A stretch of DNA of 64,000 nt. Origin: Colwellia sp. (lineage in GTDB: Bacteria; Pseudomonadota; Gammaproteobacteria; Enterobacterales; Alteromonadaceae). The position numbers and the translations under genes are program-made. Position 1 is the stretch's first letter; each line of letters begins with the position of its first letter. The stretch is taken from NCBI GenBank assembly GCA_022969175.1, contig JALJPB010000014.1:1-64000 (forward strand). Direction: 5' to 3'. Below are positions 1-64,000 of the stretch, piece after piece. Under the pieces are notes generated by a model. The model worked only from the letters and a program-made list of their open reading frames with translations. It ran no database searches and was not told the DNA's origin.

Positions 1-170
1 CTGATAACCGCTGAAAGCATCTAAGCGGGAAACAGGCTTTGAGATGAGTTCTCACTGGGACTTTAAGTCCCCTAAAGGGTCGTTGGAGACTACAACGTTG
101 ATAGGTCAGGTGTGTAAGGACTGCGAGGTCTTGAGCTAACTGATACTAATTACCCGTGAGGCTTAACCAT
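1..170 (+). rRNA. 23S ribosomal RNA, 3' end (partial)
   Basis: The first ~170 bases match the conserved 3' end of bacterial 23S rRNA: the helix region around GAAAGCATCTAAGCGGGAA and the terminal GTGAGGCTTAACC are recognisable. The gene begins outside the window. The end is placed at about 170 by comparison with the E. coli 3' end and may be off by a few bases. The 5S gene follows after ~128 bases of AT-rich spacer, so this is the distal part of an rrn operon read rightward. Confidence 0.95.
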
Positions 171-298
171 ACAACACCTAAGTTGTTTTATGCTTAGATT
201 GTATGAGACTGACATGTATAAATAGAAAATTCACGCACTAGTGACTTGAATAAGAAAACTTTTGTTTTATATCACCATTCCAAGATTGTACCTTTTTT

Positions 299-414
299 GT
301 TTAGCGACAATAGCGACATAGTCCCACCTGATCCCATTCCGAACTCAGAAGTGAAATGTGTTAGCGCCGATGGTAGTGTGGGAGTTCCCATGTGAGAGTA
401 GGACATTGCTAAAC
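299..414 (+). rRNA. 5S ribosomal RNA
   Basis: The core CCCACCTGATCCCAT, CGAACTCAGAAGTGAAA and GCGCCGATGGTAGTGTGGG blocks of gammaproteobacterial 5S rRNA are all present. The ends are set by the closing helix, where GTTTAG at 299 pairs with CTAAAC ending at 414, giving about 116 nt, the usual length. It lies downstream of 23S and upstream of tRNA-Tyr. Confidence 0.96.
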
Positions 415-423
415 TTCTCTTTA

Positions 424-452
424 GAAAAGCTCGACCTTCGGTCGGGCTTTTC
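424..452 (+). terminator. Hairpin between 5S and tRNA-Tyr
   Basis: An inverted repeat of about 12 bp (AAAAGCTCGACC against GGTCGGGCTTTT, one G-T wobble) with a very short loop follows the 5S gene immediately. It resembles an rrn terminator, but the T run is only four bases and tRNA-Tyr follows 8 bases later. It may be a leaky terminator or a processing hairpin. Confidence 0.7.
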
Positions 453-460
453 GACCCTGT

Positions 461-545
461 GGAGGGGTTCCCGAGTGGCCAAAGGGATCAGACTGTAAAT
501 CTGACGGCTCAGCCTTCGGTGGTTCGAATCCACCTCCCTCCACCA
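461..545 (+). tRNA. tRNA-Tyr (anticodon GTA)
   Basis: An 85-nt class II tRNA with a long variable arm. The acceptor stem GGAGGGG pairs with the 3' strand ending in CTCC, followed by discriminator A and an encoded CCA. The anticodon GTA is at 495-497 within GACTGTAAATC, and the T arm GGTTCGAATCC is present. It carries tyrosine to UAC/UAU codons. It sits at the distal end of the rrn operon and is followed by a strong terminator. Confidence 0.97.
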
Positions 546-553
546 TCATTTAG

Positions 554-585
554 AAAAGCCCGTAGTTAATAACTACGGGCTTTTT
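554..585 (+). terminator. Terminator after tRNA-Tyr
   Basis: A perfect 14-bp stem (AAAAGCCCGTAGTT / AACTACGGGCTTTT) with a 3-base loop ends in a T run. It closes the rRNA-tRNA transcript. The A-rich left arm also lets it serve the leftward gene whose stop codon is at 594. Confidence 0.92.
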
Positions 586-593
586 GCTTTTAA

Positions 594-2222
594 TCAACCT
601 GCTTTTAATTGTTCGAACTTATCTTTTAATTTTTTGTAGCGTAAATTGGTATTTTTGTTTCTAACCGTATGATCAAGAGAACTGATTATAGTGCCTGCTT
701 GGTGTAGGCTTTTTTTAGTATCTGGGTTTGACTCGTACGCTATTAATAAAGCTTGAGTAAGGTTAAGTTTTATACCTAAATGTTCCGGGTAAAGTTTTAA
801 CGCTCTTCGCAGTTTTTTTATAGCGCTAGTGTAATCTCTGTTTTTATATAAACCGGCAGCAACGTTAAGGGCTTGTTGTGCTTTTGCTTTGTCTAATTCC
901 CCTAATGAACTATCAGCGAGTTTATCAATTTGTGTCATTATTTCTAAATCATCAGCACACCTTTCAATCAGAGAAGTCACCAACTGCTGAGCAGAATTAA
1001 ATTCATTGAGCTTAAGTAAACTCTTACACATTTCAATTAAACTAAGCGGAGCTATAGTATCTTGGGATTTATCTAATAATTTCTTTGCTTGGCTGTACAT
1101 TTCAGTAGCAGATCTTGATTCATTGATATTTTTAAATAAACAGGCTGAAAGTAAATTCGATTGGATTTTTAATTCAACCTGATTAAATTCTTTAGTCATT
1201 GATGCCAAGGCTTTAAAAGCTTTATTATTTAATCTTTTTGCTAAATGTACCGATATTTCACTGGAGTATTGTGCTAGCGAACTGGCAAACTTTAAGGCAT
1301 TATCAGGGTGGTGGTGAATAGAATTATAAGCTAAGTCATTAGTTTGTAAAAAAGCATCACTGGCCTTTTCATAATGTTCGTTATTAAGACAAAGTTCTGC
1401 GTAACATTTTAGTCGAGCTACAGACCTTGGAGAAATAAATAAAGCCTGCTCGAGAACATCTTCTGCTTTTTGGAACTCTTCTAAGGCTTGATATGCTTCT
1501 GACAACCAGTCGTAGGTATCGAGGTAACTTGGATAATGTTGTTTTACTTGATTAAATAAATGTATAGCAGATGGTATTTTATTTTCACTAAGAGCAATTT
1601 TACCTAAGCCAATATTTGCCCACTGACAATTTGGTTTATCTTGATTACTCAAAAATATTTTTTCTGCCAATTTAAATTGTTCTAATTCGAAATATTGACG
1701 TGAAATTATACCAAGGCATTCTAATCGGTATGGACTCCCTTTTTCTAAAGCTTCATTACATAGACGTATTATTTTCTTGTGATTACCATTATCTAAAGCT
1801 TGATAAATGGCTGACATAGATTCTTTTCTATGAGTACACCGATCTAATCGTTTAGTTAACTCGTTAACAGTGTATGGTTTAGTTAAGTAATCATCAGGTT
1901 TATGCTCTAGAGCAGCGAGCACCATAGCTTGTGAACTTTCTGCGGTAATTATGATAACAATGCATTGCCGGGCAATAGCATTACTGGTTCTGAGTTCTTC
2001 TAATAGTTGTTGGCCATTTTTCTGATCTTCACCTAAGTCATAACCTAAGAAAATGATGTCGTAAGCTATGTTTTGACACATAGCTATAACATCACTAGGA
2101 TAGAGTGTCGAATCTATACGGCTAGCATTTAAGCTTAATGCAAACTGTTTGAGAGCATCTCTTGATGGTTTGATGTTGTCAACAATCAAAAAATGCTTCT
2201 TTCCGTAGTTAATAAAGGCCAT
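594..2222 (-). CDS. Receiver-domain protein with C-terminal TPR repeats
   Basis: A 542-residue protein. Residues ~8-130 form a response-regulator receiver fold: D15 in the acidic pocket, T93, and K115 in LTKPY. The rest is helical with TPR-like repeats (clear around 235-270 and 455-500). There is no DNA-binding output domain, so signalling would go through TPR protein contacts. The receiver is atypical: the position where related receivers carry the phosphoacceptor Asp (after the DIIFL strand) is G60, with D62 two residues later. Gene order around it shows no partner kinase. This class is common in Vibrio, Shewanella and Colwellia, but its targets are unknown. The role is inferred. Confidence 0.85.
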   Translation of the reverse strand: MAFINYGKKHFLIVDNIKPSRDALKQFALSLNASRIDSTLYPSDVIAMCQNIAYDIIFLGYDLGEDQKNGQQLLEELRTSNAIARQCIVIIITAESSQAMVLAALEHKPDDYLTKPYTVNELTKRLDRCTHRKESMSAIYQALDNGNHKKIIRLCNEALEKGSPYRLECLGIISRQYFELEQFKLAEKIFLSNQDKPNCQWANIGLGKIALSENKIPSAIHLFNQVKQHYPSYLDTYDWLSEAYQALEEFQKAEDVLEQALFISPRSVARLKCYAELCLNNEHYEKASDAFLQTNDLAYNSIHHHPDNALKFASSLAQYSSEISVHLAKRLNNKAFKALASMTKEFNQVELKIQSNLLSACLFKNINESRSATEMYSQAKKLLDKSQDTIAPLSLIEMCKSLLKLNEFNSAQQLVTSLIERCADDLEIMTQIDKLADSSLGELDKAKAQQALNVAAGLYKNRDYTSAIKKLRRALKLYPEHLGIKLNLTQALLIAYESNPDTKKSLHQAGTIISSLDHTVRNKNTNLRYKKLKDKFEQLKAG

Positions 2223-2428
2223 GAGAATCCATCTTTGGTGGCAAATAGCGGTATAGTTAAGTCAATTAAAAAACCGGGTAACAGTAAAGTTGGTCATTTT
2301 AACTTTGCTGTAAGAATATAATTATATACTCTACTACAGCATTAACAAATTATTAATAATTGAGGTTTGCACTAAGTTTAAAACAATTAACACTAAAGGT
2401 GAGCCCCGTAATAACTGACAAGCAATAG

Positions 2429-2715
2429 TTATTAGCTAAAACTATGCATATTGCTCTCTATGCTTTAATGATTATCTTACCCTTTTTAGGCTTGTTAACA
2501 GTCACTAGTGATGGAAAATAATTATTATTTTTTGGACTTGGGTGCAAGGTATATTGGCGACAGATAAAGATTTAGCGCACAAACCTGAAAACATACATCA
2601 AACAATTGGTGCGCTAGGTTATTATCTGACTGGTTTACACCTACTAGCATCGATATTTAACCATGATGTACAAAGAGATAATACATTAACAAGAATGTTG
2701 CCTTTTAAAAAATAA
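2429..2715 (+). pseudogene. Decayed cytochrome b561 remnant
   Basis: Two reading-frame fragments together encode the C-terminal half of a cytochrome b561. The first (about 2429-2518) reads as a transmembrane segment containing HIALYALMIILPFLGLL and stops at TAA 2519. The second, in another frame (about 2521-2715), reads IHQTIGALGYYLTGLH and ends TLTRMLPFKK before TAA. These match the third and fourth helices of the family, including the ligand-type histidines. The N-terminal half is absent and an in-frame TAG precedes the first fragment. An intact paralogue lies at 8207-8752. Called a relic from the frameshift plus 5' loss. Confidence 0.8.
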
Positions 2716-2767
2716 GTCTGCTGCAAAAGTCTGTTAGAATGCTTCGATTATTTATGAGGGTGTTGTG

Positions 2768-4033
2768 ATGGACTTTTCTTCTTTAGCGTTAAACAAAAAT
2801 TTACTAAAATCGATAGCTGAACAGGGTTATCAACAACCGACTCCCATCCAAGAGCAAGCCATTCCTGTAATTTTAGCCAGAAAAGACATTATGGCTGGAG
2901 CACAAACAGGAACAGGGAAAACAGCAGCATTTGCTTTACCTATTTTACAGTTAATTAACGATAGCTCATGTGAAAAGAAAGTAATTAAAGCTTTAATACT
3001 TACACCAACTAGAGAGCTTGCTCAACAAGTGCATAAAAGTATTGAAACCTATGCAAAATTTACTGAAATTCGTTCAGCACTTGCTTATGGTGGTGTCAGT
3101 ATTAAACCACAAATCGCACAAATTAGTGCAGGTGTCGATATCTTAGTCGCAACGCCAGGGCGATTATTAGACCATTTAATTAATGGTTCTGTCTCTTTAA
3201 GTGAACTTGAAATTTTAGTTTTTGATGAAGCCGACAGAATGTTAGATATGGGTTTTAAAGATGAGATAGATAATATCTTAAAACGAATTCCGGTTAGCAG
3301 ACAAACATTACTATTTTCCGCTACCTTCGATGAAGCAATATTCAAATTAAGTAAAACTTTGCTTAATGAACCACAATTAATTGAAGTTAATCAAAGGAAT
3401 ACGGCCGCAGCAGAAGTTGAACAAATTGTTTATAACGTAGACGAAGACCGTAAGCGAGAATTAACATCACATCTTATTGGCGCAAGAAATTGGCGGCAAG
3501 TATTAATATTCACCCGTACTAAACAAGGTGCCGATGCTCTTGCTAAGGAGATGTGTAAAGACGGAATTAAAACACAATCAATTCATGGGGATAAGTCCCA
3601 AGGCGCCAGAGATAAGGCATTAGCTGATTTTAAAGAAGGTAAAACACGAGCTCTAGTAGCAACCGATGTCGCTGCACGGGGGATTGATATTCTTAATCTG
3701 CAATATGTTATTAATTATGAGCTGCCTTATATTGCCGAAGATTATATTCATCGAATTGGCCGTACAGGTCGTGCGGGGAATAAAGGGTTAGCTATATCGT
3801 TATTAAGTCCATCTGAAGAATGGTTATTAGAGGCTGTTGAAAAAGTTGTTGATTCACGTTTGTTGCAACAGTGGTTACCTGGTTATGAGCCGGATTTAAC
3901 CAAACAGCCAAAAAGTGATCGTAATAGTAGAGGTGGACAAAAGAAGCGTGCAAGGAAACATGCTTTAGGAGAAAAAACGACAAGTAAAAACAAAGGGAAA
4001 TCTACCAATAAACACGAGAGAAGAAACCGATAA
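2768..4033 (+). CDS. rhlE: DEAD-box ATP-dependent RNA helicase, RhlE type
   Basis: Unwinds RNA duplexes using ATP in ribosome assembly and RNA decay. All superfamily 2 motifs are visible in 421 residues: Q motif around 22-33, Walker A AQTGTGKT at 45-52, PTRELA near 80, TPGRL near 130, DEAD at 153-156, SAT at 184-186 and HIGRTGRAG in the second RecA domain. The C-terminal tail (after ~365) is basic and rich in K/R, as is usual for RhlE. The ATG at 2768 is preferred over the GTG at 2765 because GAGGG (2756-2760) is then 7 bases upstream. It ends 10 bases from the convergent exonuclease gene. Confidence 0.92.
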   Translation: MDFSSLALNKNLLKSIAEQGYQQPTPIQEQAIPVILARKDIMAGAQTGTGKTAAFALPILQLINDSSCEKKVIKALILTPTRELAQQVHKSIETYAKFTEIRSALAYGGVSIKPQIAQISAGVDILVATPGRLLDHLINGSVSLSELEILVFDEADRMLDMGFKDEIDNILKRIPVSRQTLLFSATFDEAIFKLSKTLLNEPQLIEVNQRNTAAAEVEQIVYNVDEDRKRELTSHLIGARNWRQVLIFTRTKQGADALAKEMCKDGIKTQSIHGDKSQGARDKALADFKEGKTRALVATDVAARGIDILNLQYVINYELPYIAEDYIHRIGRTGRAGNKGLAISLLSPSEEWLLEAVEKVVDSRLLQQWLPGYEPDLTKQPKSDRNSRGGQKKRARKHALGEKTTSKNKGKSTNKHERRNR

Positions 4034-4043
4034 TTCGGCTTTC

Positions 4044-4655
4044 CTAGTATTGAGCAAACAAAGCCGAAACTGACTTTTTAGGTGTTTTAACTATTTTTTC
4101 AATTAAAGTAAAAGGCACATTATCAAGTTGTGTTTTTTGCTGTATCTCCTCGATAAGCGCAAGCCAAAGTTTTGCTGTAACTTGCGCATCAAACAATGCT
4201 CTATGGTAGGCACCTGCAGTGCTAATGCCTAAATGTTTGATTAAATTCCCAAGTGAATAACTTGGTGCGTCTTGAAATACCCTTCTAGCAAGTAATAATG
4301 AACAACTAAACTTTCCAGAATAACTAGTAGAAATTTGAGTTAGCTCAGCCTCTAAAAAGCGTTTATCAAAAGAGGCGTTGTGGGCTATAAGGTTGTCATC
4401 ACCAATAAAATCAACAAAGTCACTCATTACTTGTGAACATGGAGGAGCTTCTTTAAGCATATAATTACTTATACCGGTATAGTCTTCAATAAAGGAACTT
4501 ACTCTTTTTCCAGGGTTCATCAATTGCTGAAATTCTGCAGTTATTTCACCATTTACTAAGCGAACGGCACCAATTTCGATAGCGCGATCGCCTTGGTTGG
4601 GTGACAGACCCGTAGTCTCAAAATCCAAAATAACTAGCGTATTGGCATTAGACAA
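4044..4655 (-). CDS. 3'-5' exonuclease of the DnaQ-like DEDDh family
   Basis: A 203-residue single-domain exonuclease. The four metal-binding acidic residues and the catalytic His of the DEDDh class can be seen: D11 and E13 in DFETTG, D97 in NASFD, and H151/D156 in HRALFDA. It resembles stand-alone epsilon-like or ribonuclease T-like exonucleases, so it probably degrades single-stranded DNA or RNA ends; the substrate cannot be told from sequence. The start codon appears to be TTG, with GGAAG six bases upstream. It converges with rhlE. It lies 29 bases downstream of the DUF748 gene and could share its transcript. Confidence 0.88.
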   Translation of the reverse strand: MSNANTLVILDFETTGLSPNQGDRAIEIGAVRLVNGEITAEFQQLMNPGKRVSSFIEDYTGISNYMLKEAPPCSQVMSDFVDFIGDDNLIAHNASFDKRFLEAELTQISTSYSGKFSCSLLLARRVFQDAPSYSLGNLIKHLGISTAGAYHRALFDAQVTAKLWLALIEEIQQKTQLDNVPFTLIEKIVKTPKKSVSALFAQY

Positions 4656-4684
4656 AATATCTTCCTTATAAAACTCAGCAATAA

Positions 4685-7075
4685 CTAATTGGTAAAGGTT
4701 ATTCTTGGTTTAGCCTCTTTACTGGAATCCACTTGTGGGGTGCATAATAACAGTCTTGATGAGGCTAGCTTGTGGGTATTAACCATATAATTTTTAAAGT
4801 TGTTCATTCGAGCAAGTGAAATCACTTTTAGTTTTTTACTATCAACTTTGCTTAGTTCAGAACCAGCAGGCTTGCCAATATCGGCAGCAGTGCCAATGGC
4901 ACATAAAGTGATGTGCTCGTCTGGTTTGTCTTCCAGAAGGGCTGAAAACTCTGATAAGAAAGCATTATGATTAGGCTGAAGTGCAGTTTGAGTCGCTGGG
5001 AACTCTAAGTCATTAAAACGAATTTTAAGTAAAAAATCTCCTGCGGTCATCGCAATACTTATAACATTAGCGTAAGGGACAAACGTGGTCATTAAATAAT
5101 CTTGTGCAGCACTCATTGTTGCTTGTTTAATTAACAATGTTATAAAACCACTTATACCAAAAGAGGGATCGCTTGTTTTCCCTGAAAGTGGAATATCAAG
5201 TTCAACATTACCATCGCGATCTTTTAACATGCCTAAAGCAATAGAAAATGGGATGGCGGTTTGGTCACTTATTGAATCAACCTCATCATCCTCGGCCGCA
5301 GTAAGCTCTAAGCCTCGCATTAATATTCCCATGCTGCCATCTATATCATCGCCTGTGACAGTCGTTTTTAAGGAGAGGTCTAGTTGACCAGAATCAAAAA
5401 CATACTGTAAGGCATCTTTCATATAGGTTGATACAGCGGGTAGGCTTATTTCTTTGAATGCCCCTTCAATATGATGTACCGGTAAAGGTGCAAATGGCTG
5501 ACTGAAACCTGAAAAATTAAAATGCGCATATTGCTCACTGCTTCCCACTAGCTCAAATAAAGTTTTGGTTTCTACTTGTTGATTATTAACAGGGCCAGCG
5601 GTTAATTTGGTGATGGTAAAATGACGCTTGTACAAAGGAGCAACACTATTATCAATAAAATTAATGTGACCATCGTCTAAAAATCGAAACTGACCAATAT
5701 TAAGGCTAAAGGCGGGTGATTGCTCATTTGTCGCTAGAGTGGCCTCAACGGTTGGTTCATTATCAATGGTATTTTGCTGTTCTTTTACTTCAGGTAGAGT
5801 AATTAGATTAACGAGCTCTTTATTTTCATTAAGCTGAGCATCGATAGAGAATCCAGACATAGTAACAAGTTCAATGGCTAAGCCTTGTTCAGATGCGGTT
5901 AAGTTTTTAATATCAAAACGATTAAAAAGCATAAATGGCAAAATGTCGTTGTTAGTGTCATCACTAAATGCAGCGTTGAGTAGATTAATATCATTAACTT
6001 CAACAGTATGTTGCTGATTTTCTACGGTAATAGTAATGTCTGCTAATTTAAGTTTGTTAAATTGTGCAAGCACTTGTTCTTGGCTTAAGTAACTGCTTGA
6101 AAAATTATCCACTTCCATTGTCGCCTTCGCAACAATTTTAGGAGAATGCTCAGGTACTAATTCAATATCGATATCGTTGCTAAGTATTCGGTGTTTATCA
6201 AACTTGATATGAATATCACCTTGGTGAAGATTTAGTTGCTCTATTTTAACGTCAACTTGCCTCATTGCTATCGTGGTTGAATTTTCAGTAATAGTTACTT
6301 TTTGTTCGCTCTTGGCACTCAACCGACCATTAAGTGAAGTAATGGCTTCTGGTAATAATGCACTAAAGTGCCCTAACTCCAAATCTGTTAGTGATACATA
6401 AGAAGTGATATCTCCAATGCCCCCTTTTAACTGAGCACTTAGGCTAACGGTTAAAGGAGCATCATCGAATTTAGCGTCAAGAATTACCCCAACACTTTGG
6501 TCTTTTTGTGAAGCGTGAACTCGCTCAATACCTAACGATGAAATAACTAAGCTGTGTTGATTGTTATCCACATTAATTTGAATGTCAGCATCATATAAAT
6601 GAAATTGAGCCATTTTTACAATTATTGCTGAAGCTTCTTCTTTTAAGTCGTCGGTAGTTTGAATAGCTTCAGAGGCAGAATTATTAAGAGGAATACCGGC
6701 AACTTCTATATCATCACCATTAATTTTAATACTTAAAAACAAGCCATTAATTTGAAATTCAGTAATTTGGAATTGATCAACGATGAGCTTATATAAACTC
6801 ACTTCTAAATGTAACTCTTCAATAACCAATACAGCTTCACCAGAGGCACTGCCTTTGGTGAGTGTTAAGTCATATATGGATAAATGTGATAAAAAAGGAT
6901 TATAACGAACAGAAGAAGCTTCCGATAAAAACAGATCATTTTCATTCAAAGCCAATTCTAAAATATCACTAGAATAAAAACGAGTAGCCGTTGGGGTGAT
7001 AAGCCAAATTAAACTGTATAAACAAATAAAAAACATGCTAATAAAAACAGTAAATTTCATCATCCAGCTTTTCAT
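4685..7075 (-). CDS. DUF748-type envelope protein (AsmA-like)
   Basis: About 796 residues with one N-terminal membrane anchor (first ~30 residues) and a large periplasmic region of repeated beta-rich segments. The C-terminal part, with a conserved amphipathic region (FITLLIKQATMS) followed by an LARMNNFKNYMV block, fits DUF748 proteins, which belong to the AsmA/TamB-like group of envelope proteins thought to act in lipid transport or outer-membrane homeostasis. Start: an AAGG motif lies 8 bases before the ATG at 7073-7075, while the upstream ATG at 7105 has no ribosome-binding site. The role is inferred from family resemblance only. Confidence 0.82.
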   Translation of the reverse strand: MKSWMMKFTVFISMFFICLYSLIWLITPTATRFYSSDILELALNENDLFLSEASSVRYNPFLSHLSIYDLTLTKGSASGEAVLVIEELHLEVSLYKLIVDQFQITEFQINGLFLSIKINGDDIEVAGIPLNNSASEAIQTTDDLKEEASAIIVKMAQFHLYDADIQINVDNNQHSLVISSLGIERVHASQKDQSVGVILDAKFDDAPLTVSLSAQLKGGIGDITSYVSLTDLELGHFSALLPEAITSLNGRLSAKSEQKVTITENSTTIAMRQVDVKIEQLNLHQGDIHIKFDKHRILSNDIDIELVPEHSPKIVAKATMEVDNFSSSYLSQEQVLAQFNKLKLADITITVENQQHTVEVNDINLLNAAFSDDTNNDILPFMLFNRFDIKNLTASEQGLAIELVTMSGFSIDAQLNENKELVNLITLPEVKEQQNTIDNEPTVEATLATNEQSPAFSLNIGQFRFLDDGHINFIDNSVAPLYKRHFTITKLTAGPVNNQQVETKTLFELVGSSEQYAHFNFSGFSQPFAPLPVHHIEGAFKEISLPAVSTYMKDALQYVFDSGQLDLSLKTTVTGDDIDGSMGILMRGLELTAAEDDEVDSISDQTAIPFSIALGMLKDRDGNVELDIPLSGKTSDPSFGISGFITLLIKQATMSAAQDYLMTTFVPYANVISIAMTAGDFLLKIRFNDLEFPATQTALQPNHNAFLSEFSALLEDKPDEHITLCAIGTAADIGKPAGSELSKVDSKKLKVISLARMNNFKNYMVNTHKLASSRLLLCTPQVDSSKEAKPRITFTN

Positions 7076-7328
7076 ATTTTTAACCTTGTATTGAATCTTT
7101 ATCATTAATCGAGATGATTAATTTTGCAGCATTGTACTGATGTTTACCAATAATTAACATGTAAATTACCATGTGGATGAAAGAGTTTATTTACTTTTTG
7201 TTCTATCCTTTTAAGTTTTTATATAAATAATGAATAATTATCTAGTGACGAATTGTTTTTATTAGTTGTAAAAATTAAATTATCTTTCCTACACTTACCT
7301 TATAAACTCTTTCTCAAAGCAACTACAG

Positions 7329-7538
7329 GTGAGTAAATTGGACAAAATAATAAGTAATATTGGGATGGTAATCGCTATTTTAGGATTTGTTTTATGTGCG
7401 GTGGCTGGTGGGGCACGCTTGATGGGGATGTTTCATGTATCGAGTTATGAAGCAATAACGTTATTACAAGCTGGCACGGCGTTAATGATAGCCGCATGTA
7501 CTATTCGGTTATATTTGCCAATGAAAGAGTTAGGATAA
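7329..7538 (+). CDS. Small two-helix membrane protein
   Basis: A 69-residue protein beginning with GTG and containing two hydrophobic segments (about residues 9-30 and 42-60) separated by a short polar loop. No motif points to a function. It stands alone: the DUF748 gene is divergent on the left and the yceI-like gene converges from the right. A perfect hairpin follows its stop codon. The upstream 220 bases are AT-rich and presumably hold divergent promoters for this gene and the DUF748 gene. Confidence 0.7.
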   Translation: MSKLDKIISNIGMVIAILGFVLCAVAGGARLMGMFHVSSYEAITLLQAGTALMIAACTIRLYLPMKELG

Positions 7539-7542
7539 GATT

Positions 7543-7572
7543 GCGGAACCTACACTTTAGGTTCCGCGAGTT
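7543..7572. terminator. Hairpin between convergent genes
   Basis: GCGGAACCT and AGGTTCCGC form a perfect 9-bp stem with a 6-base loop, placed between the small membrane protein gene and the convergent YceI gene. Neither side has a proper T run, so intrinsic termination would be weak. Confidence 0.55.
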
Positions 7573-7584
7573 AACAAGGCTAGT

Positions 7585-8181
7585 TTATTTTCTCACGCCT
7601 TCTATATGTAATTCTAATTCAACATGGGTTGAAGCTGGGCCTAAGTTGGTTTTAATACCAAACTCTTTAAGGCCAATTTTCGTGGTGCCGCTAAAGCCAG
7701 CACGGTAGCCACCCCACGGATCTTTACCTTCGCCAATCTTGGTCGCATCAATGGTAATTTCTTTACTTACGCCATGAAAAGAAAATAGACCCTTTATTTC
7801 TAGTTTGTCATTACCTTTATCGGTAATAGATGTACTAACAAATGTTGCTTCAGCAAATTTAGTGACTTCAAGAAAATCTCCACTGCGAAGGTGTTTGTCA
7901 CGTTCGCCATGATTAGAGTTGATACTACTAGTATCAATTTTAATGGAAATTTTAGCGTCGTTAACGTTTTTCTCGTCATAACTAAATTCACCAGAAAAAT
8001 TGTCAAAACGACCGGTTAACCAGCTATAACCTAAATGTTTAATTTTAAAGTTGATAGAAGCATGTGCTCCTTTATGATCAACCACATAATCGGCAGCATT
8101 GGCTAATGGCGATAATAATACAGCAACAAAAGTTGATGCGATTAGTGATTTCTTTAAAGTGCTTTTCATTGTGCTTTTCAT
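7585..8181 (-). CDS. YceI family periplasmic lipid-binding protein
   Basis: A 198-residue protein with a Sec signal peptide (cleavage predicted after LANA, residue ~29). The mature part starts ADYVVDHKGAHASINFKIKH and continues with the YceI lipocalin-like pattern (GRFDNFSGEF, GERDKHLRSGDFLE, GLFSFHGVSKE). YceI proteins bind isoprenoid quinones or similar lipids in the periplasm. A strong GAAGGAAGG precedes the first ATG. The gene lies 25 bases downstream of a cytochrome b561 gene, the classic yceI/yceJ pairing, so the two are probably cotranscribed and work together in electron transfer or quinone handling (inferred). Confidence 0.93.
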   Translation of the reverse strand: MKSTMKSTLKKSLIASTFVAVLLSPLANAADYVVDHKGAHASINFKIKHLGYSWLTGRFDNFSGEFSYDEKNVNDAKISIKIDTSSINSNHGERDKHLRSGDFLEVTKFAEATFVSTSITDKGNDKLEIKGLFSFHGVSKEITIDATKIGEGKDPWGGYRAGFSGTTKIGLKEFGIKTNLGPASTHVELELHIEGVRK

Positions 8182-8206
8182 TCTATATGCCTTCCTTCAA
8201 GGTTAA

Positions 8207-8752
8207 TTATGTTCTGTTACCTAACATTCTTGTTAGTGTTTTATCTTTATCAATAAAGTGATGTTTTAATGCCGCTATTGCATGCATAGATACTAAACCA
8301 ATCATAGCGTATGCCAAGTATTGATGAACCAATCCGGCAATATCTTCCTGATCGGTAAATAACTCACCGATACTCGGTACGCTAAACCATTGAAATACTT
8401 CAATAGCACGACCATCGGCAGTTGAAATTAAATAGCCACTAATCATTATTACAAAAACGAACAGATACAGTAGTCTATGGACTAGTGAACCGGCAACTCG
8501 CTCAAATTTACTGTGGTTATCTAGTGGTTTTGGTTTGGTTTGTATTGCTTTCCAAAATAATCTAAAGACCATTAGGGCAAAAAGGATTATACCTATAGAA
8601 CGATGAATATCTGGACCTTGCTTGTACCAAGGATCGTAATAACCGAGATCAACCATCCAGTAGCCTAAAGAAAATAGACCAATAATGATGATGGCAATGA
8701 GCCAATGCAAGGTAATGGTAATCCAACCATAATGATTGTCAGTATTCTTCAT
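8207..8752 (-). CDS. Cytochrome b561 (CybB/YceJ type)
   Basis: A four-helix di-heme inner-membrane cytochrome of ~181 residues. Heme-ligand histidines are in TLHWLIA (helix 1), DIHRSIG (helix 2), and HQYLAY and SMHAIAALKHH (helices 3-4). It ends in the family's KDKTLTRML motif. It probably passes electrons between the quinone pool and periplasmic acceptors. Start: the ATG at 8750-8752 has GGAG six bases upstream; the longer frame would start at a TTG. It forms a unit with the YceI gene just downstream. A decayed paralogue lies at 2429-2715. Confidence 0.93.
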   Translation of the reverse strand: MKNTDNHYGWITITLHWLIAIIIIGLFSLGYWMVDLGYYDPWYKQGPDIHRSIGIILFALMVFRLFWKAIQTKPKPLDNHSKFERVAGSLVHRLLYLFVFVIMISGYLISTADGRAIEVFQWFSVPSIGELFTDQEDIAGLVHQYLAYAMIGLVSMHAIAALKHHFIDKDKTLTRMLGNRT

Positions 8753-8909
8753 TGCTGTCTCCAATGGGTAAGTGAAGAGATTCTAACGGATATGTTGATA
8801 AGAATTAATCCTGCTAATGGATAAAGATTGTTTCCATTTGCATCTTAATCAGCTTAATTGGCTTTGATTATTAATCAATGACCTTGATTAAGCTGGCAAG
8901 ACGTTAACG

Positions 8910-9266
8910 TTATTCGACAATTAATCTGCCTTTATACATCATCATTGGGCAATGAAAACTGTATTCTCCTGATACAATTGGCGGCAGGGTAATTGTTTTA
9001 TTTTGCCTAAGTGGTAACTCTTCATTAATGTCAAAATCAGGAAATATGATGTTAGCTGCGCAGCCACTGTCATCTTGCCGATAAATAGTGATCTCGACGG
9101 ACTTGCCTGCGGCAACTTTAATGTTAGCGGGTTGATAAACACCATCTTTGACTAAAATAGTAATGCTGTCTTTAGACGAGACAACAACACCTTCGGGTTT
9201 ATATAACCAAAACCACCAAATGACTAATAAAATTAACCCTAGGCCAGCTATATTAATAATAACCAT
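8910..9266 (-). CDS. Membrane-anchored cupredoxin-domain protein
   Basis: A 118-residue protein with an N-terminal transmembrane helix (about 1-20) and a cupredoxin-like domain. Likely copper ligands are present: a Cys in GCAANIIFP and a C-terminal FHCPMMM cluster that supplies His, Cys and Met. The gene starts nine bases after the end of copA, with GGAAATAAC before its ATG, so it is the last gene of the copper unit. It probably binds periplasmic copper and hands it to or from CopA (inferred from the ligands and the operon). Confidence 0.85.
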   Translation of the reverse strand: MVIINIAGLGLILLVIWWFWLYKPEGVVVSSKDSITILVKDGVYQPANIKVAAGKSVEITIYRQDDSGCAANIIFPDFDINEELPLRQNKTITLPPIVSGEYSFHCPMMMYKGRLIVE

Positions 9267-9275
9267 GTTATTTCC

Positions 9276-11540
9276 TTAATATTCTTGAGGTTTAAAAAAA
9301 CGTAATCGATTAGCATTACTAACGACAGTTAAAGATGAAAATGCCATAGCCGCGCCGGCAATGACCGGACTGAGTAATAAACCAAAAAATGGATAAAGCA
9401 CGCCCGCCGCAAATGGTACTCCAGCAGCGTTATAAATAAACGCGCCAAACAAGTTTTGTTTTATATTAGTCAACGTTGCTTTGCTAATGGCAATGGCATC
9501 GGCGAGGCCATGAAGTGAACCTCTCATTAAGGTGATATCAGCACTTTCAATGGCAACATCAGTGCCAGTACCGATAGCGAAACCCACATTGGCTAAAGCT
9601 AATGCTGGCGCATCATTGATACCATCACCTGTCATACCTACTATTTCGCCTTGTGCCTGTAATTCAGCAACTTTTTGTGATTTATGCTCAGGTAATACTT
9701 CAGCAAAATATTCACTAATGCCAACTTTCTTGGCGACAGCTTTGGCGGTGGCTTTATTATCACCGGTTAACATCACTACACGAATACCATTGCCTTTAAG
9801 GCGATTAATGGCGGCGATAGAATCTTCTTTGATCGGATCCGAAACGGCAATAATGGCGGCCAACTTATTATCGATGGTAAAAAACATCGGTGTTTTAGCT
9901 TCTTCAGCAAGATGTTGTGCCTGTGTAGCAAAATTATTAAGGGCAACATTGTTGGTTAACATCAATTTTTGATTGCCAAAAGCCAAAGATTGCTGCTGAT
10001 ATTTAGCTTCAACACCTAAACCGGCAATAGTCCGAAATTCGGTAACTGCACTGAGTTCAATATCTTGAGCCTTAGCAGAGTCAACAATAGCTTGTGCTAA
10101 AGGGTGTTCAGAATTAGCCTCTAAACTGGCAGCTAATTTTAAGATGTAGTCTTCACTATAGGCATCATTGACAATAATGATGTCAGTGACTTTGGGCATG
10201 CCTTCAGTGATGGTACCGGTTTTATCTAATATCATCGTGGTGATTTTTGACGCCGTTTGCATTGCTTCACCATTACGAATAAGTACGCCTGCTTCAGCTG
10301 CCTTGCCAACACCTACCATTACCGACATCGGCGTTGCTAAACCTAATGCGCACGGGCAAGCAATAATTAATACCGTTGTCGCAGATATAACGGCATAAGC
10401 AATTGCGGGATTTGGACCAAAATTTAGCCATGCTAGTGCGCTGATAATAGCGATAATCATAATTGCTGGGACAAAATATGCTGAAATTATATCAGCTAAA
10501 CGGCCAATGGGTGGTTTGGAGTTTTGAGCTCGTTTGACCATATTTATGATTTGCGCCAGCGCTGTATCTTTACCAACACGGGTTGCATTAAATAGTAATG
10601 AACCTGACTTATTGAGTGTGCCTGCAACAATGTTATCACCGATACTTTTTTCAACCGGCATTGGCTCTCCGGTTAACATTGACTCGTCAACTGAGCTATG
10701 ACCTTCAATAACAGTGCCATCAACCGGGATTTTTTCACCTGGGCGAATACGAACAATATCATTAAGCAGTACTTGCTCAATGGCGATATCAATCTCTTGC
10801 TTGCTACCATTGTGTTCTCGTACTACCCGTGCTGTTTTTGCTTGTAAGCCAATTAATCTTTTAATGGCCTCACTGGTGCGACCTCTAGCCTTAACTTCTA
10901 ATGCTAAGCCAAGATTTATCAGGCCAATGATCATTGCCGTTGCTTCAAAATAAACATGTCGTGCCATTTCAGGTAATGCGAGAGGGAAAATCACCACTAT
11001 CATCGAGTAGAGCCAAGCAGTGCCTGTACCTAAGGCGATTAAGGTATCCATATTTGCGCTGTGATTAATAAAGGATTTATAAGCGCCAATGTAAAAATGT
11101 TTACCGGCAAAAAACATCACCGCGGCACACAATAGGCCAACGAATAACCAGATACCGCGCTCAAGAGTGGTATCAACGGTCATAGGGCCACCTAACAGGC
11201 TATAGATCATCAATGGAATGCCCAACCCCAAACCGGCAGACATTTGCATTATTAATTTTTTATAGTGTTTTTGTTCGGCAATTTCTTTTTCATCTAATAA
11301 GTCTCCATCACTGGTATCAGTGACGACTTTTGCCTGGTAGCCGATGGCTTCAATGGTATTAATTAAATGGTCGCTGCTAGTTTGTCCGGTAACGGTAACT
11401 AGCCTTAAAGCAAAATTCATTTCGGCGTTGTCAACGTTAGGTAACTCTTTAAGTGCACGTTCTATTTTATTAACGCAACTGGCACAACTTGCGCCATCAA
11501 TCACTAATTCTTGAGTCGTTGTTTTTAATCGTTCACTCAT
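9276..11540 (-). CDS. copA: Cu(I)-exporting P1B-type ATPase CopA
   Basis: Pumps cytoplasmic Cu(I) across the inner membrane. About 754 residues from the ATG at 11538-11540. Visible features: one N-terminal HMA domain with CASC (C19/C22), the membrane copper site CPC in [11 protein letters not shown], the phosphorylation motif [14 protein letters not shown] in the actuator domain, TGDN and [11 protein letters not shown], and a last-helix [15 protein letters not shown] pattern typical of CopA. The start codon overlaps the end of the upstream MerR-family gene by 8 bases (ATGAGTGA), implying translational coupling. Only one HMA domain is present, where E. coli CopA has two. Confidence 0.96.
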
Positions 11541-11955
11541 TACTTTCTCCCTGAAATTCTTGGTCTTCAATTAAGTGGCAAATCATATTACCAGTAGGTG
11601 TTTTATCGGGTTTTGTCTGCCAATCTTCTATCGCAGCTCTGAGCTTTTCTCGTAATAACAAGGTGGCTTGAAATTGTTTTTCTGTTTCAGCTAAGCGGTG
11701 TTCAACTATTTTTCTCACCATAGGGCAGGCGGTATGGCCTTTGTCGGATTCCGTTAATATTTCTTTAATTTCATTGACTGAGAAACCTAGTTGTCTGGCG
11801 CTTAAAATAAACTTCAATCTGTGTTGTGCTGACTTGCCATAAATTTTATAGCCATTTTCTGGATTTTTAATCGGCGTGATAAGACCGTTTTTTGTATAGA
11901 AACGCACTGTATCTGCTGTGGTATTTAATGCTTTGGCGAATTGAGTTACTTTCAT
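11533..11955 (-). CDS. MerR-family metal-responsive regulator of the copper unit
   Basis: A 140-residue regulator with an N-terminal MerR winged helix-turn-helix ([19 protein letters not shown]), a dimer coiled coil (~80-110) and a C-terminal metal-binding tail. Cysteines are at C77 (HTACPM) and C126 (MICHLIE). E. coli CueR has Ser at 77 and a C112/C120 loop, so this is not a textbook CueR even though it sits in front of copA. The ATG at 11953-11955 has AAGGA seven bases upstream; a GTG 18 bases earlier is less likely. It is probably autoregulated from the 19-bp-spacer promoter upstream and twists it open on metal binding. Confidence 0.9.
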
Positions 11956-12009
11956 TTCCTCGTCCTTATTCACTAATAAGATGGTTTATCACCTTGATTG
12001 ATTAAATCT

Positions 12010-12040
12010 AGTTTACACCTGTGTCTTAGGCACAGGTCAA
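12010..12040 (-). promoter_or_regulatory. MerR-type promoter/operator of the copper unit
   Basis: On the minus strand a -35 TTGACC and a -10 TAAACT are separated by exactly 19 bp, the overlong spacer of MerR/CueR-controlled promoters. A perfect 7-bp dyad (ACCTGTG, 7-base centre, CACAGGT; 12017-12037) lies between them. This is close in layout to E. coli copA and cueO promoters. It would drive the regulator, copA and the cupredoxin gene as one transcript. Confidence 0.92.
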
Positions 12041-12144
12041 GAAAATTGACATCATTTTTAAATATAGAAGAATGTAGACTACAGTTAAAAAGAAGGGTTT
12101 GTTAATTTTTAGTGAGTGCTGCAACGCTTGGGATAGAGATAGTA

Positions 12145-12504
12145 ATGAACAAGGTGACGGTATTATATGATGGCGCTTGTCCTACTTGTATTAAAGACCG
12201 GCAATGGTATGAAAAGTTAGTGAGCATAAAAAATAGCCCTATTATTTGGTGTGATTTTAACTGCCATCAAGAGTTATTGGAGAAATTTGCCATTAGTCAT
12301 TTTGCCGCAATGACAGAATTACATCTTATTGTCGATGACAAACAGGTAGTAAAGTCCATAGCTGCTTATATCCTATTGCTAGAGCAAATTATCTATTTAA
12401 AACCAATAGCCTGGTTAATGAAAATTCCCTTTATCTATAATATCTTGCAGAGCTATTACCATCAACGTGTACAAAAACGGTTGAAAAAAACCGGCAGGCT
12501 TTGA
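12145..12504 (+). CDS. DCC-family (DUF393) thiol-disulfide oxidoreductase-like protein
   Basis: A 119-residue thioredoxin-fold protein opening with the family signature YDGACPTC (D9, C12, C15) and a conserved aromatic/hydrophobic C-terminal half (KPIAWLMKIPFIYNIL). Members are presumed redox proteins, but their substrates are unknown. ATG 12145 places the DxxCxxC motif at the usual distance; a GTG at 12112 is possible but has less support. It is divergent from the copper unit, which may or may not be meaningful for copper-thiol stress. Confidence 0.85.
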   Translation: MNKVTVLYDGACPTCIKDRQWYEKLVSIKNSPIIWCDFNCHQELLEKFAISHFAAMTELHLIVDDKQVVKSIAAYILLLEQIIYLKPIAWLMKIPFIYNILQSYYHQRVQKRLKKTGRL

Positions 12505-12575
12505 AGCTAAGTATCTAACGGGTATTTTACGACTATACTTGAAGAGTAATTGGGTTGAAATTACAGGAGTATGTC

Positions 12576-12788
12576 ATGTTTTTGAAAAGTCGAAATAACG
12601 ACAATATGGTGGATGTTAGTCGCATGCGTGATTTGACTAATTTGTACCGTGCTAAGGTGCTCGGTTGTTATCAAAATGGCGAAGAGTTACAAGATCAGCA
12701 AGAATTTGATAAGTCTGATTTAGTATTTCTTTCTGGAGAAGAGTTACCTAAGTGTTGGACAGATCCAAACTATCGGGTGCATAAATAA
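12576..12788 (+). CDS. Conserved small hypothetical protein
   Basis: A 70-residue soluble protein with no membrane segment. The C-terminal half (DKSDLVFLSGEELPKCW, then TDPNYR) looks like a conserved short module of marine gammaproteobacteria, but I cannot attach a function. Start at ATG 12576, with AGGAG six bases upstream; a TTG start 21 bases earlier is less likely. A hairpin terminator follows 10 bases after the stop. Confidence 0.7.
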   Translation: MFLKSRNNDNMVDVSRMRDLTNLYRAKVLGCYQNGEELQDQQEFDKSDLVFLSGEELPKCWTDPNYRVHK

Positions 12789-12796
12789 CTTAAATT

Positions 12797-12821
12797 AAAG
12801 CCGTCGTATTAGACGGTTTTA
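12797..12821 (+). terminator. Rho-independent terminator
   Basis: AAAGCCGTC and GACGGTTTT form a 9-bp stem (one G-T pair) with a 6-base loop followed by T-rich sequence, just after the small hypothetical gene ending at 12788. Confidence 0.78.
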
Positions 12822-12845
12822 TATTACGGTAATTTAGAGATGTTT

Positions 12846-13250
12846 TTATATTTGGCTTTTTAATTCAACGACATTACCTTCAGGATCCTTGATATACAGA
12901 GACTGACCAAATCCTTGAGCCCCATAACGAAGTGAAAAATCAGTTAACGATAAACCAAAGCTAGTTAAATGTTTGCTCATCGCTTTTGGTGATATACTTT
13001 TGAGCTGTAAACAAAAATGGTCGAGATTGTTTTCTGATAATGATGCAGGGCCACCACATAATTTGCCGAGTTGGCTGTTAACTACAACTAAATCAATTAG
13101 CGCATTGCCCGCCCGTAGTTGCGTTAAACCAAGCTGTTCAGACGTTTGCCTTTCTATGGTACAGCCCAGAATGTCACAATAAAAAGTTAGCATTTTTTCA
13201 AGTTTTGTTGTTCTCAATACCAAATGGTCGATACCAATAATTTCTATCAT
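12846..13250 (-). CDS. VOC-superfamily (glyoxalase/dioxygenase-fold) protein
   Basis: 134 residues forming a single vicinal-oxygen-chelate domain: IDHLVLRT at the N-terminus supplies the first metal-ligand His, FYCDILGC is the typical helix-strand junction, DHFCLQL holds the second His, and IKDPEGNVVEL ends with the metal-binding Glu. The fold covers glyoxalase I, dioxygenases and bleomycin-resistance proteins, so the substrate cannot be assigned. It converges with the small hypothetical gene on its left. Confidence 0.87.
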   Translation of the reverse strand: MIEIIGIDHLVLRTTKLEKMLTFYCDILGCTIERQTSEQLGLTQLRAGNALIDLVVVNSQLGKLCGGPASLSENNLDHFCLQLKSISPKAMSKHLTSFGLSLTDFSLRYGAQGFGQSLYIKDPEGNVVELKSQI

Positions 13251-13321
13251 TTAGATTCATTCCCTGCGTTAAAGTTAGTCGATAAATAGTGAAATTCTTA
13301 ATCGGTCGTGTTGAATTATTG

Positions 13322-13999
13322 TTACAGGTAAAGATGCGCCGAGGCTTTGCATTGTCTTAAAAGTAGGCAAAATTCAGCGATGTCTCTATCAATACAGCCT
13401 TCAGGAATAACTAAGTGGTAACCAAAGCTACTATATAACATTTGACTATGGTGCAAAAAAGCGGCCAATGGACCCTTTATCGACTCACCTGATTGTAGCT
13501 GAAAGGGCGAGAAATTAAGTTGGCTTTGTTGCCAAGACATTAATTGATGCATAAGGGCGAATGCTATCAATGGCTTTTGCTCATGGATTAGCCTGTTAGC
13601 TAATCGAGGTGATATTTGCTTAACCAAGGACTCTAGGTTCACTAATCGAATACCGATATAAGGTAATTCTAGTCTAGTTAAGCCACTGGTTTCTTTTACT
13701 TGATTGATGCTTTGTATTTGTTGCCAGCTTAACTGCCATTGACCCACTTTATGAAAATAGCAGATGCCTTGAGGTTTTAACTTAAGGCTATATTTTGGTT
13801 CAAAACGTTTTAATATGCCGGTTAAGAGAACAACTAGGGCTACCAAAATTAAATAAATTAACGTCAAGCGAAATTCAAACCAAAAATAATGACTCAATAT
13901 TAAAGTTAAGATCATTGCTGAGCAGCCAATTACAATTAGAAACCCACCATGGTGCGATGTTTTAGCTTTTATTTTTATCACGGGTAATGAAACGGGCAT
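13322..13999 (-). CDS. DUF2982 family membrane protein
   Basis: 225 residues with two transmembrane helices near the N-terminus (about 20-38 and 44-62), then a cytoplasmic domain containing GICYFHKVGQWQLSWQQI. This matches the DUF2982 pattern seen in Shewanella, Colwellia and relatives. Its function is unknown. It is divergent from the small thioredoxin-fold gene at 14164. Confidence 0.78.
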   Translation of the reverse strand: MPVSLPVIKIKAKTSHHGGFLIVIGCSAMILTLILSHYFWFEFRLTLIYLILVALVVLLTGILKRFEPKYSLKLKPQGICYFHKVGQWQLSWQQIQSINQVKETSGLTRLELPYIGIRLVNLESLVKQISPRLANRLIHEQKPLIAFALMHQLMSWQQSQLNFSPFQLQSGESIKGPLAAFLHHSQMLYSSFGYHLVIPEGCIDRDIAEFCLLLRQCKASAHLYL

Positions 14000-14163
14000 A
14001 ATGACTTATCCAACTGACAAAAGAAAATATCAAGGTCACTATTGTTGTATAGCTCAAATAAAGCATGATAACCAAGCTATTACGACGTTAAATTATTCCA
14101 GTGATAAATGCGTACTATACTTAATCTTTAAAAGCTTTATGCATGTTTCCATTGGAGTGAGTT

Positions 14164-14391
14164 ATGAATGTTCAACTGCTAGTTACCCATACTGATTTTT
14201 GCCTACCCAACCTTGAAGGTGAATTAAGAAACATCGGCATCAATTACCACATTGATTATATTGAAGATAACGCAAAACTGGTTAACGAGCATCATATTAG
14301 GCACTCACCCAATATTTTTGTTGATAATAAATTGGTCTTTAGGTATCAACCGACGCCGATGGAATTACAAGCCTTCTTCGATCATTGCTGA
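14164..14391 (+). CDS. Small glutaredoxin/thioredoxin-fold protein without CxxC
   Basis: A 75-residue protein whose pattern (strand MNVQLLVTHTDFC, then helix, then DYIEDN, then SPNIFVDNKLVFR) fits the minimal thioredoxin/glutaredoxin fold. The SPNIFVD segment corresponds to the cis-proline strand. The usual CxxC is absent; only C13 and a C-terminal Cys are present, so ordinary dithiol chemistry is unlikely. GGAGTGAG precedes the ATG. The function is unknown. Confidence 0.72.
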   Translation: MNVQLLVTHTDFCLPNLEGELRNIGINYHIDYIEDNAKLVNEHHIRHSPNIFVDNKLVFRYQPTPMELQAFFDHC

Positions 14392-14556
14392 GCATTGGTA
14401 GGTATGCTGTTTCCTCATATAGCTTTGGCCAATCTTTTGTTAGCAGGAGTTAGGTAAAGCAGTTAGCTAAAGGTTGACTCTAAGTATTAAAATCTTCATC
14501 ATCAATGCCATTGTTTAACCTCTTCTTTACGCGGGTCAAAGCGTTAATATATTATT

Positions 14557-15126
14557 ATGGCTATAAAAAAAATATTTAATATCAGTTATTTGCTACCACT
14601 TTCTGCCTTTATTGTTAGTTTATGTGCAATTGGTATTTCTATCGTTGAAGTGAGAGTGATGGACGAGCAAAAAAAGGCGTCTGTTTGGCCCATTGTTTTT
14701 TCCTCCAGAAGCACCCACTCAACACAAGATAGTGAAGGCTCCAGTTTTTCAATCAATATCAATAATTCTGGTGTTGGTCCGGCAATTATTAAATATGCAG
14801 AAGTGCAACTTGATGACAAAATAATGAAGTCATGGAGTCAAGTAATGAAGAATATATCTAAAAATGCCCATGAATCGTTTAGCCAAAATACTTTAACCAA
14901 TAATGTTATCTTGCCGGGACGCGAGTTTCATCCATTTCAAATCGAAGGAAAGTTGGCCGATATTTTGAATCAAGATCCCAAACGGATAAGGTTAAAAATT
15001 TGTTATTGTTCTATTTATGGTGAGTGCTGGCAACTTGATGAGTCTGAACCTCGCGTAGCAGGTTTGGCTACCCCACATAAAGTTGAGCAATGTGAGGTTG
15101 ATATTAAGAGCCAGTTTTTAGGGTAG
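14557..15126 (+). CDS. Hypothetical single-pass membrane protein
   Basis: 189 residues with one N-terminal transmembrane helix (about 8-32) followed by a soluble domain that is probably periplasmic, containing NNSGVGPAIIKYAEV and a Cys-bearing CYCSIYGECW segment. I do not recognise the family. It lies 90 bases before the large DUF2339 gene in the same direction, and could be cotranscribed with it. Confidence 0.65.
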   Translation: MAIKKIFNISYLLPLSAFIVSLCAIGISIVEVRVMDEQKKASVWPIVFSSRSTHSTQDSEGSSFSININNSGVGPAIIKYAEVQLDDKIMKSWSQVMKNISKNAHESFSQNTLTNNVILPGREFHPFQIEGKLADILNQDPKRIRLKICYCSIYGECWQLDESEPRVAGLATPHKVEQCEVDIKSQFLG

Positions 15127-15216
15127 TAGAGATGTAGGATTTATTGATTCACTAAGTATTATTTAAAACTAACCGTTTGGTGAATAATTTGCACAATGCA
15201 TTTACAGGACGTAAAC

Positions 15217-18081
15217 ATGAATAACGAAATCAAAGCGCTAAAGTCAGAACTGGCCATGATGAAGTTGCAATTTAGTGAACGGGTAAGGACGGTTGAAGAG
15301 CGCTTAGAAAAGCTAAGTAAAAAAGATGACTACCCATTAGATAGTCAAGTCGATCCTCAAGTAGATAGTCAAATAGAGCGATTCACAGCCATTGAAAAAC
15401 CGTCGTCAATAGAAACTAAAATTAACTTGCCAAGACAAGAATTAAAATCAACGGTATTACCGGTAACTGCAGGAGAATATTTGGCGATAAGAAAAGAAAG
15501 TGAACGATTAACGCCAAGCACGCCATCATTTATTACCTTGTTCATTGGCACACTGTTGTCAGCTTTATTTGATTGGTTATCCCCGATCACCAAAATTTAC
15601 CAATCGTATAAAGAACGGGGTATGTTGGGTATTTTCACCTTAACTATGGTGGGTATCACCTTAACTCTCGCCGGCTTTGGTTATTTAATGCAATTGCTGA
15701 TAGATCAAATGGGGGCAGGTACTAAATCCTTATTAATGTGCCTACTAGCAATCTCAGTTATTGCTATCGGCATAACATTGAAAATTAAAACCCGCTTTAG
15801 TGAATTTGCCACCTCGATTGTTACCTTAGGAATTCTGTTATCTTACAGTACGGTCTATTTTTCAGGCAGTGTTTATGGAATATTGCCAGATAGTGTTGTG
15901 CTGTTGTCATATTTACTAATTGCATTTACTTGCCATATATTGGCTTTGAAATTAGAGACTAAAGTGGTGGCTGCTTTAGGTATTATTGGCGTTGCCTGTA
16001 TGCCTATATTGTCGAATACCAATAACATTGAACCACTTTATTATTTATGGTCATTAGTTTTTGTTACCGCAAGTTCTTTGGTTTTAGCGTTGAAGTATTT
16101 AGGACCCTGGCTTGCCAATCTTAGTCTAGTATTTGTCATTGTTGCCATTGAATGGATTATTTCGATTCATCTAGTTGATGTTTCAGCTTGGACCGTTGAT
16201 CTGTTTTATTTAATGTTTTTCTCTTATTTTTCAATTTCTTTACTTCAAGACAAATCTAACCATAAAGATTTATTATTATTTTTAACTGCACTGGTTGGCT
16301 CTACGGCATTACTTTTCTTTCAAGCAAGTGATTTGTTTTCGGGGCAAATGACCATTAGCTTTATTGTTAACTCGGTTGCTGCTGGCGCTGTTGCCATATA
16401 CTTTTATAAAGTAAAGCGTCAATTTACCCATTTATTTGTCTTGGTGGCATCTTTATGGACGGTCTTGGCTGTGGTAAGTGCTATTAGTAGTGGTTATTGG
16501 GGAATTGCTTGGGCAGCAGAGGGTTTAATTCTGCTCTTTATTGCCCGTAAATATTCAATTTCTTCAGTTATTCACCAAGGGCAAATTTTAACGGCCATTG
16601 CATTGCTTTACACATTGTCTGCATTGATCCTTTATTTCCCATTACCCGCGTTAAGGTCAGTAGAAGGATGGTTACTTTCAGTTGTCATTGTTGCTGTTAT
16701 TGCTCTTTGGCAGCGGATGATAAAACCTACCGATTTATTTGATGATCTTACGGTGAATAAAATTAAACCCGTATTACAACTGTTAGAAAGTTTATGGCTA
16801 TCAATATTAGTTATTGCTTGTGCCACCATCTGGTTAGGTAATTGGACTGGGGCGGCGGTAATTTTAGTGCAATTTGCCTTGTTGTTTAGAGCAAAACATT
16901 GCAAGCAAGTCAGTATAGAAATATTAGCTGGGGTATTAATTGTTGTACCGCTGATTTATGTTTATCAAGCTTCGTTATTGGTCGATAGTTATCGATTTAT
17001 GGCGTTACCTTTATTTGGAAAGATGGCGCTGAGCTCAGCATTTGCACAACTTTGGTTATGGTCTGCATTTTATCGAAAATATCATGTTGATAGTGAAGTG
17101 AAAAATGTAGCAGAAATACTACGCATTGTTTTTTATCTGCTAGTACCTATTTTCTGGCTTGGCTCCGCTTTTCGACGTTTAGATGAAAATGTTTTAATGA
17201 TCCTTTGGTTAGCTCCAGCAATAGCATTATTTTTAGCTGAAAAAATCAAACATCAGCTGTTAATAAAAGAAGCTAAAATACTGACCATTTTTGCCAGTTT
17301 TTCTTTGATTTTTGTTATAGGTCAACTAACTTTAGTCAGTGGAATAATTGCTTTTATTGGCTTTGCTGCTTTTTATGCGGTTGCTTATTTTTTAAATAAG
17401 AAAGAAGTTGGCGATGATATTTATCGCTTTATTTGTAGTTGGGCATTGATCTCACTAGGTTTTTCGATACCAAGTTTTATTGGTTTTCAAAGCAACAACT
17501 TATTTATTGCTGTATTGATCGGCTCTTTATATTGGGCAACAATGTTTAATCGCCTTGGTTTATCAGAGCATCTAAAAAGAAATGAGTTAGTCATTACGCT
17601 AGTTAACTTGGCCTTAATCCTAGTCGCTTGGGTTATGACCCCCATTAATGCGATGTATGCGATCATTCCAGGGCTATTTCTACTGGCAGCGCTTTATCAC
17701 AAAGAAAGTAGATTTAAGCAATATTTAGTTGGAAGGTTATTAGGCTCTTATGGTGACTTACTGCTACATAGCATTGCAGCAATAAGTTATACGGTACTGC
17801 TGTATTCTCTTACTGTCTATCGTTTAGAGTTATTAATCGCGCCAGTATTAGCGGTCCATGGAGCACTTATTCTCTTTCTTAAAGATCGACGTCTTATTAC
17901 GGTTAAATATAGTTTTATTTTGATTTTACTGGGTATTATCAAGCTAGCTTTGGTTGATGCAGCCAATGCTCTACTTTGGCAAAAAGTGGTGTTATTTATG
18001 GGTATAGGTATTTTTATATTAGCGGCTTCTTTTTGGTATCAAAAAATAATGAATAATACGGTAATCACTAATGAAGGGTAA
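15217..18081 (+). CDS. DUF2339 polytopic membrane protein
   Basis: About 954 residues. An N-terminal coiled coil (residues ~1-32) and a polar linker with small DSQV/DPQV repeats precede more than 20 predicted transmembrane helices that fill the rest of the protein. This coiled-coil plus many-helix layout is characteristic of DUF2339 proteins, whose function is unknown. ATG 15217 is chosen because AGGA is seven bases upstream; an in-frame ATG at 15196 lacks a good site. A strong bidirectional hairpin follows the gene. Confidence 0.88.
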   Translation: MNNEIKALKSELAMMKLQFSERVRTVEERLEKLSKKDDYPLDSQVDPQVDSQIERFTAIEKPSSIETKINLPRQELKSTVLPVTAGEYLAIRKESERLTPSTPSFITLFIGTLLSALFDWLSPITKIYQSYKERGMLGIFTLTMVGITLTLAGFGYLMQLLIDQMGAGTKSLLMCLLAISVIAIGITLKIKTRFSEFATSIVTLGILLSYSTVYFSGSVYGILPDSVVLLSYLLIAFTCHILALKLETKVVAALGIIGVACMPILSNTNNIEPLYYLWSLVFVTASSLVLALKYLGPWLANLSLVFVIVAIEWIISIHLVDVSAWTVDLFYLMFFSYFSISLLQDKSNHKDLLLFLTALVGSTALLFFQASDLFSGQMTISFIVNSVAAGAVAIYFYKVKRQFTHLFVLVASLWTVLAVVSAISSGYWGIAWAAEGLILLFIARKYSISSVIHQGQILTAIALLYTLSALILYFPLPALRSVEGWLLSVVIVAVIALWQRMIKPTDLFDDLTVNKIKPVLQLLESLWLSILVIACATIWLGNWTGAAVILVQFALLFRAKHCKQVSIEILAGVLIVVPLIYVYQASLLVDSYRFMALPLFGKMALSSAFAQLWLWSAFYRKYHVDSEVKNVAEILRIVFYLLVPIFWLGSAFRRLDENVLMILWLAPAIALFLAEKIKHQLLIKEAKILTIFASFSLIFVIGQLTLVSGIIAFIGFAAFYAVAYFLNKKEVGDDIYRFICSWALISLGFSIPSFIGFQSNNLFIAVLIGSLYWATMFNRLGLSEHLKRNELVITLVNLALILVAWVMTPINAMYAIIPGLFLLAALYHKESRFKQYLVGRLLGSYGDLLLHSIAAISYTVLLYSLTVYRLELLIAPVLAVHGALILFLKDRRLITVKYSFILILLGIIKLALVDAANALLWQKVVLFMGIGIFILAASFWYQKIMNNTVITNEG

Positions 18082-18135
18082 TGAATGTGTAGTTGTTGTC
18101 ATTATTTAACAGCAGGAAGTTGAACTAGAAAAACT

Positions 18136-18172
18136 ATGATGATTAACATGACTAAGGCATGTTAATCATCAT
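18136..18172. terminator. Bidirectional terminator hairpin
   Basis: A perfect 15-bp inverted repeat (ATGATGATTAACATG / CATGTTAATCATCAT, 7-base loop) lies between the convergent DUF2339 gene and the lipoprotein gene. It is followed by a short T run on the plus strand. Confidence 0.75.
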
Positions 18173-18192
18173 TTAAGATATTGAAACTATAG

Positions 18193-18411
18193 CTATCTTC
18201 TTCTAACATTACTATGGACAGCTCGGCGAGGAGGTCTTACTACCACAGCACCACGGTAATATGGACTTGCACCGTAATACATTGGGTAACCGTAGCCGAC
18301 ACTCATCGAATAACTTACCGAGGTTTTTCCATTAGAGTTTGCACAAGACGTTAAAAATAAACTTGTGGCAAGAATCAATACAACACTCAACATAATTTTA
18401 GTAATTTTCAT
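18193..18411 (-). CDS. Small Tyr/Gly-rich lipoprotein
   Basis: 72 residues with a lipoprotein signal peptide ending in the lipobox LTSC (Cys ~23). The mature part is short, rich in Tyr, Gly and Pro, and ends in an Arg cluster (PPRRAV, VRRR). The start codon overlaps the stop of the upstream VOC gene (TAATG), so translation is probably coupled. The function is unknown. Confidence 0.75.
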   Translation of the reverse strand: MKITKIMLSVVLILATSLFLTSCANSNGKTSVSYSMSVGYGYPMYYGASPYYRGAVVVRPPRRAVHSNVRRR

Positions 18412-19283
18412 TATTTAGTCCCCATAGCTAAAGGCGCAGGCAGTTCGGTTAAGCCAATAAAGGCACCACTCGGGTCGGCAATAATCGCTAATTGTTGTTC
18501 AGGAGATGAATAAATAACTTTTGCACCATTTTCAATGGCTTTAGCTAAGTGCTTTTCAACATCTACAATTTCAAAGAAGTTAACCCATCGATCACGTTGT
18601 GGAAATTTTTCCGGCATTTTGATGACACTAGCATAAACATTGTCATTTTTTGATAAGTAATAAGCCTTATCTCTGCCTTTAATATCTTCAATTTGATAAT
18701 CAAAAGCTTCAGCATAAAAAGCTGAAGCTGCTTGAGTATCAATGCTAAATAATTGTGCCCAGCCCCAATGATTATCTACATCTTTACGACGCTTTTTGTT
18801 ACTACTCTCAAGGTCAAGTAATGCGATAATGCCGCCCAATGGATCAGCCATAACAGCTCTATTACCAAAAAAATCAAATTCATGAGGTTTGAGAATAATG
18901 GTGGCGCCTTTAGTTTCTGACTCGTTAATTACTTGCGCCACATTTGGGGTATATATACTGCCAATCCAAAGAGCTTTGTTGGTTTTATCTCTTTTTGCTG
19001 AACGGTCGAGTAATCCAGCAACAGGGGAGCCATTTTGATAAAAAATATGATACGAACTTGATGGTTCACCTAATTTTTTAACTGTCCAATCAAAGGTATT
19101 GGTATAAAAGTCGATAGAGGCTTTAACATCGGCGCTATATAAATCAGCCCATATTAGTTGCCCTTGTACCTTTTGTTCTAATAATTCGGCTTGTTGTTCA
19201 TTGTTCACTTCTGCATTTATGAAGTGACTGGGTAAGAGCAAACTGAATAAAATAACTAAACAGCTGATTGGTTTTAATACCAT
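18411..19283 (-). CDS. Exported two-domain VOC-superfamily protein
   Basis: 290 residues with a signal peptide (first ~24 residues) and two consecutive VOC modules: the first from QLIWADLYSADVKAS to DPLGGIIALLD, the second from WGWAQLFSIDTQAAS to DPSGAFIGLTE. Each has the fold's paired beta-alpha-beta units, but metal-ligand histidines are largely missing, so enzymatic activity is uncertain. AAAGGAC lies eight bases before the ATG. It is in a tight leftward run with the creA-like gene (14-base gap) and the lipoprotein (1-base overlap). Confidence 0.85.
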   Translation of the reverse strand: MVLKPISCLVILFSLLLPSHFINAEVNNEQQAELLEQKVQGQLIWADLYSADVKASIDFYTNTFDWTVKKLGEPSSSYHIFYQNGSPVAGLLDRSAKRDKTNKALWIGSIYTPNVAQVINESETKGATIILKPHEFDFFGNRAVMADPLGGIIALLDLESSNKKRRKDVDNHWGWAQLFSIDTQAASAFYAEAFDYQIEDIKGRDKAYYLSKNDNVYASVIKMPEKFPQRDRWVNFFEIVDVEKHLAKAIENGAKVIYSSPEQQLAIIADPSGAFIGLTELPAPLAMGTK

Positions 19284-19297
19284 GTGGTTAAAGTCCT

Positions 19298-19798
19298 TTA
19301 ATTTTTAGTTGGGATAGTTAATGGGTTTTTATAAGCTTTAGAGCCCCAAAGAGGTACAGTAGACAAGCTATGTTTGTAACTGCCAGAGGTTTCTTTGGTA
19401 GAATATGAAACATACATTAAAGTTTGATTGGTAACATCAAAAATTCGCCGTATTTTCATATTTTTGAAAAATATACTTTTCGATTTTTTGAAAACTACTT
19501 CGCCAGATTTTGACATGTCAATTTGAGAAATCATCTCAGCGGTTATTTCTCCCGTTTGACGACAAGATATAGCAGAGTCTGATGGGTCTGAAAAACTTAA
19601 ATCAGCTTCTATGCTTGCTACATGACAAGTAACGCCCGTTATTATTGGGTCAATCATCATATTGAGTTTTATATCATTGGTGGTAAACATACCTAAACTC
19701 ACATTGCCGACCTCATCTTTAAAAACTTGCTTTAAAATGAAGACTAGTATTAATAATGAAAGCGCAATTATTGCGAACCATTTTATTTTTTTTAACAT
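19298..19798 (-). CDS. creA: CreA family exported protein
   Basis: 166 residues with an N-terminal hydrophobic segment and the CreA sequence pattern: DPIITGVTCHVA, SDPSDSAISCRQTGEI, SIFFKNMKIRRIFD and a C-terminal STVPLWG. CreA is a periplasmic protein of unknown biochemical role that in E. coli is encoded next to creBCD. Here creBCD lie ~30 kb away at 50109-53733, so the four-gene unit is split. The gene is preceded by an AGGAAA site and runs with a GDSL hydrolase upstream (54-base gap). Confidence 0.87.
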   Translation of the reverse strand: MLKKIKWFAIIALSLLILVFILKQVFKDEVGNVSLGMFTTNDIKLNMMIDPIITGVTCHVASIEADLSFSDPSDSAISCRQTGEITAEMISQIDMSKSGEVVFKKSKSIFFKNMKIRRIFDVTNQTLMYVSYSTKETSGSYKHSLSTVPLWGSKAYKNPLTIPTKN

Positions 19799-19852
19799 GT
19801 TTATGCTTTCCTGAGTTAGGCTTTAAATCTTTTGTTTAAATCGCCGTTAAAT

Positions 19853-20521
19853 TCACTGTAAATATTCATCATTCATCAGTGTTTCTATTATTGGCAGTAG
19901 GGCATTGGCAAAAAGTTGATGTTGATCTACTTGCCAATGAACTCCGTCGTCCCTCGAGCTGCTTATAATAGTGTTAGCATCAACAAAAGTACAATTTAAC
20001 TCATCAGCACATTGTCGATAATGTTGTGCAAGTTGTTTCGATTTTTCTGCTCCGCCGGCGTACATTTTTGCATAGTGAGCCATTTCACTAATAATTGGTG
20101 GCGAAATTAATAACACAGTTAGTGGTGCTTGAGATGAATATTGTTGTTGAGAAAACCCAAGTGCTTGTTTGATTAAACTTGATATGCCAAGAGATATTTC
20201 TTCAGGGCTTAGAAAAAAACGTTTTTTTAAGTCGTTGGTACCCAACATAATAATGACAAGTTCAGGCTCATATTGTGCTAAGCAGTCTTTTAAATACCGT
20301 ATGCCGGTTTTACTGCCCTCAAAAGGGGCATTATGAACAACGGTGCGGCTTGGTTGGCCTTCTTCAATAACATGATGTTTGTCTTTTAGTGATTTTTGTA
20401 ACAGGGCGGTCCAACGCTCGTTTTCATCGTAACGTATTTTGGCTTGGCTTGTTGTTTGAGAAGCTACCTGAGGAATTGTGCCCCAGGTATTTGAATCGCC
20501 GAAACAAAGAATAATAGCCAT
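19853..20521 (-). CDS. SGNH/GDSL-family hydrolase (arylesterase-like)
   Basis: 222 residues. Block I CFGDSNTWG carries the nucleophile S10, block III GTND supplies the oxyanion Asn, and the C-terminal DDGVHW carries the catalytic Asp-His pair. There is no signal peptide, so it is probably cytoplasmic. It resembles acyl-CoA thioesterase/arylesterase-type SGNH enzymes acting on small esters; the substrate cannot be assigned. It appears to be first of a leftward set with creA, the VOC protein and the lipoprotein. Confidence 0.9.
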   Translation of the reverse strand: MAIILCFGDSNTWGTIPQVASQTTSQAKIRYDENERWTALLQKSLKDKHHVIEEGQPSRTVVHNAPFEGSKTGIRYLKDCLAQYEPELVIIMLGTNDLKKRFFLSPEEISLGISSLIKQALGFSQQQYSSQAPLTVLLISPPIISEMAHYAKMYAGGAEKSKQLAQHYRQCADELNCTFVDANTIISSSRDDGVHWQVDQHQLFANALLPIIETLMNDEYLQ

Positions 20522-20717
20522 GAATGAGTTTTAACCGGATAGTCTAAATAATGGTACGGACAATATAACCCAAGTATTAAGTTGTAGTAGAGGAAAAATT
20601 AAAGCAGTTCAATATTATTTTTTACCCTCTATTGCTCTTTTCATGTACTCTTCGCATTTAACTGACTTTACCTAAAATAGCTTCAACATAGACATAACCT
20701 CTAAAAGGAATTTAAAA

Positions 20718-22178
20718 ATGAAGTATTTGTTTCGAACCGCTTTATTTCTGACATTAATCTTATCATTAACTCTACAAGCCGCTGAAAAATCGTCTTTTGT
20801 TGGTAGGTATTCGGCATCTGAACGAGAGTCGATTACTGAGCTTTATATCTTAGATAATCACACTTTTTGTTATTTGTTTATGGGTGGGTCTTTAGATGTA
20901 ATGATGGCTGGTACATGGCAAAAAAGTGATAAAGACCAAGATACCATTAAGTTTAAAGATAACCGAAGTGGCCAAGTTACTCATCCAGCTACAGGGCAGT
21001 ACCTCAATCGTATTGATAATAAAATCTCCATTGTTATTGATGGTTATAGCCTTAGAGATGTCAATATGGCGGTTTTTGCCATCAGTAAAGAGGATAAATT
21101 ACCAACAACATTTAAGCCACTTTTGCCCAAAAATAATAGCAGAGGAAGAATAAGTTATTCTTTGCCGCTAATTACCCCATCTGAGGCGCATTTTTTTTAC
21201 ATTGGTAGCCAAGAAACTTCCCAAAATAGTGACGGTAATCGTATAAAAGTAAGCCAATACAAAGTTGGCGACTATGACACCATTCGCTTCGGTTTTAATA
21301 GTCAACAAAGTCTCTTCCAAGAAGAGTTCAATGGCCAAATGGTTGATGGTGAGTTATTCATTAATGGTGATTCTATTAACAGAAAAACTGAGTTAGCACC
21401 GCAAATGCAACAAGAAGTCACCGAATATTGTATTTCTCCTAATACAGAGGAAAGTGAAGAAGACTCAGTTGATTGGACAGTACTGATACCCAGTAAGACA
21501 TTTTTTGTCGATAAAGAATCAGTAAATAGTGAGCCCTATTTCAATGAGAATGATGGTGAACAAGCACGGCAGGAAAATGGCATAAATGCCCTTGTACAAG
21601 ATGAAAAGCAATTATTTGAGCAGTATTATCAAAAAGCTAAAAAAGATCTTAATAGCTTTAATGAATTATTGGCTTTTGCCGTTAAGCTTCTTCAGGTAAA
21701 ACAGCGAAAAAATGTTTATGCTCCCTACGTCAGTATGAAACTGTCACAATTATTAGTAGATACCAATGGATTAGCAAACTTTAAGTCAGCAGAAGAGCAA
21801 TTAAATGCTTACGCTACGCAGATTTATCCGTTAATTAAAAATAGCACAGACAGGCAAGTAAAATATTCAGTTTTGGTGATGGCCAGTCAAGGCGCAATTA
21901 TCTACGGAGTAACACGTAAAGACACCGTATTTGCCACAGTAGTAGACTCTTTACTCGGTGCTGACTTTGATATAAATACCACGATAAACCCTACGCTGGC
22001 GTATAACTTAGCCTGTATTTATGCGTTAAATAAAAATAAAGTAGAGATGCTTAAAGCAATTAAAGCGGCGAGAAAAATGAAAAAGCCAGCGGAGCAATTT
22101 TTGAAAGATGCGGACTTTAAGTTTTATCGAGCGGATAGTGAATTTTTGGCAGCGGTAAACAATATGCTGAATGTATAA
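20718..22178 (+). CDS. Hypothetical exported protein
   Basis: 486 residues with a signal peptide (cleavage predicted after LQAA, ~22). The first part (~25-110) is beta-rich and recalls small lipocalin-like or META-like domains (GTWQKSDKDQDTIKFKD). The C-terminal ~200 residues are helical and TPR-like (NPTLAYNLACIYALNKNKVEM is typical of a repeat found at the end of similar proteins). AAAGGAA precedes the ATG. I do not recognise the family. It is likely periplasmic. Confidence 0.7.
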   Translation: MKYLFRTALFLTLILSLTLQAAEKSSFVGRYSASERESITELYILDNHTFCYLFMGGSLDVMMAGTWQKSDKDQDTIKFKDNRSGQVTHPATGQYLNRIDNKISIVIDGYSLRDVNMAVFAISKEDKLPTTFKPLLPKNNSRGRISYSLPLITPSEAHFFYIGSQETSQNSDGNRIKVSQYKVGDYDTIRFGFNSQQSLFQEEFNGQMVDGELFINGDSINRKTELAPQMQQEVTEYCISPNTEESEEDSVDWTVLIPSKTFFVDKESVNSEPYFNENDGEQARQENGINALVQDEKQLFEQYYQKAKKDLNSFNELLAFAVKLLQVKQRKNVYAPYVSMKLSQLLVDTNGLANFKSAEEQLNAYATQIYPLIKNSTDRQVKYSVLVMASQGAIIYGVTRKDTVFATVVDSLLGADFDINTTINPTLAYNLACIYALNKNKVEMLKAIKAARKMKKPAEQFLKDADFKFYRADSEFLAAVNNMLNV

Positions 22179-22187
22179 ATGACAATT

Positions 22188-22218
22188 TTAATACTTGGGG
22201 TAATACCCCAAGTATTAA
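22188..22218. terminator. Bidirectional terminator hairpin
   Basis: AATACTTGGGG (22190-22200) and CCCCAAGTATT (22206-22216) form a perfect 11-bp stem with a 5-base loop, flanked by T-rich and A-rich sequence, between two convergent genes. Confidence 0.82.
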
Positions 22219-22232
22219 TTTATTTTATCTGA

Positions 22233-22847
22233 TTAAAATTGATAACTCATGCCAATATTTAAGGTATAAGTATCAAGATCTCCCATATCAATAGCTTCGT
22301 AACCGACATCCATACCTATACCCATATCCCATTGATATTGCCAACCCGCAGCTAAATACAAACCAATGTCAGAGTCATGAATGATAGTTTTCCCTCGACG
22401 ATTAATGTCATAATCATAATATTGCGCGCCAATTTTCCCATATAAACTGTTACGTTTAGACAAAGGTAACGTACCTTTGATGGCAATCACTAAGTTGCTG
22501 TATGTAATGTCATCAACCGCTAAACCTAAAAGGTTGTTATTATTGGTTGTACAATTCCAATTGTCATTGGATATTTCATGGCATTCCCATTTATCAGCAT
22601 CATTGCCAATATTAAGACCCAACTCAAGAGAGAAGTGCTGAGTAACGGCATAATTATAATAGCTATAAACTTGTATTACTCCGTCATCATCACTATTGCT
22701 GCCTTTATATTCAACACCACCAGCACCTATGTGGACACCAAAGCTATGCTTTTTAAGTTCAGTGGTGGGCATATCAGCTGAAAAAGCTTGGTAACTGAAG
22801 ACTGTAGTTAAAGCGACTAGCAGAGGAAATTTCTTGAAAATAGTCAT
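22233..22847 (-). CDS. Outer-membrane beta-barrel protein
   Basis: 204 residues with a signal peptide (cleavage predicted near AFSA, ~24), alternating amphipathic strands and a C-terminal phenylalanine (IGMSYQF), the signature recognised by the BAM machinery. The length suits an eight-stranded OmpW/OmpA-like barrel. Two Cys in a loop may form a disulfide. The transport or binding role is unknown. A hairpin (22859-22882) lies just before the start codon. Confidence 0.8.
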   Translation of the reverse strand: MTIFKKFPLLVALTTVFSYQAFSADMPTTELKKHSFGVHIGAGGVEYKGSNSDDDGVIQVYSYYNYAVTQHFSLELGLNIGNDADKWECHEISNDNWNCTTNNNNLLGLAVDDITYSNLVIAIKGTLPLSKRNSLYGKIGAQYYDYDINRRGKTIIHDSDIGLYLAAGWQYQWDMGIGMDVGYEAIDMGDLDTYTLNIGMSYQF

Positions 22848-22858
22848 GTTAAACCTTT

Positions 22859-22882
22859 AAATGTAATTATTTGATTACATTT
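22859..22882 (-). promoter_or_regulatory. Inverted repeat in the leader of the beta-barrel gene
   Basis: A perfect 9-bp inverted repeat (AAATGTAAT / ATTACATTT, 6-base loop) starts about 12 bases upstream of the beta-barrel start codon. It could be an operator or a leader hairpin. No factor can be assigned. Confidence 0.4.
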
Positions 22883-23070
22883 AGGTTACGTGGATATTGT
22901 CAGTGATGTTGTAGGATTCTGTTTTTGATTTGTAAGAAACCGTAAGAAAACTCACTCATTAGATTTGTGAATTAAACAAAGGTAAGCTAACAGTAGCATA
23001 GGCAAAGTAAATCGCTTTTCAGTAATAATCGCTATAAAGTAGCACCAAGTTACTTTAATGCAGAAAATTC

Positions 23071-23790
23071 ATGAATCAGTGCCTTAATTGTAAAGCTTCA
23101 TTGAATCAACAAAACAAGTATTGCCCTGTCTGTGGACAGTCTACGATGAATTTACATCAGTCATTTACTAGCATTGCTTTTCAGGCATTGCATGAAATGT
23201 TGGATATTGACGGTCGATTGGCCAAGACCTTGAAACTGCTTTTGTTTTCTCCTGGGCGATTATCCAAAGAGTATACCGAGGGGCGCCGAATGAGTTATTC
23301 GCCACCTTTACGCTTATATTTAGTGATCAGTTTACTATTTTTTGTTGTCATTTCACTGATTCAGACAACAGCAACAAATCAACTCGATCATATACAAGTG
23401 GGTATGTTCTTATTTCCAGTGGGAATGCTGGAGCAAGTTCCTAAATTGATGTTTGTCATGCTACCACTGTATGCATTGATAGTTCAGTTATTTCATCGAA
23501 AGACTTTTTATGTTTTTAATTTAATTTTTGCGCTGCACGTCCACTCATTAATCTATTTGTTGCTAATTATTATTTTTCCAATGAATCGCTTTGAGAACAT
23601 GCACCTAGCATTATCTTGGTTACAATATCCTTTTATCGCTTACCTTGCTTTTTATCCGCTGATGGCGTTAAAAACGATGTATGGTAATTCTTGGCTCTAT
23701 ACACTAAGGGTATATGTGCTGACGGTTGTTTTATATTTGGCAAGTATTGGTTTAGGGTTAGAATTTATTAATATTATTATGACATTGTGA
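23071..23790 (+). CDS. DUF3667-type zinc-ribbon membrane protein
   Basis: 239 residues. An N-terminal zinc ribbon (CLNC and CPVC within the first 22 residues) is followed by a conserved segment (LKLLLFSPGRLSKEYTEGRR) and about five transmembrane helices. This is the layout of DUF3667 proteins, whose function is unknown. It stands alone, convergent with the LytTR regulator gene on the right. Confidence 0.85.
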   Translation: MNQCLNCKASLNQQNKYCPVCGQSTMNLHQSFTSIAFQALHEMLDIDGRLAKTLKLLLFSPGRLSKEYTEGRRMSYSPPLRLYLVISLLFFVVISLIQTTATNQLDHIQVGMFLFPVGMLEQVPKLMFVMLPLYALIVQLFHRKTFYVFNLIFALHVHSLIYLLLIIIFPMNRFENMHLALSWLQYPFIAYLAFYPLMALKTMYGNSWLYTLRVYVLTVVLYLASIGLGLEFINIIMTL

Positions 23791-23876
23791 TGAATATTTT
23801 TTCTTTATTCTAGTTAATGGTAACTATTGGAATGGCTAACGTAATAATTTGATGCAAACTGACTTAGAAGACAAGG

Positions 23877-24650
23877 TTACTGTTCGGCTCGCTCTAAATA
23901 ACTGACAATTCGATCTTTAAATGATCGGGAAGATTGCAGTTCCGTTCCGTTGCTTAGTACGAATTTATATTGGTTATTGCTATTTAAATAATGCACACGC
24001 GCAATTGATGACTCGTTAATTAGAATTGAACGATGGATTCGAAGAAAACCGTTTTGTTCTAAATCATATTCTAGAGAGGAAATGGTACTACGGACCAAAT
24101 GGGTCGCCTCTTTTGAATGTAGCTCTACATAATTGCCGGCGGAGTTCACATAAATAATGTCATTCGAGTTAACCTTTATCAATCGACCTAAATGTTTGAT
24201 TTCGAAATTAATGCCTTTGAAATAGCTTTCTTTTTGTCGGGTTGATTCCCGTAAGGACTCTAGTTTTTGATGAATACCTGAAAGGTTTTGTAATTGGATC
24301 TGTTTAATTGCGAGCGAGAGCGATTCATAAAATCGCTCGTCTTTATAGGGTTTTAACAGATAGTCTATCGCATGATAATCAAACGCTTGCATAGCATAAT
24401 GGTCGTATGCGGTAACAAAAGTGACAACGGGCAAGGTTCCAATTTTATCCAATACGCCAAAACCATCAACCCCCGGCATTTGAATATCTAAAAATATCAA
24501 ATCAGGTTGATGTTGTGTGATGGCGTCGATAGCTTCCATACCATTTTTGCATTGGCAAATCACATCTACTTCATCCACCTTTGATAGCAAGCCCTCAATG
24601 CGTTGACGTGCCAGAGGTTCGTCGTCAATTATAATTGTTCTTATCTTCAT
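23877..24650 (-). CDS. LytTR-type response regulator (LytR/AlgR family)
   Basis: 257 residues. The receiver domain (1-120) has the acidic pair DD at 9-10, phosphoacceptor D55 in LIFLDIQMPG and K102 or so in LLKPY. The C-terminal LytTR DNA-binding domain (~155-255) shows the hallmark VNSAGNYVELH and FLRIHRSILIN. Its start overlaps the kinase stop codon by 4 bases (ATGA), so the pair is translationally coupled. It may control the divergent TPR/hydrolase-like gene at 25983 or the adjacent genes (inferred from position). Confidence 0.93.
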   Translation of the reverse strand: MKIRTIIIDDEPLARQRIEGLLSKVDEVDVICQCKNGMEAIDAITQHQPDLIFLDIQMPGVDGFGVLDKIGTLPVVTFVTAYDHYAMQAFDYHAIDYLLKPYKDERFYESLSLAIKQIQLQNLSGIHQKLESLRESTRQKESYFKGINFEIKHLGRLIKVNSNDIIYVNSAGNYVELHSKEATHLVRSTISSLEYDLEQNGFLRIHRSILINESSIARVHYLNSNNQYKFVLSNGTELQSSRSFKDRIVSYLERAEQ

Positions 24651-25816
24651 GAAAAGCTCGATCGTGTTAATGGCATTTGTAATTGCACACCAAAACCCCT
24701 TGGATTAACCGCATAAACAGTAAAGACAAAATCGGTATCAAACATCTGTTCAAGACGACGGTAAACATTTTGTAAACCAATGCCTCCTGATTTAGGTAGC
24801 TTGGGTATCACAGGGTTTTCAACACCATTGTCTTCAATACGAATAAATAGGTGTTGATCGTTTTCTTTTATTTGAATGCTAATTCTACATACCTGGGTTG
24901 ACTGGGCGAAACCGTGTTTAATGGCATTCTCCACGATAGGTTGAAGAATTAGGTTCGGTAATAAGGCATCTTCTAAGGCTTCTGCAACATCAATGCTAAT
25001 CTTTAACCTGTCCTGAAATCGTATCGCTTCAATTTCTAAGTAACTACTAATAAAACTCAATTCGTCTTTGACTGTCACTGTATGTCGTCGATCGCTTGCT
25101 AATAAACGTCGCATTAAAATTGAAAGTTCAGCTAACATATCTTTGGCCTTTAGCTTGTCTATATCAATTAATGACATTACCGAGTTAAAAGAATTAAAGA
25201 GGAAATGCGGGTGTAATTGCATCCGAAACGCGGTCAATTTAGCATTCGCCAGTTCTTTCTCCTGATTAGCCATCATAACCATTTGCTGTCGATATTTTTT
25301 GTAGTAGTCAATGGCGCTAAATAAACCAATCAATATCCATAACTCTACAAAGCTACTAACACAACCTACATAAATTGCCGACATGATATGACCCATTGCC
25401 GAGGATAGATCCATGTCAGATTGTGTTGAATAAACAGCTATGAACATCCAATAGGAAATAAAACTATGAGCTATTGCTAATACTATTCCATTCATTAATG
25501 AGTATAGGTTGGTACTAAGTGGGCGATCTAGTTGCCAAAGTAAACGGTGAAGATAGCGATAAATTAACGGAGTAATAAGCATCCAGAGAAAATAGCGCGC
25601 AACAATATTGAGACTTTCAAAGAGCCAATTGAAATTGTCTAATTGGTTGTTTGAGATATAAGGGATTAATGCCTGTAGAAAAAAAATAGCGGATACAGCG
25701 ACACCACCACCAATTAAGGTTTGATAAGAAAACGGAAATAGCCTTTTTTCCATAATAAAGTCTCTACTATATGGTGATGTCATCATTTTAAACGCAATCG
25801 TCTCATTACGTAACAT
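24647..25816 (-). CDS. LytS/YehU-type sensor histidine kinase
   Basis: 389 residues with four N-terminal transmembrane helices (~residues 35-170), then the His_kinase module: the phosphorylatable His in PHFLFNSFNSV, and an ATPase domain with LQPIVENAIKHGF and GGIGLQNVYRRLE. No separate sensor domain is present, so the membrane bundle is probably the sensor. The start is uncertain: in-frame ATGs at 25816, 25786/25783 and 25753 all lack a strong ribosome-binding site. Cotranscribed with the downstream LytTR regulator. Confidence 0.9.
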   Translation of the reverse strand: MLRNETIAFKMMTSPYSRDFIMEKRLFPFSYQTLIGGGVAVSAIFFLQALIPYISNNQLDNFNWLFESLNIVARYFLWMLITPLIYRYLHRLLWQLDRPLSTNLYSLMNGIVLAIAHSFISYWMFIAVYSTQSDMDLSSAMGHIMSAIYVGCVSSFVELWILIGLFSAIDYYKKYRQQMVMMANQEKELANAKLTAFRMQLHPHFLFNSFNSVMSLIDIDKLKAKDMLAELSILMRRLLASDRRHTVTVKDELSFISSYLEIEAIRFQDRLKISIDVAEALEDALLPNLILQPIVENAIKHGFAQSTQVCRISIQIKENDQHLFIRIEDNGVENPVIPKLPKSGGIGLQNVYRRLEQMFDTDFVFTVYAVNPRGFGVQLQMPLTRSSFS

Positions 25817-25982
25817 GTTGTGGGACGAATACCATTTTTAGTGATAACGGTCATATTTTAAATCATTCTATCACTGCCAATGTTATTACTCCCAAAGAAG
25901 TTTTTCTTCATCAAACTGTTCGATATGCTTTGTTCACCAGCAGAAACAATCAATAACGTTAGAAGTTAACTAAGAGGAAAAG

Positions 25983-27050
25983 ATGATGAAAAAATTGTTC
26001 TCAATTATCGGTATAGCCCTGCTTATGGCAAGTAGTTTCATTTATGCTAAAGAGCAAGCAAATCTGCGTTCGGTCTACAATATGATGGACAACAAACAAT
26101 ATGACAAAGCAGCGCACAAATTAAACTCACTAGTAGAAAAATACCCAGAAGATGCAGATGCACGTTATCAGTTAGCATTGGCCTTGCTTCGATTGGAGAA
26201 GTATGAAGACTCAATTAAAGTCTATAAAAAAACAGTAGAGTTATCTGAAAGCTATGCTCGATATGCGGCATTTGATATCGGCCTTGCTTATGCGGGTTTA
26301 GGAAAACCCAAAAAAGCGCTTAACAACATTAAACATGCCCTTCATGCTGGTTATACAAATTTCGACCGGTTAAAAAGTGAAAAACTTTTGAAAAAAATAT
26401 CAGATCACCAGCTAGTTGAATTTGCGCCAGAGCAGCACTATGACACGTTTACCGCACACAACAATATTGTGCTTCCTTACAAAACGATAATGCCTATTGA
26501 TTATGATAAAAATAAAACCTATAAAGGTATGGTGGCTTTCCCTCCTGGTGATTATGGCAAGGCGTCAGCTGATTGGCTGATTGATAAACTTTTCAATAAT
26601 CATCAAAACGATGAGTGGATCATAACCGTGGTATTGGCTCCAGAAAATGGCCTAATAAACCACCCAGCACACCACGCTTTAAATGACCTAATGACTCATC
26701 AACGCGATAAATATAAAATTGCCGACAATAAGTTTCATTTTCTTGGCTATCATAATGGCGGATCGCCTGCAGCAACCTATTCTCAAATGTCTAGCGACTA
26801 TGTTAACGGATTAACAACCATAGGGAATTATTACTGGGAGAACTGGAAAGATGACTCACTACGAAATTTTACCGCTAAAGCGACACATCTATTTTTAGGT
26901 GAAAATGACAAAGCAGGGATAAAAATAAATCAACGTGCTCATGATATTTTTAGCGACGCGGGAATGCTGGTTGAATTAAAAGTATTCGAAGGAGAGGGGG
27001 CTATAATTACCGCGCTTGAAAATGGTCAGTTGTACCAATACTTAAGGTAA
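25983..27050 (+). CDS. Exported TPR protein with a degenerate alpha/beta-hydrolase domain
   Basis: 355 residues: signal peptide (~1-22), about three TPR motifs (~28-125: EKYPEDADARYQLALALLRLEKYED is typical), then an alpha/beta-hydrolase-like domain (~150-355). The nucleophile elbow that would be GxSxG reads GYHNGG, so the catalytic Ser is replaced by His and activity is doubtful. A strong AAGAGGAAA precedes the start (ATG 25983 or 25986). It is divergent from the LytS/LytR-type pair, which suggests regulation by it. Compare the esterase-TPR proteins at 41060 and 42768, where the domain order is reversed. Confidence 0.78.
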   Translation: MMKKLFSIIGIALLMASSFIYAKEQANLRSVYNMMDNKQYDKAAHKLNSLVEKYPEDADARYQLALALLRLEKYEDSIKVYKKTVELSESYARYAAFDIGLAYAGLGKPKKALNNIKHALHAGYTNFDRLKSEKLLKKISDHQLVEFAPEQHYDTFTAHNNIVLPYKTIMPIDYDKNKTYKGMVAFPPGDYGKASADWLIDKLFNNHQNDEWIITVVLAPENGLINHPAHHALNDLMTHQRDKYKIADNKFHFLGYHNGGSPAATYSQMSSDYVNGLTTIGNYYWENWKDDSLRNFTAKATHLFLGENDKAGIKINQRAHDIFSDAGMLVELKVFEGEGAIITALENGQLYQYLR

Positions 27051-27070
27051 TGGATAAATGAGTTTGTATT

Positions 27071-27096
27071 AAAAGCCAATCAAGTGATTGGCTTTT
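27071..27096 (+). terminator. Rho-independent terminator
   Basis: AAAAGCCAATC and GATTGGCTTTT form a perfect 11-bp stem with a 4-base loop and a T run, 20 bases after the TPR/hydrolase-like gene. Confidence 0.88.
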
Positions 27097-27133
27097 AAAG
27101 CTTTAAGAACATTAGGCTATTGAGGTTTTTTAT

Positions 27134-27172
27134 TAGATTAATTACCATTTATCTAATATGGTAATTAATCTA
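27134..27172. repeat. 15-bp perfect inverted repeat upstream of the dienoyl-CoA isomerase gene
   Basis: TAGATTAATTACCAT (27134-27148) and its exact complement (27158-27172) flank a 9-base centre. It lies ~85 bases before the isomerase start and after an already adequate terminator. It may be an operator for a fatty-acid regulator, a leader hairpin or a second terminator; the sequence does not decide. Confidence 0.6.
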
Positions 27173-27256
27173 TTATATTTTGCACATTCATAGATACATG
27201 TCTGTGGCATGTTCAGATGATAATAATCACCTCGTTTTTTATAATATGGATTTGAA

Positions 27257-28057
27257 ATGCCCAAATTTGAATATCTAGAATTAACATTAATCAACCATGT
27301 ATTACATCTGCAACTCGCCCGCCCTAATAAGGCAAATGCGATGAATAGAGAAATGTGGTTTGAAATAGGCGAAGCCTATCGTTGGATAAACAATCAAACC
27401 AACATTCATGTAGTGGTATTAAGTGGCAAAGGTAAACAATTTTCATCGGGTGCCGATGTCAATTTTTTGATGAGTATTATGGAATCCACTGAGCATTGCA
27501 TTAATGACAAAACCGAGCATTTAAGAGCTGAGATTACAAATATGCAGCAGTCATTTTCAGCTATTGTTGATTGTGCCATCCCTACCATTGCTGCTATTCA
27601 CGGAGTCTGTATTGGCGGTGCCGTTGATTTAGTCTCAGCTTGTGATATCCGTTTAGCGTCAAGTCATTCATATTTCAGCATATTGGAAACGCAATTAGGT
27701 ATACCAGCAGATATGGGCACATTACAGCGTTTGCATTTTAATTTATCCGATGGTCGCCTTCGTGAATTGGCATACACTTCGGCTATTTTCTCTGGTAGAA
27801 AGGCAAAAAAATGGGGCATGATTAATAACACCTATTTCACTCGTAAAGGTTTAATGAAAGCAGCGTTCTCTTTAGCTAATAAGATTGCTGCAAATCCAAG
27901 TTATGCCGTTAAAGCAACAAAACGGAGCTTAAACGTCAATACCGATTTAATTGTCAATAATGGGTTAAATGCAATAGCACAGGTAAACTCAGAGCTATTG
28001 CAAACAGCAGAAGCAATGTCGACAATGGCAGAGCTAAAAAGAAAAATGCAAAAATAA
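27257..28057 (+). CDS. Delta3,5-delta2,4-dienoyl-CoA isomerase (crotonase family)
   Basis: A 266-residue crotonase-fold enzyme, likely moving double bonds in dienoyl-CoA intermediates during unsaturated fatty-acid beta-oxidation. The oxyanion-hole segments SSGADVNF (~63-70) and HGVCIGGAVDLVSACD (~115-130) are present. Three acidic residues D124, E144 and D152 have exactly the spacing (20 and 8) of the catalytic D176/E196/D204 of the rat isomerase, and PADMGTLQRL matches that enzyme's signature better than plain enoyl-CoA hydratase. It is a single gene with its own upstream region. Confidence 0.85.
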   Translation: MPKFEYLELTLINHVLHLQLARPNKANAMNREMWFEIGEAYRWINNQTNIHVVVLSGKGKQFSSGADVNFLMSIMESTEHCINDKTEHLRAEITNMQQSFSAIVDCAIPTIAAIHGVCIGGAVDLVSACDIRLASSHSYFSILETQLGIPADMGTLQRLHFNLSDGRLRELAYTSAIFSGRKAKKWGMINNTYFTRKGLMKAAFSLANKIAANPSYAVKATKRSLNVNTDLIVNNGLNAIAQVNSELLQTAEAMSTMAELKRKMQK

Positions 28058-28098
28058 GGTAGAAAATTAGCTGAAAGCTCAATGATTAGTTAACTAAC

Positions 28099-29301
28099 TT
28101 AGGCAATTAATATCGCAGTATATTCTTTTACTTTACTCGATGGTAATTGTTGGTTACTACCGGTTACTTTCAGAACGTTAATAGCGGTACCGCTATTAAA
28201 AGCTAAAAATTTATCGAGTATTGGTTTTAAATCAACAATGAATTCATCCGCTTTTTCTGTCTCTAAATGAAGGTTTATAATATTTAAAACCCCAGACTTT
28301 CTGTCCATTTTTACATCCATACGACCTGCGAAAGTATTACCCCATAGAAGTGGCAGGCTAAAATAGCCTACTTTTCTTTTATCTGCGGGTACATAACATT
28401 CAATTTGATAATCATAGTTGAACAGCGCTTTAATTCTTTTACGTTGTATCAGTAGGTTGTCAAAAGGTGAAAGTATTTTTACTTTTTTTCTCGAGATTTT
28501 TTTCTTTAGGAGATTATCAATGGCAGGTAGGGCAAAATAAATTTGATCATTAACCGTCAGGGTAATTAATAAACCCTGTTCAACCATTTGCAGGCAATAC
28601 TTTTTAACTGGTGCTTTAAGGCCTTTTAGCAAATAAGTGATTTGTTCAGCGGTACCAATGGCATTGGCATTTAAATAGTTAATGGCTAAATGTTGAAAAT
28701 ACTCTGCTTCACTGGGGACGTTAGTGTCGATATTGGCGGGTAATACTCGTTCAGTAAGATCATAAACTTTTTGAAAGCCTTGTCTTTTTACCGCCATGAG
28801 TTTGCCCTCCATAAATAGCTGCTCAAGCGCCTTTTTTGCCGGTTTCCAATCCCACCAACCGGTTTTTGTTTTTCTAGGGTCTTTAAAGTCTTTTGCACGT
28901 AGCGGTCCATCAGCCTTAATGCGGTCTAAAACGGCTGCCATGTCTTTTTTATCGACATTGAACCAATGGTATTCACCTTTGGCAAAGGCATTTTTTCTTG
29001 GCAGACTAAATCTGTAATCAGCCATGGGCAGATATGCCGCTGCATGTGACCAATATTCAAAAATTTGTTTATCTTCTAACAGCTGCTCTATATGAATAGC
29101 TTGGTAGTTCGCTGCACGATTCCAAATACTATGATGATGAGCCCGCTCGACCACAGAAATAGAATCTATTTGCACATAGTTAAGTGCTTTTATCGCTTTA
29201 TAGCTAGCGTCTTTACCCTTGCCTAATTTGTGTTCGTTATGAATACCTTGGCTTAATAAAATTGCTTTTTGTGCTTCTGGTAAACTCAGTGAATTTGTCA
29301 T
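28099..29301 (-). CDS. YcaQ/AlkZ-like winged-helix DNA glycosylase
   Basis: 400 residues of the HTH_42 (formerly DUF1006) family, whose studied members (Streptomyces AlkZ, E. coli YcaQ/AlkX) unhook DNA interstrand crosslinks and excise bulky alkylated bases. The catalytic QID motif is present in YVQIDSISVVERAHHHSIW near residue 48-66, as is the following conserved HAAAYLPM block. The C-terminal region carries FDNLLIQRKR and GYFSLPLLWG. It is a lone gene convergent with the isomerase on its left. Confidence 0.87.
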   Translation of the reverse strand: MTNSLSLPEAQKAILLSQGIHNEHKLGKGKDASYKAIKALNYVQIDSISVVERAHHHSIWNRAANYQAIHIEQLLEDKQIFEYWSHAAAYLPMADYRFSLPRKNAFAKGEYHWFNVDKKDMAAVLDRIKADGPLRAKDFKDPRKTKTGWWDWKPAKKALEQLFMEGKLMAVKRQGFQKVYDLTERVLPANIDTNVPSEAEYFQHLAINYLNANAIGTAEQITYLLKGLKAPVKKYCLQMVEQGLLITLTVNDQIYFALPAIDNLLKKKISRKKVKILSPFDNLLIQRKRIKALFNYDYQIECYVPADKRKVGYFSLPLLWGNTFAGRMDVKMDRKSGVLNIINLHLETEKADEFIVDLKPILDKFLAFNSGTAINVLKVTGSNQQLPSSKVKEYTAILIA

Positions 29302-29382
29302 GTAATATTGGCGTTTGATAAACGTGGGCAGCTAAGGTAGTTGCTACTTTAAACGTAAATAGCATAAAAATCTTTAATAAAC

Positions 29383-29413
29383 CCTGAACTAATTGTTAGT
29401 CAATTAGTTCAGG
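29383..29413 (-). terminator. Hairpin downstream of ahpF
   Basis: A perfect 13-bp inverted repeat (CCTGAACTAATTG / CAATTAGTTCAGG, 5-base loop) sits 26 bases beyond the ahpF stop codon, followed on the minus strand by T-rich sequence. It is the likely end of the ahp transcript. Confidence 0.75.
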
Positions 29414-29438
29414 TTGATGTTGTGAATTGTTCTAGGGA

Positions 29439-31004
29439 CTAGCTTTCTCTAATAATATAGTCAAATGCTGAAAGTGATGCTTTTGCTCCTTCCCCCATGG
29501 CAATGACAATTTGTTTATAAGGCACAGTAGTAACATCACCGGCGGCAAATATGCCTGGTTCTGTTGTTTGGCACTTTTCATCAATGATTATTTCACCATG
29601 CTGAGTTCTTTCCACTACGCCGTTTAAAAAATTACTGTTGGGTATTAGGCCTATCTGGACAAAAATACCGGATAAACTTTGCTGTTTTAATTCGCCGGTA
29701 TCTCTATCTTCATAAGCAATAGCGACAACTTTACCATTTTCAGCAATCACTTCTTTAGTGGCCACATTTTTGATAATGGTGATTTTTTCATGGGCTTCGG
29801 CTTTATCAACTAATATCTTATCGGCTTTTAATTCAGTTAAAAATTCAAATACCGTGACATGATTAACCATACCAGCTAAATCTAGCGCCGCTTCAATACC
29901 TGAATTACCACCACCAACAACAGCGACATCTTTACCTTTGAAAAAGGGTCCATCACAATGTGGGCAATACGCGACTCCCGAGCCAATGTTTTCTTTTTCG
30001 CCGGGAACGCCTAACTCACGCCATTTTGCCCCAGTTGCGATAATAACCGTTTTCGATTCAATGATTTCACCACTGGAAAGATGCAGTTTTTTCGGCGAGT
30101 TATCATTAGGGTAACCCTTTTCTATTTTATCGACCCGTAAAAACTCTTTAATGGTAATGTCGTAATCGTTTAAGTGCGCCTGCATATTACTTGTTAGCTC
30201 TGCGCCGGTAGTTTTTGGTACTGAAATTAAGTTTTCAATACCAACGGTATCTTTAACTTGGCCGCCAATACGGTCGGCAATCAGTGTAACGTTTAAGCCT
30301 TTACGTGCAGCATAAATAGCAGAAGCTATACCTGCTGGGCCGGCGCCAATCACTGTAATATCTTGCAATGGTAATTGTTCAGTTGCATCGCCAGCAACAA
30401 TATAGGGGAAGCGCTCGATAAGTTTATCAATGAGTTGTGCGGTATCTATTTTACCATTGGCAAATAACTCACCATTTAAGTAAACACTGGGCACACCTTG
30501 AATATTACGCTCATCAATTAGAGCTTGGAATAAGCCGCCATCAATCATTTCAGTGCTTATGTTTTCATTTAATAGCGCAAACTGATTTAACGATTGCACC
30601 ACGTCAGGACAGTTATGACAGCTTAACGAAATGAATACTTCAAAGTGAAGTTCTTCTATTATTTTTTGCACCATGTTAGTTAGCGTGCTATCGAGTTTAA
30701 GTTCAGTACCCGATGATTGCAAAATCGCTAAAATGAGTGAGTTAAATTCATGGCCACTAGGTATGCCTGAAAAGTGAATACCATTATTCTTACCATCTAC
30801 CGCTAAATAAAAGCTAATTGGGCTACGTAAATTGTCATCTCGTTCAATTAAAGTTAAGTTTTCAGACACTGAACATATCTGTTGTAAAAAATCTTTTAAT
30901 TCAGCGCGTTTTTCATGGTCACCCGTCTGTAAAACAAGTGAAACCTTGTTGGTCATTTTTTCGGTGTAAGTTTTCAATGCATTTAAAATGTCGTTATTCA
31001 ACAT
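29439..31004 (-). CDS. ahpF: Alkyl hydroperoxide reductase subunit F
   Basis: An NADH-dependent flavoprotein that reduces AhpC. Its 521 residues equal the length of E. coli AhpF. The N-terminal tandem thioredoxin-fold domain carries the CxxC LSCHNCPD (~residue 129-132); the C-terminal thioredoxin-reductase part has the FAD motif GAGPAGIASAIYA, the redox CxxC YCPHCDGPF, the NADH motif GGGNSGIEAA and the closing AAGDVTTVPYKQI. It lies downstream of ahpC in the same direction with a partial terminator in between, which would give more AhpC than AhpF. Confidence 0.97.
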   Translation of the reverse strand: MLNNDILNALKTYTEKMTNKVSLVLQTGDHEKRAELKDFLQQICSVSENLTLIERDDNLRSPISFYLAVDGKNNGIHFSGIPSGHEFNSLILAILQSSGTELKLDSTLTNMVQKIIEELHFEVFISLSCHNCPDVVQSLNQFALLNENISTEMIDGGLFQALIDERNIQGVPSVYLNGELFANGKIDTAQLIDKLIERFPYIVAGDATEQLPLQDITVIGAGPAGIASAIYAARKGLNVTLIADRIGGQVKDTVGIENLISVPKTTGAELTSNMQAHLNDYDITIKEFLRVDKIEKGYPNDNSPKKLHLSSGEIIESKTVIIATGAKWRELGVPGEKENIGSGVAYCPHCDGPFFKGKDVAVVGGGNSGIEAALDLAGMVNHVTVFEFLTELKADKILVDKAEAHEKITIIKNVATKEVIAENGKVVAIAYEDRDTGELKQQSLSGIFVQIGLIPNSNFLNGVVERTQHGEIIIDEKCQTTEPGIFAAGDVTTVPYKQIVIAMGEGAKASLSAFDYIIRES

Positions 31005-31068
31005 GGGATTACCTTATTGTTGTGATTACTTTAGGGTTAGCCTGATCAAGTAATCTGACTGAGTGATT

Positions 31069-31100
31069 AAAAAGGCGGAGTGGGGGAGCCACTTCCGCCA
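31069..31100 (-). terminator. Leaky terminator between ahpC and ahpF
   Basis: On the minus strand GGCGGAAGTGG pairs with CCACTCCGCC (one bulged A), followed by TTTTT. It lies ~30 bases after the ahpC stop and ~65 before ahpF. It is well placed to reduce ahpF expression relative to ahpC. Confidence 0.78.
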
Positions 31101-31129
31101 ATAGAAGTGTGTATTACTAAAGCCGATGC

Positions 31130-31693
31130 TTATATTTTACCAACTAAGTCTAAGCTTGGTGTTAGTGTTGCTTCACCTTGCTCCCAAGCGGCAGGACATA
31201 CTTCACCATCGTTTTCGCGAACATATTGTGCTGCTTTAACGTTACGCACCATATCTTTAGCGCTTCGACCAATGCCACCGGCATGAATGTGAGCTACTTG
31301 AATGATACCGTCTGGGTCGACCAAGAAAGTACCACGGTGTGCCATGTGATCTTCTTCAATCATTACATCAAAGCCGCGGGTAATGTTGCCGGTTTGGTCA
31401 CCTAACATTGGATATTTAATTTTGCCAATAGCGTCTGATGAGTCGTGCCATGCTTTATGTGAGAAGTGGGTATCTGTTGATACTGCATAAACTTCAACAC
31501 CTAGTTTTTGTAACTCTTCATATTGATTGGCCATGTCTTCTAATTCGGTTGGACAAACAAAAGTAAAGTCTGCTGGGTAGAATAAAAATATGCCCCATTT
31601 ACCTTTGACACTTTCAGATGTTACTTCAACAAACTCGCCGTTATGGAATGCTTGTGCGTTAAATTCTGGGATTGCTTTGCCTATTTGAGCCAT
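31130..31693 (-). CDS. ahpC: Alkyl hydroperoxide reductase subunit C (2-Cys peroxiredoxin)
   Basis: The 187-residue typical 2-Cys peroxiredoxin that reduces H2O2, organic peroxides and peroxynitrite. The peroxidatic C47 is in FTFVCPTE and the resolving Cys in GEVCPAAW near residue 168; both match E. coli AhpC in position and length. AGGAA precedes the ATG. It is divergent from oxyR, and the shared 315-base region should contain the OxyR control site. Confidence 0.97.
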
Positions 31694-31831
31694 GAGTATT
31701 TCCTCGTTTGTTTAAAATAGAATTAAAATTAAATTCTTTGTTTTACTTGGTTTAAAAAGCTTGTTTGCTTTCGATGTGGCTATAGTAGATTGAAGTGCGT
31801 GATTAATAAATTTGATTAAATTGATTTTAAT

Positions 31832-31848
31832 GTTCTAAAAAATAGAAC
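31832..31848. promoter_or_regulatory. Palindrome in the ahpC-oxyR intergenic region
   Basis: The 315 bases between ahpC and oxyR hold no gene. The clearest element is GTTCTA-N5-TAGAAC, a perfect 6-bp dyad ~140 bases upstream of the ahpC start. AT-rich blocks (ATTAATAAATTTGATTAAATTGATT) lie beside it. It is a candidate regulatory site, but it does not fit the E. coli OxyR consensus well, so the assignment to OxyR is a guess. Confidence 0.4.
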
Positions 31849-32008
31849 TACAAAGGGGTAATGGATAAACATAATTGGCGGAGCTAACTGATGCAGTTAA
31901 TTGACTGAACTCAATATTAAAAACCGTTAGTTAATAGTTTCATGATGACTAATTAGATAATACTGATTAAAATAGAATTTATGTTCACTTAAATTTATCG
32001 TTAGCAAG

Positions 32009-32917
32009 ATGATCTCAATAAAACAACTGCACTACGCATTAGCGATTGAAAAAACCTTACACTTTAAAAAAGCGGCAGAGGCGTGCAATGTCTCACAATC
32101 TGCTTTAAGTACAGCAATAAATGAACTTGAGAAGCAGTTAGGCGTTATTATATTTGAGCGTAATAACAAACAAGTATTAGTGACAAATACTGGCCAGCAA
32201 ATACTCGATAAGGCCAAAAAGGTAAAGTTAGAATTGGATGAGTTGCTACAGATCTCTCAAATCAACAAACAGCCTTTTGCTAGCCCAATGACCATCGGTG
32301 TTATTCCAACCGTTGGCCCCTACCTTTTACCTAAAGTATTGCCTGAAGTCAGAAAGCAGTATCCTAGTTTTAAGTTGAAAATTATTGAAGATCAATCTCA
32401 TGTCTTAGTTGAAAAGGTGAGAGTTGGCGAGATTGATGCCGCTATTCTTGCTTTACCTTATCCAATAGCAGGCTTGATGAATTTCGACTTTTGGCAAGAA
32501 GATTTTTACTGGGTATGTCATAAAGATGAATGCCCAACCAAAGTTGAAGAAATTACCAGTGAAGAGCTCGCTATTGAAAAGTTGATGTTATTAAAAGATG
32601 GTCATTGTTTAAAGGAACATGCATTAGCCGCTTGCCAATTACAAAATAATAAACAAGAGTCGGATTTTGATTCAGCCAGTTTGCATACCTTAATTCAAAT
32701 GGTTGCAGGAAAGCTAGGTACAACACTGGTACCACAAATGGCATTAGATCAATTGATATATAATGAATCAGAACTTAGAGCTATTCATTTAAATGAACCT
32801 GGCCCCCATAGAACCCTTGCTTTAATCATCAGACCTAACTACGTAAGAACCAACGAGTTGACAATACTAAAGGATATTTTTACCCAACAACTGACCAAAA
32901 AATGCCGTGTTAACTAA
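32009..32917 (+). CDS. oxyR: Peroxide-sensing LysR-family activator OxyR
   Basis: 302 residues. The N-terminal LysR helix-turn-helix (KKAAEACNVSQSALSTAI) is followed by a ligand-domain scaffold with the redox cysteines C200 (KDGHCLKEHA) and C209 (AACQ), nine residues apart as in E. coli C199/C208. Oxidation forms a disulfide that activates peroxide-defence genes. It is divergent from ahpC, the normal arrangement for direct regulation. Confidence 0.95.
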   Translation: MISIKQLHYALAIEKTLHFKKAAEACNVSQSALSTAINELEKQLGVIIFERNNKQVLVTNTGQQILDKAKKVKLELDELLQISQINKQPFASPMTIGVIPTVGPYLLPKVLPEVRKQYPSFKLKIIEDQSHVLVEKVRVGEIDAAILALPYPIAGLMNFDFWQEDFYWVCHKDECPTKVEEITSEELAIEKLMLLKDGHCLKEHALAACQLQNNKQESDFDSASLHTLIQMVAGKLGTTLVPQMALDQLIYNESELRAIHLNEPGPHRTLALIIRPNYVRTNELTILKDIFTQQLTKKCRVN

Positions 32918-33093
32918 TTAAAAGTAATTAAAGCTAATCAAAACCAATTCAAAAGATATAGAAAATATTCTATTACTGAACAGCTAGTTTAGTTTTATAG
33001 AACATCATTATTGATTTTTACGGTTTTACTGAATCTTTAGAATGTACAACAATAGCTGCATCTTAATTATTTCAACTAAACAAGGTGATCAAA

Positions 33094-33225
33094 ATGAAAT
33101 CAATCTTCAATAAGTTAAAATCAATTTTTAACTTAAACCAAAACCAAAGCCAAAACACAGAAGAGCAAGTTAGCTGTAATTATTCAGATAACTATTATGG
33201 AGACCAATATTGTCAACCTAAGTAG
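33094..33225 (+). CDS. Small Gln/Asn-rich protein (43 aa)
   Basis: A short reading frame from ATG 33094 to TAG 33223-33225, with a good AAGGTG site seven bases upstream. It encodes MKSIFNKLKSIFNLNQNQSQ followed by an acidic/polar tail with two cysteines and several tyrosines (NYYGDQYC). The first 14 residues form an amphipathic repeat (KSIFN twice). It lies between oxyR and a serine hydrolase gene with ~100 bases free on the right. No function is known; existence is supported by the ribosome-binding site and biased composition only. Confidence 0.55.
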   Translation: MKSIFNKLKSIFNLNQNQSQNTEEQVSCNYSDNYYGDQYCQPK

Positions 33226-33322
33226 TAGTTTTTGTGGCAGTTTTTGTAGTTGTTATTTGCATGTTACACTCAAGTCACATCATTCATTGTTTACCTAGGT
33301 TTATTGTCAAAATCGAGTAAAA

Positions 33323-34366
33323 ATGAAAAACAGCATCAAACTAATAATGAGAGTGGTTGCGGCGATTTCAGCAGTTACTTGTATCTATATTTTCGCACCC
33401 TGGCAGGCGGCGGTGTATTATTTTTATCCATTGCATTCGACCGTTCAGGAGCAGGTTGATGATACTGTTAATCAAGGTTTAGATGGCATCATAGTGTATG
33501 TTCAACAGCAAGGACAAAAAGCAGAGTATTATGCCAGCGGTTGGCATAACAGAGATAAAAAAATACCTGCACAGCCGAAGGCACTCTTCAAAATTGCTAG
33601 CATTGGAAAATTATATAATGCCTCAGCAGTAGCAAAACTTGTGGCGAGTGGCAGCCTGTCACTGGATAAAACACTTGCTGACTATTTACCCTCATTGGTT
33701 GGGCGCATCGAGTATGCTGATCAAATTACCTTACGACTGATGGTGCAGCACCGAAGTGGCATACCAAATTACACAGATCATGATGACTTTTCTTGGTCAG
33801 AGCCCAACGGGGATGTCTTAGCAATGGTTTTAGATACTGCAGCAGACTTTAAACCAGGCAGTGATTACAATTATTCTAATACCAATTACCTGCTGCTTAC
33901 TCGAATAATGGCTAAAGTCCTCGGCTACGATCATACCCAATATATTAAAGATGAAATATTAACGCCCCTTGGCCTGAAGCGAACCTTTTTCTCGGTAAAT
34001 GATATTGATTTAGAGCAGCTGATGAGTGGCTATTACCTAGGATATGACCAAGACTTTAAAGAGCTTAATCAAGGGTATATTGCGACCGCTGAAGATGTTG
34101 GGATTTTTCTCAGAGCCCTAAATGACGGTACATTGTTTACTGATGAAGAGCAGGAGATATACTCGTCAATTTATCAGTATGAGCATACCGGCTGGGTATT
34201 AGGTTATTATAGTATAGCGCGCTATCACAAAGATATTGATACGGTTGTCATCCAATTTGTTAATACCGTCGGTGGCAATACATTAACGCTCACTGACGTA
34301 ATTTATAACCGAATTATGCAAATTATACGCAAGCGAGATGAAAAACGTGAGGTAGAAAGTAGTTAA
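33323..34366 (+). CDS. Serine hydrolase of the beta-lactamase (class C/DD-peptidase) fold
   Basis: 347 residues with an N-terminal membrane/signal segment (~1-32). The SxxK motif SIGK (in FKIASIGKLYNAS), the YSN motif in NYNYSNTNYLL and a C-terminal HTG (YEHTGWVLGYY) give the catalytic set of penicillin-binding-protein-like esterases and peptidases. It is probably periplasmic and may act on peptidoglycan peptides or small esters. It is not evidence of antibiotic resistance. The gene for a membrane AraC regulator follows after ~108 bases. Confidence 0.87.
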   Translation: MKNSIKLIMRVVAAISAVTCIYIFAPWQAAVYYFYPLHSTVQEQVDDTVNQGLDGIIVYVQQQGQKAEYYASGWHNRDKKIPAQPKALFKIASIGKLYNASAVAKLVASGSLSLDKTLADYLPSLVGRIEYADQITLRLMVQHRSGIPNYTDHDDFSWSEPNGDVLAMVLDTAADFKPGSDYNYSNTNYLLLTRIMAKVLGYDHTQYIKDEILTPLGLKRTFFSVNDIDLEQLMSGYYLGYDQDFKELNQGYIATAEDVGIFLRALNDGTLFTDEEQEIYSSIYQYEHTGWVLGYYSIARYHKDIDTVVIQFVNTVGGNTLTLTDVIYNRIMQIIRKRDEKREVESS

Positions 34367-34474
34367 ATCCTGATGATAAAGATAGTAACAATTTAATTGA
34401 GTTATGTTCAGTGTTACCACTTTACTCGAAAATGCTGAACGGATAGAGTATTGGTTAGTTTTTTAATCAGGTGA

Positions 34475-35542
34475 ATGCAGTCGGTGCAGATAAACAGCGA
34501 AATTCTCTTTTTTCTTAGTGCTATTGGTGCATTTAACGGCTTACTTTTAGCTTTATATTTTTTTATAGCCAAACCTAGTTCACTTGCTAAGCGGTTCCTT
34601 GCGCTAATGTTATTAATGATTAGCATCAGAATTCTCAAATCTGTGTGGTTCTTTTTTCATCCTGAGGTCACTAAAACATTTCTTCAAGTTGGCTTGTCAG
34701 CTTGTTTTCTGATTGGTCCATTCTTGTATTTTTATTGCCTCAGTGCCACTAATAAAATGACTCAAGTAGTTATTCCTTGGCAAGCCCATCTCTCAGCATT
34801 ATTACTGCTAACGATTGGCTTTAATGTTTTGTACCCCTATCAAGATTATCTCTGGCTTTGGCAAAACCGTGTCTACTCGATCGTTAATTATATTTGGTTA
34901 TTTTATAGTGTCTTATCAGTGAAAGTTATTTGGCATAAATTCAGACAACTTTTTGATGACAAAGTAAAACGTTCAAATGATGATATTTTGTTGATTAGTG
35001 TTTTTAGTGGTAACGCAATTATTTGGTTTGCCTACTTTTCCTCTTCTTATACCTCTTACATTGTTGGTGCGATATCGTTTTCATTTGTTTTTTACTTAGT
35101 CTGTTTACTGTTGATCTTTCGCTGGCGAGAACAACAGGCACAACTAGGTAAAAAATACCAACTGAAGAAAATTTCGCAGAGCCAAGTACAATCTTTGCAA
35201 GAAAACCTTGAACAATTAATGACTCAACAAGAGCTCTTTAGAGATGCAAATCTTACCCAACCTCAAGTCGCTAAAAAGCTCGAGGTTTCAGTGCCTTTGT
35301 TATCTCAGATGCTTAATGACAATCTTAATAAATCCTTTTCTGTTTACATTAACGAGCATCGAATTTCTGCCGCTAAAGAACTACTGCGCTCTAATAAACC
35401 AATGAAAATGGATGACATTTCCGAGCAATGTGGCTTTAACTCTCAATCAACTTTCTATAGTGCGTTTAAGAAGGTCGAGAACTCTACACCGGCAAAATTT
35501 CGTCGCCAATTTTCCTCAAGTACTTCCGAAATTATAAATTAG
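34475..35542 (+). CDS. Membrane-embedded AraC-family transcriptional regulator
   Basis: 355 residues: seven or so transmembrane helices in the first ~215 residues, then a cytoplasmic linker and an AraC-type double helix-turn-helix (~250-350; TQPQVAKKLEVSVPLLSQML and MDDISEQCGFNSQSTFYSAFKK). This fusion is a one-component sensor for a signal in the membrane or periplasm. It sits between a periplasmic serine hydrolase and an exported DJ-1-like protein, all in one direction, so these are its likely targets (inferred). Confidence 0.88.
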   Translation: MQSVQINSEILFFLSAIGAFNGLLLALYFFIAKPSSLAKRFLALMLLMISIRILKSVWFFFHPEVTKTFLQVGLSACFLIGPFLYFYCLSATNKMTQVVIPWQAHLSALLLLTIGFNVLYPYQDYLWLWQNRVYSIVNYIWLFYSVLSVKVIWHKFRQLFDDKVKRSNDDILLISVFSGNAIIWFAYFSSSYTSYIVGAISFSFVFYLVCLLLIFRWREQQAQLGKKYQLKKISQSQVQSLQENLEQLMTQQELFRDANLTQPQVAKKLEVSVPLLSQMLNDNLNKSFSVYINEHRISAAKELLRSNKPMKMDDISEQCGFNSQSTFYSAFKKVENSTPAKFRRQFSSSTSEIIN

Positions 35543-35622
35543 GAGATCGAATTTATAATTCACTGATGTGTTTTTATTACTAACGGTTTAAATTTTTCTT
35601 AATCAATTTATTGGAGAGAAAA

Positions 35623-36747
35623 ATGAAAACACTATCACTGACGATTAGCTTTATTCTGTTGCTTATTAGCAGCTCGTTCGCATTGGCTACAACGGCAAAC
35701 GAACAAGTTGAAGAAGTACTAATGAATTACATTAATGGCACTTCTTATAGTCACACGGCACAAATTGAAAAAGCTTTTCATCCGCAAGCAAACTTATTAT
35801 TAGAAAAGAAAGATACCCCATTTTGGCGAGTACCAATCAAGGAATACATCTCTTGGTTTTCTGATAAAAAGCCTGGAGAATTTACTGGTCGTATTGGCGA
35901 AATACTATCGATTGATGTTGATGGTAAAGTTGCCAGCGCGAAGGTAGAAATATTTTTTCCGAAAAGAAAAATTCGCTATGTAGATATGTTCCTATTAAAA
36001 AATATTTCGGGACAATGGCAAATTATAAGTAAAACTGCCGCTAGAACTGAAGCAATCAATCACGGTAAACGCATTTTATTTATCGTTTCAAATGCCCATT
36101 TTCATGGCAAATCAAAAAAAGCCGCTGGAGTAAGCTTCTCAGAGATAATTAAAGCGCATCAAGCATTTAAACTTGCGGGTTATACCGTCGACTTTGTTAG
36201 TCCAAAAGGTGGCGTGATCCCATTGTCTTATATCAATACCTCTGATCCATTGCACAAAGAGTATATTTATAACCCTGATTTTATGTATGCACTGGCTAAT
36301 ACCAAGTCACCGTCTGAAATAGACCCCTCAAAATATCGTGCTGTGTACTATGTTGGTGGTAGCAATGCCATGTATGGTGTGGCTGAAAATGACGCTATTC
36401 AGCATATTTCAATGACTATTTATGAAGAGCACAATGGCATTATTTCTTCAGTTTGCCATGGCACCGCCGGTATTGTTAATTTAAAAACCAAGGATGGAAA
36501 GTATCTTGTTGAAGGTAAAAGAATTACCGGTTACCCAGAAGCGTATGAGAGAAAAGATGCCGATTATTTCAAACAGTTTCCTTTCTTGATTCAAGCAACA
36601 ATCGAACAACACAAGGGGAGTTTCCACTATGCGGCTCGTAATAATCCTCATGTTGAAGTAGATGGTCGTATTATTACCGGTCAAAACCATTTATCTTCTA
36701 GCTTAGTTGCTAAACGTATTATTGAAGTATTAGCTAAGCAAAACTAA
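35623..36747 (+). CDS. Exported NTF2-like/DJ-1-PfpI fusion protein
   Basis: 374 residues: signal peptide (first ~24), a SnoaL/lumazine-binding-like cone domain (~25-145; VEEVLMNYINGTSYSH, GQWQIISKTAAR) and a DJ-1/PfpI domain (~150-374) with the nucleophile Cys in SSVCHGTAGIV. DJ-1 relatives include glyoxalase III, amidases and chaperone-like proteins; the exported location and fusion leave the substrate open. Start ATG 35623 has GGAGAG seven bases upstream. A perfect hairpin (36770-36797) follows. Confidence 0.87.
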   Translation: MKTLSLTISFILLLISSSFALATTANEQVEEVLMNYINGTSYSHTAQIEKAFHPQANLLLEKKDTPFWRVPIKEYISWFSDKKPGEFTGRIGEILSIDVDGKVASAKVEIFFPKRKIRYVDMFLLKNISGQWQIISKTAARTEAINHGKRILFIVSNAHFHGKSKKAAGVSFSEIIKAHQAFKLAGYTVDFVSPKGGVIPLSYINTSDPLHKEYIYNPDFMYALANTKSPSEIDPSKYRAVYYVGGSNAMYGVAENDAIQHISMTIYEEHNGIISSVCHGTAGIVNLKTKDGKYLVEGKRITGYPEAYERKDADYFKQFPFLIQATIEQHKGSFHYAARNNPHVEVDGRIITGQNHLSSSLVAKRIIEVLAKQN

Positions 36748-36769
36748 ATCACTGATAACGTTCACATCA

Positions 36770-36797
36770 CGTTTGCAGAGAATTATCTCTGCAAACG
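36770..36797. terminator. Hairpin between convergent genes
   Basis: CGTTTGCAGAG and CTCTGCAAACG form a perfect 11-bp stem with a 6-base loop between the DJ-1-like gene and the convergent phzF-like gene. No T run follows, so its termination strength is uncertain. Confidence 0.6.
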
Positions 36798-36850
36798 AAT
36801 GTGCATTAAACGCCACTACAGACAAAAACCATCTAATAAAAAAATATCAG

Positions 36851-37693
36851 CTAATCAGATAATATTACTGCGGTACCAGAGACTTTTATGCCGCCAACTT
36901 TCTCAATAGAAAGATGTAACTTACTTGGTCTTCCCATTATCTCGCCTTGTAAAATAAGTATTTCCTTTGGCGCATCAATTATTTTCGTTTCTCGTAAATA
37001 ACCGCCTAATGCAACTGCAGCAGCGCCTGTTGCTGAATCCTCGACTACACCACCAACCGGAAATGGATTTCGTGAATGAATAATGTCATCGTTTTCACGC
37101 CAAATTAATTGTAGTGTGGTGAGATTATCCTCTAACATTATTTTTTTAAGTGCTTGGAAGTCGTAACTTAAGTTATCTAAAAGCTGTTTTGATTTTACTG
37201 CTAAGACTAAGTGCCAATTTCCGCCAAATGCACGTGCTGGCGGAATGTTCATATCTAAATCATCCAAACTCCAGCCAAGTGTTGCAAGAGCACTTATAAG
37301 CAAGGTTTGTGATGGCAATTCAAATTTAGGCTCTACTGAGGTTAGTGCAGCCTGAATTTCGTTGTTATGCTCGCTGACTTCCACGGGAATTGTCCCTATT
37401 GCTGTTTCAAACTGATAGGTGCCGATACCTTCTTTTTTACCCAAAGCAACACCACTTGCTATCGTAGCGTGCCCACAAAATGGTACTTCAGCTTCTGGAC
37501 TGTAATAACGTACGGTTCTTTTTCTTCCGGAATTAGGCGCAATAAATGCGGTTTCTGAATAGCCAACTTCAGCTGCAATTCGTTGCATTTCACTCGGCTC
37601 TGGTAACGACTGACCCGTCCACACACCTGCTGGATTGCCACCTTGTGGGTTAGAGGTAAATGCAGCTAACCTTTCTAATGTATGCGAATTCAT
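36851..37693 (-). CDS. PhzF-family isomerase/epimerase-like protein
   Basis: 280 residues with the two-lobed PhzF/diaminopimelate-epimerase-like fold: FTSNPQGGNPAGV at the N-terminus, the catalytic-region Glu in GYSETAFI, CGHATIASG and a C-terminal DSATGAAAVALGGYL. Family members isomerise small molecules such as phenazine precursors; most paralogues, like this one, have unknown substrates. AAAGGA precedes ATG 37693; the 12-codon longer frame lacks this support. It is divergent from a LysR gene that probably regulates it. Confidence 0.9.
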   Translation of the reverse strand: MNSHTLERLAAFTSNPQGGNPAGVWTGQSLPEPSEMQRIAAEVGYSETAFIAPNSGRKRTVRYYSPEAEVPFCGHATIASGVALGKKEGIGTYQFETAIGTIPVEVSEHNNEIQAALTSVEPKFELPSQTLLISALATLGWSLDDLDMNIPPARAFGGNWHLVLAVKSKQLLDNLSYDFQALKKIMLEDNLTTLQLIWRENDDIIHSRNPFPVGGVVEDSATGAAAVALGGYLRETKIIDAPKEILILQGEIMGRPSKLHLSIEKVGGIKVSGTAVILSD

Positions 37694-37821
37694 GAAATAT
37701 TCCTTTGAGATTGTTGGATAGACGACCAATTTACCTTGTTCATTAAAGGCCGTAAATGAGTTAATGTTGGCATAGGATGTTTATTTATGCACATCAAGCC
37801 CTAACTAACACAGGTGTTTTT

Positions 37822-38694
37822 ATGAATTGGAATGACTTGAAGTACTTTCTAGCTTTGGCGAGAGAGGGGACTATAAGCAGTGCTGGAAGGCTATTAAATG
37901 TCAAACATACAACAGTGGCAAGGAGAATTGAAGCCCTTGAAAAAAGTTTAGGTACGCGATTATTTGATAAAAGCAGAAGTGGATACGCTATGACACAAGC
38001 AGCAGAGAATCTATTTCAGCAAGTTGTCGCCATGGAGGAAAAGGTCCGTACCATAGATAGACAAGCAGCCAATCAAGACTCTGCATTAGCCGGTCCATTG
38101 AAGTTAACCATAGCGTTTGAACTGGCTAATCGTCTTATCATTCCGAAGCTGGATGAATTTTGTCAGCGTTTTCCTGATATCAATATGCAGTTACTGATGA
38201 CAAAAAGCCTAGTTGATTTGGCTGCTATGGAAGCAGACTTAGCAATTCGCATGACACCTAATCCACCGGATTATCTGGTAGGGTCTGAAGTGATGAAATT
38301 GCATCATGGCATCTATGTTTCGCAAGAGCACTTAAAACACCGTGATAGCAAAACAAAAGTAATATTGTTTCGATCGGAAAACAAGCTGCCGGATTGGGTT
38401 AAACAATTTACCGCCAATTCAGAAGTTTCACTTCGATTTGATGACGTTGGTTCGATGGCGGTTGCTGCGACCAATGGTTTTGGTATGGCTAAATTGCCTT
38501 GTTTTATCGGCGATACTCAAGCTGGATTAGTTCGCTTAGATTATCAAATGCCACCATCGGATTGGGGGATTTGGGTTTTGAACCATGTTGAATTACGTAC
38601 CACAGCGAGGGTTCGTGCCTGTAAAGAACATTTGATTTCGGTATTAGAAAATCAGCAGGATCTCATTGCCGGTAACTTATCTAACTATGCATGA
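37822..38694 (+). CDS. LysR-family transcriptional regulator
   Basis: 290 residues from ATG 37822, chosen because AGGTG lies five bases upstream and MNWNDLKYFLALAREG is the usual start of this subgroup. The N-terminal helix-turn-helix (SSAGRLLNVKHTTVARRIEAL) is clear; the effector domain follows (from ~90). Divergent from the phzF-like gene with ~130 bases between, which is the typical LysR-target arrangement. Confidence 0.92.
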   Translation: MNWNDLKYFLALAREGTISSAGRLLNVKHTTVARRIEALEKSLGTRLFDKSRSGYAMTQAAENLFQQVVAMEEKVRTIDRQAANQDSALAGPLKLTIAFELANRLIIPKLDEFCQRFPDINMQLLMTKSLVDLAAMEADLAIRMTPNPPDYLVGSEVMKLHHGIYVSQEHLKHRDSKTKVILFRSENKLPDWVKQFTANSEVSLRFDDVGSMAVAATNGFGMAKLPCFIGDTQAGLVRLDYQMPPSDWGIWVLNHVELRTTARVRACKEHLISVLENQQDLIAGNLSNYA

Positions 38695-38756
38695 GAAAAG
38701 ACAGACGAGTTCATCATTGGGCAAATTTGTTATGTTTAATTTTCCCACACTATGTC

Positions 38757-40853
38757 TCAACGATGAAACATAACTAAATCTTTTCGAGTACTTTGATAGA
38801 TGGAAAAAAGTAAACGGTTATTGTCAAAATCTATATCACTCAAATTCGCTTTAGGTCGAGTCGAAGGTGATATATTCATTTTTGTCAGTGATAGCTTATC
38901 GAGATGGTAAAGCCATATCTGATTTTCAGCAAATAATGATAACTGTCTATCTTTGATAATAAAGCCCGGTGAAAATCTGATGCCAGAAGTTGCTGGTACA
39001 ATACTGTTTTGTTGGTCTTGGTATAGGTGCAGTGTTTTGCTCCAATCAGTATAATAAAGTGATTGGCCATTAAGCTGTGCCCAGTGACTAAAACCTTGGT
39101 AAATATCGCTATGTTCACCGGTGTTAAGATCAAGTAAGACAACTTTTCTTTGCTGTTTTAGTGGGTCAGATGGGATTTTTTCAATAATAGACAATAATAC
39201 CTGTTGCGTATTAACCCATTGATAAACTTCGATAACTTTGAATGGTGTTGGAATGGGATTTGCTTGTCCATCTAAAGTTAACAAATGCAATTCCCCCCTA
39301 ACAGCCAAAGCTAATGATTGACCATCAAGCGACCAAGTGTAAGAGTTAATTCGAGTATTTCTATCGAAATGGCTGAGTTGTTTAAGTTGATTATTGTCAA
39401 CAAACCAAATTTGCTGTTCGCCACTTCTGTTTGAAATAAAACTTATGTTACTGGTACCCGGCTGGTATTTTGCTTGGTAATCTTCCACCGTTGAAGGCTC
39501 TATTGTGCTAATTAGTTGAGCTGAAAGTTCGCTACTGCCACTTTTAGTTAAGGGCGAAGGTTGAAATCGATATTCCTCAATATCTAAATCTACACCACCA
39601 ATAACGGCAATAATTTTTTCACCATCGGGGTGATACATCGGATTGTAAATATCAGCCACTGTTGTTATTGGGTATTCAGTAAAGCTTCCTGCCATGTCTA
39701 TTTCAAATAAGCTCGTTTCAGCCGATGTAATTAGGGTATCTTTCAGTGGATGCCAGATAGGATCCCACCATAAATAATCATTGTGCTCGTCGGGTACTTT
39801 TAACGGTAGATGTTCAATGGTGTTATTTTCGGTATTAAATAGAATTAGAGAGATATTTTGTTTTTGATCATGCACAGTAATCGCGAGCTTTTTATTTCTA
39901 GGGGAATAACTTAAAGCTCGAGGTTGGTACGACTCGTCACTATAAAGTAAGGTTACCAAAGAACTATCGAGTGATAAGGTTTTTACTTTTCCTTGCCTCG
40001 CAAAAGAGTCGATGAATGCTATTTTGTTGTTAGTTAGCCAATTAAGTCCACCATAATTATGTTGCTCGCAGGCTAATAACTCACGAGGTATTTGAGGTTC
40101 AGATTTAGCTAAGATGAAAGAAATTGCGCTGATGTTGCGACACCTCTGTATTGGCTTTGATGATTGGCAGCCGCCAGTTTTAGAAAAAGCCAATTGATTA
40201 CCATCAGGAGACCAAGCTGCTGCACCATAATAACCTGCCGTTTTTGTTAACCGGTACTCTCTATTTTCCGTTAGATCTTTAGCCCAAAGTTGATTTTCAC
40301 AAAGGTTAACATAGCGGTTATAAACGACGTAACGCCCATCAGGTGAAAAACTTGGGTAGTATTCTTTTTCATCGGTAAGGGTTATCGGTGTAAGGCGATC
40401 AATCGGCGGCGATGTTGTTGTCGAAGGCAAAAAATACCATGCCAGCACCAATAGGCTTAGGCAAAGCAAAAATATTTTAATAATCCAGTGACTATTAGCC
40501 TGTTGTTCTGGTATTACTGCTGATTCAACTAGGCTTTCCTCTGGCCACTGTACTTGAGCAATAAGGCTATAACCAATTTTAGGGTGAGTAGCGATCATCT
40601 TCTGCTGCTTAGCATCGTCGCCTAATGCTTTTCGAAGTTGGCCAATACAGCGCTGCACAGCATTAGGCGCAACTACCACATTGGGCCAAACACTTTCAAG
40701 AAGTGCTTCATGGGTGACCACTTCGCCTTGATGTTTAGCAAGAGTCAGTAGAACTTTTAATACCCTAGGTTCAAGCGAGATGATGTCATCTTTGACAATA
40801 ATTTGTGCACGTGAGACATCGACCCTGAAATTGCCAACCCAAAAATCACTCAT
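38757..40853 (-). CDS. CadC-like membrane sensor with TolB-type beta-propeller
   Basis: 698 residues: an OmpR-type winged helix (~1-105; VVTHEALLESVWPNVVV), a single transmembrane helix (~125-145), and a periplasmic region of WD40-like/PD40 beta-propeller repeats (FSPDGRYVVYNR, WSPDGNQLAFSK, YHPDGEKI, WSLDGQSLALA). This is a one-component transmembrane regulator, like CadC but with a propeller as sensor. It is divergent from the two esterase-TPR genes at 41060 and 42768, its likely targets (inferred). The ~200-base space between them holds both promoters. Confidence 0.9.
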   Translation of the reverse strand: MSDFWVGNFRVDVSRAQIIVKDDIISLEPRVLKVLLTLAKHQGEVVTHEALLESVWPNVVVAPNAVQRCIGQLRKALGDDAKQQKMIATHPKIGYSLIAQVQWPEESLVESAVIPEQQANSHWIIKIFLLCLSLLVLAWYFLPSTTTSPPIDRLTPITLTDEKEYYPSFSPDGRYVVYNRYVNLCENQLWAKDLTENREYRLTKTAGYYGAAAWSPDGNQLAFSKTGGCQSSKPIQRCRNISAISFILAKSEPQIPRELLACEQHNYGGLNWLTNNKIAFIDSFARQGKVKTLSLDSSLVTLLYSDESYQPRALSYSPRNKKLAITVHDQKQNISLILFNTENNTIEHLPLKVPDEHNDYLWWDPIWHPLKDTLITSAETSLFEIDMAGSFTEYPITTVADIYNPMYHPDGEKIIAVIGGVDLDIEEYRFQPSPLTKSGSSELSAQLISTIEPSTVEDYQAKYQPGTSNISFISNRSGEQQIWFVDNNQLKQLSHFDRNTRINSYTWSLDGQSLALAVRGELHLLTLDGQANPIPTPFKVIEVYQWVNTQQVLLSIIEKIPSDPLKQQRKVVLLDLNTGEHSDIYQGFSHWAQLNGQSLYYTDWSKTLHLYQDQQNSIVPATSGIRFSPGFIIKDRQLSLFAENQIWLYHLDKLSLTKMNISPSTRPKANLSDIDFDNNRLLFSIYQSTRKDLVMFHR

Positions 40854-41059
40854 AAGTTTGTTTATCGCCTGAATTTACTATTATTAGCAGTCAAAAAAGT
40901 ATACTGCCAATTTTTTAAGCTTTCAGCAATTTATTATGCCAAATAGCGCTAATTAAGCGCTTTAGGGTAATCATCAGCAAACCATCAGTTTTTTATCAGT
41001 TAATCTGTAGGGTATTTTTATCTGAGTTAGAGACAATAGCAGCAGAGTTATCTCACTTA

Positions 41060-42700
41060 ATGAATAAAGAGAAAAATGTGAATACACTATTTACCGAAAG
41101 CTTACTTTCAAAAACAGTTAAAACTGCTACTCGATTAATCACTCACCTCAGCGCTCTACTTTTTCTTTTGATAAGTCCGCTAGTATTTGCTGACGATATT
41201 AGTCGCAGTGAGGTGCAACAAATTAAAGTGGAACTTGGCGAAAAAGTAGTTTTTCAATCGAAAAACTTGGCCGAGTCGCGAGAGTTCTATCTGCGTTTAC
41301 CAAAAGAATATAACGAAACTAAACATAGTTATCCGGTGATCTATTTGCTTGATGCAAACAACGAAACGTTAACTTATATGGATAACTTATATTTTCATTC
41401 AATCACTCAAATTGAACGACTAATGGAACATGGCGATATTCCACAAAGTATCATTGTTGGCATACCGTTTAAAAGTAGCCAGTGGTTCGGCAATGTTATT
41501 AGCAACCCGCAACCATTTAGAGATTATTTGACTAAGGAGCTTTCGACATACGTTAATGATAATTATCGAACCTTGAACAATAACATATTAATAGGGCAAT
41601 CTTACTCTGCGGTATTTGTCATTAATAGCTTGCCCGTTAGTGGAGCCATTTTTAATGGCTACCTAGCGATTGAACCTGTTTTAGGTGGTGGTGCGTTAGA
41701 AACTACCATTACAAACTTTCAAAATATCTTCGAGAACAAGGCTGTAGATAAGACAGTAAACAAGGCCGTGGGCAAAACCGTAAATATAACCGTGAATAAT
41801 AGCGCGCTACAAATTATTATGGGCGGAGCGATTATGTTGCACGAAGTGATAGAACTTCGTGAGCAAATTACTAACGCTATAGATAAAGAAACGACAATTA
41901 GCCTTAAAACCTTTCCTGAAGAATCTCACGGTTCAGTATATTACCCAGCACTTAACTATGGCTTAAGAAAGCATTTTGAAGATTATCGCCAACCCAGTAA
42001 AGAACAAATAATGTCATCAAATTTTGGCCATCAAGAGTTACTCAATTACTTTGAAAAAAGAGCGAGTAAATACCAAGTGCAAGCGACAGACAGACAATTT
42101 CAGTCAGCTGTTTTTGAAACGATTTTTTATCAACTTATGGCTAAAAAGTTTGATCAAGCTTTTGCCTTATGGCCGGTCTGGCAATCACCTTATAAACTTT
42201 ATAATGCCGATCGAATCATTAGTCACTTTTTACGAGAGAACGATAGTGCTTCAGCCATTGCACTGCTGAATCATTTAGGTAAAGCAATGCCAGCGTCTGT
42301 CAGTGTGGTTGATCGCTTAGCAATACTTTATCAACAAGAAAGCAAAATGGCACAAGCAGAAATGTATCGTTTAAAAACTCAGCAACTGCTCTTGGACATT
42401 TTTAGTAAACCTGTCTCTGAACAACAAGAAGCTAGTTTGAATAGCTATGGCTATAGTTTATTACAACAACAAAGAAACCAAGAAGCGGTTAACGTTTTTA
42501 AGCAGATAAGCCAAGTGAAACCAGCTTCAGTTAATGCCTTTGACAGCCTGGCAGATGCTTATGAAGCAACTAAAAACTATCAACAAGCTATTAAGTCACT
42601 AGAGCAAGCCATGGTCATTGCGAGTAACAAAGACAATGTAAATACCGCGCCTTTTGAGCAGAAAATAAATCGCATGAAAAGCATCGTCAATGCAGAATAA
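41060..42700 (+). CDS. Exported esterase-like protein with C-terminal TPR
   Basis: 546 residues: signal peptide (hydrophobic stretch ~29-42, long charged n-region), a putative esterase (esterase D/Fes-type alpha/beta hydrolase) domain (~55-320) with the elbow GQSYSA holding the nucleophile Ser and a His in EESHGSVYYP, then TPR motifs (~370-540). An in-frame 24-bp tandem repeat (41735-41782) inserts the octad NKAVDKTV/NKAVGKTV in the hydrolase domain. It is followed by a paralogue 68 bases downstream and divergent from a CadC-like sensor. The substrate is unknown. Confidence 0.86.
   Translation: MNKEKNVNTLFTESLLSKTVKTATRLITHLSALLFLLISPLVFADDISRSEVQQIKVELGEKVVFQSKNLAESREFYLRLPKEYNETKHSYPVIYLLDANNETLTYMDNLYFHSITQIERLMEHGDIPQSIIVGIPFKSSQWFGNVISNPQPFRDYLTKELSTYVNDNYRTLNNNILIGQSYSAVFVINSLPVSGAIFNGYLAIEPVLGGGALETTITNFQNIFENKAVDKTVNKAVGKTVNITVNNSALQIIMGGAIMLHEVIELREQITNAIDKETTISLKTFPEESHGSVYYPALNYGLRKHFEDYRQPSKEQIMSSNFGHQELLNYFEKRASKYQVQATDRQFQSAVFETIFYQLMAKKFDQAFALWPVWQSPYKLYNADRIISHFLRENDSASAIALLNHLGKAMPASVSVVDRLAILYQQESKMAQAEMYRLKTQQLLLDIFSKPVSEQQEASLNSYGYSLLQQQRNQEAVNVFKQISQVKPASVNAFDSLADAYEATKNYQQAIKSLEQAMVIASNKDNVNTAPFEQKINRMKSIVNAE
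41735..41782 (+). repeat. 24-bp in-frame tandem repeat within an esterase-like gene
   Basis: Two adjacent 24-bp units encode NKAVDKTV and NKAVGKTV, with a partial third unit (NITV). The copies differ at several silent positions, so the duplication is not recent. Confidence 0.8.
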
Positions 42701-42767
42701 AACAGTCGTTATGTTCAACATAAATGAACTATCGGTCAAACAATAAAATTACAGAAGAGGTGATTAA

Positions 42768-44009
42768 ATGAAAAAACTAATTATTTTGTTAGTGATGCTG
42801 GTGGTAATTTCACCAGTATTATATGCACAAGAGGTTGATAATGTTATTGGCAAGAAGTTCTCGATAGCCTCAAAAGTGTTGGCTGAAAATCGAGATATTC
42901 AAATATACTTGCCAGAGGGTTATCACTCATCGAAAAAAAAATATCCGGTGCTGTATATTTTAGATGGTCAACGCTTGTTTACCCTAGGTGTTAGTTTGTC
43001 ACAATCTTTAAGAAGCACAGTAAAAGTGACTCCTGAATTTATCGTTGTTGGCATTAATAACCATTATCCAGACCGATTCAATAACTTTACCGAATCAGAC
43101 TTTTTAACCTTTATTGAAAAAGAGTTATTGCCTCATGTCGAGCAAAACTATCGAGCCACTGACGAGCGTATTCTCTTTGGTTGGGAGTATGCCGGCGCGT
43201 ATGTTATCGAGTCACTCATTAATAAACCGACACTGTTTTCTGGCCATATTGCTGCCAGTCCTTATCCAATAGCTGAAACATGGGTTGGCGAACAAAGCAG
43301 AGTTGCACAACTTGAAAGTAAACTTAACAGCGATTTAGATTCCTACCTCTATTTTACTGTTAGTGAAGGAGAAAATGGCGTTATCGGCGGTACAGATAAA
43401 CTTAATACATTATTAACCACTAAGCCATCGCAGTCATTACGTTGGACTTATCGTATTATCCCCGATGAAGAACATTTATCGACTGCCCATGCCACCATGT
43501 TTCAAGGAGTGAAAAATTATTTTTACGGTTATCAATCGTTTCAAATCTCCGGTCTTGAACAGTTTAATAAAGCGGGTGGGCTGAAAAATTTCTATGCCTA
43601 TAATAAATTACGCGCACAACGTTTTGGTTTTGCTGAGCAAGCAGAGCCTTGGTCAATGTTTACCATCGTTAGAAATGCGATAAGGGCTGATAACTTTGAG
43701 CAGTTTGATTTATTTATGAATGAATTTAAATCAACTGACATGATAGAAAAGATTAAACTTTCTAGAGGCAATTTAGTCGCTGAATATTATTTGCAAAATA
43801 AACAGTATCAAGGTGCGATTGAAGTTTATGAAATAATGGCTAAAGCAAACCCAGAAAATGGCAGGATTCAAAATGAACTTGGAGATATTTATTTGAGTTT
43901 AAAGCAGAAAGCCATCGCTAAAAAACATTATCAAAGGGCAGTTGAACTCGCTAAAAAGTCAAAAGATAAAAGGCTTAACGAGTTTCAACAAGACTTAGAT
44001 AACTTGTAA
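42768..44009 (+). CDS. Exported esterase-like protein with TPR, nucleophile replaced
   Basis: 413 residues, paralogous to the preceding gene: signal peptide (~1-20), putative-esterase fold (SSKKKYPVLYILDGQRLF, VVGINN, FTESDFLTFIEKELLPHVEQNYR) and a C-terminal TPR pair. The nucleophile elbow reads GWEYAG, so Glu stands where Ser is expected, and the protein is probably not a normal serine esterase; an EEHLSTAH segment keeps the His region. AGAGGTGA precedes the ATG. It is likely cotranscribed with the upstream paralogue. Confidence 0.86.
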   Translation: MKKLIILLVMLVVISPVLYAQEVDNVIGKKFSIASKVLAENRDIQIYLPEGYHSSKKKYPVLYILDGQRLFTLGVSLSQSLRSTVKVTPEFIVVGINNHYPDRFNNFTESDFLTFIEKELLPHVEQNYRATDERILFGWEYAGAYVIESLINKPTLFSGHIAASPYPIAETWVGEQSRVAQLESKLNSDLDSYLYFTVSEGENGVIGGTDKLNTLLTTKPSQSLRWTYRIIPDEEHLSTAHATMFQGVKNYFYGYQSFQISGLEQFNKAGGLKNFYAYNKLRAQRFGFAEQAEPWSMFTIVRNAIRADNFEQFDLFMNEFKSTDMIEKIKLSRGNLVAEYYLQNKQYQGAIEVYEIMAKANPENGRIQNELGDIYLSLKQKAIAKKHYQRAVELAKKSKDKRLNEFQQDLDNL

Positions 44010-44295
44010 ATTGCAACCACATCCTAATAGTGGATATCTAAAAAGAATGATTATATTGAGTTAATAAATCTTTTAAATATCCCATTTCAATCAACAACTT
44101 CATCCGTTAATCAAAAAAAATTCAATAAGCAGATTATTGCATACATCCATATTTTGCTTTACTCTTTCCCTTCGTAAATCACAGTTTCTAATGGTAAAAC
44201 TTCTCATTGGAAAATATGGCAATTAAAATTTTGTCAGAAACTTAGAGTTAAACAAATAATTAAACACCGCACAGATGTAAGGACACAAGTACTGC

Positions 44296-45261
44296 ATGAC
44301 TCAACCCAGAATTAAATTATTAATTTTATCAATCATTTTTATCGCTTGCTTAACGGCACTTATCTTAAGTTTCACTAATGGCGCATCAGTAGCAGAGACT
44401 GTGAGTATTGAACTTACTTCCTCAACTACTAGTCACTTAAAACCATCAGTAAAATCTGAAAAAATCACCACTATTGCTACAGACATAGTAAACACTAAGG
44501 CAACTTTAGCAGCTCCGGGCAGCCAAAATGGTCAAATGGTTGTCATGCACCGACCTAAGTGGAAATTTGATGGGAATTTAATCGTTCAACTCGAAAAGCT
44601 TCAAATAGCCTCAGCAAATGGAGATGATAAAGCAAGTTATATTCTTGCGATGAATCTTAAGTATTGCTATCACAGTCCAGCTGATGACATCGCACTTGAG
44701 AAACAGCTAGACCAAGCTACCGAATTTAGCGATAGCGAACTAGCGGTGGAGAGAATTACAGAAAAATACCAGTATTGTTCTGGTATTGAACAAAAACAAA
44801 GCAAGCAGTTTTATCATTACTCAGAAGCCGCGGCAAACAATGGCTACGTAGCCGCACAGGAAGTTATTGGTAGAATCACTCCAGAGTTCTTTATGCAGTC
44901 TCAAGGTTATGAAAACCTTGAACGAGACGAATTTATAATAATGCGCGATAACTTTATTGACCAGAAAATTGCCTTTTTGCAGCAAGCAGCACAAAACGGA
45001 AGTATCGAAGCATTAGGTAGGCTTTCTCGCATGAACCGATCACAAAAAATTGGCGCAAATGGTTATGTTAAATCCTTTGGCTTTAATCAATTAATTCTTG
45101 AACTTACTCAGAGCAACGAAATATATAACCGATATTCAGAATACCAACAAAAACTGCATTCACAGTTAACGTCAGAAGAAATTGATAATGGCTTCGCAAT
45201 GTCTGAACAATGGTTAAAAATAATTAATGCCAACGGCACATTATATTTAAATAGAAACTAG
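44296..45261 (+). CDS. Hypothetical exported or anchored protein
   Basis: 321 residues with an N-terminal hydrophobic helix (~8-28), a Ser/Thr-rich stretch, and a helical domain with short Sel1/TPR-like pieces (ASANGDDKASYILAMNLK, AAANNGYVAAQEVIG, AAQNGSIEALGRLS). These Sel1-like pieces suggest protein-protein contacts in the periplasm. The family is not recognised. AAGGA lies upstream of the ATG. The 286 bases before it contain no other recognisable feature. Confidence 0.7.
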   Translation: MTQPRIKLLILSIIFIACLTALILSFTNGASVAETVSIELTSSTTSHLKPSVKSEKITTIATDIVNTKATLAAPGSQNGQMVVMHRPKWKFDGNLIVQLEKLQIASANGDDKASYILAMNLKYCYHSPADDIALEKQLDQATEFSDSELAVERITEKYQYCSGIEQKQSKQFYHYSEAAANNGYVAAQEVIGRITPEFFMQSQGYENLERDEFIIMRDNFIDQKIAFLQQAAQNGSIEALGRLSRMNRSQKIGANGYVKSFGFNQLILELTQSNEIYNRYSEYQQKLHSQLTSEEIDNGFAMSEQWLKIINANGTLYLNRN

Positions 45262-45289
45262 ACAAGATCAACTTTATTAAAAGGAAATA

Positions 45290-45424
45290 ATGACTATTAA
45301 CGATAATGAAGAAAGCTACAATACACTCCAAGCAAGCAGCTGGCATATCAGGTTTGCCAAGCTGGCAGTACAACCACCAGTTCTTCTGAGGCCATTACGG
45401 CCTGGTAAGGAAATTACATTTTAA
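45290..45424 (+). CDS. Possible small protein (44 aa)
   Basis: ATG 45290 to TAA 45422-45424 with AAGGA just upstream, 28 bases after the preceding gene. The product has an acidic N-terminus and a Pro/Leu/Arg-rich C-terminus (LLRPLRPGKEITF). It has no homologue I recognise, and the frame may be a chance or decayed coding piece. Confidence 0.3.
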   Translation: MTINDNEESYNTLQASSWHIRFAKLAVQPPVLLRPLRPGKEITF

Positions 45425-45443
45425 ACTAGCTTAGTGTACGAAA

Positions 45444-46397
45444 TTACTTTTTCATCGGTACCCAGGCACCCGTTTTATACATACCTAAATCAGTGCCAAA
45501 TTTAACAACTTTATCCAACTGTTTGTCACCGCCAGCTTGATTATGTAAGTGGAAATTCAATCCGTAACCGTATGAAAGTCCGGCTTTACGCATAATATCA
45601 CCTTTGATAAAAGTAGATATTTGACCGCCTAATCCTTTTTTTACCGCGCTATCAAAATCGTTAATGAAGGGTTTCATTGCCTCAATATGCACGAAACTTT
45701 TGTCAGAAAAACAGGCCTGACTAAATGGCTTCTCTTTTGCGTCATCTCCCTTGTTTTCAGCAATTTGATAAGGAGTAATAATATGTAGGTAAAACAGTAC
45801 AGATTTATCGATATCATCCCACAACTTCCAAGTTTGTTTGGTGACTTCATCTAGGTTACCCATTTTATCATCAACAAAACGAATAACTCGCGCCAGTGTA
45901 TTGGCGTCTGAATAAAGAGAACTAGCTTTGTTACTTTGATTTAATGCTGACAAGCCTTTAGACACTTCAGAGAGACCAGGTACAACTAACCGTACTCCTT
46001 TTTTAAGCCCTTCTTGAAGCACGTATTTAGCACAAGTAAAGACCTTGCTTGAATGTTTCTTCAGAAATTTACCCGGCAATAAACGTTGCATTTGGCTCGT
46101 TCGAGTTGCTTTAATGCCATAAATTTCATGTAAACAAGTAGGGTGAGAGGCAAAACGCTTGCAGGGGATTTTTTTGGTGTAAACCAATTCCATGGGATAA
46201 CGTGAGGGCACATCATCTAGGCTATACTGACTATCAGCATGGTAAAATCGGCTTAGCTTTTCTACTTCTTTGGCGCCATTGGCACGCTGTTGACCCATTT
46301 GAAATAACCAAGTACGGTTTTGTTGGCTTGTTAATGAGTGGGCTATAATGCGAGAAATTTCTTCTTCACTGCGAGAAGATACTGATATCTCATACAT
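45444..46397 (-). CDS. Orphan hypothetical protein
   Basis: 317 residues, soluble, no signal peptide or clear membrane helix. It is rich in Lys and polar residues with several Cys (IPCKRF, PTCLHE, FTCAKY, QACFSD). A central segment (KGVRLVVPGLSEVSKGLSAL) is moderately hydrophobic. GGAAAA precedes the ATG. I do not recognise the family and the neighbours give no clue; it has the look of a strain-specific gene. Confidence 0.65.
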   Translation of the reverse strand: MYEISVSSRSEEEISRIIAHSLTSQQNRTWLFQMGQQRANGAKEVEKLSRFYHADSQYSLDDVPSRYPMELVYTKKIPCKRFASHPTCLHEIYGIKATRTSQMQRLLPGKFLKKHSSKVFTCAKYVLQEGLKKGVRLVVPGLSEVSKGLSALNQSNKASSLYSDANTLARVIRFVDDKMGNLDEVTKQTWKLWDDIDKSVLFYLHIITPYQIAENKGDDAKEKPFSQACFSDKSFVHIEAMKPFINDFDSAVKKGLGGQISTFIKGDIMRKAGLSYGYGLNFHLHNQAGGDKQLDKVVKFGTDLGMYKTGAWVPMKK

Positions 46398-46883
46398 AAG
46401 ATTATTTTCCTTAACGTTTTGTCAGTAACAAAATTTATTCTTACGGGTAAGTTGGCTTGTATTTGTTACTTATGATTAGCTACTAGCTTGAGCACTGTAA
46501 ACTTTAATTTAAGATAACATCAACATAGTCACTTTACTATTCATCAGCTTGCCTAATTCAACCTTTTGATTAAGGAGTATCAAAGTCACTTTATTATGAC
46601 TTTAGGTAAACAAAATAACGAATCACTGACTTGAAGTTATTAAAATTTATCGAGTCACTCACTAACAAGTGACTAGATAATTCATTTGCTTCAATGTTGA
46701 GTTTTTTAATCCCGCATTTCATTTTAATAAATAACCCGCCTGAAAGAGACAAGGATTACTGTTCTGATTAAAATATGTCAATGGTATACTTTATATCATC
46801 TTAACGAGGGCGTTAGATTGCTGTATACTGCGACTCGAAAAATTCAAAAAAACAATCACAATCATAAAAATGGAATTTAAACC
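46398..46883. other. 486-base intergenic region with a dispersed repeat
   Basis: No coding frame was found. It contains the repeat copy at 46582-46680 (listed separately). The final ~80 bases are AT-rich and carry the presumed promoter of the cadherin-repeat lipoprotein gene. Confidence 0.6.
46582..46680. repeat. Dispersed repeat family B, copy 1
   Basis: Starts with the stem-loop AAAGTCA-N8-TGACTTT and continues through AAAATAACGAATCACTGAC to AAATTTATCGAGTCACT. It matches, with scattered differences, the sequence at 54149-54236. It lies intergenic upstream of the cadherin-repeat lipoprotein gene. Confidence 0.75.
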
Positions 46884-49757
46884 ATGTTAAGAATATTATT
46901 TTTTTCTGCGCTAATAGCCGTATTGCTAGGCTGTGGCGGCGGTGACTCACAGAACACACCAAATAAAACAACCATAAACAATCCACCTGTTGCTAATAGC
47001 GACAGCATTAATGCAGGAATGAATGTATCAAGCGTGCTTGATGTTTTAGCCAATGATAGTGATCAAGACGCATTTACTCTAAGTAGTACAACACAGCCGA
47101 ATAACGGCAGTGTTATTATTAACAGTACAAATATTATATATACGCCGAGCGATGGCTATGTAGGCAGCGATAGTTTTTCTTACACTATTAAAGATAGTGT
47201 CGGTCAAGAGGCATCAACAACGGTAACCTTAGTTATTGCTAATACTCCGCCAACTACAGCAACAGATATTGCTCAAACAGAGCAAAGTAGTGCTGTAGAT
47301 ATCAATATTTTAGCCAATGATGTTTCTGTTGGTGGTCATGAACTAACCATTACCAGTACTTCTGTTCCTAGCAACGGCACCATTGCACATGACGGTAAAT
47401 TATTAACTTATACGCCAACAGCTGGCTTTGTCGGCGAAGACTCGTTTATTTATATTGTTGAAGACTCTTTTGGCGACGAATCCACTGCCACAGTGATGGT
47501 TAAGATAATTAATGTGTTACCAGTAACTATTAGTGATTTACAAGAGATTTTGCAAAACGAAGCAATTACTATTGATGTGCTGGCTAACGATAGTGATGTT
47601 TTGGGTGACAGCTTAATTTTGACTGTTCTTTCAGGTGTATTGCACGGTGAAGCTCGTATTGAAGCAAATAAAATCGTCTATACCCCAGTGTTAGGCTACG
47701 CTGGTAATGAAACAATTACCTACACAGTAACGGATAATCATAACGGCCAAAGCCAACAAAATTTAACCATCACAGTTCTCAACGTAAAACCTGTTGCTAA
47801 TGACGACATTGCTTATGTTGAGAAAGGGTCAAGTATCGCCATTGATGTACTGAGTAACGACCATGATGTAATTAATGACGAATTAACGATTCAGTCAGTA
47901 TCAGCGCCACAATATGGCAGCGTTGAAATTGTTGAGGGTAAAATAGTCTATCAAGCCAATGCCGATTATATTGGCATTGATGTTTTTGGTTATACTTTAG
48001 TTGATAGCCATGGTGAATCAGATTCTGGCTTTATTACTGTTACCAGTTACACCCCCGGCGCACTAGCTGGAAAGCTTATTGGTTACGAGAAGGCAGGCCT
48101 ACAGGTTACAATAAAAGTAGACGATCATGAAATTACAACAGTTACTGATGAGCAGGGTAATTATTTTGCCGAATTAGAGGGAGCCCTTACACCCGAAGGG
48201 CTAGTGATTGTTTATGTTAATGATGCCGCCAGTAATTACCATTTACGTGCTTATTTAGGCGGCGGTGCTACTTTATTAGCGGCAATGACAGATGATGGAA
48301 TTATACACAAAAACATTAGCGACTTAACTACCGCTGAATATGAATTAATTGAACGAGTACGTAATGGTAGTGAAGCAACAACAGCTATAGAGCTATCTAC
48401 AGCACAGTTCGATGCGGATAATTTCTATCAATTACAAATGACAATTGCAATACAGCTGATAAATGCCGCAAATGGTTTAAACCTGCCAGCAGGTTTTGCA
48501 TCAGTTAACGACTTTATTAAATCAACCAATGAAATGAGTAAACAGCTAAGTTATTGGCGTGAAAATAATAACGCTAGCTACCATCAAGCTTTTACTTCAT
48601 TAACTGAAAATTCAGAACTATCGCGTTATCCTGAAAGATTAGATGATAGTGAATCTTTTTTGAGGGAGTCTGCTGGCTTCTTTGGGTTGAACTTCAGCCT
48701 TGGTTATACCTCTTTTTTAACACTGTCATCAAGTACTAATTCATACCTTTCTTATTTGCAGGAGCTGCTTTTAGGCTCACATCAAAAGCAAGCGAATTCC
48801 CTAAGAGTAAGTCTTGATACTGCAATGGAACACGATGATTATCGGTATACTTATTGCGGGATATTGCCGACCAGAGAATTTCAATATTTTAAAACTGCCG
48901 CGGTAGAATATACATGGATATACTCAACACCTTTGTATGATGTTTATTTACAAAAAATAGAAACGGCGAATGAGCTAGATTTTAATTGTTTTCCACTGGG
49001 TAATGTACTTTACAATGCGGTTCGTCATTATCATCTTCAGCCGTTAATAATTGAAAGTGAAAAACTATATCTAAATAAGTTAACCATCAATAATGAAGGC
49101 GAAGAGACTCAATCTTATTCTACGCAATTAGCGGACTTAACGTTAAATAATGATAATAGTTTTGTTGATACAGGCAAAGGTGAATTAACAGGCTCGTGGA
49201 CAAACAATAACGGTATATTACAGCTAAATTATAGCGACGGTAGTATACATAAATTTTATAACGTTCTTAATCACGGGCAAGTTAGCCAAGTATTAACAAC
49301 CTATAGTAAAAATGGTCAAATAAAGGCTTCTGAGGCATCATATATTTTAGAAAATAAGCCTTACACTCTACAACAAAATATTGAAGTATTATCGTATGAA
49401 CTATCACCTACGCTTGATGCAGAGATGAATTCAAAGAGCCGTTGGTTATTTATGGATGACAATACGGCGCAAAAGCAAACATTAACTGATGGAGAATGGA
49501 GTGGAAGCTTTATCTATAGTTGGTATCGTGATGGCAATACCTATGTTGTTGAGTCTTATAAGCTAGACGAAATATGGGTTGACCCTTGTGATATTAGCTT
49601 GCCCAACTGTTACATAGCATATCGTGATTCATTTGAAATACTTGGTGAACATGGGGATGTTTATCAAGTAAAACGAAGGAGGCTACGGTTGAATTTAGCG
49701 GGCGAGAGCACAATGGATGAAACAAAAATTATTTTAATGACCTCTGTTCCTAAGTAA
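46884..49757 (+). CDS. Large lipoprotein with four cadherin-like tandem repeats
   Basis: 957 residues. A lipoprotein signal ends in LLGC (Cys ~17), followed by GGGD. About four ~90-residue Ig/cadherin-like repeats (each with LANDSD or similar, then YTPSDGYVGSDSFSYTI-like closing) cover ~35-390; then a carboxypeptidase-like KLIGYEKAGLQVTI domain and a ~500-residue C-terminal region of unknown type. The repeats are adhesin-like and usually calcium-binding, so an outer-membrane-anchored surface protein is likely. No secretion partner is nearby. Transcribed alone. Confidence 0.85.
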   Translation: MLRILFFSALIAVLLGCGGGDSQNTPNKTTINNPPVANSDSINAGMNVSSVLDVLANDSDQDAFTLSSTTQPNNGSVIINSTNIIYTPSDGYVGSDSFSYTIKDSVGQEASTTVTLVIANTPPTTATDIAQTEQSSAVDINILANDVSVGGHELTITSTSVPSNGTIAHDGKLLTYTPTAGFVGEDSFIYIVEDSFGDESTATVMVKIINVLPVTISDLQEILQNEAITIDVLANDSDVLGDSLILTVLSGVLHGEARIEANKIVYTPVLGYAGNETITYTVTDNHNGQSQQNLTITVLNVKPVANDDIAYVEKGSSIAIDVLSNDHDVINDELTIQSVSAPQYGSVEIVEGKIVYQANADYIGIDVFGYTLVDSHGESDSGFITVTSYTPGALAGKLIGYEKAGLQVTIKVDDHEITTVTDEQGNYFAELEGALTPEGLVIVYVNDAASNYHLRAYLGGGATLLAAMTDDGIIHKNISDLTTAEYELIERVRNGSEATTAIELSTAQFDADNFYQLQMTIAIQLINAANGLNLPAGFASVNDFIKSTNEMSKQLSYWRENNNASYHQAFTSLTENSELSRYPERLDDSESFLRESAGFFGLNFSLGYTSFLTLSSSTNSYLSYLQELLLGSHQKQANSLRVSLDTAMEHDDYRYTYCGILPTREFQYFKTAAVEYTWIYSTPLYDVYLQKIETANELDFNCFPLGNVLYNAVRHYHLQPLIIESEKLYLNKLTINNEGEETQSYSTQLADLTLNNDNSFVDTGKGELTGSWTNNNGILQLNYSDGSIHKFYNVLNHGQVSQVLTTYSKNGQIKASEASYILENKPYTLQQNIEVLSYELSPTLDAEMNSKSRWLFMDDNTAQKQTLTDGEWSGSFIYSWYRDGNTYVVESYKLDEIWVDPCDISLPNCYIAYRDSFEILGEHGDVYQVKRRRLRLNLAGESTMDETKIILMTSVPK

Positions 49758-49776
49758 CTTGTTTTAGTGGTTAAGA

Positions 49777-50009
49777 ATGGCTGCTGGCGCATTTGGGGAT
49801 GTTGGTTTATTCTTTCTCATTAGTGCTTGGAAGCCTGAAAAATATAAAAATACAATTCCTTTATTAGGCTGGCTAAGTTTATTTGAAGGATGTGACTTAC
49901 TGTATTATGGCTTATTGCTCGATCTGGATTTTTTCCTTTTGTAGTAAATGTTTCTATTGGTTTAATTCCGAGTGTTATTATTTTAGCGCTTAAAAATACA
50001 TTAGATTAA
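49777..50009 (+). pseudogene. Frameshifted small membrane protein gene
   Basis: Frame one (ATG 49777) reads MAAGAFGDVGLFFLISAW and continues to a hydrophobic SLFEGCDLLYYGLLLD before a TAG; after a T6 run the coding continues in another frame as FPFVVNVSIGLIPSVIILAL and ends KNTLD-stop at 50007-50009. Together they look like three or four membrane helices of one small protein, split by a homopolymer indel, and the N-terminus may be missing. Sequencing error at the T run is possible. The family is not identified. Confidence 0.6.
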
Positions 50010-50108
50010 ATGGACTTCATGAAACTTAAATAGCCTATTGTGTTGTATTAAACAAATGCATCGTTATATTAATGATTATTGAAAACCTTTTATTTCCTCT
50101 GTTGAGAT

Positions 50109-50798
50109 GTGCCCGTGAGCCAAAAACATATTTTAGTTATTGAAGATGAGCCTAGTATTGCAGATAACATCACCTACGCGCTTAAATTTGAAGGATTTGA
50201 TCATACTTGGGTGACTCTTGGTTATGAGGGGATTGAACTATTAAACAAAGGGCTATTTGATTTAGTGATTCTGGATGTTGGATTACCCGATATAAATGGT
50301 TTTGAAGTATGTAAACGTATTCGAGAGTCGTCTAATATCCCAATTATTTTCTTAACCGCCAGAGGTGAAGAAATAGATAGAGTTGTGGGGTTGGAAATAG
50401 GTGGTGATGATTATGTTGTCAAGCCGTTTAGCCCAAGAGAGTTAGTGGCAAGGGTAAAAGTTATATTAAGGCGTAGCCAAAATTCTCAAAGCTTTATCGC
50501 CCAAGTTTCACAAAGTTTTCGCATTGACGAAGAAAAATATCAGATTAATTATTGTGGCCAAACTCTTGATTTAACCACGTATGAATTTGGACTATTAAAA
50601 ATGTTAATAAGTCAGCCAGAGCGCGTATTTACCAGAGAGCAACTCATGAATGGCGTATGGTCCTCCCCAGAAGAAAGTTTTGACCGTGTTATCGACACCC
50701 ACATAAAAACTATTCGTGTAAAACTTAGAGCAGTTAACAGTAATGACCATTCTATAACCACTCATAGAGGCATTGGTTACAGTGCCAAACTAATTTAA
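50109..50798 (+). CDS. creB: Two-component response regulator CreB
   Basis: 229 residues, OmpR family: receiver with D13/E12 region (VIEDEPSIADN), phosphoacceptor D56 (LVILDVGLP), K in VVKPFSP, and a C-terminal winged helix (~140-229; LTTYEFGLLKMLISQPERVF). The adjacent kinase and CreD identify it as CreB. Starts with GTG (50109; an in-frame GTG at 50115 is also possible). It lies 10 bases before creC. Confidence 0.92.
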   Translation: MPVSQKHILVIEDEPSIADNITYALKFEGFDHTWVTLGYEGIELLNKGLFDLVILDVGLPDINGFEVCKRIRESSNIPIIFLTARGEEIDRVVGLEIGGDDYVVKPFSPRELVARVKVILRRSQNSQSFIAQVSQSFRIDEEKYQINYCGQTLDLTTYEFGLLKMLISQPERVFTREQLMNGVWSSPEESFDRVIDTHIKTIRVKLRAVNSNDHSITTHRGIGYSAKLI

Positions 50799-50808
50799 GT
50801 ATAAAATT

Positions 50809-52236
50809 ATGAGTTTAAACCTTCGGATTTTTATAGCCTATTTCTTCATTGTTGTTGTTGCGAGTATTGTTTTCTTGAATGTTTTTATGTCTGAATTAAA
50901 ACCTGGCGTGAGACAGTCTTCAGAAGTTAGCCTTGTGGACACCTCAAATATTTTGGCTGAATTAGTAGCACCAGAATTTAATGATAATCCAGATCAGCTA
51001 CCAAACTTTGCTAGTGCTGTTGAACGTTTTTTACATAGGGCATATCAAGCGGATATTTTTTCTATTAATAAAAAATCAAGTGCTATTAGGGTATATATCA
51101 CTGATGAAAAAGGTATTATTCGCTTTGATTCATCTGGTAGGGATATAGGCGCTGATTATTCTCAGTGGAATGATGTTTATCTAACTTTGCGTGGTAAGTA
51201 CGGTGCAAGAAGTACCAAGTCAGATCCAGATGACGAATTAAGTACCGTTATGCATGTAGCAGCTCCAATAAAGTCAGGAAATGAAATTGTCGGAGTTCTT
51301 ACTGTAGCTAAACCTAATTTTTCAGTTCAACCATTCATTGATATGGCATATAAGAAAATTATCGAGCGAGGTTTATTACTTGTCATTGCATCTTTAGCTA
51401 TTGCTTTGACTATTTCCTTTTTATTAACTCGTTCTATACGAAAATTGGTTCAGTATGCTGATAACATCAGTCATGGGAAGAAAGTTAGTATTCCTAATGT
51501 GCATGAAACTGAACTAGCTAATCTCGCATCGTCAATTGATAATATGAGAATAGAGTTGGAAGGAAAGGATTACGTTGAAAAATATGTGTATGCCCTTACT
51601 CACGAACTAAAGAGCCCTGTATCCGCTATTAAGGGGGCGAGTGAGATACTTAATCCATTGATGTCAGAAAAAGATCAAAATAAATTTATTGGTAATATTC
51701 AGCTTGAAGTTCACCGTATTGATGACATGATTAATCGTTTACTATCATTAGTCACCGTTGAAAAGCAGGAGGCACTTACTGAAGTTGAAAGATTGGATCT
51801 AATAGTAGTCATTGAGCAAGTTATTCAAACTAAAGCATCACAATTAGTTAAATTAGGGATAGTGGTTGAACAAAATACCCCGCAAGAATTGTTTGTTTAT
51901 GGTGATATCTTTTTGTTGTCTCATGCCTTAGATAACCTCTTGCAAAACGCTATTGATTTTAGCGCTAAAAATAGCAGTATCACTGTAACTGTTATAATTT
52001 CAGAACAAATAAAAATAACAATTGAAGATCAAGGCTGTGGTATTCCAGAATATGCACTAGCTAAAATATTTGATCGGTTTTACTCCTTAGCTCGACCCTC
52101 TTCGCGGAAAAAAAGTACGGGGCTGGGATTGTGTTTTGTGAAACAAATAGCCGAATTACATGAAGGGACTATTCAACTAGAAAATAATCAGGGTCTTGGT
52201 GTTAAAGCTTCTTTAATCTTACCTCTATTGAAATAA
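50809..52236 (+). CDS. creC: Sensor histidine kinase CreC
   Basis: 475 residues: a first transmembrane helix (~6-27), a periplasmic sensor region opening with ELKPGVRQSSE as in E. coli CreC, a second helix (~180-200), HAMP, the phosphorylatable His in LTHELKSPVSAIKGA, and ATPase boxes LDNLLQNAIDFS and GLGLCFVKQ. CreC responds to carbon metabolism or envelope signals in enterics; the signal here is unknown. Translated directly after creB and before creD. Confidence 0.94.
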   Translation: MSLNLRIFIAYFFIVVVASIVFLNVFMSELKPGVRQSSEVSLVDTSNILAELVAPEFNDNPDQLPNFASAVERFLHRAYQADIFSINKKSSAIRVYITDEKGIIRFDSSGRDIGADYSQWNDVYLTLRGKYGARSTKSDPDDELSTVMHVAAPIKSGNEIVGVLTVAKPNFSVQPFIDMAYKKIIERGLLLVIASLAIALTISFLLTRSIRKLVQYADNISHGKKVSIPNVHETELANLASSIDNMRIELEGKDYVEKYVYALTHELKSPVSAIKGASEILNPLMSEKDQNKFIGNIQLEVHRIDDMINRLLSLVTVEKQEALTEVERLDLIVVIEQVIQTKASQLVKLGIVVEQNTPQELFVYGDIFLLSHALDNLLQNAIDFSAKNSSITVTVIISEQIKITIEDQGCGIPEYALAKIFDRFYSLARPSSRKKSTGLGLCFVKQIAELHEGTIQLENNQGLGVKASLILPLLK

Positions 52237-52256
52237 GGTCATCTTTCTTATATTGC

Positions 52257-52278
52257 TTCACTTTTGAAATTATTTCAC
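52257..52278 (+). promoter_or_regulatory. Possible imperfect CreB-binding tag upstream of creD
   Basis: Two direct TTCAC repeats occur ~75 bases before creD, but 12 bases lie between them. The published cre tag in enterics and Aeromonas is TTCAC-N6-TTCAC, so the spacing does not fit. It is listed as a weak candidate only. Confidence 0.3.
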
Positions 52279-52350
52279 CACCACACATAAACAACATATT
52301 CAGCACATATATGAACCTTATCCTATAGAAAAATACATAGGAGAAGTGTC

Positions 52351-53733
52351 ATGCAAAAAGAACTAGCAATTAAACTTGGAGTGATAGGATTTATAGCGAT
52401 GATATTAATGATCCCGTTACAGATGATTACGGGAAAAATAGCAGAGAGGTCTGCATTTCAAGAAGATGCAAAGCAGAGTGTTAGTCGTAGCTGGACCGCA
52501 AGTCAGAGTGTACTAGGTGCATTAATTGTAATTCCATATGAAATTCACCGTGAAATAACAATTACAGACAACTATACAAAGGAAGAGTTTCCGAAAATTA
52601 AAAAGACGCTACATCACAAATTTATCATTCCTGAAAAGTTTACTATCCAGGCTAATATTAAAAACAGCGTTAGGCATAAAGGGATTTATAACGTTCCTGT
52701 TTACACATCAAATATTGATATTCAGGGTTACATTAATAGTAAAGATATATCTGAACAGCTGAATTTGATAAAAGCAGAAGGTAGTAAAGTTGTTATTAAG
52801 AAAGCTTTTTTTTCAATTACTCTTTCAGATCCTAGGGGGATAAATAGCATACCAACATTAAAATGGCAGGATAAAGACGTAGCTTTCAACCCAGGTAGTA
52901 GACTGGCTAAAAATGTTAATGGTTTACACGCGATTTTGCCCAAAATTGATATTGAAAAAGCTAACAAGATCCACTTTTCATATCAGTTAGAATTGCGAGG
53001 AATGGAGCAACTGTCTTTTATTCCTATAGGTATTGAAACAAAGTTAAATGTTCAATCTACATGGCCTCATCCACAATTTGTCGGTTCATTTTTACCAACA
53101 GAAAGCCAAATTGATGATAGTGGTTATAAAGCTGGCTGGAAGGTAACATCGTTTGCTAGCAATATTTCCGACAAAGTTGAGCGCTGTGAAAAGGGCGATT
53201 GTATTAGCTTATTCAGAGAGGACATAGGAATTAAGCATATTGAACCAGTCGATGTATATTTACAATCCGAGCGTACTGTTAAATACGGGATGTTGTTTAT
53301 TGGTCTAAGTTTTATCACCTTTTTCATTTTTGAAATATTAATGAAGCTAGCAATTCATCCAATTCAATATTGCTTAGTCGGTTTTGCTAATGCAATATTT
53401 TATTTACTACTTATTTCATTGTCAGAAAATATAGCATTTGGACTAGCCTACTTGATAGCAAGTTTATGTTGTTCAGGTCTATTGTTACTTTATCTTAAAC
53501 CTGTTCTTAAACAAGGCAAATATGCTTATGCCTTTTCCGGTGTTTTGTCAGTTCTTTATGGGGTGCTTTATATTATCATCAGCATGGAAGACCTAGCATT
53601 AGTTATGGGATCATTCTTAACATTTTCAGCACTTGCCATTGTTATGTTTACTACCAGAAATATTAATTGGTATGAGGTTGGTGATGACTTGTCTTCCAAA
53701 TCAAATCATACAGATATAGCAGCTAATGAGTAA
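52351..53733 (+). CDS. creD: Inner-membrane protein CreD
   Basis: 460 residues: one N-terminal helix (~8-27), a large periplasmic domain (~30-305) and a C-terminal cluster of ~5 helices, the standard CreD topology. IPYEIHREITI and LRGMEQLSFIPIGIETKLNV with SWPHPQF-like TWPHPQFVGSFLP are the family's conserved stretches. CreD is the main CreBC target in several genera and affects envelope stress tolerance. AGGAG precedes the ATG. Two TTCAC half-sites lie upstream (52257-52261 and 52274-52278). Confidence 0.92.
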   Translation: MQKELAIKLGVIGFIAMILMIPLQMITGKIAERSAFQEDAKQSVSRSWTASQSVLGALIVIPYEIHREITITDNYTKEEFPKIKKTLHHKFIIPEKFTIQANIKNSVRHKGIYNVPVYTSNIDIQGYINSKDISEQLNLIKAEGSKVVIKKAFFSITLSDPRGINSIPTLKWQDKDVAFNPGSRLAKNVNGLHAILPKIDIEKANKIHFSYQLELRGMEQLSFIPIGIETKLNVQSTWPHPQFVGSFLPTESQIDDSGYKAGWKVTSFASNISDKVERCEKGDCISLFREDIGIKHIEPVDVYLQSERTVKYGMLFIGLSFITFFIFEILMKLAIHPIQYCLVGFANAIFYLLLISLSENIAFGLAYLIASLCCSGLLLLYLKPVLKQGKYAYAFSGVLSVLYGVLYIIISMEDLALVMGSFLTFSALAIVMFTTRNINWYEVGDDLSSKSNHTDIAANE

Positions 53734-53739
53734 ATTCGG

Positions 53740-54111
53740 ATGAAGCGAATCATGCCAGCACTACTCGGATTTGCTTTCATATGCTGGATTGTCGTTCAAG
53801 CAAACAAAGGGAGTAGCAATATATTTTTTGATATTGTTGCTCTACTTCCTCTTGGTGATAAAGTAGGTCACATGTTGCTTTTTGGTATGTTAAGTACTTT
53901 AACAATCATTGCTTTTAAAGGCAGACAAGTTCGAATTAATGACTATAAGGTGCCTATGGGAGCAATGATAGTCTTGGCATTTGCCTTAATAGAAGAGTTG
54001 AGCCAAATATTTTTTATGCATAGAACTTTTGATTTGATGGATGTTGCAGCTGATATCCTAGGTATTATGATTTCGGTGCTTATTTTTAAAAAATTGCAAT
54101 TAAAACCATAA
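53740..54111 (+). CDS. VanZ-like family membrane protein
   Basis: 123 residues with four transmembrane helices. The family's conserved acid/His pattern is visible: GDKVGHMLLFGML and ALIEELSQIFFMHRTFDLMDVAADILG. VanZ-like proteins have no settled function; the name comes from a teicoplanin-resistance accessory, but it is not evidence of glycopeptide resistance. It begins 6 bases after creD, so it extends the creBCD transcript. Confidence 0.85.
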   Translation: MKRIMPALLGFAFICWIVVQANKGSSNIFFDIVALLPLGDKVGHMLLFGMLSTLTIIAFKGRQVRINDYKVPMGAMIVLAFALIEELSQIFFMHRTFDLMDVAADILGIMISVLIFKKLQLKP

Positions 54112-54148
54112 CAACATTTAGCTAAATTATTTAATTGATTATCTATAT

Positions 54149-54236
54149 AAAGTCACTTGATTGTGACTTTGAGTTTACGAATAAAATAACGAATGACCTG
54201 AAGCTATTGAAATTTATCGATCACTAGATAAAGGTA
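54149..54236. repeat. Dispersed repeat family B, copy 2
   Basis: Begins AAAGTCA-N8-TGACTTT and shares AAAATAACGAAT, TGAAG-TATTGAAATTTATCGA and TCACTAGATAA with the copy at 46582-46680. It directly abuts the family A repeat copy at 54241-54350. Confidence 0.75.
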
Positions 54237-54240
54237 ATCA

Positions 54241-54350
54241 GTTAAACCCATTTGTTTCTTCGGGCTACAGCCATAATTAAAACCTCTCGACTTGGTTGAT
54301 TATTGAACCCTAGTAGAGAGGTATAAATATATTAGTTAACGGTGTGTTTA
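54241..54350. repeat. Dispersed repeat family A, decayed copy
   Basis: Shares TTTGTTTCTTCGGGCTACA, AAAACCTCTCGACTTG-TTGATTATT and the right end TTAACGGTGTGTTTA with the complete copy at 62892-63019. The left terminal repeat is lost. Its right end overlaps the stop codon of the leftward MFS gene (TAA at 54348-54350). Confidence 0.75.
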
Positions 54351-55577
54351 TTCGTTGATTTCTTTGTTGATGGTATGGTCCATGTTTTTGTTAGGACTAA
54401 TATCTGTATTAACAAACTGGCTAGCGACTAGCGAGATTAATGCAAAACCTGCTCCGGCATAAAACACCAGTGATTTATCATAGAGCCAAATTAAACCAAA
54501 ACTTGCCGGAATAACAACGGCGGCAATATGATTAATACTGAAACTAACGCCGGCACTTGAGGCAATATCTTTTGGATCGGCTATTTTTTGAAAGTAGGTC
54601 TTTAAGGCAATGGCCATAGCAAAAAACAAGTGGTCAATCACATAGAGCACAGCAGCAATATTGGCTGACTCCACCAGCGCATAACCAATAAATACGGTAA
54701 TCAAACCAAGATACTCTAATGTTAGCGCTTTGCGTTCACCTACTTTGGCTATCCAAACCCCTATTTTAGGGGCTAAAAAGAAATTGATAACATGATTAAT
54801 CATATACAACAGGGTAATTTGCTGCACGCTATAGCCAAATTTTTCAACCATTAAAAAGCCGGCAAAAACAACAAAAATTTGTCTGCGAGCCCCTGCTAAA
54901 AAGGTAAGAAAGTAGTATAAGCCGTAGCGTTTTCGTAAAATTATCTTTTTATGTTGAGTATGTTCAACGGTAAATTTCGGCATAACAAACGCCAACCACA
55001 ATGTTAGCACTAGCCCTACAAGGCCAAAAAACAAATACATTAGTTGATAGCTGGCAGAAAACACACTGAAACCTAACCAAATAAAGGCATAACAAGTGAG
55101 TGATGCTGCCGATTTAATCGACATCAACTTACCTAACTTCCCTGGCGCTTCTTCTTTATTAAACCACTGTAGGCTTAAAGAAGTATTAATGGTTTCATAA
55201 TAATGAAAACCAATAGACATCAGTACCGTTGTAGCATAAAGGCCATAAATACTGGGAAATAAACCGGTAATCGCTACGCCAATTGATAAAATACACAGCG
55301 ATATTAATGCAAAGGTTTGCTCAGTAAAAACCAGCAAAACAAAAATTGCGGTGAAAGCCAAAAATCCGGGGATTTCTCGTAAAGATTGTAATATGCCAAT
55401 TTCAGCACCGGTAAATGCAGCTTGCTCTATAACAAAATTATTGAGCATTGCCATCCAGCCGGCAAAAGTAGCAGACATAACAATGCTGGCAATAGCTAAA
55501 AAAACAAAAGGTGTATGCCATTTCTTGCCTAGAGCCTGAGATTGTTGCGTGAGTTGTGTTGTTGTCGTCTTTTCCAT
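54348..55577 (-). CDS. Major facilitator superfamily transporter
   Basis: 409 residues with 12 predicted transmembrane helices. The N-terminal half has LQSLREIPGFLAF after helix 2 and the second half repeats the pattern (NHVINFFLAPKIG). The substrate cannot be told from sequence. It is divergent from an AraC-type regulator, which may control it. Its stop codon lies within the edge of a repeat element, so the last residues (MDHTINKEINE) may have been altered by that insertion. Confidence 0.9.
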   Translation of the reverse strand: MEKTTTTQLTQQSQALGKKWHTPFVFLAIASIVMSATFAGWMAMLNNFVIEQAAFTGAEIGILQSLREIPGFLAFTAIFVLLVFTEQTFALISLCILSIGVAITGLFPSIYGLYATTVLMSIGFHYYETINTSLSLQWFNKEEAPGKLGKLMSIKSAASLTCYAFIWLGFSVFSASYQLMYLFFGLVGLVLTLWLAFVMPKFTVEHTQHKKIILRKRYGLYYFLTFLAGARRQIFVVFAGFLMVEKFGYSVQQITLLYMINHVINFFLAPKIGVWIAKVGERKALTLEYLGLITVFIGYALVESANIAAVLYVIDHLFFAMAIALKTYFQKIADPKDIASSAGVSFSINHIAAVVIPASFGLIWLYDKSLVFYAGAGFALISLVASQFVNTDISPNKNMDHTINKEINE

Positions 55578-55662
55578 ACTGCTCCCGTAAAACTGAATAA
55601 GTAGCTAACCATGACGTTTTTTATGATAACCATTCAGCTTGTTTAGCTATGATGGGCAGTAT

Positions 55663-56502
55663 ATGATGATTTCATCGCGACCAATAGAGACAATTGTGAC
55701 AGTTAATTTATCAAATCAGACAAGTTTAAAGTGGCACCAACAACCACCACTTCGAACTTACTCAAGCTTACCTCGGTCAGTATCTCCTATTTCAGGGGAG
55801 TTTAAAGCCATGACTGAAATTCCTAACCACTCTCATTCATGGTCACAGCTGGCCTATTCTTGTAAAGGCATAATGCACATTGTAACGGATGCCGGTACCT
55901 TTGTTATACCACCTGAACAGGCGCTGTGGTTACCGCCTAATATCTGCCATCAACATTTTTGCAAAAATGAAGTGAGTTACCGCAGTTTGCATATAGACCC
56001 AGTATTAAGTGAAATATTAGGTGATAAAGTGCGACCTTTAACAATTGATCCGTTACTGAGGTCTCTGATATTGGAAATTACCAGCTGGTCTAAAGACTAT
56101 CAAGAAACAGTACAAACCAAACGTCTTATTCAAGTATTAATAGACAGATTGGCAGTGGCGCAAAGTAATGAACTCTTTATGCCGACCATAAACGATAAAA
56201 GGTTATTACCCATTATTGAAAAACTTAATCACCAACCAGCCAACAAACTCACTATAGAGCAATGGGCTTTGAAAGTTGGCGCTTCCAGTCGTACCTTAAA
56301 TCGATTATTTAATAAACATTACGGTATGGGATTTAGCCGTTGGAAGCAGAAACTTAGAATACTCAAATCATTAGAAATGCTAAATACCAATGCCCAGCTT
56401 GTTGATATAGCGTTTGAGCTGGGTTATGAATCTACTTCGGCTTTTATTACTGGCTTTAAAAAGCAATTGGGCTGTTCACCGAAAAAGTATCTGGTAAATT
56501 AG
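55663..56502 (+). CDS. AraC-family regulator with cupin sensor domain
   Basis: About 279 residues. An N-terminal AraC-type cupin (~40-125; HSHSWSQLAYSCKG, FVIPPEQALWLPP) is followed by the double helix-turn-helix (~180-279; LTIEQWALKVGASSRTLNRLF and QLVDIAFELGYESTSAFITGFKK). The start is uncertain: ATG 55663 or 55666, or a TTG at 55639. It is divergent from the MFS gene with ~85 bases between, which makes that transporter the probable target. Confidence 0.9.
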   Translation: MMISSRPIETIVTVNLSNQTSLKWHQQPPLRTYSSLPRSVSPISGEFKAMTEIPNHSHSWSQLAYSCKGIMHIVTDAGTFVIPPEQALWLPPNICHQHFCKNEVSYRSLHIDPVLSEILGDKVRPLTIDPLLRSLILEITSWSKDYQETVQTKRLIQVLIDRLAVAQSNELFMPTINDKRLLPIIEKLNHQPANKLTIEQWALKVGASSRTLNRLFNKHYGMGFSRWKQKLRILKSLEMLNTNAQLVDIAFELGYESTSAFITGFKKQLGCSPKKYLVN

Positions 56503-56612
56503 CCGTGGTTAATAACCCGTGCTTAAATTTTAGTAGCGCTGTAGTTGTTTTTATAATGAAGTACTTTTTATAATAAAGTTAGTTAGTTTTTTCTAGAGAG
56601 GAATGGGGAATC

Positions 56613-57920
56613 ATGTCGCGTATTATCTTAGTTATTACCTTGGCTATTGGTTTAATTTGCTCTGTAGCTCTTAATTTTTACTTGGTTATACAATTAAACA
56701 TTGGCATAAATCTCGGCACAATTGAAAGTGAATTTAAGCAACTATCCGCGTATTTAAACAACGACAAAAGCAAAGTCCAATCCCGAAACCTGAGCCGAAA
56801 CCAAAGCCAAGACCAAAGCCAAGACCAATATAGTGACAACGATAACTCTGGTTACAGCAATAGTGGTAGCGAATATGTCACCAAAAGCGCCGAACAACTA
56901 GTTAATAGCATCAAAAAAGCCATTACTGACAAAGACTACTTTATTGCCGGTGACTTAATTAATGCCCTAGCGAATGATTTTAAAGCCGATTATCAAGAAA
57001 AGTACCAAAGAGAGTATCGATCAGAGCACAGCCCTGAGTTAGCCAATGTAAAGCGCTTTTGGTTGAAGGCAACCAAGACCTTAATTGGGCAAAAACACTA
57101 TAGCCATGCTGAAAACTCGATTAGTGCCTATTTAGCCTTTCGGTCAGACGATAGCGATTTTTTGTATCAACAAGTTGATTTATATTGGCAGCAGCAACTG
57201 CCTTTACTGGCGATTAAAAGAGCCTACGAAGTGCAATACCACGTATATAATGAAGCTGAAAACCGCAGTGCAATTAACTTCGCCAGAGAGCTTGTTCAAC
57301 AACAGGTTGAAACTTTAATAACTAATGAACACTGGTTAGAGCTTAGCGACTTAGTTGAAGAGGTTCAGGTGTTTGACTCACAATACCTCAACCTACAATG
57401 GCTGTTTGCACGTGCACAATACCAGTTAGGTGAATTTGACTATGCGCTCAATGCTATACAGCCTTTGTTAGATGAGCCTAATTATAAAATAAAAGCGCGG
57501 CTGCTATTAGCCGATATTGAAGCCGCACTAAGAAGCCCACAAAGCATTCCGCTAAATCGCCAAGGTGAACATTTTATAGTACAAGGGCTAATTAATGACA
57601 GCTATAACGTATCGTTAATGATAGACACAGGTGCAAGTATCTCATTATTGTCTGAGCCAGCCTTTAACGCCTTAAGCCAGTACTCAGACGTGGTGTATAT
57701 TAAAGACTTAAGCCTTAATACTGCTGGCGGGCAGGTAACTGCTAGTATCTACCAAGTTGCCGAATTTGACATACAAGGTTATATCATTAACGACTTTGCT
57801 TTTGCGGTAAGTCCCTTTGTTAGTGAAAATAATGATGGTTTGTTAGGAATGAACTTTTTACGAGCTTTTGACTTTCATATTGACCAGAAGAACAGTGTAT
57901 TAATTTTGAAAAATAAGTAG
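56613..57920 (+). CDS. Membrane-anchored retropepsin-like aspartic protease
   Basis: 435 residues: an N-terminal helix (~3-24), a Gln/Ser/Asn-rich low-complexity linker (~55-85, encoded by 12-bp repeats at 56801-56824), a helical TPR-like region (~90-300), and a C-terminal retropepsin domain with the active-site motif IDTGAS and a second Gly-rich LLGMNFL. Such clan AA single-domain proteases act as dimers. It is exported or periplasmic; the substrate is unknown. Confidence 0.87.
   Translation: MSRIILVITLAIGLICSVALNFYLVIQLNIGINLGTIESEFKQLSAYLNNDKSKVQSRNLSRNQSQDQSQDQYSDNDNSGYSNSGSEYVTKSAEQLVNSIKKAITDKDYFIAGDLINALANDFKADYQEKYQREYRSEHSPELANVKRFWLKATKTLIGQKHYSHAENSISAYLAFRSDDSDFLYQQVDLYWQQQLPLLAIKRAYEVQYHVYNEAENRSAINFARELVQQQVETLITNEHWLELSDLVEEVQVFDSQYLNLQWLFARAQYQLGEFDYALNAIQPLLDEPNYKIKARLLLADIEAALRSPQSIPLNRQGEHFIVQGLINDSYNVSLMIDTGASISLLSEPAFNALSQYSDVVYIKDLSLNTAGGQVTASIYQVAEFDIQGYIINDFAFAVSPFVSENNDGLLGMNFLRAFDFHIDQKNSVLILKNK
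56801..56824 (+). repeat. 12-bp tandem repeat in the retropepsin gene linker
   Basis: CCAAAGCCAAGA occurs twice in a row and is followed by a further CCAA. It encodes the repeating SQDQ of the low-complexity linker, which is probably variable in length between strains. Confidence 0.8.
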
Positions 57921-58311
57921 AGCCGGCAATAAACACGGTAAAATTAGCTAATATAAGCATGTTCTATGTTACAACTCTCAAAAAACTAAAATTGCCAGTA
58001 GTGATTTACTGCCACATTTATCTATTAATGGCTGTGTTTAGTCAATTTGATCTAAGTTCGAATATTACTATGGTCTTTTACGTATCGACAAACCCCGGAT
58101 AATCAACTAAATCAACAGGTAATGTAGGGTGTCAGATTAATTTACAGGTTTACATTTTCTAAAACCAAAAAACACCCACCCCGTTGAATATACTGTATAT
58201 TTTATACTTGGTTCGCTTTTTGCTTATAGCGCTGTTAGACGATTAGATTAATAACTTCTAATTTTACAATAGCCTACCAAACTTAATGGCAGGTATTTAC
58301 AGGGATATAAA
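57921..58311. other. 391-base intergenic region with sigma-54 promoter
   Basis: No gene was found. It holds a sigma-54 promoter match (58208-58224), a perfect 7-bp dyad AATATAC-T-GTATATT (58187-58201), and TTTACAGGTTTACA at 58141-58154. A short stretch (about 58170-58186) resembles the left terminus of repeat family A. Confidence 0.6.
58208..58224 (+). promoter_or_regulatory. Sigma-54 (RpoN) promoter upstream of the PEP-CTERM gene
   Basis: TTGGTTCGCTTTTTGCT matches the -24/-12 consensus YTGGCACGrNNNTTGCW at TTGG, CG and TTGCT, with GG and GC separated by exactly 10 bases. It lies 88 bases before the start codon, so a leader of ~75 bases is expected. It would need an enhancer-binding activator, such as the PrsR type that accompanies PEP-CTERM systems. 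Confidence 0.75.
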
Positions 58312-59181
58312 ATGAAACTTAAGTTTTCAAATGCTACTTTAGCCGGTTTAATACTATCTGCTACTTGTTTAGTAAATGTTGCTAATGCAGGAATAATTGT
58401 TACTCAAGAAAGTGACGCGAATATATTGGTTGATAATATTTTAGGCTCAGGTATTACATCTTCAAATATATCTATACTGGGTGCTGATAATGCTTTTGGT
58501 ACATTTACTGGTGGCATCAGCGCAGGTATAGGCATTGAAAGTGGTATTATGCTTTCAACGGGTAATGTTGTCGATGCAGTAGGGCCAAACAACTTAAATG
58601 GAACATCTACAGATCATGATACAGCTGGAAATGCAGCTCTAACTGCTTTAGGCGGTAATCCGACTTTTGATGCAGCAACACTAACGTTTGATTTTATCAG
58701 TGATGGCGGTGACATCTTTTTTAACTATGTATTTGCATCAGAAGAATATAATGAATACGTATACGAAGACGTAAATGATGTTTTTGCATTTTTTTTAGAT
58801 GGCTCAAATATAGCGTTAATTCCGGGTACTGATACAGCCGTTTCTATCGATACCGTCAATGGAGGTAATCCTTTTGGTACTAACGCTCTGAATTCAGAGT
58901 ATTTTAATAATAATTCTTTAGAAGAAGGGCCGTTCTTCGATATAGAATATGACGGTTTCACTAATGTTTTCCAAGCTTCATTTTTAGGTTTAAGTGCAGG
59001 TCAACACAGTATTTCACTTCAAATCGCTGACGGTGGCGACGGCGTTTTCGATTCAACCGTATTTATCGAAGCAAGTAGCTTTAGTGATGACTCAGTGGGC
59101 GTTCCAGAACCATCTACTCTTGCTATTTTTGCATTAGGTATCTTTGGTTTAGCATCTCGTCGGTCGAAGAAAGAATCTTAA
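58312..59181 (+). CDS. PEP-CTERM exported protein with choice-of-anchor L-type domain
   Basis: 289 residues: signal peptide (~1-26), a beta-rich domain starting with early GITSSNISILGADNAFGTFTG and including FVFASEEYNEY-like NYVFASEEYNEYVYED, typical of choice-of-anchor L domains, and a C-terminal sorting signal: PEPST, a hydrophobic helix, then RRSKK. An EpsH/exosortase would cleave or anchor it and link it to exopolysaccharide or biofilm matrix. The exosortase is not in this window. A sigma-54 promoter match precedes it. Confidence 0.93.
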   Translation: MKLKFSNATLAGLILSATCLVNVANAGIIVTQESDANILVDNILGSGITSSNISILGADNAFGTFTGGISAGIGIESGIMLSTGNVVDAVGPNNLNGTSTDHDTAGNAALTALGGNPTFDAATLTFDFISDGGDIFFNYVFASEEYNEYVYEDVNDVFAFFLDGSNIALIPGTDTAVSIDTVNGGNPFGTNALNSEYFNNNSLEEGPFFDIEYDGFTNVFQASFLGLSAGQHSISLQIADGGDGVFDSTVFIEASSFSDDSVGVPEPSTLAIFALGIFGLASRRSKKES

Positions 59182-59211
59182 TCTATTCCTTCACTGTGTG
59201 ACATTAAAAAT

Positions 59212-59240
59212 ACATCAATTGTAATGATTGATGTTTTTTT
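59212..59240 (+). terminator. Terminator after the PEP-CTERM gene
   Basis: ACATCAAT and ATTGATGT form a perfect 8-bp stem with a 7-base loop, followed by a run of T. It lies 30 bases after the stop codon. Confidence 0.85.
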
Positions 59241-59417
59241 GTTTTCTATTCTATATAACAACTAATAATGAATATGCCTGTCGTCTACTGTGTGTGCTAT
59301 ATAGTATTCTCAGTTTGAATAAACCTATAATCAGGAGGTTTAGATCATGTCTCTACTTCATACGAATATTGTTTAAACAAAATGCGCCTTCATATCCTCT
59401 AAAGCCAATTTAATAAC

Positions 59418-60002
59418 TTACTTTTTTAAGGTAATAGGCTTCACTCTTATAATACCTACGGTAACTGTTGCAGAAACCCCTGAGTCTATAATCATATGGG
59501 TGATATACCCTTTATCATTGCCTACTGCCCCAGTGTCAGTTCCCGCTGAAGTACCGATATCTCCAACTTTTGCAGCAGCTTCTGCCCCTGCATTGACAGA
59601 CCAGATGCCATCAATGAAATCATTGAATACTTGTTCATCAGTAAAAATGATAACGGGTCTCACGCTTCTTGCGCCCCAACCTCCGCCAACATCAAAACGA
59701 ACCATTTGGATGTATTGTCTTTGTTGGTTCTTATTGTTAATAGCTACACCATAGCCAGCACCAGCACCCACCACTGGTATCTTAGTGATTTTGTTATTCA
59801 TAATGGCATAGCCAACAGCACTCTTTATTTGTGCCCTAGCTTCTGGGTTTTGCTGATAAAGGTCTGCTAACGTGTTTTCAATCAATTCATCGATGGTTTG
59901 TATTTGCTCTATTTTCGTTTCACCTGGTATCGTTGAGCAAGCTGTTAAGCCAAAAATTGCCACTACCAAAACGAAGGTGACTAACCTGAGTTTTTTAAAC
60001 AT
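59418..60002 (-). CDS. SYLF (YSC84-like) domain lipoprotein
   Basis: 194 residues from ATG 60002. The lipobox LTAC gives an acylated Cys near residue 22. The body has the SYLF/Ysc84 pattern: AVGYAIMNNKITKIPVVGAGAGYGVA, DVGGGWGARSVRPVIIF and AAAKVGDIG. The SYLF domain binds lipids in eukaryotes; bacterial members are envelope lipoproteins of unknown role. AGGA lies eight bases before this ATG; the longer frame starts 9 bases earlier. Confidence 0.87.
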   Translation of the reverse strand: MFKKLRLVTFVLVVAIFGLTACSTIPGETKIEQIQTIDELIENTLADLYQQNPEARAQIKSAVGYAIMNNKITKIPVVGAGAGYGVAINNKNQQRQYIQMVRFDVGGGWGARSVRPVIIFTDEQVFNDFIDGIWSVNAGAEAAAKVGDIGTSAGTDTGAVGNDKGYITHMIIDSGVSATVTVGIIRVKPITLKK

Positions 60003-60054
60003 GATATTCATCCTATTACATAAATTTTAATGTTATTTTAGTATAACTTTCACA

Positions 60055-60119
60055 AAACCACCCATTACCCAGAGACATCCATTACTCGAGATATAAATAG
60101 TCAATTAACGGTGGGTGTC
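60055..60119. repeat. Dispersed repeat family A, short decayed copy
   Basis: Its right end (GATATAAATAGTCAATTAACGG then TGGGTGT) matches the right half of the complete copy at 62892-63019, and its left edge AACCACCCATTA resembles the other terminus. The middle is missing. It ends five bases from the stop codon of the leftward serine hydrolase gene. Confidence 0.7.
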
Positions 60120-60123
60120 TTCG

Positions 60124-61530
60124 TTAATTCCTTTCAATTTCTTGTAAAACAAATGATGTGATCATTCTCATTATTTCATCTGAATTATTATCGTTACCTG
60201 ATAAATTCCGAGGATTCGCTGTTGTAACAATAGTTACTGATAAAGATGGAATGTTAATAATATATTGCCCGCCAAAACCAGCTGCTCTATAAGCTTTAAC
60301 CCCATTTAAAGTCCATTTTTTCCATAGATATCCATAAGTATCTTTTGATGAAATTTTACTTAACGGGTGATCGCCTTTAATTGACTGTTTAATCCACTTT
60401 TTGCTAACAATTTGTTTGCCTTTAAACTGTCCACCATTCAAATATAAAGTACCTATTTGCAACATTTCTCTTGGTGTCATAAACATGTCAGACCCACCCA
60501 TATAGGTCCCATCAGGAAATTTTCGCCAGGTAACGCCTTTAATATTTAGAGGATGAAATAGGAATTGATTGGCAAAATCTAATACATCCATCTTGGTAAC
60601 TTTAGCAAGAATAGCTGTTAGTAGGTGTGTTTGAGGAGTTGAATAAGCGTACCGTTCGCCCGGTGAATAGTTTAAAGGCAGCGCCAATATAGCTTTCACC
60701 GTATCTTGTGAATCCCAAATAGGGTTTTGTCCTTCTAGGTAAAAAGCCATTTCATTATAGTTGAATCCCGCACGCATACTTAATAAGTGCCTAACAGTGA
60801 TGTCTTTCAATCGACTGTCCATTTTTGGCGTCACATATCCTGGCAATATATCGACAACTTTATCGTCTAGACTGTTGAGATACTTTTTCTCTAAAGCTAT
60901 GCCTACCAGCATTGAAATAATAGATTTACTAACGGACTTTATATTGGCGACATAATTTTCATCAAGATCATTAAAATAATGCTCTGTAACTAGATAGCCT
61001 TTTTCATACACCAGCAGGGAATTTAGAAAAGGAAGTTGATTTGATATTTTTATTAATCGTGTTGATTTTTCATTATCTATTGCATCAATTGAGGAAATAT
61101 ACTGTGCTAGCTCTTCGTTTACCGGTCTACTGGAATATGCTGAAGGGGAAACTCTAGGAGCTTTTTTGATCCGTTTGAGCTTTACCTTACTAACACGGTC
61201 AGACCAAGTGAACTTTGCATCAATGATCTTTCCTCCTGACTTTAGAACCCCCTCTAACTTTGCGCCAATTGTGGAGAAATTTAATAACACATGATTTGAA
61301 TCTACTGTAATTGAAGCAGGGATTTCCATCCAACCATCATCAGGTGAATCCATAAATGCTATCAATTTAAAATTTTTATCGCGCTTAATTGTTACTACTA
61401 ATCGCTTATTTTCCCCTTGATCTTTAATTGATGTTTGCCATATTCCTTCAATAAGTATATTTGCTTGGCTAGCAACAGATATAAATGAACAAAACAACAA
61501 ACTGTATAGTTGAGTGAGTATTATTTTCAT
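60124..61530 (-). CDS. Serine hydrolase (beta-lactamase/class C fold) with N-terminal accessory domain
   Basis: 468 residues: signal peptide (~1-22), an N-terminal ~110-residue beta-rich domain (GIWQTSIKDQGENKRLVVTIKR), and a penicillin-binding-protein-like domain with SVSK (SxxK), YSTP (YxN-like position) and the FGGQYI region instead of KTG. It is probably a periplasmic esterase/peptidase-like enzyme. ATG 61530 has GAAAGAG upstream; the longer frame would start with TTG. It resembles the 33323 protein only in fold. Confidence 0.86.
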   Translation of the reverse strand: MKIILTQLYSLLFCSFISVASQANILIEGIWQTSIKDQGENKRLVVTIKRDKNFKLIAFMDSPDDGWMEIPASITVDSNHVLLNFSTIGAKLEGVLKSGGKIIDAKFTWSDRVSKVKLKRIKKAPRVSPSAYSSRPVNEELAQYISSIDAIDNEKSTRLIKISNQLPFLNSLLVYEKGYLVTEHYFNDLDENYVANIKSVSKSIISMLVGIALEKKYLNSLDDKVVDILPGYVTPKMDSRLKDITVRHLLSMRAGFNYNEMAFYLEGQNPIWDSQDTVKAILALPLNYSPGERYAYSTPQTHLLTAILAKVTKMDVLDFANQFLFHPLNIKGVTWRKFPDGTYMGGSDMFMTPREMLQIGTLYLNGGQFKGKQIVSKKWIKQSIKGDHPLSKISSKDTYGYLWKKWTLNGVKAYRAAGFGGQYIINIPSLSVTIVTTANPRNLSGNDNNSDEIMRMITSFVLQEIERN

Positions 61531-61678
61531 GAAATTCTCTTTCAAAGTTTACATTATAACTAGCAGCGTAATACCTTAGACACGACACATTTACACGGAT
61601 GTGACGTTATACAGCACTCACTCAATCAGAGGTTTTCTACCTCATTGTGGTTTAAATTTATATTAGTAACTCTTAGGA

Positions 61679-62278
61679 TTAAACGAGCTCTATCATTTCA
61701 GGTTTACGCAAGAAGTACACCGCGAGAATGATAAGATAAACTGGGAAGATGAATATGACTGCGAAGTTAAAAATGATGCTGAGTTCGAAGATCCCTTGGA
61801 TTAAGGAAACGATAGCAATGGCTTTTAAAAGGTTGGGTAGCATATCAAAGTGACGAAGTAGAATGATGCCAATCGTAATATCGACCAAACCAAAGATAAT
61901 CATAGAACCGATACTAATGGTATAGGTCAGACTCATACGTAGCTCGTTTGAGTCTGCACTTGCTGGCCATACATCTAATAAGAATAGACCTAAAAAGAAC
62001 ACCATTGAAGTACTAATCATCAGCCATAATAAAACATCGATGCTTTTGAAATTAAGTTGATCGTGCAAAATACGTTTGAAGCAATAATAAATATAAATAG
62101 AAAGCAGTCCTATACTGAGAAAAACCCAACTAGAAAAGCTTAATTGACCCATAGTGGAAAAGTAACTTTCATTGTCATTGTATGTGCCCAAGATTATTTC
62201 TTGAATCCAGTAAATAGGGAACAATACAGCAAGTAAAATTGCAGTAACTCCCGGTAGTAAGTAGTTATTATTTTTCAT
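61679..62278 (-). CDS. Multi-pass membrane protein paired with an Xre regulator
   Basis: 199 residues with six or so transmembrane helices and short polar loops, no catalytic motif. It is translated 49 bases after a small helix-turn-helix gene, from a GGAGAAG site. Small Xre/YozG-like regulators are often paired with membrane proteins (for example DUF2975), and the two probably act together, but the function is unknown. The family of the membrane protein is not certain. Confidence 0.7.
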   Translation of the reverse strand: MKNNNYLLPGVTAILLAVLFPIYWIQEIILGTYNDNESYFSTMGQLSFSSWVFLSIGLLSIYIYYCFKRILHDQLNFKSIDVLLWLMISTSMVFFLGLFLLDVWPASADSNELRMSLTYTISIGSMIIFGLVDITIGIILLRHFDMLPNLLKAIAIVSLIQGIFELSIIFNFAVIFIFPVYLIILAVYFLRKPEMIELV

Positions 62279-62327
62279 AAGTGCTTCTCCAACAACATTC
62301 TAATTTTAGGGTTTGAAATAAATGGTT

Positions 62328-62540
62328 TTATTCTGGAACATATTCCAAAATATCGCCAGGCTGACAATTAAGCTCTTGGCAAATTGAAGCAAGGGTGGAA
62401 AAACGTATCGCTTTAACCTTGCCTGTTTTTAAAAGTGATAAATTGGTCATCGAAATGCCAATTCGTTGGGATAATTCTTTGAGAGAAATTTTATTTTTAG
62501 CCATCTCAATGTCGAGATGTATTTTTATTTGTATATTCAT
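62328..62540 (-). CDS. Small Cro/CI (Xre)-type DNA-binding protein
   Basis: 70 residues, essentially a single helix-turn-helix domain: ISLKELSQRIGISMTNLSLLK followed by a YozG-type ending (CQELNCQPGDILEYVPE). It probably represses its own two-gene unit with the membrane protein downstream. It starts at ATG 62540, and an AT-rich region upstream carries the promoter. Confidence 0.88.
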   Translation of the reverse strand: MNIQIKIHLDIEMAKNKISLKELSQRIGISMTNLSLLKTGKVKAIRFSTLASICQELNCQPGDILEYVPE

Positions 62541-62891
62541 GAGGCAAGAATAGAACGATTATTTACGTTTTACAAGGATTGTTTTATGTTAATCGTAAAT
62601 GATTGCGGTTTTGGTCACTTTAAAATGATGAGTTAGATCACTTTGAAATATGACATATACGGCTAAAACCCTAACTTATAGAGAGCTAGGCTAGAAATAA
62701 TCTTAACTCAGAAAAGATGCAGGCAATCAAAGAAATTTATCGTTATTTCCTATAAAAGACCGAATCATTACACCTACATTGTCACAATTAGTTGTAAAGC
62801 TAATATGCGCCGAAAGCCGCCATGGAATGATTAAATTTATGTGTCCTGTATTATCGGAAAGTTGACGTTTAACAAAATAAAAATAACAAAG
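62541..62891. other. Intergenic region before repeat element A
   Basis: About 350 AT-rich bases with no coding frame, tRNA or convincing hairpin. The right edge is the terminal repeat of the family A element at 62892. Confidence 0.5.
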
Positions 62892-63019
62892 ACACCCACC
62901 GTTAATTTTAATTAAACTAACTTGTTTCTTCGGGCTACAACCTTAATAAAAGCCTTTCGACTTGCTTGATTATTTAGCGATTGTAGTCAGATATAAAGAG
63001 ATCAATTAACGGTGGGTGT
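62892..63019. repeat. MITE-like intergenic element, family A, complete copy (128 bp)
   Basis: A perfect 16-bp terminal inverted repeat: ACACCCACCGTTAATT at 62892-62907 and AATTAACGGTGGGTGT at 63004-63019. The internal ~96 bases contain TTGTTTCTTCGGGCTACAA and CTTTCGACTTGCTTGATTA and encode no protein. Related, decayed copies are at 54241-54350 and 60055-60119. The size and termini suit a non-autonomous mobile element or REP-type repeat moved in trans. Confidence 0.8.
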
Positions 63020-63099
63020 ATTCTTTTTTTCTTTCTTCAACAACCTTTTTAATTTTATTACGTATTAATTAACAACTAAGATAATAAGAAGGTAATAAA

Positions 63100-64000
63100 A
63101 TGCATTGGTTAAAAGATAAAGCAATTAAATTAAAGAGCATTGTTACATGCTCTTTTTTAGTGGTGGTATGTTTATTGACCGCAAGCTCATTTGCGCAGAC
63201 AACACTATTATTGAGCAACGCTCATGTTGTTGACCCAACAACACAAAAAATTGAGCTTCAACACATATTGATTAAACAAGGTCGTATTGTTGATAGGTTG
63301 CAGAGCATTCCAAGTAACTTCCAAGGTCAGATTATTGATGTTAAAGGCCAGTGGGTAATTCCAGGTTTAAATGAATTGCATACTCATTCATTTGGTAATA
63401 GGGGTCCAGGTGGAGCGCACAATTTTATCGGTACTGATGGCACTGCAAAATTAATGCTAAGTGCGGGGGTCACTTCTTTATTAGACTTGTTTGGCAATGA
63501 AGAGCAATTGTTTGAACATCGTAAACAGCAACAGAATGGTAAAATTTTAGGCGCCGATATTTTCACCAGTTTGTCATGTTTAACTGCCACGAAAGGTCAT
63601 TGTACTGAATATGGCGTAGCTACTCGTGTTATGGATTCACCAAAACAAGCAATTGATGTCGTTAATGCCTTAGCAAAAAAATCGCCCAATGTTATTAAAA
63701 TCGTTTATGACCAGCATGGAGGACGACCTTCAATTGACAAAGCAACTTTAAGGGCGGCAATTGATACGGCGAAAAAACATCAAATAAAAACCATTATCCA
63801 TATAAGTTCTGTTGATGATATGCGTGACGCTATTCACGCCGGAGCCAGTGCTTTGACGCACCTCCCTGATGATCAAGAAATACCAGTCAAACTTGCTGAG
63901 TTAATGGCAAAACATAAGGTGGTAAGCATTCCTACTTTATCTGTGAATACAGACTTGGTGGAGTTCATCAAAAACCCTGAAATATTAGCTACACCGCTAG
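63100..64000 (+). CDS. Exported amidohydrolase-family protein (3' truncated by window end)
   Basis: The first 300 codons of a longer gene from ATG 63100, with AAGG seven bases upstream. A signal peptide (~1-32, ending SFAQ) is followed by the N-terminal part of a metal-dependent amidohydrolase: VIPGLNELHTHSFG carries the metal-binding H94/H96, and later parts include IKIVYDQHGG, IIHISSVDD and ALTHLPDD, which supply further barrel strands and His residues. Exported members act on dipeptides, imides or related cyclic amides; the substrate is unknown. The C-terminal half lies beyond the window. Confidence 0.9.
   Translation, partial: MHWLKDKAIKLKSIVTCSFLVVVCLLTASSFAQTTLLLSNAHVVDPTTQKIELQHILIKQGRIVDRLQSIPSNFQGQIIDVKGQWVIPGLNELHTHSFGNRGPGGAHNFIGTDGTAKLMLSAGVTSLLDLFGNEEQLFEHRKQQQNGKILGADIFTSLSCLTATKGHCTEYGVATRVMDSPKQAIDVVNALAKKSPNVIKIVYDQHGGRPSIDKATLRAAIDTAKKHQIKTIIHISSVDDMRDAIHAGASALTHLPDDQEIPVKLAELMAKHKVVSIPTLSVNTDLVEFIKNPEILATPL

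Follow-up and report, generated by a model that had tools for sequence, protein, structure and literature searches.

The short inverted repeats in a 64,000-nt stretch of Colwellia sp. DNA (the window) are very probably, at roughly 0.9, non-autonomous deletion derivatives (MITEs) of a transposon of about 1.27 kb, a member of a family common in marine bacteria. This transposon encodes a Y1/HuH transposase of about 325 aa that fits TnpAY1 subclass 2.3. Alignment identifies the right arm of the elements as a reversed, decayed copy of the transposon's left end with the start codon of the transposase in it, and their terminal motif as the terminal motif of the transposon. The main interest of the remnants lies in what they reveal about the parent; they lead to candidate ends for a subclass whose mode of spread had been open.

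Copies of the short element

The first-pass annotation had described a complete 128-bp copy at 62892-63019 with perfect 16-bp inverted terminal repeats. The inverted repeat is present (62892-62907 and 63004-63019) and is the window's sole perfect one of at least 16 bp within 200 bp; 20 mononucleotide shuffles of the window gave one in total. The 128-bp copy is also real, but it is the core of a 150-bp element and represents a very shrunken two-ended form, as the conserved end extends outwards beyond it (TTAACGGTGGGTGTCTTYGTTAATT; TTAACGGTGGGTGTCTTCGTTAATT). Two supposed shorter relatives are related to it with altered extents. The segment 54241-54350 is not shorter but part of a nearly complete 269-bp copy, in which the outermost 23 bp or so on the left side are unrecognisable, and 60055-60119 corresponds to a solo end whose certain part is 60088-60129. 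The features are as follows.

62881..63030, minus strand (that of the lost transposase gene): 150-bp non-autonomous element, the most shrunken two-ended copy in the window
62881..62905, minus strand: left terminal motif, TTAACGGTGGGTGTCTTTGTTATTT on that strand, two mismatches to the 25-mer; by position, the putative right end of the transposon
62910..63030, minus strand: right arm, a reversed transposon left end with terminal motif, decayed hairpin, and decayed start codon and first codons
54092..54360, minus strand: longest copy in the window, 269 bp, 75% identical over 305 columns to C46:79940-80266 (E 1e-54)
54272..54274, minus strand: fossil transposase start codon (ATG GCT GTA GCC CGA AGA AAC), aligned with the open gene at locus L084 (ATG GCT GTT GCA AGA AAT)
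54282..54322, minus strand: subterminal hairpin ACCTCTC...GAGAGGT, just upstream of the fossil start codon
60088..60129, minus strand: solo left end of the transposon, 91% over 43 columns
69628-69688, 75276-75316, 76879-77033 and 79940-80266: further copies on the same contig (C46), past the window
C7:4379-4507: copy on another contig
C70:4714, C175:18158 and C175:19096: end motifs

The copies exceed chance. BLASTN with the 128-bp sequence finds five places in the element's own genome, with E values from 9e-62 to 2e-5. The terminal 25-mer, with up to three mismatches, occurs ten times in the assembly (4.97 Mb, 85% complete) and the reversed control pattern not once, while the inner 13-mer with one mismatch is unspecific (15 matches against 10 for the control). 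The 327-bp copy at C46:79940-80266, on the same contig outside the window, served as the reference. As a query it gives 12 matches in its own genome, among them 76901-77033, 62881-62916 plus 62910-63026 and several solo ends, and the ends of the 62881-63030 element match its positions 1-36 at 92% and 207-323 at 81%. There is weak similarity to the element at 46578-46650. An end-motif match with two mismatches at 39800 was rejected, its surroundings being without a transposase match or a second end.

The clear copies on C46 share one orientation and cluster within 26 kb (54092-80266), with few in the rest of the assembly. The low copy number and the identity between copies, 75-84% over matches of at least 100 bp, give no sign of recent movement.

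Neighbouring genes run into the elements. The VanZ-like ORF ending at 54111, the MFS ORF ending at 54348 and the serine hydrolase ORF at 60124-61545 (minus strand) have their last codons and stops in element-derived DNA (54092-54111, 54348-54360 and 60124-60129), so the proximity to stop codons proposed at first reading is borne out by the coordinates. These genes and the amidohydrolase gene look unrelated to the element. The window also contains, at 58312-59181, an ORF whose C-terminus resembles a PEP-CTERM sorting signal (VPEPSTLAIFALGIFGLASRR).

The three stops inside element DNA suggest another explanation, in which a once-mobile sequence is now kept for a function in cis, as a protein-binding site, a 3' RNA structure or a terminator; a terminator or RNA-processing role had been suggested at first reading. 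Strong folding of the 62-kb copy (z -5.2 on one strand and -4.9 on the other) also speaks for it. The copies have decayed differently, however: the 62-kb copy has lost hairpin pairs, and folding is weaker in three further copies (z -0.6 to -3.0). We consider this explanation unlikely. Rfam at gathering thresholds gives no match at the locus.

Probable derivation from a transposon

The right arm of the short elements, when reverse-complemented, aligns with the left ends of open transposase genes through the terminal motif, the hairpin and the start codon. When the 327-bp element was searched against 395 genomes (two candidates scored per genome), three matches fell outside its own genome. The match in G362 (E 2.5e-7, 75% over 91 bp) is to the left end of a transposase gene that is open over 324 aa. 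G402 has a related short element of about 0.39 kb (E 2e-14 to the 327-bp element). Codons 26-110 of the transposase lie between the ends of this element, decayed and in antisense, with 34% identity and E values of 8e-9 and 2e-6 in two small databases. The match in G199 covers the hairpin only, and no transposase was found in its 3-kb locus.

The evidence differs between the two arms. Similarity of the left arm to right ends of transposons is confined to the terminal motif and its surroundings; the best match, 24 bp with E 9e-5, lies where a right end is expected at locus L098 (+193 to +216). The side of this arm is therefore assigned by position. At the protein level the trace in the copies of this genome is faint, so the case for fossil coding sequence in them rests on DNA alignment. 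With tblastn at E up to 0.1, transposase residues 1-12 are found in the 77-kb copy only (E 0.02), with no transposase trace in the 54-kb, 80-kb and C7 copies; a match to C46 69.6-75.4 kb has an E value of 0.003 and 26% identity.

In 13 aligned sequences of the left-end hairpin, hand-chosen and mostly from the BLAST listing, with the fold of one of them as the structure counted, 6 of 14 pairs are changed on both sides, a number that 27 of 500 shuffles also reach. In the same sequences 70% of cells are paired, compared with 28-48% when the structure is slid, and none of 500 shuffles reaches the covariation score.

These properties are those of MITEs. The elements are short, non-coding and present in several dispersed copies, and they have a left end in common with an autonomous element and an internal deletion, the longer derivative in G402 still having transposase codons between its ends. 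Sizes run from 1.27 kb through about 0.39 kb in G402 to 327, 269 and 150 bp. Of the two labels offered at first reading, MITE-like mobile family is supported and REP in the defined sense is not.

A simple series of steps could produce the short forms. Both transposon ends would carry the same motif facing outwards, which would account for the perfect inverted repeat. The short repeat TCAATTAAA is found in both arms of the 327-bp form, at positions 28 and 205; a deletion at this repeat may have brought the ends together, and joining the arms there would give a form of about 150 bp. The elements would have spread when an intact transposase recognised their ends in trans. Transposition was probably via a single-strand intermediate, as in IS200/IS605, because the parent transposons show no target duplication.

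A chromosomal integron, with the repeats as attC sites, or some other family of recombination sites would be an extremely improbable source. The motifs at C175:18158 and 19096 are in direct orientation and flank a single 265-aa open frame, and AATTAAC...GTTAATT is akin to inverted core sites. However, the neighbouring genes on C46 are in both orientations, the element ends presumably do not meet the attC consensus, and the arm matches transposon left ends with coding sequence included.

The transposase and the candidate ends of the transposon

The parent transposase was reached through the end motif. Among 395 genomes of the family, five contain this motif with up to two mismatches, one of them being the Colwellia genome. 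The core match in G394 (locus L037) is isolated and in apparent coding sequence, and it is probably due to chance, which leaves four of the five genomes with a convincing end. In G251 the motif adjoins a truncated open frame, read from the DNA as MATPRKQQISLVDTPYYHC... A 37-residue N-terminal query from this peptide was matched in 93 out of 196 family genomes, up to 18 times in one (fragments included), and many of its relatives are in open frames of 310-350 aa. The named hosts among the 80 loci kept include Colwellia, Pseudoalteromonas, Shewanella and Marinomonas.

G251 also has a second short element, in three copies (L034:1501-1607, L038 from 1501, and L039:1501-1626). It has one window-like end (AATTAACAAAGACACCCACCGTTA), a different other end (TGAGTGTC) and an inner terminator-like palindrome (AAAGCCCCGCAAGGGGCTTT in two copies).

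The transposase is predicted to have a Y1/HuH fold. H73, H75 and Y185 are invariant in 30 aligned transposases, with an HuH-Y spacing of about 110. All 30 match NCBIfam REP_Tyr_transpos below its cut-off, and the Pfam and NCBIfam matches of the transposase are under curated cut-offs. The AlphaFold2 model (pLDDT 80) has TnpAREP 4er8 as its best PDB match (E 4.9e-4), the only one with E below 0.001, while a sequence profile search of PDB with the transposase gave nothing better than E 0.6. The RAYT link suspected in the first-pass annotation thus holds in that the parent transposase is of the RAYT kind, and its length of about 325 aa, HuH-Y distance of about 110 and multiple copies in Alteromonadales fit TnpAY1 subclass 2.3. 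Short RAYTs were considered as the source and rejected: PF01797 is found in seven of eight genomes scanned, and the 18-base core, with up to four mismatches, at none of the 19 loci fetched.

A search for a transposase gene with matching terminal sequence had been proposed as a check. The Colwellia genome has one full-length frame of the parent kind (C174:13762-14730, 56% to L084), but this frame carries GCCACCC-type ends, and the cognate parent is therefore missing or unassembled. The 85%-complete assembly yielded no intact parent with window-type ends; the missing one would be a subclass 2.3 gene with GACACCCAYCGTTAATT ends.

The probable ends of the transposon fall within narrow ranges of distance from the gene. 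They were located in 120 full-length copies from 161 loci examined. Each copy had to have an open frame of suitable length, both the HuH and the Y motif, and sequence for 420 nt before and 620 nt after the gene; copies from related genomes are not independent of one another. The motif G[AC]CA[CGT][CT]C (GACACCC or a variant) is found 61-80 nt before the start codon in 87 of the 120 copies, against a background of 0-3 per 20-nt bin beyond -240; tandem ends raise the bins from -220 to -81. After the stop the inverse motif is found at +180 to +199 in 34 copies and at +200 to +219 in 53 (bins counted separately); bins short of +160 contain 0-4 and those past +340 contain 1-7. In 85 copies both ends are detected, and the unit length is 1235-1335 nt with a median of 1269. 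Annotators can place element boundaries from the motif and the unit length.

Within an element the ends tend to vary in concert, as the left and right heptamers are identical in 59 of the 85 elements, compared with at most 35 (mean 24.9) in 2000 shuffles. The end classes are GACACCC, GCCACCC, GACACTC and others. Inverted 14-mers matching at 13 or more positions are found between own ends in 49 of 120 copies, compared with 14 of 356 pairs taken across elements and 2 of 120 windows shifted outwards.

Folding differs between the ends. A hairpin around the end motif was rejected as a general feature, since own and cross pairing are nearly equal, with mean stems of 4.21 vs 4.03 for 101 left ends and 4.16 vs 3.97 for 92 right ends. 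The left end as a whole folds better than the control (mean z -1.13 vs -0.20, with 38% vs 14% below -1.5), and right ends show no excess (mean z -0.18 vs -0.37).

The insertion sites have few marks. The 85 parent elements show no excess of direct repeats that would indicate a target site duplication; Y1 elements are not expected to make one. Their flanks are AT-rich, and no fixed tetranucleotide is obvious by eye. Transposase orientation and local GC skew agree in sign in 8 of 21 copies, which gives no support for a strand bias relative to replication.

An unoccupied site was recovered from locus L236. In P. shioyasakiensis SDCH90 and A316 the unit lies between the isocitrate dehydrogenase and acetolactate synthase genes, and in Pseudoalteromonas sp. 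CF6-2 the same gene pair is about 1.6 kb closer together. The boundary is not fixed to the base because the flanks are only about 80% alike. Listings for four other Pseudoalteromonas loci show no obvious empty site. At L236 two nested kinds of ends surround one transposase gene (2728-2936 and 4199-4260), the outer GACACCCACTTT/AAAGTGGGTGTC and the inner GACACCCAAATT/AATTGGGTGTC, and the left ones are present twice in tandem.

Ends are often repeated in tandem. Within 260 nt outwards, extra motif copies accompany 51 of 101 left and 45 of 92 right ends. In 41 of 75 extra copies compared at the left and 52 of 76 at the right, the 10 nt on the outer side of the motif agree with those of the resident end at 8 positions or more, as against 3.9% and 1.4% between loci. 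Many copies therefore arose in place and took flanking DNA with them. Tandem ends are seen at L082, L092, L094, L095, L194-L198, L201-L203, L208, L211, L221 and L236, often with the same outer flank of about 10 nt. L208, L211 and L221 have 5'-truncated gene copies with the same flank ahead of longer ones. Copying that began at an end and then stalled or slipped may account for these arrangements.

Tandem arrays of ends, present at many transposase loci, could also point to a REP/REPIN family, in which a domesticated single-copy RAYT disperses REPs that are palindromic and paired. The transposase superfamily is the same, and a pair of inverted motifs spaced by about 100 bp and folding into a hairpin resembles a REPIN (PMC3116915). 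Other evidence argues against it, and this explanation is very improbable. The 85%-complete genome has ten end motifs and not hundreds (REPs usually number more than 100), the motif itself is no hairpin at the 101 left and 92 right ends, and the ends are without a GC-rich palindrome of 20-40 bp with a GT(A/G)G foot. The arms hold fossil transposase sequence, and the parent gene is often multicopy with matched IS-like ends and has an unoccupied site of unit length.

A wider and more tentative reading goes beyond the derivation from a transposon. Subclass 2.3 could be an unrecognised IS family with matched ends defined by sequence and not by hairpins. Its movement would be replicative and single-stranded and would often stall, giving tandem ends with the same flank of about 10 nt and 5'-truncated genes, and the window-type MITEs would be by-products. 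We rate this reading somewhat below even odds. The terminal motif, the unit length and the miniature substrates make binding, cleavage and excision directly testable.

Comparison with known systems

A MITE with a Y1 parent is of a known kind, while the ends of this parent and its derivatives appear to be new within the literature covered. No prior description of subclass 2.3 ends was present among the titles and opening lines of abstracts listed for the literature matches, a set that has most subscription journals and ISfinder outside its scope.

The closest system is subclass 2.3 itself. In Quentin et al. 2018 (PMC6006769), this subclass has a median length of 325 aa and an HuH-Y distance of about 110 and is spreading in Alteromonadales. 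According to the same paper, REP-like sequences were sought for it both automatically and by hand, with no success either way, and outside the IS200-like subclass the TnpAY1 subclasses lack an association with typical IS features. The transposase described here agrees with that account in its length of about 325 aa, the distance of about 110 from H73/H75 to Y185, its multiple copies in Alteromonadales and the absence of a hairpin at the end motif. It differs from the account in that its elements have terminal motifs that match and a definable unit length, and that an unoccupied site as well as non-autonomous derivatives are seen.

REPINs and REPs with their RAYTs (PMC3116915 and PMC2817692) are likewise short and non-coding, with inverted ends and a tie to a Y1 transposase. 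In contrast to them, the window family is low in copy number, longer, has a fossil coding part and is without a palindrome with a GT(A/G)G foot. The RAYTs of PMC2817692 are reported to show no multiple copies as a sign of IS-like mobility, whereas the parent gene here is often multicopy.

The IS200/IS605 elements share with the transposon the Y1/HuH fold, the lack of a detected target duplication and, in part of the transposon family, a left-end hairpin. IS200/IS605 elements have subterminal hairpins at both ends and insert 3' to a fixed short target sequence, and their transposases are about 130-150 aa. In contrast, the transposon described here has no right-end hairpin signal, its transposase is 325 aa, a matching inverted terminal motif is present at both ends, and these ends are often tandemly repeated together with their flank.
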